Source: Physcomitrium patens
Taxonomy: Eukaryota > Streptophyta > Bryopsida > Funariales > Funariaceae
Length of the DNA stretch: 64,000 bases
NCBI RefSeq assembly: GCF_000002425.4
Contig: NC_037257.1
Coordinates: 15,986,733-16,050,732, forward strand
Direction: 5' to 3'
In this document: piece after piece, positions 1-64,000 of the stretch
Layout: each line of letters starts with the position of its first letter
Position numbering within the stretch: position 1 is the stretch's first letter
The notes under the pieces: generated by a model
Databases searched by the model: none
Seen by the model: only the letters and a program-made list of their open reading frames with translations
What the model was told of the DNA's origin: nothing
Made by a program: the position numbers and the translations under genes

Positions 1-537
1 TGAAGCGTATAATATCATTGATCAATTACCTTATTGCAAGATACAAATCTAATTAGTTGCAATATGAATTGCATCATGTTTTCTATTTATAGATCAAAAC
101 TCTATTAAGAATGCTTCCAACTTATCTAATATTAGATCACGTCGTTCAAAAAATAATGAAAACCATAATAAAGCAGAACCTGAAAGTAATGTTTTAATAA
201 ACCTGACTTGAGATCTTTGAGTTAGATAACTTTGAGGTTGTAGTTCAATCACCTGTTGTACATGATTGATGAATCCTCGAAACTTAAATCTTGTGCCATG
301 AAACTTCTCAGACAATCAAATTTCTGGTTCCTTGAAACTTGAATGATCTATTGTAAGAGCAATAGTATGGCTTGGTGTAGATGTTGAAGTAACTCGAATC
401 ATCTCTATATCTTCATTGCCTAATAATCTTGTTGCTTCTTGTGGTGGTAAACTGAGTTGATGCATTGTAGGCATTAACTCTCTCATTTGCTCTTGCATTT
501 GAGCCATTGCACTCTTCATTTTAGCAAGCTCTGCCAT
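1..537 (-). pseudogene. Gyp1 gag, N-terminal part (decayed, runs off window)
   Basis: This is the N-terminal part of a gypsy-type capsid gene on the minus strand. Its start codon lies at 535-537 and the protein begins MAELAKMKSAMAQMQEQ. The same opening occurs in the younger copy at 45750, so the start is supported by family comparison. A later block reads KFRGFINHVQQVIELQPQSY and matches the equivalent capsid stretch of the younger copy (KFRGFINQVQLAIELQPQSY). An in-frame stop at about 316-318 separates the two open pieces, so the gene is dead. The rest of gag and all of pol would lie left of the window. Gag would form the intracellular virus-like particle of the retrotransposon. Confidence 0.85.
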
Positions 538-747
538 GCTAGCACAATAATAATAATAAAAAATGTGTCTATTCTCACAGAATACAATACTCAAGAATTT
601 TAAAAAATAAAAATAAAAACAATATCAGTTTAGAAGAAGGTAATCTGCAACTTCTAATATATTTATGTCTTATCAAGAGAAAGGAATAATCCATTCTTAA
701 TCAAGAAAGGACAAAACTCTGAAATTATATATATACTCTTTTTAATC

Positions 748-1134
748 TGTCAAGGACACAAACTGGAAGAAGATACATAAATTTGTAGAATTTGTGTAAA
801 AAAAAAGTAACAAAATAGAAGAAAGTATGTATATTTAAGGAAGAACTGGAATGGCTATTGCCAAAGACTAAAAAACATAAGACTCTTGAATCTAGACTGA
901 AAGCAAGAAGCAATTGACAAGAATGAAGAAGGCTTTACTTTTACATCTATATATACTACTTAATTAAGAACTATGTGGCAATATGCTATAGGACCTCTAA
1001 TACGCATCCAACTTGCAGGACACATGTCTAATTTGTAAGGCAATTTTCTTAGATGTGCACCATATGTCCAACTTGTATTACACCTATTCTTATTATCTAG
1101 ATAATTATCAAGGTAAATATATATGTCTTTGACA
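748..1134 (-). mobile_element. Gyp1 5' LTR (minus orientation, internally deleted)
   Basis: The block opens with tgtcaaggaca and closes with ctttgaca, the same ends as the 538-bp LTRs at 40155 and 45962 (tgtcaagg...ccgtgaca). At 387 bp it is about 150 bp short, so it carries internal deletions. The gag start at 537 lies to its left on the minus strand, making this the 5' LTR. The terminal ccg has become ctt, consistent with decay of methylated CG. Its target duplication cannot be tested because the other end is outside the window. Confidence 0.8.
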
Positions 1135-1139
1135 CATAT

Positions 1140-2085
1140 TGAGAATTCAGAAAGAAAAATATTCTAATACCATATTGTAGTGAATTTTTTTATTGTTATT
1201 CTTCACAATCTTAATTCATCAAATTAAAGAAGGATTCTAATGTTGTGATTGAATTATACTCAATGTCGCATTGGTAAGGTGAAAAAAGCTACCCATCAAA
1301 GATTCAAGCTTTAGAAGGCATCAAGATAATGACGAGTATTGAACTTCTTTGATAGATGAAACCTCGTTTCTATTTTGCATTACTTGGTGAGAATGTGTAT
1401 GTCATGAAGTTCTAAATATTATTGAGAAAAATTCGTAATTAAAGTTTATATAGCTAATAACGGGGAAAGGAGGGAGAAGGATAGAGATAAGATAAAGGCC
1501 ATGATTGCAATGATGGTTTTTAAATATGTTCCATTTTTCTAATGATGGTTACAATAAGGTGAGTCAATTTAATAAAAAGGTGGATCATTTTAACATTTCC
1601 TTATATTTATGGTATTAAAAATTAGTATTTAAAGTAATAACTTAAAAAAAAATATCAAAAAATATGATATCAATTGAATTATATAAAGAATCTCAAAATG
1701 AGAATACTAAATGGAAGTCATAATATTTTAGCTCTTTAAATATAAGAAAAATTGCTTGATTTTTAAGAGTCATTATAGAAGAGAAGAAAAATATATACTT
1801 ATATGATAAAAAAATAATTTATTATTATTATTTTAAAATAATAATTTGACTAAAATATATTTTTTAAGAAAGGCTTAGAATGTCTTTGAACTTAGGAGAA
1901 AAGGTCAAAAGCTAAATCTTTTAGGTTCTTTGATTAAAATTAAGAAGCCTAAATTATTTGATTTTATACTTAGAAAAATCAATCTCAAAGGATAAGAAAA
2001 TACAATAGAATATTATAATTTTAATTAGCATGAACAAAATTTGTTCCTTAAAATATTTGATAGATTCATCTCGAGAAGTGGTTTC

Positions 2086-2133
<48 letters not shown>

Positions 2134-2560
2134 TAAAAATAATTTAAAATAAAGTATCTCTAATTCTATTTAATGATTTTTGTAATTGCTAGATAGTATA
2201 TTAACCAATAGATTTAAACTTATAATAAAAATAAATTATTTTATTCATTTTATAACTTCTTTTTACTTTATACCATCTCTAAAAACCAAAGCTTTTGAAG
2301 AGAATTTTTTTTTACCACAAAAACCTTTCAAAGACTTTCGTACCATAGCATTTCAAAGTTGGGTTTAATATATAAAACCCCCTTAAAACAAGTTAATTCT
2401 TTTTATAAATAAAAATTTAAAAATCATTTTTTTAATCTTTTGTATTATTTGCTACGAGAATCGAAGTCAAATTATAAATATTCATCATTAATGACACTTG
2501 TAAAATACTTGTTAAACAACAAATACTTTGATAAAAACGAATTGATGAAAAGGTATTGCA
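1140..2560. other. A+T-rich stretch without recognisable gene
   Basis: I see no convincing coding frame, LTR or F2 similarity here. An (AT)n microsatellite occupies 2089-2127. The largest open frame (2186-2368) is short, low in complexity and unlike any family I know. Confidence 0.5.
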
Positions 2561-2628
2561 AAAGCTCCTCCGGAATGGTGAAAGGGTCACATACATGTCG
2601 TTAAGGAACGAGCCCCCCGAGGAGGTTC

Positions 2629-2640
2629 AAAACCCTAATT
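2629..2640 (+). promoter_or_regulatory. telo-box (AAACCCTAA)
   Basis: The sequence AAAACCCTAATT lies about 40 bp before the ATG at 2680. Telo-boxes are common in plant promoters of translation and growth genes. Here the box supports reading the GC-rich island as a promoter or 5'-UTR, although no gene is proven. Confidence 0.4.
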
Positions 2641-2679
2641 TCTCTGTTTCCATCTCCGCTCCACGACCTCCACACGACA

Positions 2680-2826
2680 ATGCCAATGAAGAAGCGCAAG
2701 CTATGGAATGGAATGCAGAGCCATGATCCGCACTTCTTCAACTTCACTTCTTCTGCGGAAATGCAAGGGCGTCGAGTCCCCGAGTGCCAAGGCGCAGGGG
2801 ACACTGGAGCAATCGACCTCCAATAA
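2680..2826 (+). CDS. hypothetical 48-codon open frame in GC-rich island
   Basis: I do not recognise this product. The frame starts MPMKKRKLWNGMQ and ends at TAA (2824-2826). It has a basic N-terminus, no membrane segment and no motif I can name. It is the first ATG after the telo-box and a pyrimidine-rich leader, which is the only positional argument for it. It could be a short peptide gene, an upstream ORF, the first exon of a split gene (no clear donor follows), or chance. Overlapping longer frames on both strands reflect high G+C and few stops rather than evidence of coding. Confidence 0.15.
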   Translation: MPMKKRKLWNGMQSHDPHFFNFTSSAEMQGRRVPECQGAGDTGAIDLQ

Positions 2827-2905
2827 AGACTCGAAGACACGTTGGGGAAGGAAACGACAGTGCTGTCGTTGTCGTCGTCCTCTCCCCCTCGGGGCAACAC
2901 ACCGC

Positions 2906-2930
2906 CTCGTCTCGTCTCGTCTCGTCCCGT
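2906..2930 (+). repeat. (CTCGT)5 pentanucleotide repeat
   Basis: Five tandem CTCGT-type units, the last one varied to CCCGT. They lie inside the GC-rich island and look like a simple sequence repeat. Confidence 0.8.
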
Positions 2931-3456
2931 CAGAGCCGCACAGCACAGCACAAGCACAGCGCAGCAAGGCGAGCTGAGCAGAAAAGGGTGGAGGGGACGA
3001 TGATCCATATCCGAAAGGATCTCTCCGCTTGCCAGTCCTCGTCACTAATGTGTCGTGGCTGTACATCCAACAAAGATTTCATTCCCCTGCTTCGCCTGTC
3101 AGCCAAGATATTGTGGGACTGCAGCCCGATGAGGCGGAAGCCGCGCTTCAAGCAAAGCAGCAGCCCCTCCTACCCTGCAGCAGCAGGCAGCAGCTTCGGC
3201 AACTGTGGCCCCCCCATGATTCCTCCCACCACCTGCAATCCTGAACTTACCCCCATTTCTGCACCCTGCCCTATAATCAAGCACTCATGTCTTATCTCCC
3301 GTTCTCCCCCCCCCCCGCGCTCTTTTGTCCTTCTCCTCCGCCCTCGCATACTCGCTTCACGCGTCTTTGATTACCCAAGCAAATGCAGCACGAACCAACA
3401 ACGACCACAACTGTAACGCCGATGGGTCCGACGTGCGGTGCAATTGAGGGTTTGGA

Positions 3457-3473
3457 TTTTAGGGTTAGGGTTT
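3457..3473 (+). promoter_or_regulatory. double telomere-type motif (TTTTAGGGTTAGGGTTT)
   Basis: Two overlapping TTTAGGG-like units at the right edge of the GC-rich island. On the minus strand this reads as a telo-box (AAACCCTAACCCTAAAA) pointing into the island, mirroring the box at 2629 on the plus strand. Confidence 0.5.
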
Positions 3474-3480
3474 GCGGTTG

Positions 3481-6400
3481 GTTGCACCATTTGTGTGTTG
3501 TATGTGGTACAAAAAAAAGGTTTTGAGCAATTTTTCTTGTGTGGTGTCAGTATTGATAGGTTATGTTCAAAAGATGTTACATTCAAAAAAAGAGAAAAAG
3601 AAGAACAGTGGGTGTTATAAAGAGTGTAGTTAGAACATTTAAACTTGAATGTTCTAAATAAAACAAGTAATTATAAAATATCATCTTAGCAAGGTATGAA
3701 TAAAATCACTTGCAATTATTTTCTAATAAACATTAAATGTCAAGTCAAAATGATGATTGATAATAAAACAAGAATTATATTTTATCAAATGAACATTCAA
3801 AGTATTTAAAAACCAGAGAAAATATCTAAAAGAAAGGAAGAAGGAATAAACGAACAGAAAACTTAAAATAGTGCATGAAACATATATATATTGTCATTAT
3901 GTTGAAAGAAAACAACATAATAGAATGGTAGAAAAAAACTAGATATATGTAGAATATTGAAAGAGGATATTAAAAAAATAAAATAAAAATCAAACTTATT
4001 AAACTTTACTGTATGAAGATAACAAACGTGTTATTTTAAAAATGTGTGTACATTTGAAAAGTTTTATTGAGTTATATTTTTATAAAAGTATTTAAAATCC
4101 AATGATGCCAATGGTATGAAGTGAATCTTGCTAAATTCTTAGTGAGTCTTATTTTAATAAGATCCTTATAATAGAAAATATGAGTTAGACATAACATTAT
4201 TAAAATTTTAAAGAAAATATAGTATGTGAAGGTTTTGGCCATAAGCGTGTTTGTAATACAAAAGGGTAAAAGCCATATTGATACAAAGTATTGTAAATAT
4301 AAAGTATGACCTTTCTTTCATTATAGATTTTGTGTGTTTACAAGTACAATTGCTGTGAAATTCAGAGCAATAGTTGTAGTGATTTTTACCTGTCTCTTTA
4401 TTATTTTATTTTATAAATAGTCCCAGTCGTATATTAAGTTGAAATAGAGATATGTGGCTCAAAATACAATATTTGGACATAGACATGCTATTTTTACTTT
4501 TTACATTTTTAAAATAACAATTTTTTTTCAAACTAATTTTTCAATTTAATTTAATTATATTGATTAAAATCAAAAATTCTGTTACAAGAACCACTTATGA
4601 GTAGCTAATTGGCATCTAATCCCAATAAACATATCATTTTCAAAAGTAACTCATTCATTTAGAATGATTATCTAACTTACTTAAAAAAAGTATATTTGCA
4701 ATCAAAGATGTAGAAATTATGACCCTTATAAAATAAAAGCTGACCTTTATTCGAGTAGAGAATTCAAACCAATGTATTTCAGATTTCCAAAATCCATAAA
4801 TCTATTTCAAAGTTTAAAAAATAAAAAATTATTAGGGATACACATGCTGATTTGAAAGCGAAAATTAGACCTTGAAAAAAAGAGAAGTGAATAGAATTGG
4901 GTGTCTATCTTGATTAGTTAAATTTCTCAAATCAGAACATCCTGTTTGGTTTTATCATCCAATTCATAGTTCAAAGTAATCAGGGATATAACTCCAATAT
5001 TAAAATAAATAAAATCAATTAGTAAAAAGATCTTTTTAGGTCAATAGTCAATATGCTAATTAAGAGGAAATTAAAGTGCTCATTGGTCATCCTACACCCA
5101 CTTTATGAGGATGGATTATACAAATCAAATCCACCACCAATCTGGAAATGGGTGTTCATTCAACCATGAGTAGAAAGACCTTTAAACGTCTTTCAAAACT
5201 TAAGCTTTGTCTCTCATTCTAATTTTTTGCTCATATCTTCAAAAAAAATAAAAATAAAAATAAAAATAAACTCAAGAGCTTGCTAAAATTTCTTTCTCCA
5301 ACCCTTGAGGGAAATCTTAGTTATTTTTAATCTATACATAAAATATATCTTTATTTATTTTTTGTTTTGTTATGTTTTGTTTTTTTTTATATTTTGATTG
5401 ATTTTTTTTAAACAGATTTTTGTTATGTTTTGTAATGTTTTGTATTTTTTTTGAAATCATGAGTAAAAAATGATATTTCTGAGATCAAAGCTAAATTTCA
5501 TTTCCAACAAGAAGTGACTTGCTTACTTATCCTAAACATATCACCACAAAGGAGAAACTAGAGAAAGAATTGATATTCTTTATAATTACTTTAATGTCTT
5601 ATTGTCATGCTCTAATTTGAAATGATATTTAACTTGAATTCCATAAAGTTTAAAGTTCTTTTAGTTATGATTTCCATGTGAAAAAAGAAAAGTAATACAA
5701 TCGTGAATCTATAAGTTTTATACCTAATTGAAGTAAAAAAATTGAAAAATGACCTTGTAAAAGCTCAACTGCTTTTGATAGTTGTTTGATGAAAACAGAT
5801 AAAAAGAAAAACGTTTTAGCTATACACCATTAGTATAAAATAAGAACTTTTATTCAAATGTTTGTAACACACATACATGTATATATATACATATATTTGA
5901 TGATGATGATGATGGTGCTAGTAATTGAAACAATGATTTTCAAATATTAATGCAATGCAGATTTACTAGAGGGTGATTGAAAAAACAAGTTTTTATTTAA
6001 ATTTTGAAACCATTTTTCGATTTTAAATGGCTATATGACTATTATGAATAATACATGCATTCAACTAAATAGATTCCATTGAAAAACATTTATGATTACA
6101 GATCTATACTAACACTACATGAAGAGTAGAATGAAATGTTTGTTTCATGTTCATAACTGATGAGGTTGCAATTTTATAGCCAAGACAATAACAAGTAAAT
6201 TAATTGAACCGGGATTGAGGACACTTTGTCCATGAAAAAATATATGTTCCTTTCAAGTTAATAATGCTTTTGAATTCAATAATTCAAAATTAATTGTTAG
6301 CAATCACACCACCAATGACATCTATGAAAATAGTTCTTGAAAAAAGAAAAAAAAGAGAAAACTCTTAGAAAAAATAAATCAAAGATGTGAAAAGAACCTG

Positions 6401-6895
6401 ATAATGTTTTAAAAAAATATAAATAAGTGTATCATGAAAAAGAAGTTGTACGTTTAAACATGAGATGATAAATCAAACTTTATGGAACAGGGAGTAAGTT
6501 CTACAAATGGTCCTTTGTAATATTTTTTAAGAAAAAAATAACAAGGAATGTTCCTAAAACTATGTTCATTAACTTATACACAAAATATATATATTATATA
6601 TATATACATTTTCACACACTAAGATATACATACAAATAAATAAATAAAATTATACATATTTCCTCGGGTCAAAAGTACATTTTTGGTGGCCCCTTGAGCA
6701 CTAAATTTCAAACTAAAATCATGAAACTGAAATACATCTTGAAAAAAATAAAAATAAATTAAATCTATTGTCCTCTTGGATTTATTGGAGTATATACTAA
6801 AGACAAAAAATATGAGTAAAAGTTTTTTATTTTTATTTTTATTTTTTTAAAATAAAAAAGTTAAATATATGCAAAATATTGAAGGAACAACTTTT
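3481..6895. other. A+T-rich stretch, nothing recognised
   Basis: I find no long reading frame, no Gyp1 or F2 similarity and no RNA gene. Short A-rich and AT tracts occur (for example 5243-5270 and 6586-6606). Confidence 0.5.
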
Positions 6896-7200
6896 TTCAA
6901 AAGTCAACTTGGGTGCTTTGGAGTGGGGATTTGAATGAAGGAGGACTGTTGAGACTATCTAGAGGGAGGGATGTGTTGTTGAAAATGCCAAAGACTTCAT
7001 AACTTTGATTGAGTCCTCTTTGTGTCAGTGTATGTAGGTGTGTGTATTTTTCTAGTAAAACAAGCAACACTTGATATTTCTGATTGGATCATGTCCATGG
7101 GGACCCAGATCCAGGAGAATGTTCCCCTAGAGAGCAGCAACAAATGACTTCAGACAGACTCATAGACTCTTTACCTCCACACAGACATTTCATAATAATG
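6896..7200. other. slightly GC-richer unique block
   Basis: Composition rises relative to both sides, with GGGGACCCAGATCC-type words near 7110, but no open frame or motif supports a gene. A TG/TA microsatellite (7205-7236) follows, then A+T-rich DNA to 7677 with nothing recognised. Confidence 0.4.
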
Positions 7201-7204
7201 TATT

Positions 7205-7236
<32 letters not shown>

Positions 7237-7956
7237 AATATTTAATGATATTCTAGTAGAATGGATAAAAGTATTCTAAGGATTTTGGTATGAAAATATG
7301 TTTTCAATATAAATACAATATCTTATATAAATACACTTGTATAAATACAATAAATACAAGTGACCTTCCATCAATGTTATGTGTATACCAACTTTTTACA
7401 CACACACATACAAAAAAAAAAAAATAAATAAATAAAAAAAAAATAATAAAAAAAAACTATTTACTTTTGGAATTTTTTCTTGGCATGTACTTGGCAATAT
7501 AATTTTGTAAGAATGCTAAATTTATTTTTTTATAATACCTAAATATGATTTTAGAATCTATCATTTTGATCTATCAAAAAATTTTTTTTTTAAGAGATTA
7601 AGTATTTTAATGCAATATTAAAATTTATGTATCTTTTTAAAATATTGATTATAAAAAAATTTAAGTATCTAAAATTGTGTTCGGACATACATATTTACTT
7701 AAATAAAAAGTGCTAGATAGAAGATAAATGTAGGTAGATTTGATATTATCTTATAGAAAAACTTTATAGAAGCTTCATAGATATGTATTTGACTTTATAC
7801 ATGTTTATAGTTGATTAGTAGATTAGAAACTTAACCAATATGTGTTGCATATATGAAGCTTGTGGTACAAGCTATTAATATGGCATACATATAAAAAACT
7901 TTGCTTACAAGTTAAGATACATGTCTAGCAAATTGGACACGTTGTCATAATACATG

Positions 7957-9267
7957 TTGTCTTGTTTGAAAATGCATCGAGTACTTGACTATAGGAGGTG
8001 AAGTTGTGTTTTATAAATATCTAAAAAACCCTAATAGATTCCATCCATATAAGAAGAATGTAATTTGAATTTCAATTCAAAAGTACTTAAAGCCAATACA
8101 AAGTGCTCAAAAACACTGTTTTTAGGAGTCTCAACCATACATAAACTCCAATTGCCTTATTACTTATATAATTAGGCAATTTTGATTTCTCTTTGCAAGT
8201 CCTAATCATAGTTAGTGAGCTTTGGCAAGTTATAACTCTTAATCTAACTATTCACTCAATTTAAAATTTTGCATAAAAATGCTACTATAAGTTTGTTATA
8301 TGCTTAAAAAAATTCAATTCAATCCAACTTACAAATTGTGAAAAAAAATCCAAAAACCGCACTAATATCACTTGGCAACTAACTTGAAAGTTGATGGAGA
8401 TGTTCCAATAGCAATTTCTCTTTTTTCAACTATTAACTTCAATTCAAAATTAGTATGTAGCTTGATCTTGAAGTCTACTAACACTATGTTAGATTTTATC
8501 TTCATCCAACTAATAAATCCTCAGATATCATAGAAACTCTATCCAATTCCAAATTGCCAACTAATGATACCTTCTTGTATTAAATCCAAATATCTCTCAA
8601 TTGTATTATTAGACTGATACAAAATTTTACATATGCTTGGTACATCTAATTAACCAAGAATTATCAAATTTTATATTGTAGATGTGATACCAAGTGCCCA
8701 AACTAGCCAAGAGTGCTAGCTCTAATATATTACATAAATCTCAAATCATTGATACAAATCCTAACTTTGAATAACAATTGCAAAGTCATTTCAAATCCTT
8801 TGAAAATAAGCCTTACACCTCTAGAATAAGCTTAAAGCTAACTCACAAATCTCAATTTTTGAATGAATCCCTACTTTGTCCTAGGCAACCATTTTAGTGG
8901 CTAGAGGTCTGATTTCGACCTTGCTCCACAAATGGTCGACCCTTGGATATCAATCTAACATTATGTAGGAGTTTTTTAGCTCAAACCTACCCTCAAATTA
9001 ATCCTAGTATCAATCATATTAATTACTTATCTCTTTTATCCTATTTTTATTAATATATGGCCTTTTTCAGGTATTAAAAGAAATCCTATAGTCTAAAAGG
9101 TAAAATTATTAATCAACCTTTAATCTATTAGCTATTAAGATAAAAAAATAAATTAAGAGGCTTTTATAAAAACTATATTTAAATATCTTGAATTAGTATT
9201 GAATCAATTTGATTAAATATTAATTAAAAATTTATTTTTGATTAAATTTTCATCATATAGTTGTATT
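7957..9267 (+). mobile_element. F2 repeat copy 1 (divergent subtype) inside an LTR
   Basis: The LTR breaks after ggacacgt and resumes at atgtattagaagtcc. The inserted block starts like other F2 copies (TGTCATAATACATGTTGTCTTG, about 10 of these positions shared with each copy) and ends near TTGTATTACAATACA. Inside lies the F2 hallmark 'gatttcgacctt...ggatatcaat' (about 8910-8955). Four-base acgt/atgt at the edges may be a decayed target duplication. Edges are accurate to roughly 10 bp. Confidence 0.6.
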
Positions 9268-9534
9268 ACAATACAAGAATGTATTAGAAGTCCTATAAAT
9301 TATTATACATAGCTCCTTGTTAGATAGTATATATTGAGGCAAGAGTGAGGCCTTTTTCACTCTTGTTAATACTTTTTTGGTTTTTAGTCTTATTTCGAGA
9401 CTTTCTAGTCTTCTTGTCTTTGGCAATAGCCATATTTGTTTAATATAATACCATCTTTGAATAATTCTTTAGCCTTTTTGAGTATCATAAGAGTGTATTT
9501 ATCTTTTAATTCTTCAAGATTTATATCTTTGACA

Positions 9535-9928
9535 ATTTGATAAGAATGATAACTCATTTTTCTTGTTTTATTTTTAAAAGTAAGTGAATTATTCCACTTT
9601 TATTGTTGTATTTTTAAAGATTGTGGATAATCCACCTTTAAATCAATATTTATTTTTTTAATATTATTTTTTTTCTTTTAAGAGAGAGAATTATTTTTTT
9701 TGTAGAAATTTTTATTTTATATTAGAGGTCATAGATTATTCTCTTTTAATTTGACTTGTAAATGTTTTTGAATTATCTATAAAAAGAATAATTATAGATA
9801 CTATTTTTGATAAAAGTAAAAATATATTTGTAACTATTACAAATATTCACGAGCTTTTCAACACTTTTAGGATAGAAATATCATCTATTTTCAACATAAA
9901 TCATAGAAATACTATTTCTATGCTATTG
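9535..9928 (+). pseudogene. gypsy leader and gag start (C2)
   Basis: This aligns by eye with the leader and first capsid codons of the copy at 15761-16217, including a shared 'tttgcaactattgcaaa'-like block (here about 9826-9845). The start region has lost its ATG and several stops are present. It is broken by an F2 insertion at about 9929, after 'tttctatg', and resumes at about 11630. Confidence 0.6.
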
Positions 9929-9980
9929 TGTTATATATATTCTTATTTAAAAATACACCAGGTACCTAGTTGTAGAAAGT

Positions 9981-10014
<34 letters not shown>

Positions 10015-11165
10015 ATCAAGTCTAATAGAATCTTAAACAAACTTTAAGTAAAATTTAATAATTATAATCAAATTTTAATCAATCCAAAATAAATTTAAAA
10101 GAAGTTACAAAAAAAAAAGCACGAAGAAGTTATAAATTAATTTCAAAGAAAAATAATATAATAATCTCAAAAAAAATATAAAAATAAACCAGTAAAAAAG
10201 AATAATTAAGTTTAAAAATATTAAAAATAATTTTTTAAAAAGAAATATTAAAGAATATTTTAAAATAATAAAAACATAAATTCTAAATAAATCCTAAATA
10301 AATCACAAATCAAATTTTAATTAAAATCTTAATTGAATCTTAAGTAAATCATAAATCAAATTCTAATTGAAATTCTAATTGAAATCCTAATTGAAACCCT
10401 AATGAGTTTTAATCAAACTTTAGGTCAAATTTCAATGAAATCCTAATAAAATCCTGAATCCTAAATCAATCTTCATGAAATCTTAGTAAAATCTTCATCA
10501 AAATTTAATCACTTTTTAATCAAATCTTAGTAAAATCTTCATCAAAACTTAATCACTTTTTAATCAAATCTTAGTCAAATCCTAATCAAAGCTAGATAAA
10601 ATCCTTAATTTTAATCAAATTCTAGATAAATTTTAAATCCTTGTAATAACTAAGTAAGCAATAAGCACAAAAAAATTGAAGAAGATTGTACAAACTAATA
10701 GTAAGAAAAGCTTCGAAAACCTCTCAATTGTTAGCCGCCTCCTTCTTCGACTTGAACATTCATCTTTCAATACAAATTTTTCTTTCGTAAGCTATTTAAT
10801 TGCTTCACAATTTGGATTGTGTGTAGATATTCTACTCTAATTTTTTCTCACCAATTTTTGCTTTAATTGAACTAGTAGATATTGTCAAATTTTAAAATCC
10901 TTGATTAAATCTAAATCTCATTTATCCAAGATTATAATCCACAAAACCCTTATATACTTTAATCTAATCTTTTAATTGATTTTAAATTTTTTATGCACAA
11001 TTAAAACAAACTCAATAAAAAACTACCAAAATTTCATTTATAAACATACTATAAAATTCAAAAAATCCTCAAATTTGTAAATATACTTTTATTTTTTAAA
11101 ATCTAAAGCCACCAAGTACTTCACTAACTTTAAAAATTCCTCAAAAGTTCAATATTAATCCAAAT

Positions 11166-11204
<39 letters not shown>

Positions 11205-11395
11205 GTTTAAAATTTTCCATCAAATCCTATCTTTTGATTTTCAAATGAACTCTTGAGTCCTTGTAGGTACATAGTTTTGTATCTTGGGATGTGATTTTGA
11301 TCTAAGTTAACAACTTATCCTCTTTAGATATCGATTTTTAATAATTTGAGATAAATTTTATTTTAACGTATTATTAATACTTTCTTAAATATATC

Positions 11396-11443
<48 letters not shown>

Positions 11444-11629
11444 TTGGCTTTTTTATGCCTCTATAAAATAAGTAAAAGTTCCTTCTATAAAAGACAATAT
11501 TAAGACTAAATATTTTTATTACCTTTCAATAATTTATCATCATTTTTCTACTACATCTTTTTATTAGGCTCTTCTATAATAACATCCATATTTTTATTTT
11601 TTATGATATTGTTGTATTACTACATGACA
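9929..11629 (+). mobile_element. F2 repeat copy 2
   Basis: Flanked by (t)tctatg on both sides (5' copy about 9918-9924, 3' copy about 11631-11637), a plausible target duplication in gag. It carries the shared start with GGTACCTAGTTGTAG, the AAATCCTAAT-type array (about 10020-10630), the 'catagttttgtatcttgggatgtgattttga' region and the terminal ATGACAAT. A 28-nt A run (9985-10012), a 35-nt T run (11169-11203) and an (ATT)n tract (11399-11441) are expansions within it. Confidence 0.65.
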
Positions 11630-12613
11630 ATTTCTATGGAAGAAGTCAACTATGATATTCAAATATTATATCAAGAAGTTGTGCAATTGAAAAAAGTAAG
11701 TAAATCAAGTTCACAATCAATCCAAGAAGCTTTGCTATTATGAAACATGAAGGAGGCAAGGATTATTATGCTAGAGAAGTTTTATTAAACAAATTCAAAG
11801 TTTTGAGAGTTTCTACAATAAATGAAGTTTTATCTAAAATTATATCTTTTCCAATATTATGATGGATTTACTCAAGTTAAGTTTATGGATGTACTTCTAT
11901 CTAAAAGTACTCTTTCTTAGTTTGTATCTTTAATAGAAAAAGATTCATAACTATTGTATAATTTGAATTCATTCTTAAAAGTATTTATAGCTATATTTGG
12001 AGAAAGTGATCAAAAAAAGATAATAGAGACAAAATTCATATCTTTATGATAAGGATCACATTCAACTACCATATATCCTATAGAATTCCAAAACCTTACT
12101 TGTGATTAGAATTGAAATGACAAAGCCCTTATTAATGAATTTGATATGGATTGAAAGATAATATCAAGGATTTATTATTGACAATGTCAAGAATAAACTC
12201 ATAGGAGCAGTTTATTACTCAAGCCATTGCATGCAATAATTGACTTTTTAAAAGAAGCTTAGAACAAAGATTTGATTGAATGAATATAAATTAAGTTACA
12301 GCAATATCTTCTTAATTTTTGAAAGCTTATTCATCTAAGCCAGAACTTATGCAAATTGACATAATATATTTTAAACCTCTTAGTGAGCAAAAAAATATTT
12401 GATTTTGTCAAAATGATTTTTACTTATATTATAGAGAATTCAAATATATTACTTAATATTGTCTAAAGAAGCAAAGTAATTACAAAATGAGGAGCACAGT
12501 TGCCAAAGAAGAAAGCTTGTCAAAAAACCAATATAATAGGGATCCAACTATAATAGGAACCATATAATTAGAATCTTATATAATATCTAATAAATGTCAT
12601 ATTCTTTCTTAAA
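11630..12613 (+). pseudogene. gypsy gag remnant (C2)
   Basis: Conceptual translation gives capsid-like scraps in order. A 'VKFMDVLLSKSTLS' block corresponds to the VRFIGTLLSGSALSWF stretch of the younger copy, and a SFLKVFIAIFGESDQ block corresponds to the capsid region around EVFLVEF and GEHD. After it comes the nucleocapsid region with a decayed zinc knuckle (about 12400-12480). Stops and frame changes are frequent, so nothing functional can be made. It ends where F2 copy 3 inserts. Confidence 0.65.
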
Positions 12614-12959
12614 ATCTTGTTGTTGTATTATGTGAAGTCTTGCTCGAGAATGCTTTGAATACCTAGCTTTGGAAGGTAGAATGAAAATTGCAACAATAAA
12701 ATCTTAATTTTAATAAAATATTAAATAAAATCTAATTAAACCTTAATAATGTTAAACAAGCTTTAATCAAATTCAAAAGAAAACTTAAATAATTACAAAA
12801 GATACAATAAGAAATCTTAAATTTTTTTTAAAAAATCCACAATAAATCTTAAAAGAATCCTTAAGATGGCCTAAAAAATATTATAATAATGACAAATATA
12901 TCTTAAATAAATTTTAACTAAGTTCTAATTTAATGTTAATTAAAATCCTAATAGATTTC

Positions 12960-13405
12960 AATCAAATTCTAAATTAATCCTAAATCCTAAATCAAATCTT
13001 AGATCCAATCTTAGATCCTAAATCAAATCCTAAATCAAATCCTAAACAAATTTTAAATCCTAAACCAAATTCTAAATCAAACCCTAGAGAATTCTTAAAT
13101 CCTAAACCAAATCCTAAATCAAATCTTAGAGAATTTCTAAATCCTAAATCAAACTCTAAATCAAACCCTAAATAAATCCTAAATCCTAAACCAAAACCAA
13201 GATCAAACCTTAGATCCTTAATCAAATCCTAAATCAAATCCTAGACAAATCCTAAATCCTAAACCAAATCTTAGATCAAATCCTAAACAAATTCTAAATC
13301 CTAAATTAAATCCTAGATCAAATTTTAGATCTTAAATCAAACTCTAAATCAAATTCTAGATACTAAATCAAATCCTAAATCAAATCCTAATCCTACTTAA
13401 TTTAA
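12960..13405 (+). repeat. degenerate telomere-like (AAATCCTAAAC) array
   Basis: Dozens of tandem words of the form AAATCCTAAATC, AAACCCTAA and AAATCAAATCCTAA, at spacings of about 7, 13-14 and 21 bp. The units differ from the plant telomere repeat AAACCCT mainly by C-to-T changes and spacer additions. Translation of the minus strand gives a monotonous Leu/Gly/Phe/Asp repeat (12992-13225) that is an artefact of the array. Confidence 0.75.
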
Positions 13406-13580
13406 TTCTAGCACAATTTAAATCCTCAATATCTATTAATTGAATTGTTGATCTTGCTTAAAAATTTACACATCTTTTGATAACTAGGTTGGAAATAAGT
13501 ACACTAAATTTGAAGATAATTATACTTACCAAATAGAAGAAAAATCCTAAAATTTTCTCGAGTGTTGGCTAGCCTCCTAC

Positions 13581-14132
13581 TGTCACGGCCATAATCATGT
13601 AAGCTAATAATTACATATAGAAATAGGTAGAAGTAAGTAAAAGTAGATAAAAGTAAGTTAATTCTATAATATTTAATATCGAAGCTTCCTAGAAACTTCC
13701 TAGATGCTGCTTTGACTTCATAGGTGTCTTTAATTGACTTTTTGGATTAGAAACGTGGTCAACAAGTTGGCCATGTGCCACACATGTTGTTAGCTTGAAG
13801 ATCAAGCTAACTATGTGGCCCACACGTAGAAAAACTTGCCTTGTAAGTCAAGGCATGTGTCCTACAAAGTCAACACATATTGGAGGTCCTATAGAACGTC
13901 ACCACGTAGCCCCTAGTTAGATAGTATATATAGAGACAAGAGTGAAGGCTTCTTCACTCTTGTCAACTCCTTTCTTGCTTCTAATCCAGGTTCAAGAGTC
14001 TTTAGTTTCTTGCCTTGTGGCAATAGCCATTCCAGTTTCTTTTTAATATACCTACTTGTTTATATTTTGACTTATTATATCGAGATAGCCTTTTGGTGTA
14101 TATTTTCCCTCATCGAGTCTTTGTCCTTGACA
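13581..14132 (+). mobile_element. Gyp1 solo LTR with perfect target duplication (cctac)
   Basis: This 552-bp block starts tgtcacggcc and ends gtccttgaca, the Gyp1 LTR termini. It is flanked by cctac at 13576-13580 and 14133-14137. No internal sequence is attached, so it is a solo LTR formed by recombination between two LTRs. It contains a TATA-like tatatataga near 13925-13934. It is well preserved compared with its F2 host, so it inserted later. Confidence 0.92.
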
Positions 14133-15005
14133 CCTACTTCAATCTAAATATTGAACTGTCAATGCCAATATTTCCTTATCAAACTATTCAATTGTCTTCA
14201 AATTTCACATGTATATAAAAAATCAAGTCTATTATCTTAAGACATAAATTTTATCTCAATCCAATTATTAGATTGCTAAAGAGCTTAGAAACTCTAATTA
14301 CCTTTTAAAGTCTAATTTCTAAGACCTCAAGCTACTTGAAATTCAATAGCCTTCAATTCAACTGTTTGATCAAGCTCAAACTTACAACATATACTTTAAA
14401 CAACTATTCACATAAGTTTTCGAATTTTGAACTATAGACCTACTTTCAAACTTAAGAAATTTTTCAAAACATAATATCTTTTTTATTTCACAAATTCCAA
14501 AATTCTCCAAAATAATTGTGACTTTGCAAAGCTCTTGTAAGGTCATTATATACTTAATTCCCTCAAATTCAATACTTAAAAAAATCTTATCAAGTATGCT
14601 CTCAAATTCCATTGTCCAATTTGCTAAAAAAATCCCCAAGTTGCCATTTATACTCAATTTTGTGCCTTGGAGTTTGATTTCAACCTAGGTTGATAATTAG
14701 TCCTCTTTGGATATCAAATTTTGTCTTTTTGAGTTAAATTTTGTTCCAATCAACTTCTAACTTCTTCTTTCATATATTCACATTTTTTATTTTTTTAATC
14801 TACCTTATTTTGCCTTATTTATAGTCTTATAAAGTAAATAATTTGTAAAAAAGTAGTATTTAAATCTTTAGTTCTACTTTCTTTTAGACTATTGTCTATT
14901 TACTAAGATAATTTGCTATAATATTTGAAGTAAAATCTTCTATAATATAATAGGTTCTTCACCTCTTTTACCTATTAGTTGTGTTATATCATGACACCAT
15001 ATCTT

Positions 15006-15218
15006 ATTTTACAATAGAAGTTTATTTAAGACCAAAAAAACACAAAATATTTGCCTTGTTAGATTCAAGAGTCTCAATTTATTTTTTAGATGAAGATTTT
15101 GTGAAAAAATAAAAATTATCTTTAATTAAGAAAATCAAATCCGTATATATAAAAATCATAGATGGTCATTTGTTGTCCTCTAAAGATATTATCTATATAA
15201 TAGTTCTTTTAGATATAG
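15006..15218 (+). pseudogene. gypsy protease remnant (C2)
   Basis: The block corresponds to the retropepsin region of the younger copy: 'tagattcaagagtctc' gives LDSRVS-like codons in place of the LDSGAS motif, and 'catagatggtcatttgttgtcctct' matches the later IDGRPLSS-type stretch. It stops where the LTR at 15219 begins. Confidence 0.6.
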
Positions 15219-15760
15219 TGCCATAGACATACATATTTATCTAGATAAGAAGTGCTAAGTAGAAGATAAATATAAGTAGATTTGATATTTTCTTTTGGCA
15301 AAGCTTCTTAGAAGCTTTATAGATACATATTTGACTTTATATATATTTATAGTTGATTGATAGATTAGAAACTTAGCTAGCAAGTCAATTATGTGATACA
15401 CGTATAAATAGCTTATAGTACAAGCAAATTGTATGGTGTTTATATAGAAAACTTACCTTATAAGTTAAGATACATGTATTACAAATTAAACATATATTAG
15501 CGGTCTTATAAAACATTGCTATATAGCTTCTAGTTGGATAGTGCATATAGAAGCAAAAGTGAATCCTTCTTCATTCTTGTCAATATTTTTTTAGTCCTTA
15601 GTCTTATTTTAAGACTTTCTAATCTTCTTAACTTTGATAATATCCATTTTAATTTAATATATTTCCATCTTTGAGTAATTTTTTAATCTTTTTAAGTGAT
15701 AGAAGAGTATATTAAGATTTATTTATTTATTTATTTATTTTGAGATTTATATTTTTGATG
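15219..15760 (+). mobile_element. 5' LTR of copy C3
   Basis: It begins tgccatagacatacatat and ends tttttgatg, decayed forms of TGTCACGGACATACATAT and CTTGACA. The middle matches the Gyp1 LTR core, including 'agatagtatatagaagcaaaagtgaatccttcttcattcttgtcaa'-type sequence around 15535-15585 that holds the TATA element and the presumed transcript start region. Confidence 0.8.
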
Positions 15761-16031
15761 GTTTGAAAAAAGTCCTAATATGATATTATTTTATATTAGA
15801 AGTGAGTGGATTATTCTATTTTTATTAATATATTTTGAAGGTTATAAACTATCCATCTTTAAACTTACTTTTAGTTTTTTTAATAGTGATTGTTTTGATT
15901 TGTTTTGTTTTGTTTTTTTTTTTAATTTAAAAAAGAATAGACCAACTCCTCTTTGTAAAAACTTTCATTTAATATTAAAGGTTTAGGATTATCTTCTTTT
16001 AATTTGACTTTTCGATTTGTTTGAATTGTCT

Positions 16032-16780
16032 ATGGAAGAAAAAAATTTATATACTACTCTTAAAAAAAATGTGAATAGATTTGCAACTATTGCAAATTTT
16101 CATAAGCTTGTCAATACTTTGATGGTAAAAATCTCACATATCTCTAATTCCAACTATAAAAGTAATATTTTGATGCCTATGAAAGATATCAATGACAAAG
16201 TTCAAAGTCTATACTAAAAAGTTGAGCAATTGAAAAAAAACAAGTAAATCAAGCTTCCAACTATATCTAAGAAGTCTTGCTATTCCAAGTATAAAGGAGA
16301 CAATGATAAGTATGCCTAAGATATTAAGATTTATTCTTAATAATATAAAAAGTAGGTTCATTAAAATAATTTATTACTCAAGCCATTGCATGTGATAATT
16401 GATTCTTTAAAAGATGCAAAAAATAAAGATTTGGTTGAAGAGGTACAAATCAAGCCATAGCAATAGCCTGTGAATTTATAGATGCTTATTCATTAAAATT
16501 TGAACTTGTTCAAATTGACACGATATGTTTCAAGTCTCTTACTAAGCAAGAAAAAATTCACTGTTATAAAGATGGTTTATGCTTATATTATAGAGTATCT
16601 AAACACATTGTTCAATATTATCCAAAAAAATAACACAACTTCAAAATGGAGAGCACAATTACCAAAGAAGACATTGTATTATAAAATAAATTTCTTCAAT
16701 TACAATAGGAACCATGCAGTTGAAATCTTATGTAATACCTAATAAAGGTCTTATTTTTTCCTATGAATCTTTATCTTATT
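16032..16780 (+). pseudogene. gypsy gag, variant N-terminus (C3)
   Basis: An open stretch from the ATG at 16032 to 16217 begins MEEKNLYTTLKKN and includes the block VNRFATIANFHKL. This N-terminus differs from the MAELVEMKSAM start of the young Gyp1 copy but recurs on the minus strand at 60245-60469 (SKNRFATIVDLHKL). So at least two gag variants share one LTR family. After a gap the nucleocapsid region follows (16500-16680), where GLCLYYRVSKHIVQYYPKK is a decayed CCHC zinc knuckle compared with GLCLYCGEPKHTAQHC in the young copy. Confidence 0.7.
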
Positions 16781-16799
16781 TTATAATAAAGGTTTATTT

Positions 16800-17030
16800 G
16801 GAACCAAAAATCATAAATTCTTTGTCTTTCTAGATTAAATAATTCTAACTTATTTTTATAAATGAAGCTTTTATTAAAAAAAATTAAAAAAAAGTTTAGT
16901 CAAAAAAAATAAATCCATGCATATAGAAGTCATAGATGGTCATTTGTTGTCTTCTAGAGACGTTATCCATGAATTTTTTTTTTAGATATACCAACTAATA
17001 ATAATAATGGTTTATTAGTATTTAATATCT
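16800..17030 (+). pseudogene. gypsy protease remnant (C3)
   Basis: Bases around 16918-16965 encode a VEVIDGHLLSS-type stretch that matches the retropepsin region of the other copies, followed by an FNIFRFLFN-like end of domain near 17020-17045. The catalytic LDSGAS motif is reduced to a LDXIILTYF-like remnant. Stops interrupt the frame. Confidence 0.6.
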
Positions 17031-17379
17031 TTAGATTCCTATTTAATTGAATTATTTTAGGATTATTATGGCTAAAGAAGTACAAGCTTTAAATGAATTA
17101 GATTTCTTATCTCTTTGATTTTTTTCATAGTCCAATCCAATATTTTTCTACTCAAGTAAAAATCTATAAATCTAATATAATCAAATCTTAATTGATAGGT
17201 ATAAGAGCTTTTATGCATACTACAAAAGAAAGATCAACTTTTGCCACATTTATATGCTACACCTATTTTTAATTGGAAAAAAGACTTCTAGTTGCATTTT
17301 AAGCTAGTACTAAGATTATTAATATGTTTTTGAAAAAAAAAATCAGATATCTTTCCAAAGCATTGCCTCTATGACTATT

Positions 17380-17839
17380 CCATTGATCTTCGAGATGAAA
17401 CTTAACCATAATTCAAATCAATCTATAGTTTATTGTAAAATGAGTTGGTTTTATTAAAAGCGTATATTGACAAGAGCTTCTTTAAAAACTTTACATACCA
17501 TTCTAAATCTCCAATAAAAATTTATATCTTATTTTTGAAAATAAATGACAAAGTGTTATGAATGTATAGACTATTAAGGACTCAATAAGATTATTATCAA
17601 GATTAGGTATCCACTACCTTTGATTTTTGGATTTTTTAATCAACTCAATTAAGAAAAGATTTATACAACAATAAATCTATGACGAGTATAAAATTTAATA
17701 TATATTTTAAAAAAAGATAAATAAAAAACTATGTTTTAAACTAAGTAAGAATATGCTGAAAATAATATCATGCCTTTTGGACTCACAAATGGACTAATTG
17801 CTTTTAAATATTTAATAAATGATATTTTTTGTGAATTTT

Positions 17840-17880
<41 letters not shown>

Positions 17881-18010
17881 CTAGATAATATTTTAATCTA
17901 CTTTAATAACTTAAAATAATATCAACTTCATATTTTTTATGCATTAAAAAAACTAAAAGATATAAGATTATATATTAAGATGAAAAAATGTGCATTTTAT
18001 AATACTCAAT
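17380..18010 (+). pseudogene. gypsy reverse transcriptase remnant (C3)
   Basis: Translation shows a decayed YDYSIDLRDET-like lead-in, RT fingers and palm blocks, and a MPFGLTNG-like stretch (17769-17795) matching [13 protein letters not shown] of the young copy. The catalytic [11 protein letters not shown] region appears as YLDNILIYFNN (about 17877-17912), so one catalytic aspartate has become asparagine. A 32-nt T run (17847-17878) has expanded just before the active site. The protein is not functional. Confidence 0.7.
17847..17878 (+). repeat. poly(T) expansion next to RT active site
   Basis: A run of 32 T lies where the intact family member encodes the few residues before YLDD. A second run of 22 T lies at 18161-18182. 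Confidence 0.95.
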
Positions 18011-18720
18011 TTGACTTCTTAGAATACATCATTTCAAGTGATGGCATTATAATAGATTCTAAGAAGATCAAGACTATCATGGATCGAAAGATTTCAAAAA
18101 CAAACAGAGATGTGCAATGTCTTTTGAAATTTGCTAATTATTATTGGATCTTCATTGAGATTTTTTTTTTTTTTTTTTTTTTAAGTTGCGGCTCTTTATA
18201 CACGTTTCACATATAAAGAAAAACTTGAGTAGAATGAAGATGCTAAAGCATCATTTGAAGCTTTAATGATAATATTTATTTTTACACCAATCTTATATTG
18301 CATAATTTTTTTTAAGACATTCTTTATAAAAATAGATGCATCATATTTTGATATATGTATAATATTATTTCAGATGGAAGCAAATAATAAGTTCTATTCA
18401 ATAGCTTTCTATTCTAAAAAAAATTCAACACCTAAGTTTAATTATGAAATCTACAACAAAAAGCTTCATATAATTGTAGATTTATTTAAAGAATGGCATC
18501 ATTATCTAGAAGATGCTTCTAATTTAATCATCATATATATAGATTACAAGTACATCAAGTACTTCATATTGGCACGTATTTTAAATTATTTCCAAGCTTG
18601 TTAAAATATATTTTTATCAAGATTTGATTTTAAGATCATTTATCAATTTGAAAAATAATAAAATTTATCAAATGTTCTTTTTAAATTTTCTTATCTTATA
18701 TCCAAAAAAAGAAATAGAAC
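18010..18720 (+). pseudogene. gypsy RT thumb and RNase H remnant (C3)
   Basis: Open pieces at 17980-18216 and 18266-18604 show the thumb (KIKTIMDRKISKTNRDVQCL, compare KVQTIMDWKILRTVRDVQYF in the young copy) and RNase H blocks: a KIDASYFDICIILFQ strand, YEIYNKKLHIIVDLFKEWHH and IDYKYIKYFILARILNYFQAC. The last matches TDHKNLEYFMSARVLNRRQAC, so the order is conserved. The catalytic TD pairs have become ID. A 22-nt T run (18161-18182) shifts the frame in the thumb. Confidence 0.75.
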
Positions 18721-20450
18721 TTTTGATAAAAAAAAATGATTTTTTTTTGAAGTTAGGATATTTTTATCTTCAAGCAATGAAATCAACTTTGATTGTTGAT
18801 TCAACTTTTTTCAAGCAAGTTCAATCAAGTATGTACTTTGATATTTTTATTCATGATATTAAGAATAATTCTTCTAAATATCATGATACTTTTAAGTTTA
18901 AGTTTAAGAATAATATATTCTAATTTGAAAGACAATCATATATTCTAGAAGGTAAAGTACAATTACATGTTCTTCAAGCTCTTCATGACTTTTCAATAAT
19001 CGGATATTTTAGATATACAAGATTTTGGAGCTAATATGTAGAGATTTTTGGTGTCTTCAAATATAAAAGGCAATTAAAGACTTTTCACAATCATGTGACA
19101 TTTGTTCAAGATCAAAAACTCCTCATCATCAACCTTATGGATTTTTTTATTCATTACTATCAAGAACAAGAATTTGATGAAAGTAAATAAAAAAATGAGA
19201 CTCTTTCAAAAGAATATAATAAAATAGAAATAGAGAAGTATGTATATTAAAAAAAAAACTGGAATGGCTATTGCCAAAAGATTAGAAAACTACAGACTCT
19301 TGAAACTAGACTAGAAATAAGAGAGGAGTTAATAAGAGTGAAGAAGACTTCATTCTTGCCTCTATATATTCTCTACTTAGGATCTATGTGGTGACATTCT
19401 ATAGGACCTCCAAAAATGTATTAACTTTGTATGACATGTATCTTAACTTACAAGGAAAGTTTTTTATATGGAAATTATATAATTAGCTTGTTTCATAAGC
19501 TACCAACACATATAGCACATGGTTAGCTTATCGACCAATTTTTTAACCTATCAATCAACTAAAAACACATATAAAGTTAAAACATCATCTAGAAAGCTTT
19601 TAAGAAGTTTTATTAAAAGGTATTATGAAATTAATTTATTTTTATTTATTTCTATCTATTCATATTACATAGATTATAACTATAATAGATATATATTTGT
19701 AATAATTACTTATTCTAAAACAACCTTGGTCTTCTATTTGTATGATTTTTATCATAGATATTTTAAACTAATATTCTTATGATCTTATATTTAAGATAAT
19801 AGATTTTTTTATCAAGATGATACATTTTGTACCTAATACAAAATCTATTACAAGTTTAGAAACAACTAAGCTTTTTATTGATAATATCTATTGCTATTAT
19901 GGATTTTTCAAATATATTATATCAAATAAGAAGATTTAATTTGAATCAAAAAATTTAAAAATTCTTTTAAATATTCTAAAAGTAACAGAAAGTTACCTTC
20001 AATTTTCCATCCTAAAAGTGATAGAAAAATAGAGTACATAAATTATATTTTGGAGTAATAATTGAAGCGTACTATTAATCACTAATAAGATAATTAGAAA
20101 ATTCTTTTATTATTAGCAAAATTTTCTTATAATGATACAATACATTCTTCTATATAATAAATATTATTTTTTTATTAATAATGGTTATCATCCATAATTG
20201 AATATTTTTAACTTTTTAAAATTTGATAATCATGTAATAGAAGAGTTATCAAATTATTTAGCTAAGCTATATATAATAATAAAGGCACAATTAAAAGAAA
20301 TTCATAAATAATAAAAGACCAAAGTGGATGCCTATTGTAAGAAGCAATTTCAATTCTACATTAATAATAAGATATGGTTACTTTATTGTAATATCAAGAT
20401 TAGCCATTCTTGTGACAATTTAGATTATTATTGGCTTAGATCAATTTCTT
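18720..20450 (+). pseudogene. gypsy integrase remnant, split by a solo LTR (C3)
   Basis: Before the solo LTR, 18760-18923 reads KSTLIVDSTFFKQVQSSMYFD, matching the linker of the young copy, and then a decayed HHCC region follows. After the LTR, translation resumes near 19710 with QPWSS- and MDFITDL-like words, then KSITSLETTKLFIDNIYCYYGF (19840-19905), matching KSITGEETTKLFIDNIYRYHGL. The C-terminal part extends to about 20450. No chromodomain is clearly readable. Stops are abundant. Confidence 0.7.
19158..19704 (-). mobile_element. Gyp1 solo LTR (minus) with perfect target duplication (attac)
   Basis: This 547-bp block starts tatcaagaacaag (from TGTCAAGGACAAG) and ends atttgtaata (from CCGTGACA). 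It is flanked by attac at 19153-19157 and 19705-19709. Integrase coding of copy C3 stops at its left edge and resumes at its right edge, which confirms insertion into C3. No internal domain is attached. Confidence 0.9.
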
Positions 20451-21039
20451 ATATGTAAAAAATCATTTGTATTGATTATTAAGTTATCTATCAAAGTATA
20501 TGAAGATCTATCTTGTATTCTATGTGTCTCTTTTTGAGTTATTTAAGACAATAAATATCTTAAGAAGAAGACAAATACCACTTTTTTTTGTAGAAATGGA
20601 TAATTATTAAGAATATAAAATTGAAGAAGTCTTAGAATTAATGTAGCATTGAAATAGATTGAAGTATATTGGTCATTGATACAAATATGATATTAGTTAA
20701 TGCACATACAAGCTTTTTAAAAATCTCACAAATGCAATAAAAAAGGTTGATGCTTTTCATTAATAATATCTTAAAACCAAAATAAAGAATAATAAATCTT
20801 TGCTATAAAAGTAATAAGATCCAAGTAATATTATATTCTATTTTATAATCTTATTTATAGTTTCTATATATTTGTGGTATTTAGGAGATAGAAATCATTA
20901 CCTAATTAATTTAATTCATTTTTTTTTGCTAGATTATCAAATAAGATATTAAAATCATTATAACCTTCAAGATGACATAATAAAAATGAAGATCGTCAAG
21001 AATAGTATGTACTTTTTTAAATAGATAGCAAGATACAAT

Positions 21040-22516
21040 ATTGTTGTGATGGAATACGACTAATAGGTGAAAAGGGTGAAGAAATTATTATATTATAGAA
21101 GATCTTACTTCAAATATTATAGCAAATTATCTTAGAAAATAGAAAATAGTCTAAAATAAAATAAAATTAAAGATGTAAATGCTATCTTTTTATAAATTAG
21201 GCTTCTACTTATTTTGTAAGACCATTAATGAGGCAAAATAAGGTAGATTAAAAAAAATAAAGAATACGAGCATATATAGGAAGAAGTTAGGAGTTAATTT
21301 TATTAAAAATTAATTCAAAGGAGAAAATTTTGATACCTGAAGAGAACCAATTATCAACCTAGGTCGAAATTAGACCCTGAGGTACAAAACTAAGCACCTA
21401 TGGTAATTGGAGGATTTTTTTTTTTAAATCAGAGAGTAAGATTAAAGAAAAAACTTAAAATTTTTCTTTAAGCATTGATTTTGAATGATTTGAATATGTA
21501 ATGACTTTGCAAGAGCTTTGCAAAGTCACAATTATTTTAGATGACTCTGAAATTTGTGAAATAAAAAAGGTATTACATTTTAGAGAATTTCATAAGTTTA
21601 GTATTAGACCTATAGTTCAAATTTTGAAGACTTGTGAAAATACTTTTCTAAAATACATGCTATGGTTGAATTTGAGGTTATTGAATTTCAAGTACGTTGA
21701 AGTCTCCAAAATTGGACTTTGAAAGATAGCTAGGATTCTAAGATCTTTTGTAATCTATTGGTTGGATTGGAGTAAAATATACTTGATTTTCTACACATAT
21801 GTGAAATTTGAGAACAATTGAATGGTTTGAAAAGAACATATTGGCATTGGAAATTTAATATTTAGATTGGAGTAGAAGGTTAATTAATACCCTAGCAGAT
21901 TTTTGGATTTTTTTCATTTGATAAGTGTGATTATCTTCAAATTTTTTATGCTTATTGCTAACTTAGTTGTTGAAAAGTGTGTATATTTTAAGCAAGATTG
22001 ACAGTTTGATTGATAGACATTGAGGTTTTAAACAATACTAAGGTTAGATTGAGTTGGTTAAGATTTGATTAGGATTTGGTTTAGGATTTAGGATTTATTT
22101 AGAATTTTATTTAGGATTTAGGATTTGTCTAAGATTTAATTTAGGATTTAAAGTTTGTCTAAAGTTTGATTGAAGTCCGTTAGGATTTCAATAAGGATTA
22201 AATTAGAACTTAATTGAAATTAATTTAAGATATATTTTTGATTATTCTAATATTTTTTAGGATTTTTTAAGGATTCTTTTAAGGTTTATTGTAGATTTTT
22301 TTTTCAATATTCTTTAAGATTTCTTATTATTTCCCTTGTAATTTCTTTAAAATTTCTTTTGAATTTAATTAAAGCTTGTTTATAATTTTTAAAGTTTAAT
22401 TAGAATTTATTTAGTATTCTATTAGAGTTAAGATTTTGTTGTAGAAATTTCCATTCTACCTTCTACAGCCAGATACATCATTCATTTTTAAGCAAGACTT
22501 CACATAATACAACAAT
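21040..22516 (-). mobile_element. F2 repeat copy 4 (reverse orientation) in C3 3' UTR
   Basis: The uninterrupted site survives in another gypsy copy near 47880 ('agatacaatgcgtttgg'), and here it is split as gatacaat/gcatttgg. The element begins ATTGTTGTGATGG and ends CATAATACAACAAT, giving short inverted ends ATTGTTGT/ACAACAAT. If the true right end is 22511, acaat would be a 5-bp target duplication (21035-21039 and 22512-22516). It holds the F2 telomere-like array (about 22040-22170) and a plus-strand open frame at 21501-21722 homologous to the one in copy 3. Confidence 0.7.
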
Positions 22517-22939
22517 GCATTTGGTATTATGATCTTGGAAAAGACTCTTAATATTTGGTGCTTAATTGGAGATAGGAACAACTCTTAAAAGTATTTCAAA
22601 TATTTTACATGAGTAGAGTTACAAAGGCCTCAACAATGATTAAATAACATGTTAGTCTTCTGTCTTGATATAAGATACTATCAATGACTAAGATATGAGG
22701 CTAATATAGATATTAGTCTCAATAACTAAACAAATTTAGATAATTATCTCCAAGTCTTATTAAGATTCAATTTTTGTAAATTTTCCTCTAATAGGACTTT
22801 TATAACTTATAAATACTTCTAAATTCGAATAAATATTTAAATAGTCAAAAAAATATCTAATCTTAATAATCATATAATTAAATGACTTAAAAATATATTT
22901 TTAATCAATCTATCAATTAAGATGCATTACTAGGACTCA

Positions 22940-23393
22940 CACAAAGCATATTAGTAGCTTTATGGATGCATGTTTGATTTTCTACATATTTATAGTTGAT
23001 TAGTAGGTTAAAAACTTGACCAACATGTAAGCCATGTATCACATATGTGGATAACTTGTAGCACAAACGAACAATGTGGCAAGCATTTAAGAAACTTGCC
23101 TTGCAAGTTAAGACATATTTTTTATAAATTGGACATGTATTGGAAGTCCTATAGAATGTTGTTACATATCTTTTAGTTAGATAATATATTTGGAGGTAAG
23201 AATGAAGTATTTTTTTACTCTTATCAACACCTTTCTAATCCTTGGTCTTATTTCAATACTTTTTAGTCTTCTTATCTTTGGCAATAGCCATTCTAATTTA
23301 ATATTATACCAACTTTGAATGATTCTCGAATCTTTTTAAGTAACACAAGAGTATATTAATCTTTTAATTCTTCAAGGGTCATATCTTTGACTA
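22940..23393 (+). mobile_element. 3' LTR of copy C3 (5' edge eroded)
   Basis: From about 22965 it follows the Gyp1 LTR: 'ttgattagtaggttaaaaacttgaccaac', the lead-in to 'gatagtatatatagagg' and an end atctttgact. The last 110 bp match the ends of the LTRs at 9424-9534 and, in reverse, 36856-36970, defining an LTR subfamily with 'ttcttcaagg.tcatatctttgac' instead of 'catcgagttcttgtccttgaca'. Its first 100 bp are not recognisable. Confidence 0.7.
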
Positions 23394-26300
23394 ATTGACT
23401 TTAAATTAATAATATCAAATATATTTTTGTTTATAATCAGTCCTAAAAAATACATGTTTATCAAAATGATTTCTTTTGGATGTGTGATATTTATATGTAT
23501 ACTAATATATTTTAAAAATATTTAAGTAAATTACAAGAGATTTAATAATAAAAATAGATTTTTTTTAATACTGTAATATGTATTTTTTTTAATATTGTAA
23601 TATGAATAAGTAACATTTCAGCATTCAATGATGATGAAGATTAATTTGATAATTAAAGTTGGTACTTCTAAAAATTCTTTCAAATATTAAATTGTGATAT
23701 TATATTGCATCTATAATTTTTAAATAACAACATGCAATGTTTTGATAAAAAAAGATATTCTAGTGCATAATATCTCTATTTATCACGGAACAACATAGCT
23801 CTCTAAAATTTATTATATAACAACATGCTACACTTAGAGCAAAAGAATGATAACTAAAAATAATAAAGAGCCTCCCAAAACTATTAATAAAGTAAAGTCA
23901 CATACACCATTTTTGAACACAATACAATTGAATGTGGTAGAATATGCAAGATAAAGTAGAATGTTCTTGTAATAAATACTTTAACTTGATTATTCTAATT
24001 AAAATTAGAATTTGATTTTATTTTGATATATACTAAATTTGATTTTTTTTGGATTTTCTTAAAATTTATAGTATATTTTTCTCATGTGCAAAAGAATCCA
24101 AAGGCTAAAAGAACAAGAAAAACAAAACAAAAAAAAATGGCATCCAAATATATCTAATGCTAAGTATATTTCATAATATTATATTGAATATTGTTGATAG
24201 TACCAAAAAATTAGCATTGTTAAATTTGGGGCCTTTTAAGATAATAATATTGCAATATCTATTCTTTAATTAAAAAAATATATATAATCCACTTTTTAAG
24301 GTTGTTTATATTATTGTGACATGATTTTTAATATGATTTTAATATAAAAATATATTGAATATTGAATCGTAGAGAATTTACCTTTAACTTTTTGGCTATG
24401 TCATAATAAGTGATTTTTCCTTAATATAATATAAAAGACAAATATACGCAATAATACTTAGATACATTGTATAAGAAAGAACCTTTTATATTTAAGTAGG
24501 CTTATACATAAGTTTTTATTTAGCATCTAAAACCTCTTTAATAACCTTTTTTATGCCAAACCATAATTAATTAACTACTTATATGTTAGATTATAAATAA
24601 TTTCAAAGTAAAATCTATAATCTTCTTTTTAAGGTTTTTTTATATAATTCTTTTTATCATTGCTCTATATATCTAACTTTAATACTTCTATGAAGTCTTA
24701 ACTCTCAAAAAATCCCTTTGATTGTACAAAATAATTAAATTATAACAAAACCTCTTCAACACCTTATTCACCTACTTAGATTTTTTTTAAAAAAAAAACA
24801 AAACGAAACAAAAAAACAAATTTAAGACCTAATATCTCTTGATTTGATTATTAGATTTTTTAAAATTTTCTTAAAAAATTATTTTCTATTAGTAAACTTT
24901 ATTATAAAAAAATAAAATATAAAGGTTTATTTTTAATTACTTGGTATTTCAAAAATCCTAATACATTCTAAGATTCATATTTATAAATATCTTAGTATTT
25001 TTTTTTTTATATTCCAAAAACTAAAATTTAGATGCTACAATTCTTTTACAGCTTTGAAACATAATTACACACAATCTTAGAAATTTTGAAGCAAAATTTT
25101 ATTAAAATTCTTGAGATTTAGTTCAACAAACAACTATAAATAAATAGGTTATTAACATTATTAGATTGCAAACACTAACTTCAACCCTTAATATTTCTTT
25201 TACCTTAGCTCCAAACTTATAAAACCTTCAATTCACAATGTAGTCAAAAAAATGCTCGCTTTAATCTTAGTTGCTAATCTTTTATTGTTCTTTAATTTTT
25301 TAAATTATGCACCAAAGAATGATAATGTGTATAAGATTATAACCTTCACTTTGAGCGCCTATATCTTCTTGACAAAAAATTTAAATTACTCCTATTTTGT
25401 ACCAAAATTATATTCTAAAATCTAAATTTATAAAAGCTAATCTTTAATAAATAGAATCTATTAGGATCTAATCTAATCTAATCTAAACTATTATCAAAAG
25501 AATAGTTTTGATTCTTCATAAGGCCTTGTAAAATCTCTTTTGATGACATTGGATATAACTTGGCCAATAGGAGTGGAGATTTCTATCATCTATCTCCATC
25601 TATCTACATCGATGTCTTAATTACTCTTTTGAATTGTCTTTTAAATTATTATTTTAAAAAAGAAGATTTTATAAATCTTAATGGTATCTCTTTTAAATAG
25701 ACTTCTTTTAAAGTAATAATCTAATTAAAATTTGTAAACCATCATAAATATTTGTAAAGATTTAACAAAAAAACAAACCAAGTATAGAATAACAAAAATA
25801 TTTTTTCATTGCAATTATGGCTCTTTCTTTATAAAATTAATATTTAGGTTCTTTTAATGTATTATCTTTTTATTTTCTTATAATAATATTAAATTCTTAA
25901 TTAACAACATCATACAATAAATCATCTAAAATCCATTGATGTGGCTTTCATCACATTATGTAGTAAAATACATATTAAATACATATGTTAATTATTTTTA
26001 TATTCTAGCCAAACCACATTACAATAATGTATGTCTTTATTCCAATATAATTTTCTATGCAATATTTGCAATATTTCACTTCTTATACATTAAAAAAAAC
26101 TTTTTTTTTGAATAATAGAAAATAAAATTTTCTTCTTTTATTCTAATTTTTTAATGCTTTTATAGTAGTTTTTGCAAACATAAATGCATGTAAAATTACA
26201 TATTGATTCAACAATCTCTACACTTTCAATGTACTTGGAGTTAATTGTAAATTTGTGAAGCTACTAAAACCAGCTTCAATTCATATTTGGAGTAAAAATT

Positions 26301-26655
26301 ATTACCATATGCTACTTGCCAACATTCTTAATCATTCAATTTATTACTATCTCTTTGATAATTGCAGTAATATTACACATCCACCAATTAAGCATTTCTA
26401 TTAGAATGAATTTAGTTGGTCCAAACAATGCTTATAATAATTTATTCAGTTTTTTTCTTTATTTTAAATATTACAAGGTTTTTTCCATGAAAAAGAACTA
26501 TTAGAATTTGCACAAAAATATTGTATCCAGAAAAAATTATAATAATTTTTCATGCAAACAATTCTATAGCAATTTCTCTATGTTGCATCATAATTTGGTA
26601 CCATACTAGTAATCAACCAATCTTCATTAACATCTTAAGTTCTTACTTTAAATCT
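23394..26655. other. A+T-rich stretch, nothing recognised
   Basis: I find no coding frame above background, no Gyp1, F2 or copia similarity, and no RNA gene. It may be old retroelement sequence beyond recognition. Confidence 0.5.
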
Positions 26656-26659
26656 TAAA

Positions 26660-26815
26660 TTGGCAATGTATTGCACATTTTGCCCACTTGTTTTATAAGT
26701 AAGTCACAGATTGCACATATTGGCTACTTATGGTACAAATTTGCCATGTCGTGTATATGTAGAAAACTTATCTTGCAAGTTAGATATGCATCATATAAGT
26801 TTGAAACTTTAGTGA
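26660..26815 (+). mobile_element. Gyp1 LTR fragment
   Basis: About 150 bp follow the centre of the Gyp1 LTR: the 'ttggccatgtgccacacatattggtagctt...acacatagaaaacttaccttgtaagtt' region, here with extra changes. No ends are present, so it is a truncated scrap. Confidence 0.6.
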
Positions 26816-28114
26816 AGATAGGAGGTTTTACTACAATTTTATATACATAAAATTATTTTTAAATTATTTTTTTTTAAAAAAAACCTCAAATTTAATTTAA
26901 GAAAATATATTATCTTTATAATTTAATAACTCTACTATAAAAGGCTATTTTTTATTATTTATAAGTTAAAAGATAATGAATATTTTTTTAAAGTGTTGAT
27001 GAAGTTTAATTTTTATAGAGTTAATAGTTAATAGTATTAGAAATAAGACTTGGTAGGAGTGTTAATTTTTGTGGCATGGTATCTGATCTTCCTAAATTCA
27101 AGTGATCAATTGAAGATACAACTTTATCAGGCAAGATCAAGAGGATTAAGAAAGTTCATACATAAAGTTTTAGGAATAGGTGATATTTGAAGTTGAGATT
27201 TTAGTAAGTTTAGATATACTAAAAGTATCAACTGTTCATTTTTTCATTTTTTCATACAGCTTTACAAATATCCATTCAAAGATTTTAATAGAATCAAATA
27301 TTTAAGTATATTTAGGAGAACATCAAGCTTGTAATAACAATCAATAAATGGATGCATCTTAAACAAATAGAAATTATTTTCTTCAATCAAGCTATGGTTT
27401 TGCAACACAACTTTTGAAAAACAAAATTTAAGACTACTTATGAGCTAGATATTTTTTTTTAATAGAATCAATATGGCATATGTTTTGTTAGCATATTAAG
27501 AATAAAGATTCATTAGTGGAATGTGTTCCTATGTGCTTAAAAGATGCCAACATCTTATGGCCACTTTCTCTTTTTTTTGACAATGTTGCTTATATCACAT
27601 ATGATAAAAAAATATATATATTCATTGATTGTAGATAGCCGACTAACTAGTGACAAAAAATAAGAGGCTAATACAAATATTTGTTGAAAAAAATATAATT
27701 TTTTTAAAATAATTTGTTATCTAACTAATAAATTAAAAGTTTCTCAAGTTCTTTTAGTTGTTCTTATAATGGATTAAATATTTTTCTTGTACAATTTATT
27801 TTCTTATTTTCTTATTTAAAATTAGATTGAGTTTAAATTAAATTGAAATTAAAACTTATTAAAAAACATCACATAAAATTAGATTTTTTACTAAAGAAAA
27901 AAGAATGATGCTCGTAATATCTAAAGTAATTGCTTCACATAATTCTTCTATCTAATTGTCTTTCTTTTTTGTCTAATTGGTAGTTGGAAATTCACATGAT
28001 ATTAATATTCTAAAAATATTTTAAGGAAATTTTTTCTCAAGCTTTGAAAAAACCTATTATATAAATAATTAGCTTTAATCTAATACAATTGCATGTATGA
28101 TGATTGACCATGGA
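26816..28114. other. A+T-rich stretch, nothing recognised
   Basis: No coding frame, LTR or F2 similarity is visible. Confidence 0.45.
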
Positions 28115-28967
28115 TAATATCATTATATAACATGTTATCTTGCTTGAGAATACATTAAGCTTTTGATTGTGAAAGATAAATTAAAAATTGAAAAAAATAA
28201 AGATTCTAAAAATCCTATTAGAATTTTATTAGATTCTAATTAAATATTAATAATCTTAATTAAATCTGTATTAATTCATAGAAAATCTTTGAAAAATTAA
28301 TGAAATTCTAATGAAATACTTTAAAAATTTAAAAAAAGAAAAAAAGAAAAAAATATTATAAAAAAGTCTTAATCAAATCATAATCAAATTCTAATTCAAT
28401 CCTAATTAAATCTTAATCTAATCTTGAATAAATTCAAATAAAATTTGAAGTAAATCCTAATAAAATCTTAATTAAATCTTAAACAATTCTAAATTGAATC
28501 CTTATAGAATTCTTAAAACCTCAATAATTGTTAATCAAACTATTGATCTTGGTTAAAAATATTTATACATTTTAATATTTACATAAACAACAAACATTTA
28601 AAGTGTGACAAAAATTGAATTTACCAATTAGAAAAAAGAGCTCATGTTTTTTTCTTAATGTGGACATTTTGCTTCTCCAACCTTAATGTTGATCCTCTAG
28701 TAGCAATAACTACTTGTTGAATCATTCAATTGCTCTTTAAATTAGCAAAATTATTAAAAATTAAACTCACTATGCTCTATATAAAGAATCTGATATATTA
28801 ACTTAGTTATAATCTCAAAATCCAAAATCACCAAAAACATCTTTAAGTTTTAAAAGCTCTAAAAAACTCAAAAAAAATCCAAATTACTTGAAACTAATTC
28901 TAAAACAAACCTTTTAAAGTTTCTTTCTTAATCTTATTTTTTTATTAATAAAAGAATCTAAGAATCA

Positions 28968-29008
<41 letters not shown>

Positions 29009-29345
29009 TTTATAATTTTGTGTCTTGGATCTAGTTTTGATCCTAATTCACAACCAATCCTCTTAAGATATCAATTCTTTACTTTTTGAGATAATGTTTG
29101 TAATATGATAATTCTTAATTATTTCCTAAAAATACCTATATTATTTATTATTTAATCTATTATATTTAATCTTTTTTTTCTATTTAAAATAATAAAAAAT
29201 ATTATAAAAAGACAACATTAATATTAAAAGTTTTTATTACATCTTTATCTTTTATCTCTATTTTGTAATTATATAATTTTTTTAGGCTCTTTTATAATAA
29301 AATCTATATATTTAATTTTTACCATATAATTATATTATAATATAA
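28115..29345 (+). mobile_element. F2 repeat copy 5
   Basis: It starts near 'cattatataacatgttatcttgcttgagaatac' (28121-28153), the F2 left end, and contains an AATCCTAAT-type array (28370-28500), the 'tttgtgtcttggatctagttttgatcc' block (29018-29044) shared by all copies, and ends near 'accatataattatattataa'. An AT microsatellite (28971-29001) has expanded inside it. Edges are uncertain by about 15 bp. Confidence 0.6.
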
Positions 29346-29783
29346 TATCTATCTAATTTTTAATTTTTTGAATCTAAAATAGGATAAGTAAAGTTGCATA
29401 AGAGCTACAATGTTTTTTTCAAGTCAAATTGTAGTCTTTGAAAGCAATAGCTTTGTACATGATAATAAATTTTAGGATAAATAATCTTTTATAATTTTGC
29501 AACTTCTCATACTTAATTTCTATTTTTAGATAGAAAAATCAATCAAGATAAGATATTTTAAATATAAAATATTTATAATATTATTTGAATTTAACACAAA
29601 ATTATTCTTCTATATGGAACAATAACTTTTAAATCACTTTTCTATAAAGGTGGATAAAAAATACACTCTCTCTTTTGTATTCTAGTTGAAGAATTTTATT
29701 GACTATCTCTACTAATTCATACTATATCAATCTTCTGAAGGATTTTTGCTTTATTGTGTATCAAAAGCTTTTCATAGTTGATC

Positions 29784-31263
29784 ATTATTGATTTATAATA
29801 CAACTATTGGATAAAAGAGAAAAAAAATTATTATATTATAAAATATTTGATTTCAAAATAAAGAATTAAATTACTTTATAAATATGGTGTTAATACTACC
29901 TTTTACATAATTTTACCTAATTTATGGTGTTAATACTACCTTTAATTTTTAATTAATAAGTGTTAATACTACCTTAATATAATAATTTCTTCTATTTACT
30001 TTAAAATACCATAAATAAGATAAATAAGATAGATTAGCAAAAATAGTACTATAGGTATCTTAAAGTAAAAATAAATAATAAATTTTAGTAAAAATTACAT
30101 AAAAATACAAATAATAATATATGAAGAAGATGAATTATAAATTTAGGTAAATTATAGATTATAAGGTACAAAACTGTATACCTATAATAACTTTAGAATT
30201 CTTTTATTAATTAAAAATAATTATGGATCAAATTTGATGATTTTTTTTTCAAATATTAATTTTAAGTAATTTTAATTGACTTTTTAAGAGTATTAAAAAG
30301 CTAGAATTATTTAAGTGATATAGGGTTTTAAGAAATAAAAAAGAATTTATATTTTTGAAAATTTTTTAGGCATTGCAATAGATTAACAAGTAAAATTTGG
30401 TAGAATAGTGGATCTATATATTTTAAATATATTTTTTGGATTAAATTTTAATTAAATAGATAAATAAGTACTTATTAAAATTTAATTGGATTAGAATCTT
30501 AGAATTTAGAACTTAAGGACCAATGAGAATTTTTTATTCTTAAACAATGTATTAATTGGATTAAAAAAAAAAATTGTGAAAAAAAATAGATCATATTGTA
30601 ACATTTTTGCCAATATAGAGGAAAGTGAACAATTCAATAAGTAGCTATTGCTGCTAGTAGATTGACATCAATATTGGAAAAAAAAAAAAAAGAAAAAAAA
30701 AAAGAACAACCAACACCTAAGAAAATTAAAAGCTTTTTATTCTAATTAGAAAATTTAATTATTCTTAGGTTTTTTTTGTTCTTTTTAACTTATAAATTTA
30801 AATGTATGCAAATTTTTAAGAAATATTAATAGTCTAATTAATAGTTATTGATATTTTTAGACTATTATAGAAATTTGTTAAGATTTATTTGGATTTACCT
30901 AAGATTTGATTAAAGTTTATTTAGAGTTTGATTAGAAACTATTAAGATTTATTTAAAATTTATTTAGGATTTAATTTTTAGAATATTTTTAATTTATCAA
31001 GATTTATTAGAATTTATTTAGGATTTATATAGAATTTCTTAAGATTGGTTAAAATTTAATTATGATTTGGATAAGATTTATTTAATTTTTTTTAGAATAT
31101 CTTTAGAATTTGGATAAAATTTAATTATAGTTTTTTAGATTCAATTGGAATGTATTTAGGAATTTATTAGGATTTTGAAGTTTTTTTTGCAAAATTCAAG
31201 TTTACTTTCTACAAATAAGTTCACAATGTATCTTCAAGGAAGATGCCACATAATACAACATTA
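29784..31263 (-). mobile_element. F2 repeat copy 6 (reverse orientation)
   Basis: It begins ATTATTGATTTATAATACAAC and ends CCACATAATACAACATT, the reverse-orientation F2 ends. Inside are 'ggtacaaaactgtatacctat' (about 30166-30186) and the TTTAGGATTT-type array (30880-31060). A 17-bp segment, GGTGTTAATACTACCTT, is repeated three times at about 29886, 29926 and 29960, with unequal spacers. Confidence 0.6.
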
Positions 31264-32114
31264 TGTAATATTAGAATGCATTGATATATTACTTTTTTGA
31301 CTTTGTGAGGTAGACATGTTTTTTGATAGAAAGTTATTTGTAGAACTTGGTGACTTTTGGTAAGTTCCTCTTACTATCAAAAATGCAAGAAAAACAACAA
31401 CCATTATCACATCTATGAAGTAATCATTGTTGTGGTAGTAATTTACAATCTATGCTCTTATATAACCTATGCACAATGTAAAAAATTGTAATTTTTCAAC
31501 TTTTTTGATGCCATTAATAAGCAATGGCAATTCTAAGAAGCTATTTAAGACATATTTTTAAAAACGTGGAACATCTATAATGCCATTACCTTCTTATTCA
31601 ACCTAAAGATTGTTAATAACATAATTTTTTAAGTTTAAAAATATATTTATTAGATAAATTCAATAATAAATTACAATTTTTTCAAAGTGGCCTTCCTTCA
31701 AGATGTTTTTGGAATAGCACATCAACATCTTCTTCCAAGAATCAAGTTTTATTTTTAGCTGGAATACTTAAATTCATGTATTCATTGCAAGTGGCTTCTA
31801 CTTTGTATTGTGTATTCCACCACATTCAATAATTGTCAAGGATTCATCCTCAATTATATTGTCCTTGAATTATGCAAAATGGTATTACTCCATAGTTAAT
31901 TTATACTATCTTCACATATATCCACCACTATACAAAGGTTTTGATTATTTTTTACAATAATTAGAAGAATGCTTTAGATACAAACCTTATAATCTAAAAA
32001 AAAATTAGGTAGAGAATCGATAAATAATATCATGTAATAATGATGAATACATGTACATAAATACATAAACATATGAATTACAAATTGTGAGTACATCTTG
32101 TTTATTTTTTTTCT
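31264..32114. other. A+T-rich stretch, nothing recognised
   Basis: No frame or known repeat is visible between two reverse-oriented F2 copies. Confidence 0.45.
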
Positions 32115-33295
32115 AAGTTGTAACATGACTTGTAGATAAAATAGAAAATAAAGAATTATATTATAAGAGAGCTTAATTAAGAAGGTAGTAATGTTTTTAG
32201 AAACATAAGTTAAAATTAATAAGGTAATAAAAATAATTTATTATTGATGCATTCTTTTTTTTTAAATGGATTTTATTTACTTTGTAGGACCATTAATAAA
32301 TCAAAATAAAGTAGGTGAGGAAAATTAATTCTATATGCATCTTAAGGTAAAAATAAAGAATAACTTTTAATCAAAGAATGCCTATAAAAACCTTGGATTA
32401 ATATCCAATAGAAATTGGTTGTAAACCAAGATCAAAAGTAGACATTAAAGAACAAAATCAAGTGCCTACAATAGTTGAAATTTTTTTTGTTGATAAAAAA
32501 GTAATTTTTGATAGCAAACTTGATAAGATTTTTTAGAACATTGGTTTTGATGAAAGTGAGTAAATATTGACTTTTTGAAGGCTTTGCAAAGTTATGGTTA
32601 TTTTTAAAGACTTATTTTTTTATAAAATAAAAAATATATCATTTTAATAAATTATATAAGTTTTATAGTAGATCTATAAGTGTAATTTTTTAAATTTTTT
32701 AACACAATTGTATTGGATTTTTTTTTGAAATTAAGCTTACATAGATGGTTAGATCAAAAATAATTGAGATTTAATTAAAAAATATCTTAAAAGTTGGATT
32801 TCAATAGTCAATGAAGGTATATATAATATTAAGCAATGTTCTAGTTTTATTCATATAATTTTTTTTAACTAATAATTGACTTATTCTAAAATATTTTGAA
32901 AGATTTTGAAAGTAATGGAGAAGTTAAAAAGGGAGCTATTGACATAAGAAGGTCAATATCAAAGCTAAAGAAAGAAGACGACCAACATGAAAGCAATTTT
33001 AATGCATTTTTTTCTAATTTGTAAGTTTGGTTCTTTTTAAATTTTATGTTTTATGTTTTTTTTTTTTTTTTTTTTTTTTTTTTGTTTCTATTAGTAGATT
33101 GAAAAGTATAAAAAAATTAGTTAAGATTCAAAATTAAATTTTAAATTATTAAGGTTTAAAATATCCTATTGAGTATACTTCAGATTTTATTAAGATTTTA
33201 TTAAGTTTTTTTAGGTTTTTCTTAAAATCTAATTAATTTTGTTTAGTATAAGATTTTATTTTATTCACAAATCTTACATCTACATGAGGAAACAA
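32115..33295 (-). mobile_element. F2 repeat copy 7 (reverse orientation, shortened)
   Basis: The left part (32115-32290) matches the 'tattatattatag...tttactttgtaggaccattaat' block of F2, followed by 'gtaaaccaagatcaaaagtagac...acaaaatcaagtgcctac' (32410-32470). The right end, near 33290, is eroded. A 28-nt T run (33056-33083) lies inside. Confidence 0.55.
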
Positions 33296-33562
33296 TGGAA
33301 TCCCATTTAAGTTCTATCTATCTAACTATCTATATGGCATTTTCTAAAGATTATTATAAATTTCTTACTATATAACATCTTGTTAATATATACTTGTTTT
33401 TTTATGTAAAATACTACAAAAAATTATATAAATATGATTTAAATATCTTCAAGGATTTGAAGTTTGGAAGTTAATTTGTGTATGTTCAAATGATATACAA
33501 AATCAATGAATATAATTGTATATTAATCACACTACAATAAACCACTTAATTTTATATTTATT

Positions 33563-33601
<39 letters not shown>

Positions 33602-34360
33602 TCTTTTTTTTCTTAACTTTAAGATTTTGTTGATGTAATAAATTGGCTCTATCTATTTAGTTAAGTGCAAGAAATTCCATAACTGTATATATAAATTAAT
33701 ACAAATATTTTTGAAAGATTTTTGAAAATTAATAAAATATTAGAAAATTAGATTACTCTTAATTAATCTTTGTCCATATCTTGCATAACTTTATGTCTGA
33801 TTTTCATAAGATCTTTAGAAACACTTTAATTGATTATGATTTTTAATGTATTTTTTTTTTTCATATTTTAATTTAAGAGATTTTATTACATTGATTATAG
33901 ATAAACCTAATATTAAAAATACATATAATTTGGACCAAAAAATACTATTTAATATTAAAAGACCACCTTTAATATTACAATTTGTTTTTTTTTATGTTTT
34001 ATATTCAGCCCAATGCCTAAATATTCTTCATCAAACTCTAGATAGACTTGTAAAAAATAAAAAATTCATGTAAAACTAAGAAGAAAGAATATAGATTAAA
34101 AAGAAGATAATCATTAAGTACAAAAATATTAAAATATCTTTTATCAAGCACAAAAAATATAAATAGTCTTGAATCTATAGTAGAATATAATAATTCTATC
34201 AATAAGATTGAAGATGAGTTTAATCTTTTATGTATATATACTAAGTAATAGAATGGCTTTGTGGAAGATTTTTAAAGACTAAAAGGCTTGCAAACAATGT
34301 ATTCAACTTGCACAATGCTATTATAGTAGCTTTATTAAAATAAACAAAACTATGTAGATA

Positions 34361-34403
<43 letters not shown>

Positions 34404-34990
34404 ATTTTTTTATAAACTATTTTTTTTATAAAATTATTTGATTTATTTTTTAATTATGAGTTTTTAAGTTTCTAACAATGTAATTTATTATATTGATATT
34501 TGATCTTCATTTTGCTTCAAACTCTAATGTTGAGAATTAATAATAAATATAAGATACAGTTCGTCTATTTCATCAAAAGAAAATTTAAATTTTATATAAT
34601 ATTTTACTTCATGACTAAATTTAGCTTCTTCTGGAATTTTCTGGAATAAATTCATGACTAAATTTAGCATTATAATTTTTTCTTACAGTAATCCTCAGAC
34701 AACATGTTTGTTTTAACTTTACTTTATAAATTGTTAATTCAAATTTTCAATCTTTTTATCAAATTCCAATTCTTGAATTATTGCCTGAAAGTTAATGGGT
34801 TGCCTGCTTGAATCAAAATTTCTAGCATACATAGGATTTTAAGAAGAATATTTTAAATAATATTTTCTTTTACCATCAATACATAAACATGCATTATTCA
34901 TTTAACTTCATTAGATATACTAAGAATCAAAATTTATTATTATTATTATTATTATTATTATCATAGTCATAATTTAAATCCTAATTAAAA
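33296..34990. other. A+T-rich stretch, nothing recognised
   Basis: It includes AT microsatellites at 33565-33597 and 34367-34400, an (ATT)n tract near 34937-34961, and an 18-bp direct repeat (ttcatgactaaatttagc near 34607 and 34653). The frame at 33846-34073 is short, has no motif and begins in a T-rich run, so I do not call it a gene. Confidence 0.45.
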
Positions 34991-35495
34991 GAGTATTTGG
35001 ATTAGTGTTTATGCAATTTTACAGTGCATTCCACATTGCTATTCCTCTTTATTATCCCTTGCACTCACATACACACAACAATACACTTATACACTCTTCT
35101 ACAGGAGGGGCAAACATGGCAATCATACATTATTTTTCTAATCAAGAAAACCAAAGAGTAAGACTCAAACTTTGTTGTAAAAAGTGAACACAAAAACAAA
35201 TCAACAAAATTTTACCTTGAAAAATAGAGTTCCTTCATTGAGCATTATTTTATTTTATTTTATTTTTTGGAACATGTGTTCCAGTGAGGAAGGGAACAAA
35301 AGCATCAGAACCAAATCCAGCACAGCACCAAACCTTCCAGCAGCCCTCATTAAAAACAAAACACACACAACAACAAACAATAAAAGGTTCAATTGAATTG
35401 ATAAGGAGAAGATTTTGGGGCAATGGCACCCAAGTCACACAAGACCCACCTCCTCCAGGGTTTCCACTTTTTTGTAGTTAAAAAGTGGGGTCGTA

Positions 35496-35630
35496 CCAGG
35501 TGTGGATGGGCACATGGGGAACAGCAGTTCCCTTCCCCATGGGATCATGATGATCATCATGGTATATATATATATATATATACACAGAATCATGGTGGTC
35601 CCTAGGTGATTGTAACTGTTCCCCACCTGG
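35496..35630. repeat. imperfect inverted repeat around an AT microsatellite
   Basis: The left arm begins CCAGGTG and, after a 14-nt insert, continues GGGAACAG. The right arm ends CTGTTCCCCACCTGG, its reverse complement without the insert. Further inward, CCCCATGGGATCATGATGAT pairs loosely with ATCATGGTGGTCCCTAGG. An AT tract (about 35562-35582) forms the loop. It could be a small foldback element or a hairpin transcript. Confidence 0.5.
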
Positions 35631-35755
35631 ATTGAAGGGAAGGGGGGGCTTCATTTATTGCCACTCACCCTCCTCCTCCCCCCTCCCACTCCTTCCTCGT
35701 GTGTTTGTATATTGCCAATGTAGCCAATTTGCATCCATCATGGAATTCAAATTTG

Positions 35756-35794
35756 GGTCTTGGAGAGGGGGATTGAGGTCTTGGAGAGGGGGAT
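35756..35794 (+). repeat. 18-bp tandem duplication
   Basis: The unit GGTCTTGGAGAGGGGGAT occurs twice, exactly, at 35756-35773 and 35777-35794, separated by tga. Confidence 0.95.
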
Positions 35795-35930
35795 GGATGA
35801 AATGGATGAAAATCTGTTAGGGGGGTATTGGATGTCCAACTGTGGTGATTCTAACTGATCCTCTTCCAATGCCTACAATTGGTTTGACAGTTGATGTGTA
35901 TGATGGAATACAGTGACTTTCACAATGTAA

Positions 35931-36855
35931 GCAAATTTAATTTAATTTTCCAATAATATATGTTGATATTTATATTTTTTTACGGCCTAATTTATCTGTC
36001 TAAATTTAAAATCTACAAACAAACTATAAGTATATTTAGAAAGAAATGCAAGAGGAAGTATTAAGCTAGATAGATGGATCATCTTGGTGTGATTATCGAA
36101 ATTTGAAATTCGAAATATTCTAATATCATTAAAATATTTAAGAAAAATTGATGGTATTCTTATTTAGTTCAAATATATATAGTGTGATAAATAACATGAG
36201 ATTTTTATAAGATCACATTATATAAATATATATTATCTATATATTTATATACAAATTCATAATTTAAATTTTTATATTAAAATTTTGAAAGATTTTATTA
36301 GAATTTTTAAATATATTTATGTATTTTATTTTATAGGTGCAATTTTTTTTTGATAACACAATATATTAAATTAATTTATAAGTAATTTAAAGTAAAATCA
36401 ATATAATTCAATTGAAGATATTTTACAATCTATACAATAACTTTTTTAAAGAATATATTTTTTTATCTTTAAAAAGTTTAAAATTTTTACTCTTTTCATA
36501 TTAAAATTTATACTAACTTGCTTTAAAAGAAGAAAAAAAAAAATGATTTTTAATGTTAACATAAATATAAATATAAAGAAGATTGATTGATCAACATTAT
36601 ATAGTTAGAAATATTTTTTAAAATTTTAAATATTAATTTATTATTTAAATTAAAAATATATTTTATATTTATTTACATCTTATTTGATATATAAGTCCTA
36701 ATTTATTTTTAATATTTTTTTTAACTCACTAGAGTTTTTAATAATATAAAAATATATTTTATTGCATATAAATATTTACTTATTTATTTAAATGTTTATT
36801 TTGCTGATTTTCTAAGTTATATAAATAACATTTGTTTTAGCATTTGTTTATATGA
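35931..36855. other. A+T-rich stretch, nothing recognised
   Basis: No frame, LTR or F2 similarity is visible before the LTR that starts at 36856. Confidence 0.5.
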
Positions 36856-37375
36856 TGTCAAGAATATGAATTACAAAGTTCAAAGGATCAATACATTCTT
36901 ATGTTATTAAAAAAGAGTAGATGATCATTCAAAGATATTATAATATTAAGATCAAAATGACTATTGTCAAAGACAAGAAGATTAGAGATGCTTGAAACAA
37001 GACTAGGATCAAGAAAAACATTAACAAGAGTGAGAAATGCTTCACTCTTGCTTCCATATATACTATCTACATAAGAGCTATGTAGTAATATTTTGTTGAA
37101 TCTCTGGCATGTGTAGAACTTGCATGACATGCATCAAACTTGCAAGACATATTTTCTATATATATACAATATGACCTATTTATACCACAAGTCACCAACA
37201 TGTACAACAAGTGATTAATTTGTTGAATAAATTTTAACTTATCAATTACCAAAAAATACTTGTAAAGTCAAATCCATATCTTTATAATTTCTAAAAAACT
37301 TATCTATAAGATATTATCAAATTTATTCAAATTTATTTATTTGTTTAATCTTAATAAATATATGTATTTGTAACA
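36856..37375 (-). mobile_element. 3' LTR of copy C5
   Basis: It starts tgtcaagaatatgaa and ends tttgtaaca, 520 bp. The first 115 bp match, in reverse, the end of the C3 LTR (23280-23393). The junction at 37376-37400 resembles the polypurine-tract side of the young element (reverse complement of 40693-40710), followed by 'gacaagttcc.a.gaagtcataattacatgttgaagaagtc', which matches 40711-40750. This fixes it as a 3' LTR. Confidence 0.8.
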
Positions 37376-37663
37376 TAATTTCTACCTCTATCTAGAGACA
37401 AGTTCCAAAAGAAGTCATAATTACATGTTGAAGAAGTCGTAGATGTAACAAAATATATTTATTATGTATTCAAATGTTCATAAAATATAAAAAATATATA
37501 GAGTACCTAAAATACATGATAGAACTTTATAGATTCTAATAAGTGTAATCAATAAGAAATTAGATTGATATGTTTATAAATAAGAAATGATCTAAATCTA
37601 CAATAATTCAACTTATTATAAAGATGAATAGTCTTAATGTTATAGTGAAGTAACTATATCTTG

Positions 37664-38027
37664 TGTCATGGACATACATATGTAAACCAATCATTACCTA
37701 TATGATTAGATAAAATTAGATAAAAATAGAATAATTCTATAATATCTTCTATATAAACTTTATAGACATTTTTTTAACTTTATATGTATCTGTAATTGAT
37801 TTTTTAGATTAAAAATGTGGTCAACAAGTTCGCCATGTGCTTGATATATTGGTAGCTTGAACAACAAGCTAACTATGTGGTCTACACATAGAAAACTTAT
37901 CTTGTAAGCTAAGGCATGTGTCTTGCAAAGTCAACATATATTAGAGGTCCTATAGAACATCGCCACATAGTTCCTAGTTAGATGGTATATATAGAGGCAA
38001 AAGTGAAGCCTTCTTCATTCTTGAGCA
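37664..38027 (+). mobile_element. 5' LTR of copy C4 (3' part deleted)
   Basis: It begins tgtcatggacatacatatg and follows the Gyp1 LTR through the TATA region (gatggtatatatagaggc, 37983-38000) to 'ttcttcattcttg', then jumps straight to leader sequence just before the gag ATG. The deletion removed the end of the LTR and the primer binding site. Confidence 0.8.
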
Positions 38028-38057
38028 ATACTAGACATTTATTTTTTAAGTATTATT

Positions 38058-39040
38058 ATGGCAGAGCTTGTTGAAATAAAAAGTGCAATGGCACAAATGC
38101 AAGAATAATTGAGAGAGTTTAATACTTGCAATGCATCAATTCAATTTATCATCACAAAGAGCAATAAGAATAGTATGAAGTAAAGATATAGATACGATTG
38201 GAGTTGCTTTAATATTTGCATCCAATCAGATTCCTTCTCTTAAGGTAGAACATCCTTCCAATACTAGAGAATCAAGAGTTGTTCTGTCTGAGAAGTTTGA
38301 TGGTACAAGATCTAAGTTTTGAGGATTCATCAATCAAGTACAACTTATGATTGAACTTCAATCCCAAAGCTATTCAGCTCCAAGATCACAAATTAGATTT
38401 ATTGGTACACTTCTTTTAAATTCAACATTATCGTGGTTTTTATTTTTTTGAATGAATAGATCTAATATTGAATAATTTAGAGACTTTTTAGCAAAGTTTT
38501 GATTTATGTATAGAAAACATGATGCAACTCATGTTGCAACTAATAAGATCCGTATTTTATAACAAGGCAATTGATCCGTAATATTATATGCTTCAGAATT
38601 TTGATAATTTTTAATTCATATCAAGTAGAATGATACTGCACTTATTAGCCAATTTTTCTATGGATTACAATATGAGGTAAAGAAATTAATGCTCAACTTA
38701 CCTGATCCTCAAATACTTAGTCAAGAAATTGATTTTGTTATGAAGTGTGACAATTGACTTTTGAAATTTTAATTTGAAAGTCAAATAAGTGGGCCTTAAT
38801 ATTATAATAATTCAATAGCAACACAACTGCCTCCTCAACACATACATTCAAAAGTAAAAGATATATAAATTGATGTGATACATTTCAAATCTCTTATTGA
38901 ATAAGAAAAGACTCGTCGTCATCAGGAAGGATTGTGCTTATATTATGAAGAACCTAAGCACACTCCTCAATATTGACCAAAGAAGTGACGTAATTATAAA
39001 ATGAAGAGTACAAATATCAAAGAAGATAATATATCAAAAA
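38058..39040 (+). pseudogene. Gyp1 gag (C4), many stops
   Basis: It starts at the ATG 38058 with MAELVEIKSAMAQMQE, then a stop (CAA to TAA type) after 16 codons. Further blocks are readable: KFDGTRSKF-GFINQVQLMIELQPQSYSAP (38296-38380), the capsid stretch to about 38500, a LPDPQILSQEIDFVMKCDN-like stretch, and a zinc-knuckle remnant GLCLYYEEPKHTPQY (about 38930-38975). The CCHC box has lost cysteines. It is not functional. Confidence 0.8.
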
Positions 39041-39109
39041 ATAAATTTGTCTAAGTATAATAAGTATTGTACAACTGGAATCTTGTACAATATCTAATAA
39101 AGGGCATAT

Positions 39110-39393
39110 TTTCTCTTCAAAATCCCTTCTTTATTTTATATTAAATATTATTTTAGGATCTATACATTACAAAGCCTTTGCCTTGTTAAATTCAAATGCC
39201 TCAACATGTTTCTTAGATAAAGAATTTACTAAAAGACTTAACATATCTTTAGTAAAGAAAACTAAATTTGTTCATGTAGAAGTCATGGATGGTGGTTTGT
39301 TATCTTCTAGATATGTTATTCACAAAATCTTTCCTATACAAGTAATAACCAATAGTCATAATAGCTTTGTTTTATTTAATATTATTAGATCTC
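39110..39393 (+). pseudogene. Gyp1 protease remnant (C4)
   Basis: The open piece at 39183-39473 begins LNSNASTCFLDKEFTKRL, which corresponds to LDSGASACFLDEQFVKS of the young copy. The catalytic Asp has become Asn and Gly has become Asn. It continues KFVHVEVMDGGLLSS and FNIIRSL, then the frame runs into the solo LTR at 39394, so the last residues of that open frame are LTR-encoded. Confidence 0.8.
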
Positions 39394-39413
39394 TGTTAGG
39401 GACATATTCTTTA

Positions 39414-39709
39414 GAACTTTCTAGAGAGAAGTTTCTATTACCTTTTAGAAAACAAGCCTCTGGAACCTTCTAGAAGAGAAGCCTCTGGAACCTTTTAGAG
39501 AGAATTTTCTAGAAGCTTCTAGAAAGGAAGTCTCTGGAACCTCCTAGAAGAGAAGTTTCTAGAAGCTTCTAGAAAGGAATCCCCTGGAACTTTCTAGAAG
39601 CTTCCTAGTTAATAGAAGTAGCTCAAGAAGTTTCTAGAACCTTCTAGAAAAGAAGCCTCTGGAACCTTCTAGAAGCTTCTTAGTTAATAGAAGTAGCTCG
39701 AGAAGCTTC
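39414..39709 (+). promoter_or_regulatory. array of heat-shock elements (GAAnnTTC units)
   Basis: Contiguous, correctly phased units (GAA and TTC alternating every 5 bp) occur as: 2 units at 39414-39421, 3 at 39463-39475, 5 at 39502-39524, 5 at 39552-39574, 4 at 39587-39604, 5 at 39627-39649, 4 at 39662-39679 and 2 at 39702-39709. Trimeric heat-shock factor needs three units, so at least six clusters meet the rule. The pattern sits on tandem repeats of 50 bp (39481-39530 and 39531-39580) and of 75 bp spacing (39584-39632 and 39659-39707). The last unit lies about 11 bp upstream of the TATA box. Response to heat is inferred from the motif. Confidence 0.88.
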
Positions 39710-39720
39710 CTAAGTAGGAG

Positions 39721-39728
39721 TATATATA
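39721..39728 (+). promoter_or_regulatory. TATA box of HS-LTR
   Basis: TATATATA followed by GGGATCAAGG, in the same relative place as TATATATAGAGGCAAGAG in Gyp1 LTRs. It lies directly downstream of the heat-shock-element array. Confidence 0.75.
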
Positions 39729-39888
39729 GGGATCAAGGTTGAAGAGTTCTTCAGTCTCGACAACACATCTCTTGGAGTTCTAGTTCACCTTTCTGGTGTT
39801 GTTCTTGTACTCATCTGTTTAATCTAGTTTTGCCACTTCTTCTTGAACTTCTTGTTAGATTTCAAGTCTGTATTTTGTGTCCGTGACA

Positions 39889-40154
39889 ATCTCCCTCTAA
39901 TCCAATTATTTTAGACTTATTATAGTTAAAAAAAATATAATCTTTGAGTAGATGCAATAGCTTTCTTGCATGATGTAAAAAAATAATTATCTTGTGTCAT
40001 TTATGCCACACCTATTTCTGATGGTGCAAAGACTTCAAGTAGCATTTCAATCTAATATCAAGAATTTTAAGATGTATTTGAGAAAAAAAATGTGGTAACT
40101 CTTTCAGAACATTGTCCTTATGATTGCTCAATTGACCTTCAAGAAGGAACATAA
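39889..40154 (+). pseudogene. Gyp1 protease-RT linker (C4)
   Basis: After the solo LTR the C4 coding resumes with sequence matching the linker near 17040-17400 of C3. It ends with a [14 protein letters not shown]-like stretch (about 40110-40154), which matches [14 protein letters not shown] ahead of the RT in the young copy. The young Gyp1 element then interrupts it. Confidence 0.65.
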
Positions 40155-40692
40155 TGTCAAGGACAAGAACTCGATGAAAAACAATTCAGACAAGTGAGCC
40201 TTCACTCAAAGAGAAGTAAATAAACAAATATATATATTGAAAGAGAAACTGGAATGGCTATTGCCAAAAGACAAGAAAACTAGAGACCCTTGAAACTAGA
40301 CTAGAAGCAAGAAAGGAGTTGACAAGAATGAAGAGAGCTTCACTCTTGCCTCTATATATACTATCTAACTAGAAGCCACGTGGCAATATTCTATAAGACC
40401 TCTAATATGTGTTGACTTTCTAGGCCACATATCTTTGCTTGCAAGGCAAGTTTTCTATGAGTGGACTACGTAGTTAGCTTGTCCTTCAAGCTACCAATAT
40501 GTGTGGCACATGGCTAACTTGTTGACCAAGTTTCTAACCTAAAAGTCAACTATGGACTCCTATAAGATCAAAGCAGCATCTATGAAGCTTTTAGGAAGCT
40601 TCTCTAAAAGATATTGCACAATTAACCTACTTTTATCTACTTTTACATACTTTTATCGACTCTTGTAGGTCATTATATGTATATCCGTGACA
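40155..40692 (-). mobile_element. 3' LTR of young Gyp1
   Basis: Ends tgtcaagg...ccgtgaca. A TATA element (ctctatatatactatc, plus-strand 40350-40365) lies in the expected place for minus-strand transcription. It also has a single GAAnnTTC pair, so it lacks the dense heat-shock array of the LTR at 39394. Confidence 0.95.
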
Positions 40693-40708
40693 TTACCCCC
40701 TCTTCTAG
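40693..40708 (-). promoter_or_regulatory. polypurine tract of young Gyp1
   Basis: Read on the minus strand, CCCTAGAAGAGGGGGTAA-type purine-rich sequence lies directly before the 3' LTR. This is where plus-strand DNA synthesis would be primed in reverse transcription. Confidence 0.75.
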
Positions 40709-41284
40709 GGACGAGTTCCACGAGGAGCAGTGATTATATGTTGAAAAAGTCTAATATGTGGCGAAATATATTTGCTACATACTCTTATCTCTGTTCTCTT
40801 CGAAGGTAGTTGATGGGTCCTCTTAGCCATCGATAGTGTCCCATTCCAGGGCAAAAAGACCAACCTATTATTTGATCATTATTGAGGCCTTCATAACTTC
40901 CTTCAAATAATACATTTGAAACACCATCAGCAATCGTTCCTATCTCCAGTAATATCACCAAACATCGAGAATCTCTTCCAAGGTCGTGATACCAAACGCG
41001 TAGTATCTCACCATCTATTCGAGGAAGAACATGTCATTCTTGAGGGTCTTCATCTCGGTTGCGTCGTCTTGAAGGTTGTGACAATCGCAATGTCTCATCT
41101 GGTAAGTCAGCAAACGAAGGTTCTTGAGTTGAATCCATTGGTTATTGGCTCTCCATCTAATTAGCGTCACAAATGCAAAGAAGTTACAAACAAGGATAGG
41201 AAATTGAATGTTATCTTGCCTCAATCTTGTCTCTTTTATAAGAGAGATTTTCATCTTGATTTTGATGGATGTCGTTGATGAAAA

Positions 41285-41420
41285 ACTTTGACTTTAGCTA
41301 ATGCATTTGTTAGATTCCTGGATGGCTCCCATGTGCGTTCACTAATATCATATCCGCGCCAATGAACAAGTTATTCCAGCTTATTTCGGTGCCGCCTTGA
41401 GTCTAATATCTCTTCCACCT
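41285..41420 (-). pseudogene. Gyp1 chromodomain interrupted by a stop
   Basis: The polyprotein ends ...EEFEVEEILDSRRHRNKLE and then meets TAA at 41371-41373. Reading on in the same frame gives LVHWRGYDISERTWEP, the core of a chromodomain (beta strands with the W and helix-leading TWEP). In the older copy at 47340-47576 the same place reads NKLEYLLYWLGYD, so one base change created the stop at a tyrosine codon. Chromodomains at the integrase C-terminus mark chromoviruses and are known to guide integration to certain chromatin. This copy would make an integrase lacking most of it. Confidence 0.88.
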
Positions 41421-43425
41421 CAAATTCTTCATTATTATCTACTTCTATAGGAGGCCGTGGCATTTGTCTTCTTCCTTGTATATCCACTGTCTTATATGGT
41501 TCAAGAAGAGACACGTGGAATACATGATGGATCTTCATTGACTCCGGTAGATGTAACCGATATGCAACTGGGTTGATCTGTTCAGAAACAGAAAAAGGGC
41601 CAAGCCTACGATAGTCCAACTTGTCACAAGGTCGAGTAGTCTTGATATTGCGATGAAGTAGCCATACCTTATCACCCACGTTGAGTTGTGGTTGCTCCTT
41701 ATGATATAGATCTGTGTTTATCTTTTGTCGTTCTTGAGCTTCCTTCAATTGCGTCTTCATTATTGCATGTAACTCTGACAACCGATTTGCTATATCTTCT
41801 GCTGCAGGATTATCAACTTTTAAAAAATCAAAAGTATCAAGTTGTGGATGATAGCCATAATTGGCAAAGAAAGGTGTTTGTTGCGTGGAAGAATATATCC
41901 TATTATTATAAGCAAACTCTACCAATGGCAGAAGGGTTGTCCAATCATCTTGTTGGTAGTTGATAGTACACCTTAAATATTGCTCCAAGACTTGGTTTAC
42001 GCGCTCTGTTTGTCCATCAGTTTGAGGATGGAAAGCCGAAGATAGCTTTATGTCCACTTTTAAAATCTTGAAAAGTGTCCTCCAGAATCTTGACACAAAT
42101 TGAGTTCCCCTATCCGATATGATATCTTTAGGTAATCCATGATAGCGATAGATATTATCAATGAAAAGCTTAGTTGTTTCTTCACCTGTGATAGATTTTG
42201 TATATGGCACAAAATATGCCATCTTGGTGAAATGATCTACTATCACAAATATAGAATCATAAGATCTTGAGCTTGGAAGATCTGTGATGAAATCCATAGA
42301 AACAGAAGACCATGGTTGTTCTGGTATAGGTAATGGCTGAAGAAGTCCGTAAGGTCGATGACGAGGAATTTTTGATCTTGAACAAATATCACATGATTGT
42401 ACAAAGTCTTTGACTGACTTCCACATTTGTGGCCACCAAAAATCTCTTGATATGAGTTCCAAAGTCTTATTATATCCAAAGTGCCCTGTTGTTGGAAAGT
42501 CATGACGTGCTTGAAGAACACGTAAACGTGCTTCTCCTTCTGAAACATATAGGCGTCCTTCAAAATATAATAGATTATTCTTGAACTCGAACTTACAAGG
42601 ATCATGAGACTTGGAAGAATTATTCTCGATATCATGAACAAGAGGGTCTGAGGACATACTGGACTGGATTTGCTTGAGAAAAGTTGAATCAACAGTCAAT
42701 GTTGATTTCATTGCTCGGAGATGAAATTGCTCCGGTTTCAAGAGGACCGATCTTTGTTGCTCAAAAGCTACATCTCCTTCTTTTGGTGCAAAATAAGAAC
42801 GTCTAGATAGGGCATCAGATAAACCTTGTTGTTTTCCTGGCCGATAAATGATAATGAACTCAAATCTTGACAAAGACATACTCCAACAAGCTTGACGACG
42901 ATTCAATACGCGTGCTGACATGAAATACTCGAGGTTCTTATGATCTGTATATATAGTGACTGGACTAGAAGCACCTTCTAGATCATGACGCCATTCTTGA
43001 AAGGAATCCACGATCGCAAGAAGTTCTTTATCGTGGATCTCATAATTGATCTCGGCTGCTAAGAATTTTCTTGAATGAAAAGCTATCGGAAGAAGTTTGT
43101 CATCTGATCCCATTTGTGATAAAACTGCACCGAAGGCAAAATCTGATGTATCTGTTTCCATAAAAAATGCCTTGGAAAAGTCAACACGATATAAGACTAG
43201 TGCGGAGACAAACGATGTCTTTAAGGCTTCAAATGCTGCTTCCGCTTCTTGATTCCATTGGAATTTATCTTTACTTGTCAAGCGAGTAAGTGGAGCTGCA
43301 ACTCGTGAGAAATCTTTGATGAAGATCCGATAGTAATTGGCAAATCCCAAGAAATATTGGACATCTCTTACTGTCCTTAGAATCTTCCAATCCATGATTG
43401 TTTGGACTTTCTTAGAATCCATCAT
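41371..43425 (-). CDS. Gyp1 pol: RT thumb, RNase H, integrase (open 684-codon frame)
   Basis: This is the longest open frame in the window, but it is an internal segment of pol and has no start of its own. The first ~40 residues are the RT thumb. RNase H follows (about 75-215), with Asp92, Glu134, Asp161 and Asp204 in positions expected for catalysis. The integrase zinc domain has His308, His315, Cys345 and Cys348. The catalytic core has Asp378 (SMDFI), Asp438 (SDRG) and Glu474 (TERVN), giving 35 residues between the last two (DD35E). The C-terminal part holds the GDKVWLL and LGPFSV motifs and the start of a chromodomain. All catalytic residues I can check are present. Expression would need the upstream frame to be open, and it is not. 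Confidence 0.93.
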   Translation of the reverse strand: MMDSKKVQTIMDWKILRTVRDVQYFLGFANYYRIFIKDFSRVAAPLTRLTSKDKFQWNQEAEAAFEALKTSFVSALVLYRVDFSKAFFMETDTSDFAFGAVLSQMGSDDKLLPIAFHSRKFLAAEINYEIHDKELLAIVDSFQEWRHDLEGASSPVTIYTDHKNLEYFMSARVLNRRQACWSMSLSRFEFIIIYRPGKQQGLSDALSRRSYFAPKEGDVAFEQQRSVLLKPEQFHLRAMKSTLTVDSTFLKQIQSSMSSDPLVHDIENNSSKSHDPCKFEFKNNLLYFEGRLYVSEGEARLRVLQARHDFPTTGHFGYNKTLELISRDFWWPQMWKSVKDFVQSCDICSRSKIPRHRPYGLLQPLPIPEQPWSSVSMDFITDLPSSRSYDSIFVIVDHFTKMAYFVPYTKSITGEETTKLFIDNIYRYHGLPKDIISDRGTQFVSRFWRTLFKILKVDIKLSSAFHPQTDGQTERVNQVLEQYLRCTINYQQDDWTTLLPLVEFAYNNRIYSSTQQTPFFANYGYHPQLDTFDFLKVDNPAAEDIANRLSELHAIMKTQLKEAQERQKINTDLYHKEQPQLNVGDKVWLLHRNIKTTRPCDKLDYRRLGPFSVSEQINPVAYRLHLPESMKIHHVFHVSLLEPYKTVDIQGRRQMPRPPIEVDNNEEFEVEEILDSRRHRNKLE

Positions 43426-43429
43426 GAGA

Positions 43430-44380
43430 CCATCATTTGAAATGATGTATCCTAAAAAGTCAACTTGAGTAGTGTGAAATACACACTTTTTCTATCTTGG
43501 CGTACAATCTTACATCTCTAAGTTTTTGTAATACTTGACGAACATGTATTTCATGTTCTTCGACGTTCTTAGAATAGATCAGGATATCGTCTAGATAGCA
43601 GACGACAAAATTGTCTAAGAATTCACGAAATACATCATTCATGAGATGTTGAAAAGCAGCTGGTGCATTCGTGAGTCCAAAGAGCATAACATTATATTCG
43701 AAATGTCCATACCTGGTTCAAAATGCAGTCTTCCATTCATCTCCTTCTTTGATCCGTACTAGATTATATGCTCCTCTTAGATCTATTTTTGTATAGATCT
43801 TAGCTTAATTCAACTGGTCAAGGAGTCTTGATATCAAAGGTAATGGATACCTGTTCTTGATTGTGATCTTGTTGAGTCCTCGATAATCAACACACATTCG
43901 TAAAGATCCATCTTTTTTCTTTACAAATAGAATTGGAGCTCTTGTTGGAGATTTTGAATGGCGTATGAAATTCTTCGCTAAATTCTCGTCAATATATGTC
44001 TTGAGTTCAACCATCTCATCTTGCAATAAACTGTAAATTGGTCCAAATGGTGGCTGAGTTCCTTCCTTGAGGTCGATTGAACAATCATATGGGCAATGCT
44101 CAGGAAGAATATCTGCATTCTTTTTCTCAAAAACGTCTTGATACTCCTGATATTGACTTGGAATGCCACTTGAAGTCTTTACGTTTTCAGAAATAGGTGC
44201 AGCATAAATAGCAAAAGTTGATGCTTCTTTTGCTGCGTGTATAAATGCTTTTGTACCTATCAGTACGGGTTTTACTATACTAGACTTATAATTTTTTACT
44301 TGGTTGGTATAACTATTAATAACGCTCTGGAAAAAGTCAAGTTTATGTGAATTTCAATCTATTCGAGGATTATATTTTTC
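43430..44380 (-). pseudogene. Gyp1 reverse transcriptase with two stops and a frameshift
   Basis: Readable blocks include [14 protein letters not shown], then [19 protein letters not shown] and [16 protein letters not shown] (43805-44026), [20 protein letters not shown] and the active site [11 protein letters not shown] (43460-43687). Between the two open pieces lie a TAA (43802-43807 area, Gln-type codon) and a TGA (Arg-type codon, near 43717). Near 43485 an A run is one base longer than the frame allows (KIEK then VCISHYSS instead of the expected CVFHTTQV), shifting the frame before the thumb. Both stops look like C-to-T changes. Confidence 0.9.
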
Positions 44381-44383
44381 TAA

Positions 44384-44740
44384 CTAGGATAAACCTAAAA
44401 TAACTAGATTGGACAGGGATTTAATTATGTTAAAAGCTATGTAGCTATCATGACCGTCTATTGTTACTTTTATAGGATGAGTTTCATGAGTGACATTTCC
44501 AGAAGACAAGGGACGACCATCTATGACTTCTATATGTACTGGTTTAGGTTTCTGTACAAAAGGTATTTTACGACTTTTAACAAATTGTTCATCTAAAAAA
44601 CATGCTGAGGCTCCTGAATCTAATAAAGCAGAGGCTTTGTAATTCTTAGGTCCTAAATATAAGTCTATTATAAAACAAAGAGAGGGTTCTGAGGAGAGGA
44701 TAGGACCTTCATTAGGAATTGTATAAGGTTCCAGCTGCAT
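44384..44740 (-). pseudogene. Gyp1 retropepsin-type protease
   Basis: The open piece has the catalytic motif ALLDSGASACFLDEQF at about residues 38-53 and the later IEVIDGRPLSSG and IKVTIDGHDSYIAFNIIKSL stretches typical of gypsy proteases. The frame is the same as the RT piece (43460-44026) and different from gag (44746-45120), so an indel, or a natural frame change, lies near 44740-44746. The protease would cut the gag-pol polyprotein inside the particle. It closes at a stop near 44384, before the RT lead-in. Confidence 0.85.
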
Positions 44741-44745
44741 GGTCC

Positions 44746-45750
44746 CTATTGTAGCTGGATGAATCCGTTTTCCGACATGTTGTCTTCTTTGACCGTCGTA
44801 CCCCTCATTTTATAGTTGCGTCGTTTCTTTGGACAATGTTGAGCAGTGTGCTTAGGTTCTCCGCAATATAAACATAATCCTTCTTGATGACGACGAATCT
44901 TTTCTTGCTCGGTTAGGGGTTTAAAACGTACCGCGTCAATTTGCATGTCTTCTACTTCCGAATGTACGTTTAGCAAAGATGTTGATGTTGCCATTGAGTA
45001 ATAACGTTGAGGTTCCCGTGAATGATTCTCGGATCGAAATTTGAAAAGTCGATTATCACATTTTATCGCAAAATCGATTACTTGACTCAAAGTTTGAGGA
45101 TCAAGTAAGTTGAGCATCAATTTCTTTACTTCGTATTACAATCCATAAAGAAATTGAGTGATGAGTGCAGCATCATCCCTCTTGATGTTAATTGCAAGTT
45201 GTTGAAATTATGAAGCATACACTATTAGTGAGCGATTTCCTTGTCGCAAAATTCGGATCTTATTTGTTGCAACACGAGTTGCATCATGTTCACCATACAT
45301 AGATCAAAACTCCACCAAAAAAACTTCCAAATTGTCCAATATTGGATTTTGTTGTTCAAGAAAAGATGAAAACCACGATAATGCAGAACCAGAAAGTAGA
45401 GTGCCAATAAACCTGACTTGTGATCCTGGAGTTGGATAGCTTTGCGGTTGAAGTTCAATTGCCAATTGTACTTGATTGATGAACCCTCGAAACTTTGATC
45501 TCGTACCATCAAATTTCTCGGGTAAGGCAATTCTTGGTTCTCTAGTGCTTATAGGGTGTTGTACAATTGGAGAAGGAATGTGATTTGTTGCAAATGTTGA
45601 AGTAGCTCCGATCATCTCTATATCCCCACTTTCTGCTATTCTTGTTCTTTCATGTGTTGGTGAATTGAGTTGATGCATCGCAAGCATTAATTCTCTCATT
45701 TGCTCTTGCATTTGTACCATTGCACTCTTCATTTCAACAAGCTCTGCCAT
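44746..45750 (-). pseudogene. Gyp1 gag with CCHC zinc knuckle and three in-frame stops
   Basis: The start codon is 45748-45750 (MAELVEMKSAMVQMQEQMRE), shared with copies at 537 and 38058. The capsid region includes GTRSKFRGFINQVQLAIELQ and VRFIGTLLSGSALSWFSSF. The frame meets TGA near 45301, then two TAA codons (near 45210 and 45137) before reopening as MLNLLDPQTLSQVIDFAIKC. The nucleocapsid zinc knuckle CLYCGEPKHTAQHC (CX2CX4HX4C) is intact. It ends TAG at 44746-44748. Gag would build the virus-like particle and bind element RNA. Here only fragments could be made. Confidence 0.92.
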
Positions 45751-45921
45751 AATGACACTAAGAAGAAAAATTTGTTTGATACTGCTCAAGACAAAAGAAA
45801 AGAAAGACTTGATAACAAAGAAGATATTAAGAACAATATCAGTGTAGAAGTGGGTAATCCGCAAACTTCTAATACGCTTATGTCTTGTTAAGAGAAAGGG
45901 ATAATCCACTCTTACTCAAGA

Positions 45922-45942
45922 AAAACAAAGCTCTGATATTGT
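45922..45942 (-). promoter_or_regulatory. candidate primer binding site (initiator Met tRNA-like)
   Basis: On the minus strand, ACAATATCAGAGCTTTG lies 20-25 nt after the 5' LTR. It shares TATCAGAGC with the widespread plant primer site TGGTATCAGAGC, complementary to initiator Met tRNA, but the leading TGG is changed. The distance to the LTR is larger than usual. Confidence 0.45.
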
Positions 45943-45961
45943 AAGTGTACTCTTCCCATTC

Positions 45962-46499
45962 TGTCAAGGACAAGAACTCGATGAAAAATAATTCAGACAA
46001 GTGAGCCTTCACTCAAAGAGAAGTAAATAAACAAATATATATATTGAAAGAGAAACTGGAATGGCTATTGCTAAAAGACAAGAAAACTAGAGACTTTTGA
46101 AATTAGACTAGAAGCAAGAAAGGAGTTGGCAAGAGTGAAGAGAGCTTCACTCTTGCCTCTATATATACTATCTAACTAGAAGCCACGTGGCGATATTCTA
46201 TAAGACCTCTAATATGTGTTGACTTTCTAGGCCACATGTCTTTGCTTACAAGGCAAGTTTTCTATGAGTGGACTACGTAGTTAGCTTGTCCTTCAAGCTA
46301 CCAACATGTTTGGCACATGGCTAACTTGTTGACCAAGTTTCTAACCTAAAAGTCAACTATGGACTCCTATAAGGTCAAAGCAGCATCTATGAAGCTTTTA
46401 GGAAGCTACTCTAGAAGATATTGTACAATTAACCTACTTTTATCTACTTTTACATACTTTTATCGACTCTTGTAGGTAATTATATGTATATCCGTGACA
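45962..46499 (-). mobile_element. 5' LTR of young Gyp1
   Basis: Same ends and length as the 3' LTR. Differences between the two are mostly C/T or G/A. The plus-strand ctctatatatactatc at 46157-46172 is the TATA region on the coding strand. Followed by the right-hand duplication cataa (46500-46504). Confidence 0.95.
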
Positions 46500-46504
46500 C
46501 ATAA

Positions 46505-46940
46505 CTACTATTTGGACCAATCTTCAATTTATTACAAAATGAGTTGACCAAATTCAAGGAGTATATTGAAGAAAATCTAGCCAAGAACTTCATATGCCAT
46601 TTCAAATCTCCAACAAGAGCCCCAATTCTATTTGTAAAGAAAAAAGATTGATCATTGCGGATGTATGTTGATTATTAAGGACTGAACAAGATCACGATCT
46701 AGAACAGATATCTACTACCTTTAATATTTATACTTCTTGATTAGTTGAATCAAGCTAAGATCTATACAAAAATAGATCTACAACGAGTATACAATCTAGT
46801 ATGTACCAAAAAAGAAGATAAATGGAAGACTACATTTTGAACTAAGTACAAATATTTTGAATATAATGTCATGTCTTTTGAACTTACAAATATACCAACA
46901 ACTTTTCAACATCTTATAAATAATTTTTTTTTAGAGTTTT
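46505..46940 (+). pseudogene. Gyp1 RT remnant (C4, continued)
   Basis: Picks up directly after the young element's right duplication: 'tttaccaatc..caatttattacaaaatgagttgacc' corresponds to [13 protein letters not shown]. Blocks [15 protein letters not shown] (46603-46650) and a LPLIF-like stretch are readable, then stops. It ends at 'gagtttttagatgagcc', the FREFLD stretch just before the active site, where a deletion joins it to integrase. Confidence 0.75.
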
Positions 46941-47576
46941 TAGATGAGCCATTAGTAGAGTTTACTTATAATAATACAATGTATTCTTCTATGTAATAAA
47001 TATTTTTTTTTTGCCAATTATGGTTATCATCCATGATTTGATACTTTTGACTTTTTAAAAGTTGATAAACTTGCGACAAAAGATTTAGCAAATTGTTTGT
47101 CAGAGCTACATGTAACAATGAATGTATAATTAAAAGAAGCTCAAGAATGACAAAAAATCAACATAGATGCCTATTAAAAGAAACAACCACAATTTAATAT
47201 AGGTGACAAGGTATGATTACTTCATTATAATAACAAGACTACTTGTCCTTGTGATAAGTTGTATTATTGCAGGCTTGGACCTTTTCTTATTTGTGGACAA
47301 ATCAATCTAATTGCTTATCAATAATATCTACTGGAGTCAATGAAGATCCATCATGTCTTTCATGTGTCTCTTTTTGAACCATACAAGATTGTTAACATAT
47401 CAAGAAGAAGAAAAGTTCTACTTCCTTTTATAGAAGTGGACAATAATGAAGAGTTTGAAGTAGAAGAAGTTCTAGACTCAAGGTGGTGCCAAAATAAATT
47501 GGAATATCTTCTTTACTGGCTCGGATATGATATTAGTAAACACACATGGGAGCTAATAAAAATCTTGCAAATGTAA
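46941..47576 (+). pseudogene. Gyp1 integrase C-terminus and chromodomain (C4)
   Basis: It begins PLVEFTYNNTMYSSM, which corresponds to residues 500-514 of the young polyprotein. It then holds a decayed GDK-LLHYN stretch, and from 47340 an open piece with MKIHHVFHVSLFEPYK, EVDNNEEFEVEEVLDSRW and NKLEYLLYWLGYDISKHTWE. The last is a full-length chromodomain with no stop at the tyrosine lost in the young copy. Upstream stops make the whole inactive. Confidence 0.85.
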
Positions 47577-48192
47577 CAAAGTCAAAAGAAGATTTTTATC
47601 GATAACATCTATAAAAATCACAATGAAGAATAATAAGTCTTTGCTATAAAAGAAACAAGGTCTAAAGAAGATTATATTCTATCTTCTATCTTTGTTTGTG
47701 ATTTCTATATATTTGTGATATTAATGAAATGGAAAACCAACAACCAACAGATTCGACTCAAGAGCCTTTGTTTGCTGACTTGTCAGATGTCACATTGCAT
47801 TTGTCACAACCTTCAAGACGATGCAATCAAGATGAAGATCTTCAATAATGACATATTTTTTCTTGAATAGATTGTAAGATACAATGCGTTTGGTATTACA
47901 ACCTTCAAAAGGACTCCCAATCTTTGATGATTTTATTAGAACTAAGAACAATTCTTGACAATGTTTCAATTATTTTATTTGAAAGAAGTTATGAAGGTCT
48001 CAACAATGATCAAATAATTAGGTGATTTTTTCACGTTAATATGAGACACTATCAATGGTTGAGGGGCCCTATCAACTATCATCAAAGACAACAAAGATCA
48101 GAGTATATACTAAATTTAATTTGCCGCATCTTAGATTTCCTCAACATATGATGATTGCTCCTCATAGAACTTGTCCCTTGAAAAAAGAGTAA
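47577..48192 (+). other. Gyp1 3' UTR (C4)
   Basis: Noncoding sequence between chromodomain and 3' LTR. It preserves the uninterrupted site (about 47878-47892) into which F2 copy 4 inserted in C3. A matching 3' UTR of about 590 bp lies at 40709-41284 in the young copy, with overlapping open frames that I consider noncoding. Confidence 0.7.
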
Positions 48193-48194
48193 TG

Positions 48195-48233
<39 letters not shown>

Positions 48234-48755
48234 AATCATTACCTATAAGATTAGATAAAAGTAGATAAAAATAGATTAATTCCATAATATCTTCTATATA
48301 AGCTTCTTAGAAGCTTTATAGACACTACTTTGACTTTATAGGTGTCTGTAATTGACATTTTAGGTTAAAAACATTATCAACAAGTTGGCCATGTGCCACA
48401 CATATTGGTAGCTTGAAGAATAAGCTAATTATGTGGCATACACATAGAAAACTTACCTTATAAGCTAAAGCATGTATCATGTAAAGTCAACACATATTAG
48501 AGGTCTTATAGAACATTGCCATGTAGTCCCTAGTTAGATAGTATATATAGAGGCAAGAGTGAAGCCTTCTTCACTCTTGTCAATTTTTTTCTTACTTCTA
48601 GTCTAGATTCAAGAATCTCTAGTTTCTTTATCTTTTGGGATTAGCCATTCTAATTTCTTTTTAATATACGTATTACTTTATTTTTATTTTTTCACTTTTG
48701 TTTTGATATAGATTTTTCAGATTTATGCATCTTTTTTCAATTTATGTCCTTGACA
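48193..48755 (+). mobile_element. 3' LTR of copy C4 with internal AT expansion
   Basis: It begins tgtcat and ends gtccttgaca, 563 bp. The normally short ATACATATG stretch after the start has grown into an (AT)n run at 48197-48229. The TATA region tagtatatatagaggc is at 48538-48553. Confidence 0.88.
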
Positions 48756-48869
48756 CCCTATTGCTAAGGTAGAATTGATATTGTTCCTTGTATTGAATAT
48801 TTGTATTAATCTTTTGTTTTTTTTTTTTTTAAATTTTTTTTAAGAGTACCTTTATTTTTAAACATATCT

Positions 48870-50430
48870 TTAATAAACAATTTAAAAAATCTTTTGTTAT
48901 AAGATTATCAATTTTTGTAAAGTCAAAAGTATCAGATTATAGATAATAATCATAATTGGTATAAAAAATGATTTTGAATTTAAAAAATATATTGTATTAT
49001 TATAATTTTATTTTATAAATGGTAAAAAAATAATCTAGTCATCTTAATATTAATTAATAATACACCTCAAATATTCTTATAAATCTTAATTTTCTTGTGT
49101 TATTTATCTATTAGTTTAAAGATATAAAACTAAACATAGTTTTATGTCAACCTTCAATATCTTGAAAAGAATTCTCACAAATCTTGATACAAATTAAATC
49201 TCTCTATTTGATATAATATCTTTTTTTAAACTATAATAGCAATAAATATTGTCAAAAAAAGATTTAGTTGTTTCTTCATATGTAATAGATTTTGTATAGG
49301 ATACAATATGTACCATTTTAATAAAATATTCTACTATCACAAATTTAAATTTATATAAACTTGGGATTAAAAGATCTAAAATAAAATTATTAAAACAAAA
49401 GATTGTAGTTGATTTGATATAGATAGTAATTAAAAAAGTCTATAAGACTAATAAATATGAATTGTTAATCTTAAATAAATATCATATAATTGTACAAAGT
49501 TATTAACTATTTTTTACGTATTAAGTAAATAAAAATTTCTAGATATTAATTCTAAGATTTTATTATATTTAAAAAAAAAATTAATAATTTTTTTTATTAA
49601 TCTTGAAGAGTACATAATTATGCATCACTTTTAAGAATATATAAGCCTTCTTCAAAATAAAAAAAGATTAATCTTAAACTCAAACTTAGAAGTATTATAA
49701 GATTTACATAGATTTTTTTTAATATCATCAATAAGAGAATCTAAAGACATTCTTAATTGGATTTGATTAAAAAAGATTGAATCAATAGTAAATGTGTATT
49801 TTATAACTCAAAGATGAAATTATTTTGGCTTTAAAAAAATTATTTAGGCTTTAAAAAAATTATTTATTAATTAAAAGTTGTATCACTTTTTTTTGGTATA
49901 AGATACGAATTTTTAAAAAAGATGACTAATAAACTTTATTGATTGATAAGTAATATTGAATTTAAGTCTTAAAAAAGACATGTTCCAATGGACTTTGTAA
50001 TGATTCAAAATATGTGATGACATGAAATACTTAAGGTTCTTGTGATTTGTATAAAAAAAATTCTAGATTACAAGTGCATTTTAGATAATAGCACTATTTT
50101 TTGAAATGAATCTATAATTATAAGAAGAAATCCAATGTATTTATTTTTATAGAAAATACTTAAGAAAGATCAATATTATATAAGTTATAAAAATAAAAGT
50201 GGTATTCAAAGCTTTAAATGTTTTTTTAACTTCTTTATTCTACTTAAGTTTGTTTTTATAAGTCAAAAGTATGAGTGGAGTTACAATTTGAAGAAAGTTT
50301 TTGATAAAGATAGGTTAATAATTATCAAATTTTAAAAAATATTAGAAATTTCTTATTGATCTTAGAATCCTTCAATCCATGATTGTTTGAATTTTTTTAG
50401 AATCTATTCTTAGACCATCATTTGAAATTT
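48870..50430 (-). pseudogene. gypsy integrase to RT remnant (C5)
   Basis: The plus strand runs in reverse through the same order as 41810-43440 of the young copy. 'tatcaatttttgtaaagtcaaaagtatcag' (48907-48936) matches the DTFDFLKVD codons. The zone around 49201-49330 matches the SDRG to KMAYFVPY region, and 50385-50425 matches the MMDSKKVQTIMD region. Stops and indels are dense. It ends where the copia LTR remnant begins. Confidence 0.7.
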
Positions 50431-50557
50431 TTTAAAAATATATCCATAGAATGCCCTTTTTAATCACTAAGAATCAATCTTTTGACCATTAGCAACTTAA
50501 CTAAGATGATATCTTCTACAAAGTAACTTATTCTACTTTCATTTTTATTTACTTATT

Positions 50558-50830
50558 TTAATACTCCCACTTTGTTATTGGTTCAAAATCTTTTAATTCT
50601 AATACCTTTAACAATATGTTATATCTATCATTTACTAATATCTTTGTCAACAAATCAGCAAATATATCTTCTGTTGCACAATACATTATATCAATTATTC
50701 TTATTTCAATCTTTTCTCTTATGAAGTGATGTTGAATGTCAATGTGCATGGTCTTTGAATGATACTTTGGATTCTTTGCAAATGTAAGAAAAATTTGATT
50801 GTCACATTTTTGTACTATAACTCCTTATAA
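50558..50830 (-). pseudogene. copia RNase H C-terminal part
   Basis: It reads KCDNQIFLTFAKNPKYHSKT then MHIDIQHHFIREKIE, then a TEDIFADLLTKIL-like end, which is the conserved end of plant copia pol (HIDI.HHF.RE, ADI.TK). One base change separates the pieces. The 1.1-kb insertion at 50879 cuts it from the rest of RNase H. Confidence 0.88.
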
Positions 50831-50878
50831 TATGTAAAAATTAGTTAGAACATATAATATATTCATAAGTCTTGGTAT

Positions 50879-51970
50879 ATGTTAGAATGGTTAATAGATT
50901 AATTTAAAGAGAGTGGATTTAAGAAAATTTATTTTGAGTTTTATCTTTTTTGATTATAGCATTTAAAAAAATTGTAAGACGTAAATATTTACTATGAAGC
51001 CTTGAGAGGAGATTAGAGCCTAAAGAAGAAAATTTTAACTAGTAGGAGGCTTATTAGGAGAGATGAAAGCAAGGCATGGTTGGATGAAGGCAAGGAATGA
51101 AAATCTTCATTCCTATTGGTCGAAGGCTATGCCCAATGGACTTCAAGGAGGCTGCCCGAGGCCATATTAGGAATTAGGGTTTCTCTTTCAAAGTCATTTG
51201 AGGTTTAGAGGCTACAATCAGCAAGTTCAGGATTTTGGATATAATTTGGATGAAGAATTTGTGTGATTTCGAGTTTTTGTGAAGGGGATATAAGTGTTCA
51301 AAGTTAAGGTATCAAATTTGTACCTACTGTCACTCTTTGAAGCATAACATATGCGTATAGAGAGAAATGAAAGATCGGAGAATGAATTTGGAGAGAACAC
51401 TTTTTTGGCTATACTTTAAATATACTATTTGATGAATTCTAATTCTAGATGAAGGAGTTATAGGGCATCGAAGACAGCACATGTATTTCAAAGGCAGTAA
51501 GTGAGTCATTTTGTTGATAGTAATGGTTGGAGCCATATCTTAAGTTTTTGGACGAATTTTTAGGTCAAAATTTCTAGAAGTGTGTATTATTAAGTTAAAA
51601 AGCTATAGATTAAATTTTCATGGTATTTGAGTATTTATTTTGTGAGATATGAAGAAATTAGCATGTGAGTGTATGTAAGCTAGGGTTTAAAGCTATTGTT
51701 AGGATTTTGGTGATATCTCAAGATCCGTAACGAATTTGTAGTTGAATTTTTTTACGTAATAGTTTTGAAAGTATATCAGTACTTCATGTAAAATTTGGAA
51801 TTGTTTGGACGGTCCGATCGTGAGATATGAGCTATTAAAGTTTAGAAAATATTTCTCATAAGGATATATAAGGTTTTAAGATACTTTATCATACATTTGG
51901 GTGTTTTCTTGGTACTTGGGCTTATGTTTTGATATAATTGTCCTAAAAGGGAATATATTATATATATAAA
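50879..51970. mobile_element. unclassified 1.1-kb insertion with 8-bp flanking repeats
   Basis: Copia RNase H coding is split here. The octamer cttggtat flanks the block at 50871-50878 and 51971-51978, which could be an 8-bp target duplication. The block is less A+T-rich than its host and contains aattagggtttctc (51171-51184), a telo-box-like word, and a regular tandem-like prose of short motifs. It has no inverted ends I can see and no open frame with a known domain. Possibilities are a nonautonomous DNA element (hAT and MULE families make 8-9 bp duplications) or a solo LTR with atypical ends. Confidence 0.5.
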
Positions 51971-51978
51971 CTTGGTAT

Positions 51979-52260
51979 TTTTATATCATGGATTTGATTG
52001 AGTATTTAGTTGCAGCTAGAAGCCCAATGCTTTCATGAGGCAAACTCTTTCTACTCCGATAACACTCCATTGGAATTGCTTTCATTTGTAATACTCCAAT
52101 GCCCTCTAGAAGTTGTTTTAGCCATATTTCTTCCATTATACCATAGCTTGGTGTCATGTACTCTACCTCTATTATTGATTTTATAATTATTGGTTTTCTA
52201 TTACAATTCCACAAAATAGCTCCCACTCTAACAAAAAAACACATATCCTATTGTTGATTT
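51979..52260 (-). pseudogene. copia RNase H N-terminal part
   Basis: The open piece (51981-52244) includes ILWNCNRKPIIIKSIIEVEYM and EEIWLKQLLEGIGVLQMKAIP, matching the ISW.S.KQ...SS.EAEYMA and WL..LL.ELG pattern of plant copia RNase H. The E-AEYM glutamate is kept. The frame stops at the 1.1-kb insertion. Confidence 0.85.
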
Positions 52261-52439
52261 TCTATCATTTGTATTTCCAGTCCAATTTTTACTTCTTCAA
52301 TGTATTTGCTTTAGTTCATTATAATAATCTTTTTAATATAATCTTTTACAAACTCTACTATTAAAAAATAGTGAAACTCTCTCAAATCATTCATCTCATA
52401 CTTTTTTTTTAACTTTACCTTCAATTAATCCATCATCTT

Positions 52440-52970
52440 TATAATATTGATTAAGATGATGAAATCATCAGTATAGAAGATGACAATCAATATAAACTCA
52501 CTTGATTACATCACATACATAGAGTGATCAAATTCACTCTTTCTATACCCTTTATTTATAAAAAATGTATCAATGTGTTGGTAGTATGCCCTTGGAGATG
52601 GCTTGAGCCCATACAAAGCTTTCTTCAACTTACAAACAAGATGTTATTCCTCTTCTTCTACAAATCCTTGAGGTTGATCTATGCAAATGTCTTATTTTAA
52701 TTTTTTATTCAAGAAAGCCATCTTTACATCTATTTAATACATCTCAAAGTCCATTGCTACCTTAATTGCAACAATGATTCTAATAGTAGTGAATTTTGCC
52801 ACGGAAGTAAACGTCTCATTGAAATCAACACCAACAACTTGTGAATAGACTTTAGCAACCAATCTAGACTTGTATCTTATAACATTTTTTATTGCATCCC
52901 TTTTGATTTTAAACACCCATTTACAACCAATTGAAAATTGATTTGGTAGAAGTTGAGTCAATTTCCATAT
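52440..52970 (-). pseudogene. copia reverse transcriptase
   Basis: The N-terminal part (52734-52961) reads IGCKWVFKIKRDAIKNVIRY then KSRLVAKVYSQVVGVDFNETF, the classic start of copia RT. Further along, KLKKALYGLKPSPRAYYQHID and the active-site region FYTDDFIIL (52451-52478) are readable. The first catalytic pair is Thr-Asp-Asp rather than Val-Asp-Asp. Stops and shifts between pieces mark it as dead. Confidence 0.88.
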
Positions 52971-53098
52971 TCCATTGTCTATGAATAATTTGTATTTTTT
53001 TTCGTCGACATTCTTCTAATTCATAACATTTGTGGACTTCATTGCATCGCAAAAATTCAATGGATTAGTAAGAAGTATAACATTGACATATTCTTTAT

Positions 53099-53265
53099 TT
53101 ATTTAAAAAAAGATGTGGTTCTTCTACCATGCACTAAGTTGTTTCTATCTCTTAAAAAATATCTCTTTTCACTTAATGAAGCTTCACCTTTTTTCACTCC
53201 AAGGTTTCTTATAAGCTTCTTCTTTCTTAAAACTTGCTTATTCACATTTAAAGATTGATACTTTG

Positions 53266-53296
<31 letters not shown>

Positions 53297-53344
53297 TTCA
53301 ATACCCTTATTGACTTTATGACTGGTTCTAGCAATTATAGACAT
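53099..53344 (-). pseudogene. copia integrase-RT linker with Asp run
   Basis: An open piece of 81 codons with an acidic run encoded by a (GAT)n microsatellite (plus strand ATC repeats, about 53268-53296). The linker between integrase and RT is usually variable and acidic in copia elements. The microsatellite has probably expanded since insertion. Confidence 0.6.
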
Positions 53345-53419
53345 ACTATGATTTATCTTCTTTAGCTCTTCATCTTCATTTGAATTTCTACCATTATCAA
53401 TGTCATAATTTATTTTATT

Positions 53420-53997
53420 TTATTTTATTTTTTTCATTTTTTTTGCTGAATTTGAAGTTGTATCTACAAATATACTATTACTCCTACTTGGACACAATTC
53501 CAAGAACTCACAAGTACTATTATGCTCCAAAAACTCTTCATCACAACTCTTGATCATCTTCTTAGTTTTTAAATACATTAGCCTATATGTCTTGGTACCT
53601 TCACAATATCCAATAAATATACATTTTGTACCTTTTGTATCAAATTTGGACCTCATACAATTTGGTACCTTTATATATGCAATAGATCCAAAAATCCTCA
53701 TATATGAAATATAAGGTTTCTTACCACTCTAAGCTTCTTATAGAGTCATCAATATGAATGTACTTGTTGAGTACATATTCTTTATATATACTGCATCTAC
53801 CACTACTTCCGCCTAATATTCATGCCCAAGATTTTGTACATAATCCTTGTCATTTCTAGAATGGTGTAATTTGCTCTTTCAGCAACTCCATTTTGTTGTA
53901 GAGTGTAGAAAATAGAAGATTGTCTTGTAACACCTTGAATCTTCAAGAATTCATCAAAATGTTTTGATATGTAATCACCTCTATTATTCATATACAT
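53420..53997 (-). pseudogene. copia integrase
   Basis: Two open pieces: 53803-53997 with GDYISKHFDEFLKIQGVTRQ and TLQQNGVAERANYTILEM, matching the DNGGEY...YTPQQNGVAER.N core that holds the catalytic Asp and Glu; and 53420-53701 with MRIFGSIAYIKVPNCMRSKF and KCIFIGYCEGTKTYRL, the integrase C-terminal GCxAYVHIP and FIGY motifs. The DN of the DNGGEY motif appears as NN, so the catalytic Asp is lost. Confidence 0.9.
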
Positions 53998-54517
53998 ATT
54001 GTTTTTATTTTAGAGCCTTAAATTTCATAAACCTTAAAAAACATTCACTTTTAGCTTTAATGATATAAATCCACATTTTTCTTAAAAAATAATTAATAAA
54101 TATGATAAGATACCTTGTTCATCTAATTGATAGTATCCTTATTGGTCCATAAATTTTAAAATACATATTATCTAATAATTTTCTTCCACATATTGCAACT
54201 CTTTTTGGAAATGAAGCTCTTTGTTGTTTGCCTTATATACAACCTTTATAAGTAAGTGTTAAGGCATTGTATCTGAATTGACTAAGATCCAAGCCATTTA
54301 CTATGGATTGGAATTCTTTCATGCTTTTGATATTCAAATGATCAAATCATTGATGCCAAATTTTAAACTTGTCTTGATCTTATGGAAAATCAATAAATGC
54401 TATAACTTCTATTTCATTCATCTTTTTATAATTGATGAAGTAGAAGTTGCCATTTGTAAGGCCTTTGGCAATATATTGTCTATTCAATGTCTTTATAAAA
54501 TATCCATTCTTATCAAA

Positions 54518-55600
54518 TTAAATCTTACAACCATATGATATAAGTTTACTTACCAAAAAGAGATTATTCTTCATTTTTGGTACATGTAAGACTTCTTTCA
54601 ACTTGATCCTCTTGATTTGGTCCTTCACAATAATTTCTACAATAATGGATTTAATTCCAATAGTTTGTACCATGCCATTCTCTTTCAAACAAACTTTGAT
54701 TGCTTCAATTTTTTCATAAGTATCAAATGAATACTTGTATAGTGTCATATACTTAGTAGCACTTAAATCTATAATTTACTTAGACATGGCAGCCATGGAG
54801 GCTCTTTCACTTGCCATGAAAGCATATTCATCTCTATCAAAGTTATCACAAGCATTGTTTGTATTCTCTATTTCTTTTCTTGGCTTTGTAGTAATTTTTA
54901 GTAAAATGACTTAATTTTCTATAAATATAATAATTTTTCATGTTACTTTTTGAATTATTACATTGATGAAAATAGCTACTTTTGTCTTGTCTTGAAAATA
55001 GAGCCAAATAATCACTTTAAAGGTATTTTTTTTCTCTTGATTACTTCATATATAAGCCTTGATGTGACATAATTCATAATAAGTTCTTTAAAATTGATGG
55101 ATTCTAATGTCACAATGAGGTAGTTATAAGACTCTAAAAGGCTCATCAATAATGTCAATACAATGTTTTTATCATCAACTAGTTTGTCAACAACTGCTAA
55201 TTAGTTTGCAAATACTTTTACTTTGTTGACATGAGCCATGAGATCATCCTTGTGCATAGAATATTAACAAGGTTTCTACTCTCATAGATATTCTAAAGAG
55301 TCTTTTATATTTTTGTTGATCTATTACAAACAATTACATGTGAAAAATTGGCATCATCCAAATTTGATACAATCATGCCAAAAACCTTTCTTTCACAACA
55401 TTAGTACTCTTTCTTCACCTTGATATCAACATCATCACTTGGAGGCTCTTCACTTTCATCTACAATGTCTCAAAGATCCAATGAAGCCAACAAAAGCTCT
55501 ATTTTCTTCTTCCAATGGTAGAAGTTGTTACTCCTAAACTTCTCAATTACTCTAAATCCTTCACCTTCACTCCTTATTACTATAAGAGGACCTCAAGAAA
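54518..55600 (-). pseudogene. copia gag and gag-pre-integrase region
   Basis: The piece at 54518-54748 reads IKRIKLKEVLHVPKMKNNLF then LVSKLIS, the gag-pre-integrase signature (LxxVLYVPxLKxNLLSVSKL). Upstream to about 55600 lie weaker capsid-like stretches with many stops and a poorly preserved zinc knuckle. The family's gag binds element RNA and forms the particle. Confidence 0.75.
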
Positions 55601-56317
55601 AGTTTAATATATAAAACTACAATGTTAGATCACAAATGATGTAAATCAGCAAAAAAAATACAATACTAGTGATTTAAAACATCATTCTAAGGTATTTAAC
55701 AGCCTCTAAGATTATCAATGTACTTAATAATAAGTAAGAGCAAAACTACATCAATAATTAGATGCAACAATGGAATTAGATGATATCAAATTCTAACATC
55801 AGCAACAATTAAAAAGATCTATTCCTTACAATAAGTAAGACTTCAAAGAAATTCAAAACTCACAATTAAAGGTGAGTTAGACCATAACCTATTAAAAAAT
55901 AAGCACTATGAAGTTACAACACTTAACATCAGCAAGGTTGTACATAAAAAGAATATGGAATAAGATGTTTTTTACTTCCAACATCCAATACTTATAAGTG
56001 GTAGTTGCTGCCTTAGAAGACAACTTCTATTCTTTGACTTTTATATACATGATATTAAGATCATTTGGCATCTTACTAACCTTGAATGTATCTTATGTCA
56101 AACATTAATTATTCTTATTTAATTTTTGAATATTCCCTAGTTCATACTTTATTCTCTTGACTTTGACTTTTGATCCTTAATCTTATCATATATCCATAAG
56201 ATATCATTTTTAACTACCAAGAGTCAATTCTTTGACTATTAGCAACTTATCTAAGATAATATCTTTTATAAGGTAACTTATTTTATTTTTATTTTTACTT
56301 ACTTACTTACTTTAACA

Positions 56318-57515
56318 CTTCATGCATTTATAGTAATCTAGCTTTTTTCTTTACAAACAAAATAAGTGCTCTTGCTAGAAATTTTGAATGGCATATGAAG
56401 TTTTTAGCTAAGTTTTTATCAATATATTCTTTAAATGCATACAATTTTTTTGTAATAAGTCATAAATTCATCCAAATGGCCATTGAATTTTTCTTAAAGA
56501 TCAATTGAATAATCATATAAATAATGCTCTAAAATAATATCTATATTTTTTTTCATAAACGTCTTAATAATCTTTAGAATAATTCAAAATATGGCTTAAA
56601 GCCTTTTATTTTTAAAAATAGATGTAATATAAATAGTAAAAAATGAGCCTTCTTTTATAGCAAATATATGAATTTTTATATCTATTAATAAATATTTTAT
56701 TGTACTAAACTTATAACTTTTTATTTGAATAAAAAAACTTTGAATTATATAATAAAAATAAGAAATCCAATCTATTTAAAGATTAAACTTCTCTACCATG
56801 ATAAATCTAAAATAATTGATTTGAAAGAAGATATAATAATATTAAATATTACTAAGCTATTATAACTATTAATTACTATAATTATAAAAATATTTTTATG
56901 TATAATATCTTTAAAAGATAATAAATGACCATAAATAAATTTTAAATATATATGCTTATTTTTTTGAACTAATAATATTTTTTATTTTTTAATAAAATCT
57001 TTGTTTTAAAAAAGCATTTGAGGCTCTTGAATTTGACAAAGTAAAGGCTTTGTAATTTTTTGATCCTAAAAAAACATCTATTGTAAAGCAAGATGAAGGA
57101 TTTGTAGAAAAAATATGATCTTTATAAAAAATTATATAAGATTTTACCCACATATTTGCTATTATAACTAAACAAACTTATTTTTTGACACAACAATTTA
57201 TTTTGCAACCACTTTATTTATTTTATTATTGCATTGCTTCTTTGGATAATATTGAGTAATACACTTAGATTTTCCATAATATAAGCATAATCTTTTTTAA
57301 TGACATCATGTCTTTTTATGCTCAATGAAATATTTAAAATATATTACATTAATTTATATAAGTTTATGACTTAATAAATAAAATTTTGAAATCGTAGAAG
57401 TTATTGTCTTGACTTGATTTATTTATTTTTAATCAAATCTTTGTTGTCAATGTCTTTTAAAGAGCCAATTATTGCATACAATGGCTTGATTAATAAATCG
57501 TTTCAATAAATCTAT
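56318..57515 (-). pseudogene. gypsy RT N-terminus to gag remnant (C5)
   Basis: Right of the copia LTR the plus strand continues 'ttttttctttacaaacaaaataagtgctcttgctagaaattttgaatggcatatgaa', matching the FVKKKDGS / KSPTRAPIL region of the young copy in reverse. Protease (about 56900-57080) and zinc-knuckle (about 57270-57310) regions follow, then gag to 57515, where 'aagagccaattattgcatacaatggcttgattaata' matches C3 near 16370-16430. An LTR interrupts gag at 57521. Confidence 0.7.
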
Positions 57516-57520
57516 TTTTA

Positions 57521-57980
57521 TATCACAAACATATATATTCATATCAATAGTTACTTACATAATATGAATAGATAGAAATAGGTTAAAATAGATAAATTTG
57601 ATAATGTCTTGTAGAAAAGCTTTTTAATGCTTCATAGATATGGTTTTATTTTTATATATGTCTAAAGGTGATTGAAAGGTTGAACACTTGGCCAACAAGT
57701 TAGCCCCATTTTGTGCGTATTGGTAGCTTATAATACAAGTTAACCATATAACTTGCATATAAGAAACTTGTTATACAAGTTAAGACATTTTTCTTCTAAA
57801 TTAAACACTTGTTGGAGGTCTTATAGAACATTGCTACATAGCTCTTAATTAGATAGTATATATAGATTCAAGAATGAAGCCTTCTTCACTCTTCTCAATT
57901 TATTTCTTGCTTCTAGTCTAATTTCAAGGATCTTTAGTTTCTATATTTTTTTGATAATAGCCATTTTAATTTATTTTTTA

Positions 57981-58048
<68 letters not shown>

Positions 58049-58119
58049 TATTTTATCATCTTTTTTTGAAAAATAATTTCACTTGTTCACTCGCACTCAT
58101 CAAGTTCTTGTCTTTGATG
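57521..58119 (+). mobile_element. Gyp1 solo LTR (plus) with AT expansion
   Basis: It begins tatcacaaacatatata (from TGTCACGGACATACATA) and ends gtctttgatg (from GTCCTTGACA). The flanks tttta and tttag may be a decayed 5-bp duplication. Gag of copy C5 continues on both sides. A (TA)n run of 60 bp (57987-58046) has expanded near its 3' part, making it 599 bp long. Confidence 0.82.
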
Positions 58120-58524
58120 TTTAGAGATTATCAATAATAAGACTTTGGTATTATATTTTATATCATATTAAAATTAATTAATAAAGACTTTATGATTTCA
58201 ATTCAAGTTGCAAGCAAGGTTTCAAAATTTAGCACCATATATAATAGCTAATTATGATCTTTATTGTATAGATATGAGCTTTATCTCTACTAATTATTCT
58301 TAATTATTTTTTTTAATATAATTGTAGATATTACTAAAAATAAATTTAAGTCATTTAAGATTTATAAATTCTTTTTCATTAAAGGTACAAATTAAGAGAG
58401 AGCACTTCAAGATATGATTGTATCTATGTATCCAACTTAAATAAATCTATTAAAATATTAGATTAGATGTAATTTTAGATAGATCTTAGCTTATTGTAGG
58501 AATCCTTGAAATTTTAATTCTTAA

Positions 58525-60182
58525 ATTGTCATGATGTAACATGGCTAATGAATGAAAGAGAGAAAAAAATATTATATTATAGAAAATTTAATTTTAAAGT
58601 TTTATAGAAAATTATCTTTAAAATATAGATAATAGTTGAAAGATAGTAAAATTAAAGGACGCTAATGTTGCTTTTTTACAAAATAGGCTTCTACTTACTT
58701 TGTAGGGCCATAAATAAGACAAAACAAAGTAGATTGGAAAATTAAATAATACAAGCATGTGTAGGAAGAAGTTGAGAGTAGATTTTAGCAAAATTTATCT
58801 CAAGAAGCTAAGAATTGATACTTGGAGAGGACCGGCTATCAATCTTGGTCGAAATCAGATCCCAAGGTACAAAATTGTATATCTATAGTGATTTGAGAGT
58901 TCTTTGATAAATCAAACAGTGGAATTTGAGAGCAAACTGAAGAAGAAATCTTTTAGGCATTGGTTTTATATTAATTGAGTCAATATTGAATTTTTGAAGG
59001 ATTTTCAAAGTTAATAATGTTCTTAATCACTTTAGATTTTGAAAAATAAAAATATGTTTATAAATTTAAGGATTTCTTGAGTTTATGGTGTGTAAATAAG
59101 TAAATTTTGGCTAATACATTGATGTGTTAGTTATAAATGTGTATGCAAATTTTGAAGTCAATCAAACAATTAGATCAAAGGGTGTGAAGGTTTTTGTGGA
59201 TTGAGGTCTCAAAACGTAGAGTTTGACGATCAGTGAATATTTCTAAGATCTTTAGCAATCTATCAATTGAATTCAAGTAATTTTTTTTTTTTTTTTTTTT
59301 TTTTTCGTAAATACTAGACTCAATTTTTAGCATTTTTAGGTAAAATTTGGGAGTAATTCAACAATTCAAGAATGAGATATTGGCACTAAAAGTTCAATAT
59401 TCAAATTGGAGTAGGAGGATGCTTAAAACCTGATTGAATTAGCTTGCATTTCTCTCAATTGATAAGTGCGATTGATTTCATCTTTTTTGTGCTTGTTTCT
59501 AACTAAGACATTAAAAAGTATGCAAATTTTGAATTGATATCAATGGATTGATTATTAGCTATTAAGATTCCATTTACTATAAGGTTTATTGAGAGTTTGT
59601 TTAAGATCTAGGATTTGATTAGGGTTTGGTTTCAGATTTGGTCTAAGATTTCCTTAGAATTTGGATTAGAACTTATCTATAATTTTTTTAGAGTTTAAGA
59701 TTTCATTAGGATTTTATTAGAGTTTGAATTAGAATTTGATTAAGGTTCAATTAAGGTTTCAATTAGAATTTGATCTAAGGATTGACCTAGGATTTGATTA
59801 AGATTCAATTAACATTTTAATTAGAACTATATTAAGATTTTTATTTTAATATTTTTTAAGGATTTTTTATTGTTTCTTTAAAGATTTTTATTTTTAGTTT
59901 TCTTTAAGATTATTATTATTTCTTTAAAGGTTTATTTTTATATTTCTTTAAGATTTTATTTTTTTTCTTTGAGATTATTTTGGGACTTCTTTGTATTTCT
60001 TTCATAACTTCTTTTAAATTTATTTTAGATTGGTCAAAGTTTAATCAAGATTATTAAAGTCTATTTAAGGTTATTTAAGATTCTATTAGACTTGATAGGA
60101 TTGTTCTTGCATTTCTAGTTACCTTCTATACCTAGGTACATGGTGCATTCTCAAGCAAGAACATACATAATATGACAGCATT
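58525..60182 (-). mobile_element. F2 repeat copy 8 (reverse orientation) in gag of C5
   Basis: It begins ATTGTCATGATGTAACATGGC and ends TACATAATATGACAGCATT. It holds the shared blocks 'cttctacttactttgtagggcc' (58688-58709), 'cttggtcgaaatcagatcccaaggtac' (58842-58868) and the TTTAGGATTT/AGGGTTTGG-type array (about 59580-59830). No clear target duplication. A 25-nt T run lies at 59281-59305. Gag coding resumes right of it. Confidence 0.65.
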
Positions 60183-60239
60183 GTTTATATTTATAATAAC
60201 AAGATACTTTGAATTCAATCGTAAGATTAATATATTTTC

Positions 60240-60470
60240 TTTTCTCAATTATACAACTTCTTACTATAGACATTCAATCTCATTGTTGATTTTTTCATAT
60301 GCATATAAATAATACTTTTATAATTGATATTAGTAATATGTGAAATTTCCATCCTATGAGAGTTGATAAGCTTGTGAAGATCTACAATGGTTGCAAATCT
60401 ATTTTTACTTTTGCCAAGTATAGCATCTATAATTTTTCCTTCCATCTTTATAGCAAATGACTTTAACAAA
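60240..60470 (-). pseudogene. gypsy gag, variant N-terminus (C5)
   Basis: The open piece 60245-60469 contains MEGKIIDAILGKSKNRFATI then VDLHKLINSHRMEISHIT and NINYKSIIYMHMK. It aligns with MEEKNLYTTLKKNVNRFATI, NFHKLVNTLMVKISHIS and NSNYKSNILMPMK of copy C3 (16032-16200), so it is the same gag variant. An in-frame ATG at 60444-60446 begins MEGK. I do not recognise a domain beyond its being the gag N-terminus of this family. Confidence 0.7.
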
Positions 60471-60494
60471 TCTACAAGTCAAATTGATTGAATT

Positions 60495-60645
60495 TCAACC
60501 TATCTATCATCTATAAACTTATATAAAGTCAAATCTACATTTCTAAGAAGCTAATCCATAAGATATTATCATATTTACTTACTTCTACTTATTTTTCTAA
60601 TCTAGATAAATATATATATATATATATATATAATACATAATGACA
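60495..60645 (-). mobile_element. truncated 5' LTR of copy C5
   Basis: It follows the last 150 bp of the minus-oriented LTR ('cataaacttatataaagtcaaatctac...aagatattatcatatttacttacttctactt') and ends aatgaca at 60645. A (TA)n run (60611-60632) sits just inside the end, in the same place as the AT run of the LTR at 48193. Confidence 0.7.
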
Positions 60646-60930
60646 CAAAATAATATATTATATATGCTACTAATCTATTATGTTAGTTTATGTGTTTAAC
60701 TTGTACAATGTGGCATATATACAACACAGTTTTGTCTGATTAACAATATACTCATTCCAATCTAGAATAAGGGCATGAACGATGGATGATGATCGATATG
60801 ATTGTCCAGCGCAGCAACCACGAGTTTAGATGCCTTATTCCACCATGGATGTCTTCATTCATCTTGACCACGGGTACCGAGCGTCGCACGGTGAGAGTGA
60901 AAACCCAAAGCCGCTGAAATTAGGTTGAAT
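60646..60930. other. transition from repeats to host DNA
   Basis: Base composition rises sharply after about 60770, and intact CG dinucleotides reappear. This is the start of the promoter region of the TOM6 gene. Confidence 0.5.
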
Positions 60931-60934
60931 TGGC

Positions 60935-60944
60935 TTTAGGGTTT
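60935..60944 (+). promoter_or_regulatory. telo-box (TTTAGGGTTT) upstream of TOM6
   Basis: A reverse telo-box about 115 bp before the candidate splice donor. Such motifs are common close to the transcription start of plant housekeeping genes, which fits a gene for a mitochondrial import subunit. Confidence 0.45.
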
Positions 60945-61057
60945 GGACAGGTCCCATCGACCTTTCTGTTCATGAATTCGGTCCGCTCCGTTCGACCCCG
61001 ATTTGCAAGTTGGTTTTGGTGATCCGGTGACACGCTGTGCGGCAATCCATCTGCTCG

Positions 61058-61967
61058 GTACGACTCGCGCTTCCTCTTCTTTAGTTACTGTTCAGTGGAA
61101 TTCAGCGCTTCGTTTGAGCATGATAATATAGTCATCTCGAAGTTTCGTTTCTGGTTTTTGGATTTTGTTGTATGAGTTCGATTTTGTCAGTGTTTTTCTT
61201 GTATAGGGCCACTCAGTTGTAGCACATGGCCCAGGAATACTGTCGAGAGCAACATCAGGAAACTGGTTTAGAGTACATCAAGTAGTGATGTATTGTCGTT
61301 TTCGATCTCTGTGGTGTGGGGTTTAAGATTCTGACAATGATAGGGTATATCTCTGTTTTAGGTCGATGTTTAATCGCCAATCTTAATTTGATTAGCATTT
61401 TTGGAAGACTTTGGAACGCTTCTGCGATCGTTTGGGATTATTTTGTGCAGTGGTGATTGTGTCGTGTCATGGATGTATGGTGAGGCTTTAGGATATCAGG
61501 TTTGGTTGTAGTTTTCTGATTGGTGGTCACTAGCACTTAGTTGAGAATTCTTAGTGTTAATCCTAGTTGCAGCTCTGCAACGTGATGGGGTTCATGGCTG
61601 AAGGAATGAGGGATGCAGAACTTGGTCGAGTTTGAGCTTCTTGACCTGAGCCCGAGATGAATTTGGATCTGCTTTATTATTGTGGTTCATTCCCGAGACG
61701 CAATGGGGCGAAATCTCGTTCACTGCAATAATGCGTTAGGAGAGAAAGGATGTCTATTCTTGGTCCATGCACACAACGTTCAAGTAGAAGTCTGTCAATT
61801 TAAAGATGTCTTATATGTATTTTTCCTTTGAATTCTTTTTAAATTGTAATGTTCACAGGGTGCGATAGCACATTCTGTCCTGTCGTCCGTACTCCTATGT
61901 AAAGTCCGTTTTAAGAAGCTGGGTTTGCTTGAAATTTAGCATTCTGATGCAGTTTTGTGTCGTGCAG
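61058..61967 (+). other. probable 5'-UTR intron of TOM6
   Basis: A good acceptor, TTTTGTGTCGTGCAG, ends at 61967, 27 bp before the TOM6 ATG. The sequence upstream is T-rich and open frames do not extend the TOM6 protein. The best donor I see is CTCG/GTACGA at 61057/61058, after a G+C-rich leader, but other donors are possible. Introns in the 5' UTR are frequent in plant housekeeping genes. Confidence 0.45.
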
Positions 61968-61994
61968 AAGGAAGTTGTTCCAAAAGAAGTAGTC

Positions 61995-62162
61995 ATGTTT
62001 CTCGGAGGTATACCACGAAGGCCAGACAAGGCTGAGGCCCACAAGACGCTCAAAAAGCATCTCACTTACCTTGGCCTGTGGATATGTGCTATCCGGGCAA
62101 CACCCTATATCTTTGCGCTCATCTCAAAGCAAGATGAGTCGCTTGAGCTCGACTTTGATTAG
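61995..62162 (+). CDS. TOM6: TOM6-like subunit of the mitochondrial outer-membrane import complex
   Basis: The 55-residue product is a small tail-region subunit that would help assemble and stabilise the TOM translocase around the TOM40 pore in the mitochondrial outer membrane. The sequence starts MFLGGIPRRPDKAEAHK, close to the plant TOM6 pattern (MFxGxxxRKPDKAEAxKxL), then KKHLTYLGLWICAIRATPYI, a hydrophobic segment (about residues 22-44) that would span the membrane, with the plant-typical R(A/T)xPY motif, and an acidic tail ending in SLELDFD. Length matches the family (about 54 residues). Upstream in-frame ATG (61947) and TTG codons lie before the splice acceptor, so I choose 61995. The base composition is normal for a gene, unlike the flanking repeats. 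No frame break is seen. Identification rests on remembered family pattern; I am fairly sure. Confidence 0.85.
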   Translation: MFLGGIPRRPDKAEAHKTLKKHLTYLGLWICAIRATPYIFALISKQDESLELDFD

Positions 62163-62480
62163 AATTGATTCCTGAAAAAGGATGATACAGCTTTTAAGGG
62201 AGGTGTACCTTGTGAACATATGAGACCTGCTAATGCCACGTTGAGAAACAGTGGACAATGAGGCGGCAGAGGACATTGTATTCGTGCTTTTGTGCTTTTC
62301 TCACTGTTGTTACTGACATTACACTGCTAGATGCTTCTGGCTGATTGTAACTTAGCTCATTCATGCCCTATGGCCTCTTTCGATGAAGTCCTTTAGTTTG
62401 TACTTTTAGGACTGAACTTTTAATTCTGAGCAAGTTAACATTGTTCCTTTATCTTTATTAGGCTATAGTGCATGCAATGA
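62163..62480 (+). other. probable TOM6 3' UTR
   Basis: Non-repeat sequence with gene-like composition follows the TAG stop. AT-rich words near 62440-62460 (tttatctttatt) could serve as polyadenylation signals, but no site is certain. Confidence 0.35.
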
Positions 62481-64000
62481 GTCGCAGGTGACACCAGTTC
62501 TTTGACTTTACCTTGGATAGGTTGGAATTCTCCTCATCTGCAGCCAAATGCATTGAAAATCTTGGTTTTCTCCATGTTGAGCGATTATGTCAAGGAATTT
62601 CCTGCATGTTGTGTCTGCTGCTTCTTTGAAATGCAGCGAAGATGAGTTTGGTGAAACATGTGATATGTTCAGTATGCTGATTCTATCTCATAACAACGAA
62701 AGTTCTGTTGCGAATTCTCTATGATCTTTTGATGCTAAGACTTAACTTACTCTTTCATTGGTGTCGTTACCATATGGTTCTTTCGTGAACTAATCGTGTG
62801 ACATTATAATCTTTGTATTCAGCACAGTTAGAGTGGAAAACGTCAGAGAACATTCGTGAATGGTTAACGGCGTTATGGTTTCATCTGTCTTCACCGTTGT
62901 AAAGAAAATGTTAGCATTAAAACTACGTGTACAACTCTCGTCAATAATAAATGTTCCTTCGATGATTGCCGATGATGCCCATTTTCAATGTCGTTCACGT
63001 GTGAACAATTTCGAGTCTTAGTCTAGCTGTTCACGAGTTAATAATATCTAGAAAGCTGAGAAGTGTTGGTTTCATGTGAGTGAGAAACAGCATATGGATA
63101 AATACCAATTAATTTGTAAAGGAATGAATCAAGTCTTTACCTTGCTTGACTTTTTCTTTTACTTTTCAATTGATAATTCTGTAACTAGAGTTCTTAAGTA
63201 ATGTTGCCAGAACAAGAGATTGAGTGGGGTCTACTATGACTATTGTAATTAGCACATAATTTGTTTTAAATTACGTCCTAAGTATTTAAATATGTGGACT
63301 TGGATTCAATAATTATAAGTTCTTGTTTTGTTATATACTATAATAAATCACAGTAACTAGGTAGAAATTTAACATACATAAAGCTATTAGAGGGAGACAA
63401 CCAGTTGTGGTGGGGGAGTATATTGTAAAATATTTAAATAATTACTTTTATTTTACTTTTAGGTACAAAGATAATAGTTCGAAATTTCATTTTTTGGCTT
63501 CGACATGAATATTCTGAATTCTTATGTTATCATTTCTAAACCACATCTTGTAAGGAAGGTTACTTTGATTCTAGTATAATTCTAGTAACTTCTGAAATCC
63601 ATTTAACTATATTCTTCAAAGATATAGAACAATTGGATATATATATATATATACATACATATAAGGTTATATATTTTTCTTACACTTTTTTATAACTTAA
63701 CATTGTTTGATTTCCATCAACATTTTTAGGTTATATGTTTATTTAAAGATATTAAAATTTACTGTATGTTAATTCAAATGTTTGTTTTATACACAAATCA
63801 ATAATAAATTTTTAAAGAAAGGAATTGGTTTTGTATCATGTAAAAGAAAAGGACAAGGAATACACGCTTTCTGTTGCACACAGACACTTACAATTTAGCA
63901 ACTTTTACATAGATAAAGATAAAAAAATATTATTTAAAACCTAAAAATATCTTCAAAATGTAAAATAAACTACTTAGTTGTAAATCGCAATACTTATTCA
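62481..64000. other. host DNA without recognised gene
   Basis: Composition stays gene-like to about 63080, then becomes A+T-rich again. I see no long frame or known element. A short AT microsatellite lies near 63636-63651. Confidence 0.45.

Follow-up and report, generated by a model that had tools for sequence, protein, structure and literature searches.

Does a solitary long terminal repeat (LTR) in the moss Physcomitrium patens carry a heat-driven promoter, and if so, to what kind of element does that promoter belong? The LTR lies in a 64-kb stretch of the genome (the window). The initial annotation, made from the letters of the window, had described it as a solo LTR on the plus strand with a dense array of heat-shock elements (HSEs) upstream of its TATA box, and had likened it to ONSEN, the heat-activated copia element of Arabidopsis. 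P. patens has 27 chromosomes, about 470 Mb of DNA and eight heat-shock factor (HSF) genes. Our search of the genome with the HSF DNA-binding domain gave eight matches, ending after 59-60 residues.

The features of the locus are collected in Table 1. TG...CA ends and a 5-bp target-site duplication identify window 39394-39888 as the LTR of a retrotransposon, and because the copy in the window has no element body it is a solo LTR. It was inserted into a decayed older gypsy element, as similarity to both flanks is collinear with window 45799-44058. A minus-strand orientation, prompted by the CTCC that follows the GTGACA end, was excluded by full copies elsewhere in the genome. The purine tract AGGAGGGGGTGA precedes nine of 13 three-prime LTRs (a variant of the tract precedes the other four), and on the downstream side of the five-prime LTRs of full copies stands GTTTGTCGAGACT or something close to it. 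Purine tract and primer site are thus placed as in a plus-strand LTR. The LTR itself, its solo state and its orientation were therefore borne out by the ATCTC duplications and by comparison with the full copies. An Rfam search of the window returned zero matches.

Table 1. Features of the solo LTR and its immediate surroundings (window coordinates).
Feature	Position	Strand	Remark
Older decayed gypsy element, left part	38011..39393	+	38011-39396 75% identical to 45799-44413
Left target-site duplication ATCTC	39389..39393	+	perfect match to right copy
Solo LTR, 495 bp, TGTTAG...GTGACA	39394..39888	+	boundaries as in LTRs of full copies
U3 (enhancer array and core promoter)	39394..39752	+	extent inferred from self-primer position
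Minisatellite-like array enclosing the heat-shock elements	39408..39709	+	overlapping periods of 25, 50, 74-75 bp and others
Heat-shock element run, 3 units	39463..39475	+	perfectly phased GAA/TTC
Heat-shock element run, 5 units	39502..39524	+	perfectly phased GAA/TTC
Heat-shock element run, 5 units	39552..39574	+	perfectly phased GAA/TTC
Heat-shock element run, 4 units	39587..39604	+	perfectly phased GAA/TTC
Heat-shock element run, 5 units	39627..39649	+	perfectly phased GAA/TTC
Heat-shock element run, 4 units	39662..39679	+	perfectly phased GAA/TTC
TATA box TATATATA	39721..39728	+	39721 = start
AGTCTCGACAA, inferred 5' end of R and self-primer	39753..39763	+	reverse complement of the 11-nt primer site
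Right target-site duplication ATCTC	39889..39893	+	perfect match to left copy
Older decayed gypsy element, right part	39894..40154	+	39949-40150 74% identical to 44259-44058, order continuing

The surroundings of the LTR consist of layered nested insertions. A gypsy element with both LTRs, a TTATG duplication and one 684-aa frame occupies the minus strand at window 40155-46499, and ten more pieces like its LTR (72-83% identity) are scattered over window 813-58001. The LTRs of this neighbouring element are 538 bp long, 96.8% identical to each other and different from the solo LTR, while its body is 69% identical over 3.4 kb to that of L014, a full copy of the solo LTR's family. By eye, the neighbouring LTRs match the commonest site seen in their own family with one mismatch in 11, and at least 2649 primer-site junctions within three mismatches of that of the window copy are present genome-wide. 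At window 2601-3416, where the DNA is richer in G+C (0.375 between 2001 and 4000), frames of 121-210 aa overlap one another; a Pfam scan of the 210-aa frame alone gave no match.

The U3 of the window LTR contains six runs of three to five alternating GAA/TTC units between 39463 and 39679, all upstream of TATATATA. Our recount agrees with the coordinates given earlier for the three five-unit runs and with the number of four-unit runs (two), and adds the three-unit run; the "about 30" units of the initial annotation correspond to 26 phased units in runs of at least three, or 34 when four pairs are counted. In 1000 dinucleotide-preserving shuffles of a slice 3 bp longer than the LTR, runs of at least three averaged 0.018 (maximum 1, against 6 observed) and units in such runs averaged 0.054 (maximum 3, against 26), so that the density upstream of the TATA box is indeed far above chance. 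Part of this density could be the product of slippage alone, as the array consists of tandem repeats. The rest of the window holds just four runs of at least three, at 34629, 43063, 53937 and 62848. The one at 34629-34646 is a four-unit element in A+T-rich DNA, lacking similarity to the LTR family. The 217-bp array contains 0 CG sites (8.9 expected) and four CHG sites, and CHH context accounts for 80 of the 88 cytosines of the two strands.

To which kind of element the LTR belongs was answered by the full-length copies, a search for which the initial annotation had proposed. A whole-genome search with the LTR (G000, 470.4 Mb) gave 40 complete or almost complete LTRs with 97-100% identity (40 of the 2414 candidates were scored) and one 50-bp match beside a full match; full copies such as L014 and L017 were found. 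When pieces of these elements were searched separately, L014 matched gag, protease and integrase, and L017 matched gag, protease (RVP), RT, RNase H, integrase (INT), SH3_Tf2-1 and Chromo. Gag, protease, RT, RNase H and integrase, in this order and with a C-terminal chromodomain, are the parts of a Ty3/gypsy chromovirus. RT precedes integrase, the reverse of the Ty1/copia order, and the capsid is of the Ty3 type. In the L017 chromodomain Y, W and Y (by eye, one copy) occupy what we take to be the places of the aromatic cage, as in group I chromodomains. The coding region is split among several frames in the three copies with frames listed (L014, L017, L024). The pol of the element resembles fungal pol, and a relative in the moss Ceratodon purpureus (73% over 67%) was among the best 120 matches, below a record labelled Kitasatospora that was taken for contamination.

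The way in which the element is primed points in the same direction. In full copies the primer site lies 2 nt past the 5' LTR; it starts with letters other than TGG and complements 11 nt (AGTCTCGACAA) at LTR position 360, 32 bp downstream of the TATA start. Among 37 five-prime LTRs with an exact site, 31 contain the 11-mer without mismatch, at 135 to 138 bases upstream of the LTR end. Self-primed elements have been delimited, in one study, by LTR complementarity of 10 or more nt to a site 0-5 nt after the 5' LTR (PMC6317226), and the 11 nt at 2 nt distance found here lie within those bounds. As the primer site is complementary to the element's own LTR, the family looks self-primed, in an arrangement like that of Tf1/sushi elements. 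The family is thus a Ty3/gypsy chromovirus with chromodomain and apparent self-priming, and the copia reading modelled on ONSEN has to be given up. We assign it to the Tcn1/Tf1-sushi type, a placement made by domains and priming.

The array proved to be shared by the family LTRs that were sampled. Perfect five-unit elements number 3267 genome-wide, a six-unit run being scored twice, compared to 11 for the reversed control pattern, and neither LTR of the neighbouring element has any run of three (one LTR was put through the shuffle test and its partner was also checked). An equal HSE density in unrelated A+T-rich DNA, which the initial annotation had named as grounds for dropping its reading, was therefore not observed. 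The first 100 five-unit places listed form 44 clusters on contig C1 up to 12.8 Mb. All 44 fall within matches to the window LTR, and in all 44 a match to LTR positions 321-495 (promoter, R, U5) lies within 450 bp of the element; these clusters thus lie in LTRs of the window-LTR family or its older relatives, including distant ones with 74-80% identity (L032, L038, L039, L044). Extrapolation from this start of one contig suggests about 1600 five-unit clusters genome-wide. Two further distant relatives in this set, L045 and L048, are 74-75% identical over approximately half of the LTR and have one five-unit run each. They represent a shorter related LTR with a single run, possibly an early stage of the array.

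Junctions between LTR and primer site number 3061 genome-wide with up to three mismatches (control, 0). Exact junctions on C1 up to 12.8 Mb came to 42 among the matches listed, nine of them beside five-unit clusters. From the remaining 33 a second set of 20 five-prime LTRs was chosen for having no five-unit run; in three of these (L087, L088, L096) the LTR start was not located and a fixed cut was applied. Runs of at least three were present in all 20, with 4 to 18 units each, and 19 exceeded all 500 shuffles while L095 was equalled by one of the 500. The 49 LTR extractions (46 distinct places), picked by similarity or HSE content and hence biased, contained between 3 and 9 runs, with 12 to 36 units in total. 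The array was present in every family LTR sampled, always upstream of the TATA box; in having HSF-type elements of at least three units in its U3 the family agrees with heat-responsive retrotransposons. The array first noticed in the window is confirmed and reaches far beyond one LTR, in an element class that differs from the first reading.

The sequence of the array varies considerably between copies. The window LTR represents one type of U3 (A), and by eye the second set divides into types B (5), C (7) and D (8). Alignments of four B, six C and six D copies with the window's A show that type C is a B-like start joined to a D-like middle. Type D is 91-93% identical to the window LTR from LTR position 278 to the end, yet further upstream the plus strand of seven of the eight D copies matches A only in blocks of at most 42 bp. 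The exception, L089, has a 163-bp match at 69%. Short opposite-strand matches between D and A (22-58 bp) are such as palindromic units would give, and, judged by eye, type D spells its units differently while keeping GAA/TTC in 5-bp phase. The D array is accordingly much diverged and differently spelled, and an independent origin for it is weakened by the short matches shared with A and by L089.

The LTR pairs of 13 insertions (a fourteenth, L066/L067, was left out because one boundary failed) differ at 6 to 22 sites, which puts them at 0.68 to 2.84 My if one assumes the 9e-9 rate of a P. patens study (PMC7466625). Five of the 13 pairs also differ by a single block of 35, 50 or 75 bp; target-site duplications were exact in four of these and had one mismatch in L047/L056. 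As the two LTRs of an insertion normally derive from a single U3, such blocks suggest that array units came or went while the element inserted or later, or that other copies caused conversion. In a comparison of 41 unique LTRs of 495 bp no site-level constraint on HSE triplets was visible, as expected of dead copies: C/G positions of the triplets vary at 0.038, compared to 0.023 (spacers) and 0.025 (rest) for other CHH-context positions, and all triplet positions vary at 0.0141 versus 0.0134 for the remaining LTR. Separately, L071 (C1:7801000) and L072 (C1:7932600), LTR copies 132 kb apart, have the same downstream flank, which is a probable segmental duplication.

We consider it reasonably likely, with a probability of about 0.6, that a self-primed gypsy chromovirus of the Tcn1/Tf1-sushi type has its promoter end in this LTR, with a U3 that is a minisatellite of heat-shock elements driven by HSF. 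Under heat, HSF trimers would occupy the array and draw transcription to a start at about 39753, and the resulting transcript would prime its own reverse transcription. The array would gain and lose repeat units such that the number of HSF sites differs between copies. The copy in the window would have lost its body through LTR-LTR recombination, leaving at best a dormant heat enhancer or promoter. From sequence, HSF-driven heat transcription of the family is the best reading we can infer, and one published expression pattern may contradict it.

That pattern concerns the gypsy families of P. patens as outlined in the excerpts of PMC7466625. RLG1, a chromodomain family with 5092 complete copies and the commonest transposable element, is reported to be expressed in protonema free of stress and to be repressed under heat shock. 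RLG2 (529 complete copies) responds to heat and to ABA with strong induction, and for RLG3, a polymorphic family, expression was not detected. Compared by description and copy number, all three are gypsy families of the same host as ours, and 3061 junctions lean toward RLG1 rather than RLG2. This leaning counts against simple heat induction, which identity with RLG2 would favor. In a rival reading, which the behaviour of RLG1 and its similar order of abundance favor, the array might be bound by HSFs through developmental or basal HSF activity and serve expression in unstressed tissue, with heat neutral or even lowering expression as general repression wins. We think this unlikely: an account of heat-responsive COPIA ranks four or more nGAAn units in a row as the strongest heat elements (PMC5059998), identity with RLG1 is tentative, and the neighbouring family is similarly abundant with at least 2649 junctions.

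It is rather improbable that the array is a neutral minisatellite, a TTCTAGAA-rich repeat dispersed through slippage and recombination between LTRs whose palindromic unit yields the match to HSEs as a by-product. The tandem periods of 25/50/75 bp, the block differences in five of 13 assessable single-insertion pairs and the zero constraint visible on HSE triplets all suit such a repeat, as do the matches between A and D, 163 bp long in L089, by which the arrays may have one origin. However, D holds the 5-bp phase with other spellings although seven of its eight copies match the plus strand of A in blocks of at most 42 bp, the array lies upstream of the TATA box in all LTRs sampled, and the two LTRs of the neighbouring element are devoid of it. 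Since all sampled five-unit elements are in the family or its relatives, the arrays might instead titrate HSF, so that they would act chiefly on the heat response of the host rather than on transcription of the family itself. We give this very little credence, as most copies are probably in closed chromatin and the benefit to the element has no clear reason. A broader proposal is doubtful: that the family and its relatives own practically all top-tier HSF sites, that their U3 keeps evolving as a heat-shock minisatellite in which repeats are gained and lost and blocks exchanged, and that heat bursts both mobilise the family and divert HSFs from host promoters; if true, such diversion would tune the moss heat response. 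Should copies of the family respond to heat, every insertion, even a solo LTR, becomes a candidate heat enhancer, and the host lends itself to genetic tests.

Several known systems share parts of this arrangement, as far as the excerpts of the cited reports extend. Putative HSEs are present in the LTRs of the Cryptococcus retrotransposons TCN3 and TCN12, which are mobilised mainly at 37 C; TCN3 is, like the moss family, a Ty3/gypsy element with 5-bp duplications (about 6.3 kb), but the host is a fungus and the putative HSEs are two in TCN3 and one in TCN12 (PMC12810828). In Caenorhabditis a single class of transposable element, the Helitrons, has most genomic HSEs (61.4% in C. elegans) in dense clusters (PMC6927752). 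Helitrons are DNA transposons, whereas in the moss one LTR retrotransposon family and its relatives are involved and the 44 of 44 five-unit clusters rest on a stricter motif. Tcn1-clade chromoviruses of mosses and lycophytes resemble the family in their aromatic-cage chromodomain, moss host and closeness to fungal Tf1/sushi elements, and the excerpted descriptions, unlike our family, make no mention of heat-shock elements (PMC2864245, PMC6317226, PMC3350952). Self-priming is predicted for most Tcn1-clade elements of mosses and club mosses (PMC6317226). Among the titles and abstract openings returned by a literature search, none dealt with heat-shock elements in moss retrotransposons.

A further parallel is with ONSEN/COPIA78 and other heat-responsive Brassicaceae COPIA elements, again as described in excerpts (PMC3907296, PMC5059998). 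These have HSF-type elements in the LTR, as does the moss family; the strong ONSEN element was born from duplication of a smaller motif, which is reminiscent of the moss array; and CG sites are rare or absent in both, the LTRs of ONSEN 1 and 2 being reported as CHH-only (PMC3907296). They differ in that heat-responsive COPIA are Ty1/copia elements with few copies, whereas the moss family is Ty3/gypsy, apparently self-primed and has 3061 junctions. In these reports, heat-responsive plant retrotransposons have small clusters of three to six heat elements, four nGAAn in ONSEN and up to six in TERESTRA, compared to 26 phased units in the moss window copy (PMC3907296, PMC5059998). The moss case, by comparison, is a gypsy chromovirus family of about 3000 junctions with repeated heat-element clusters, and its regulatory array seems to evolve within the LTR as repeats are added or lost and as U3 blocks are exchanged.
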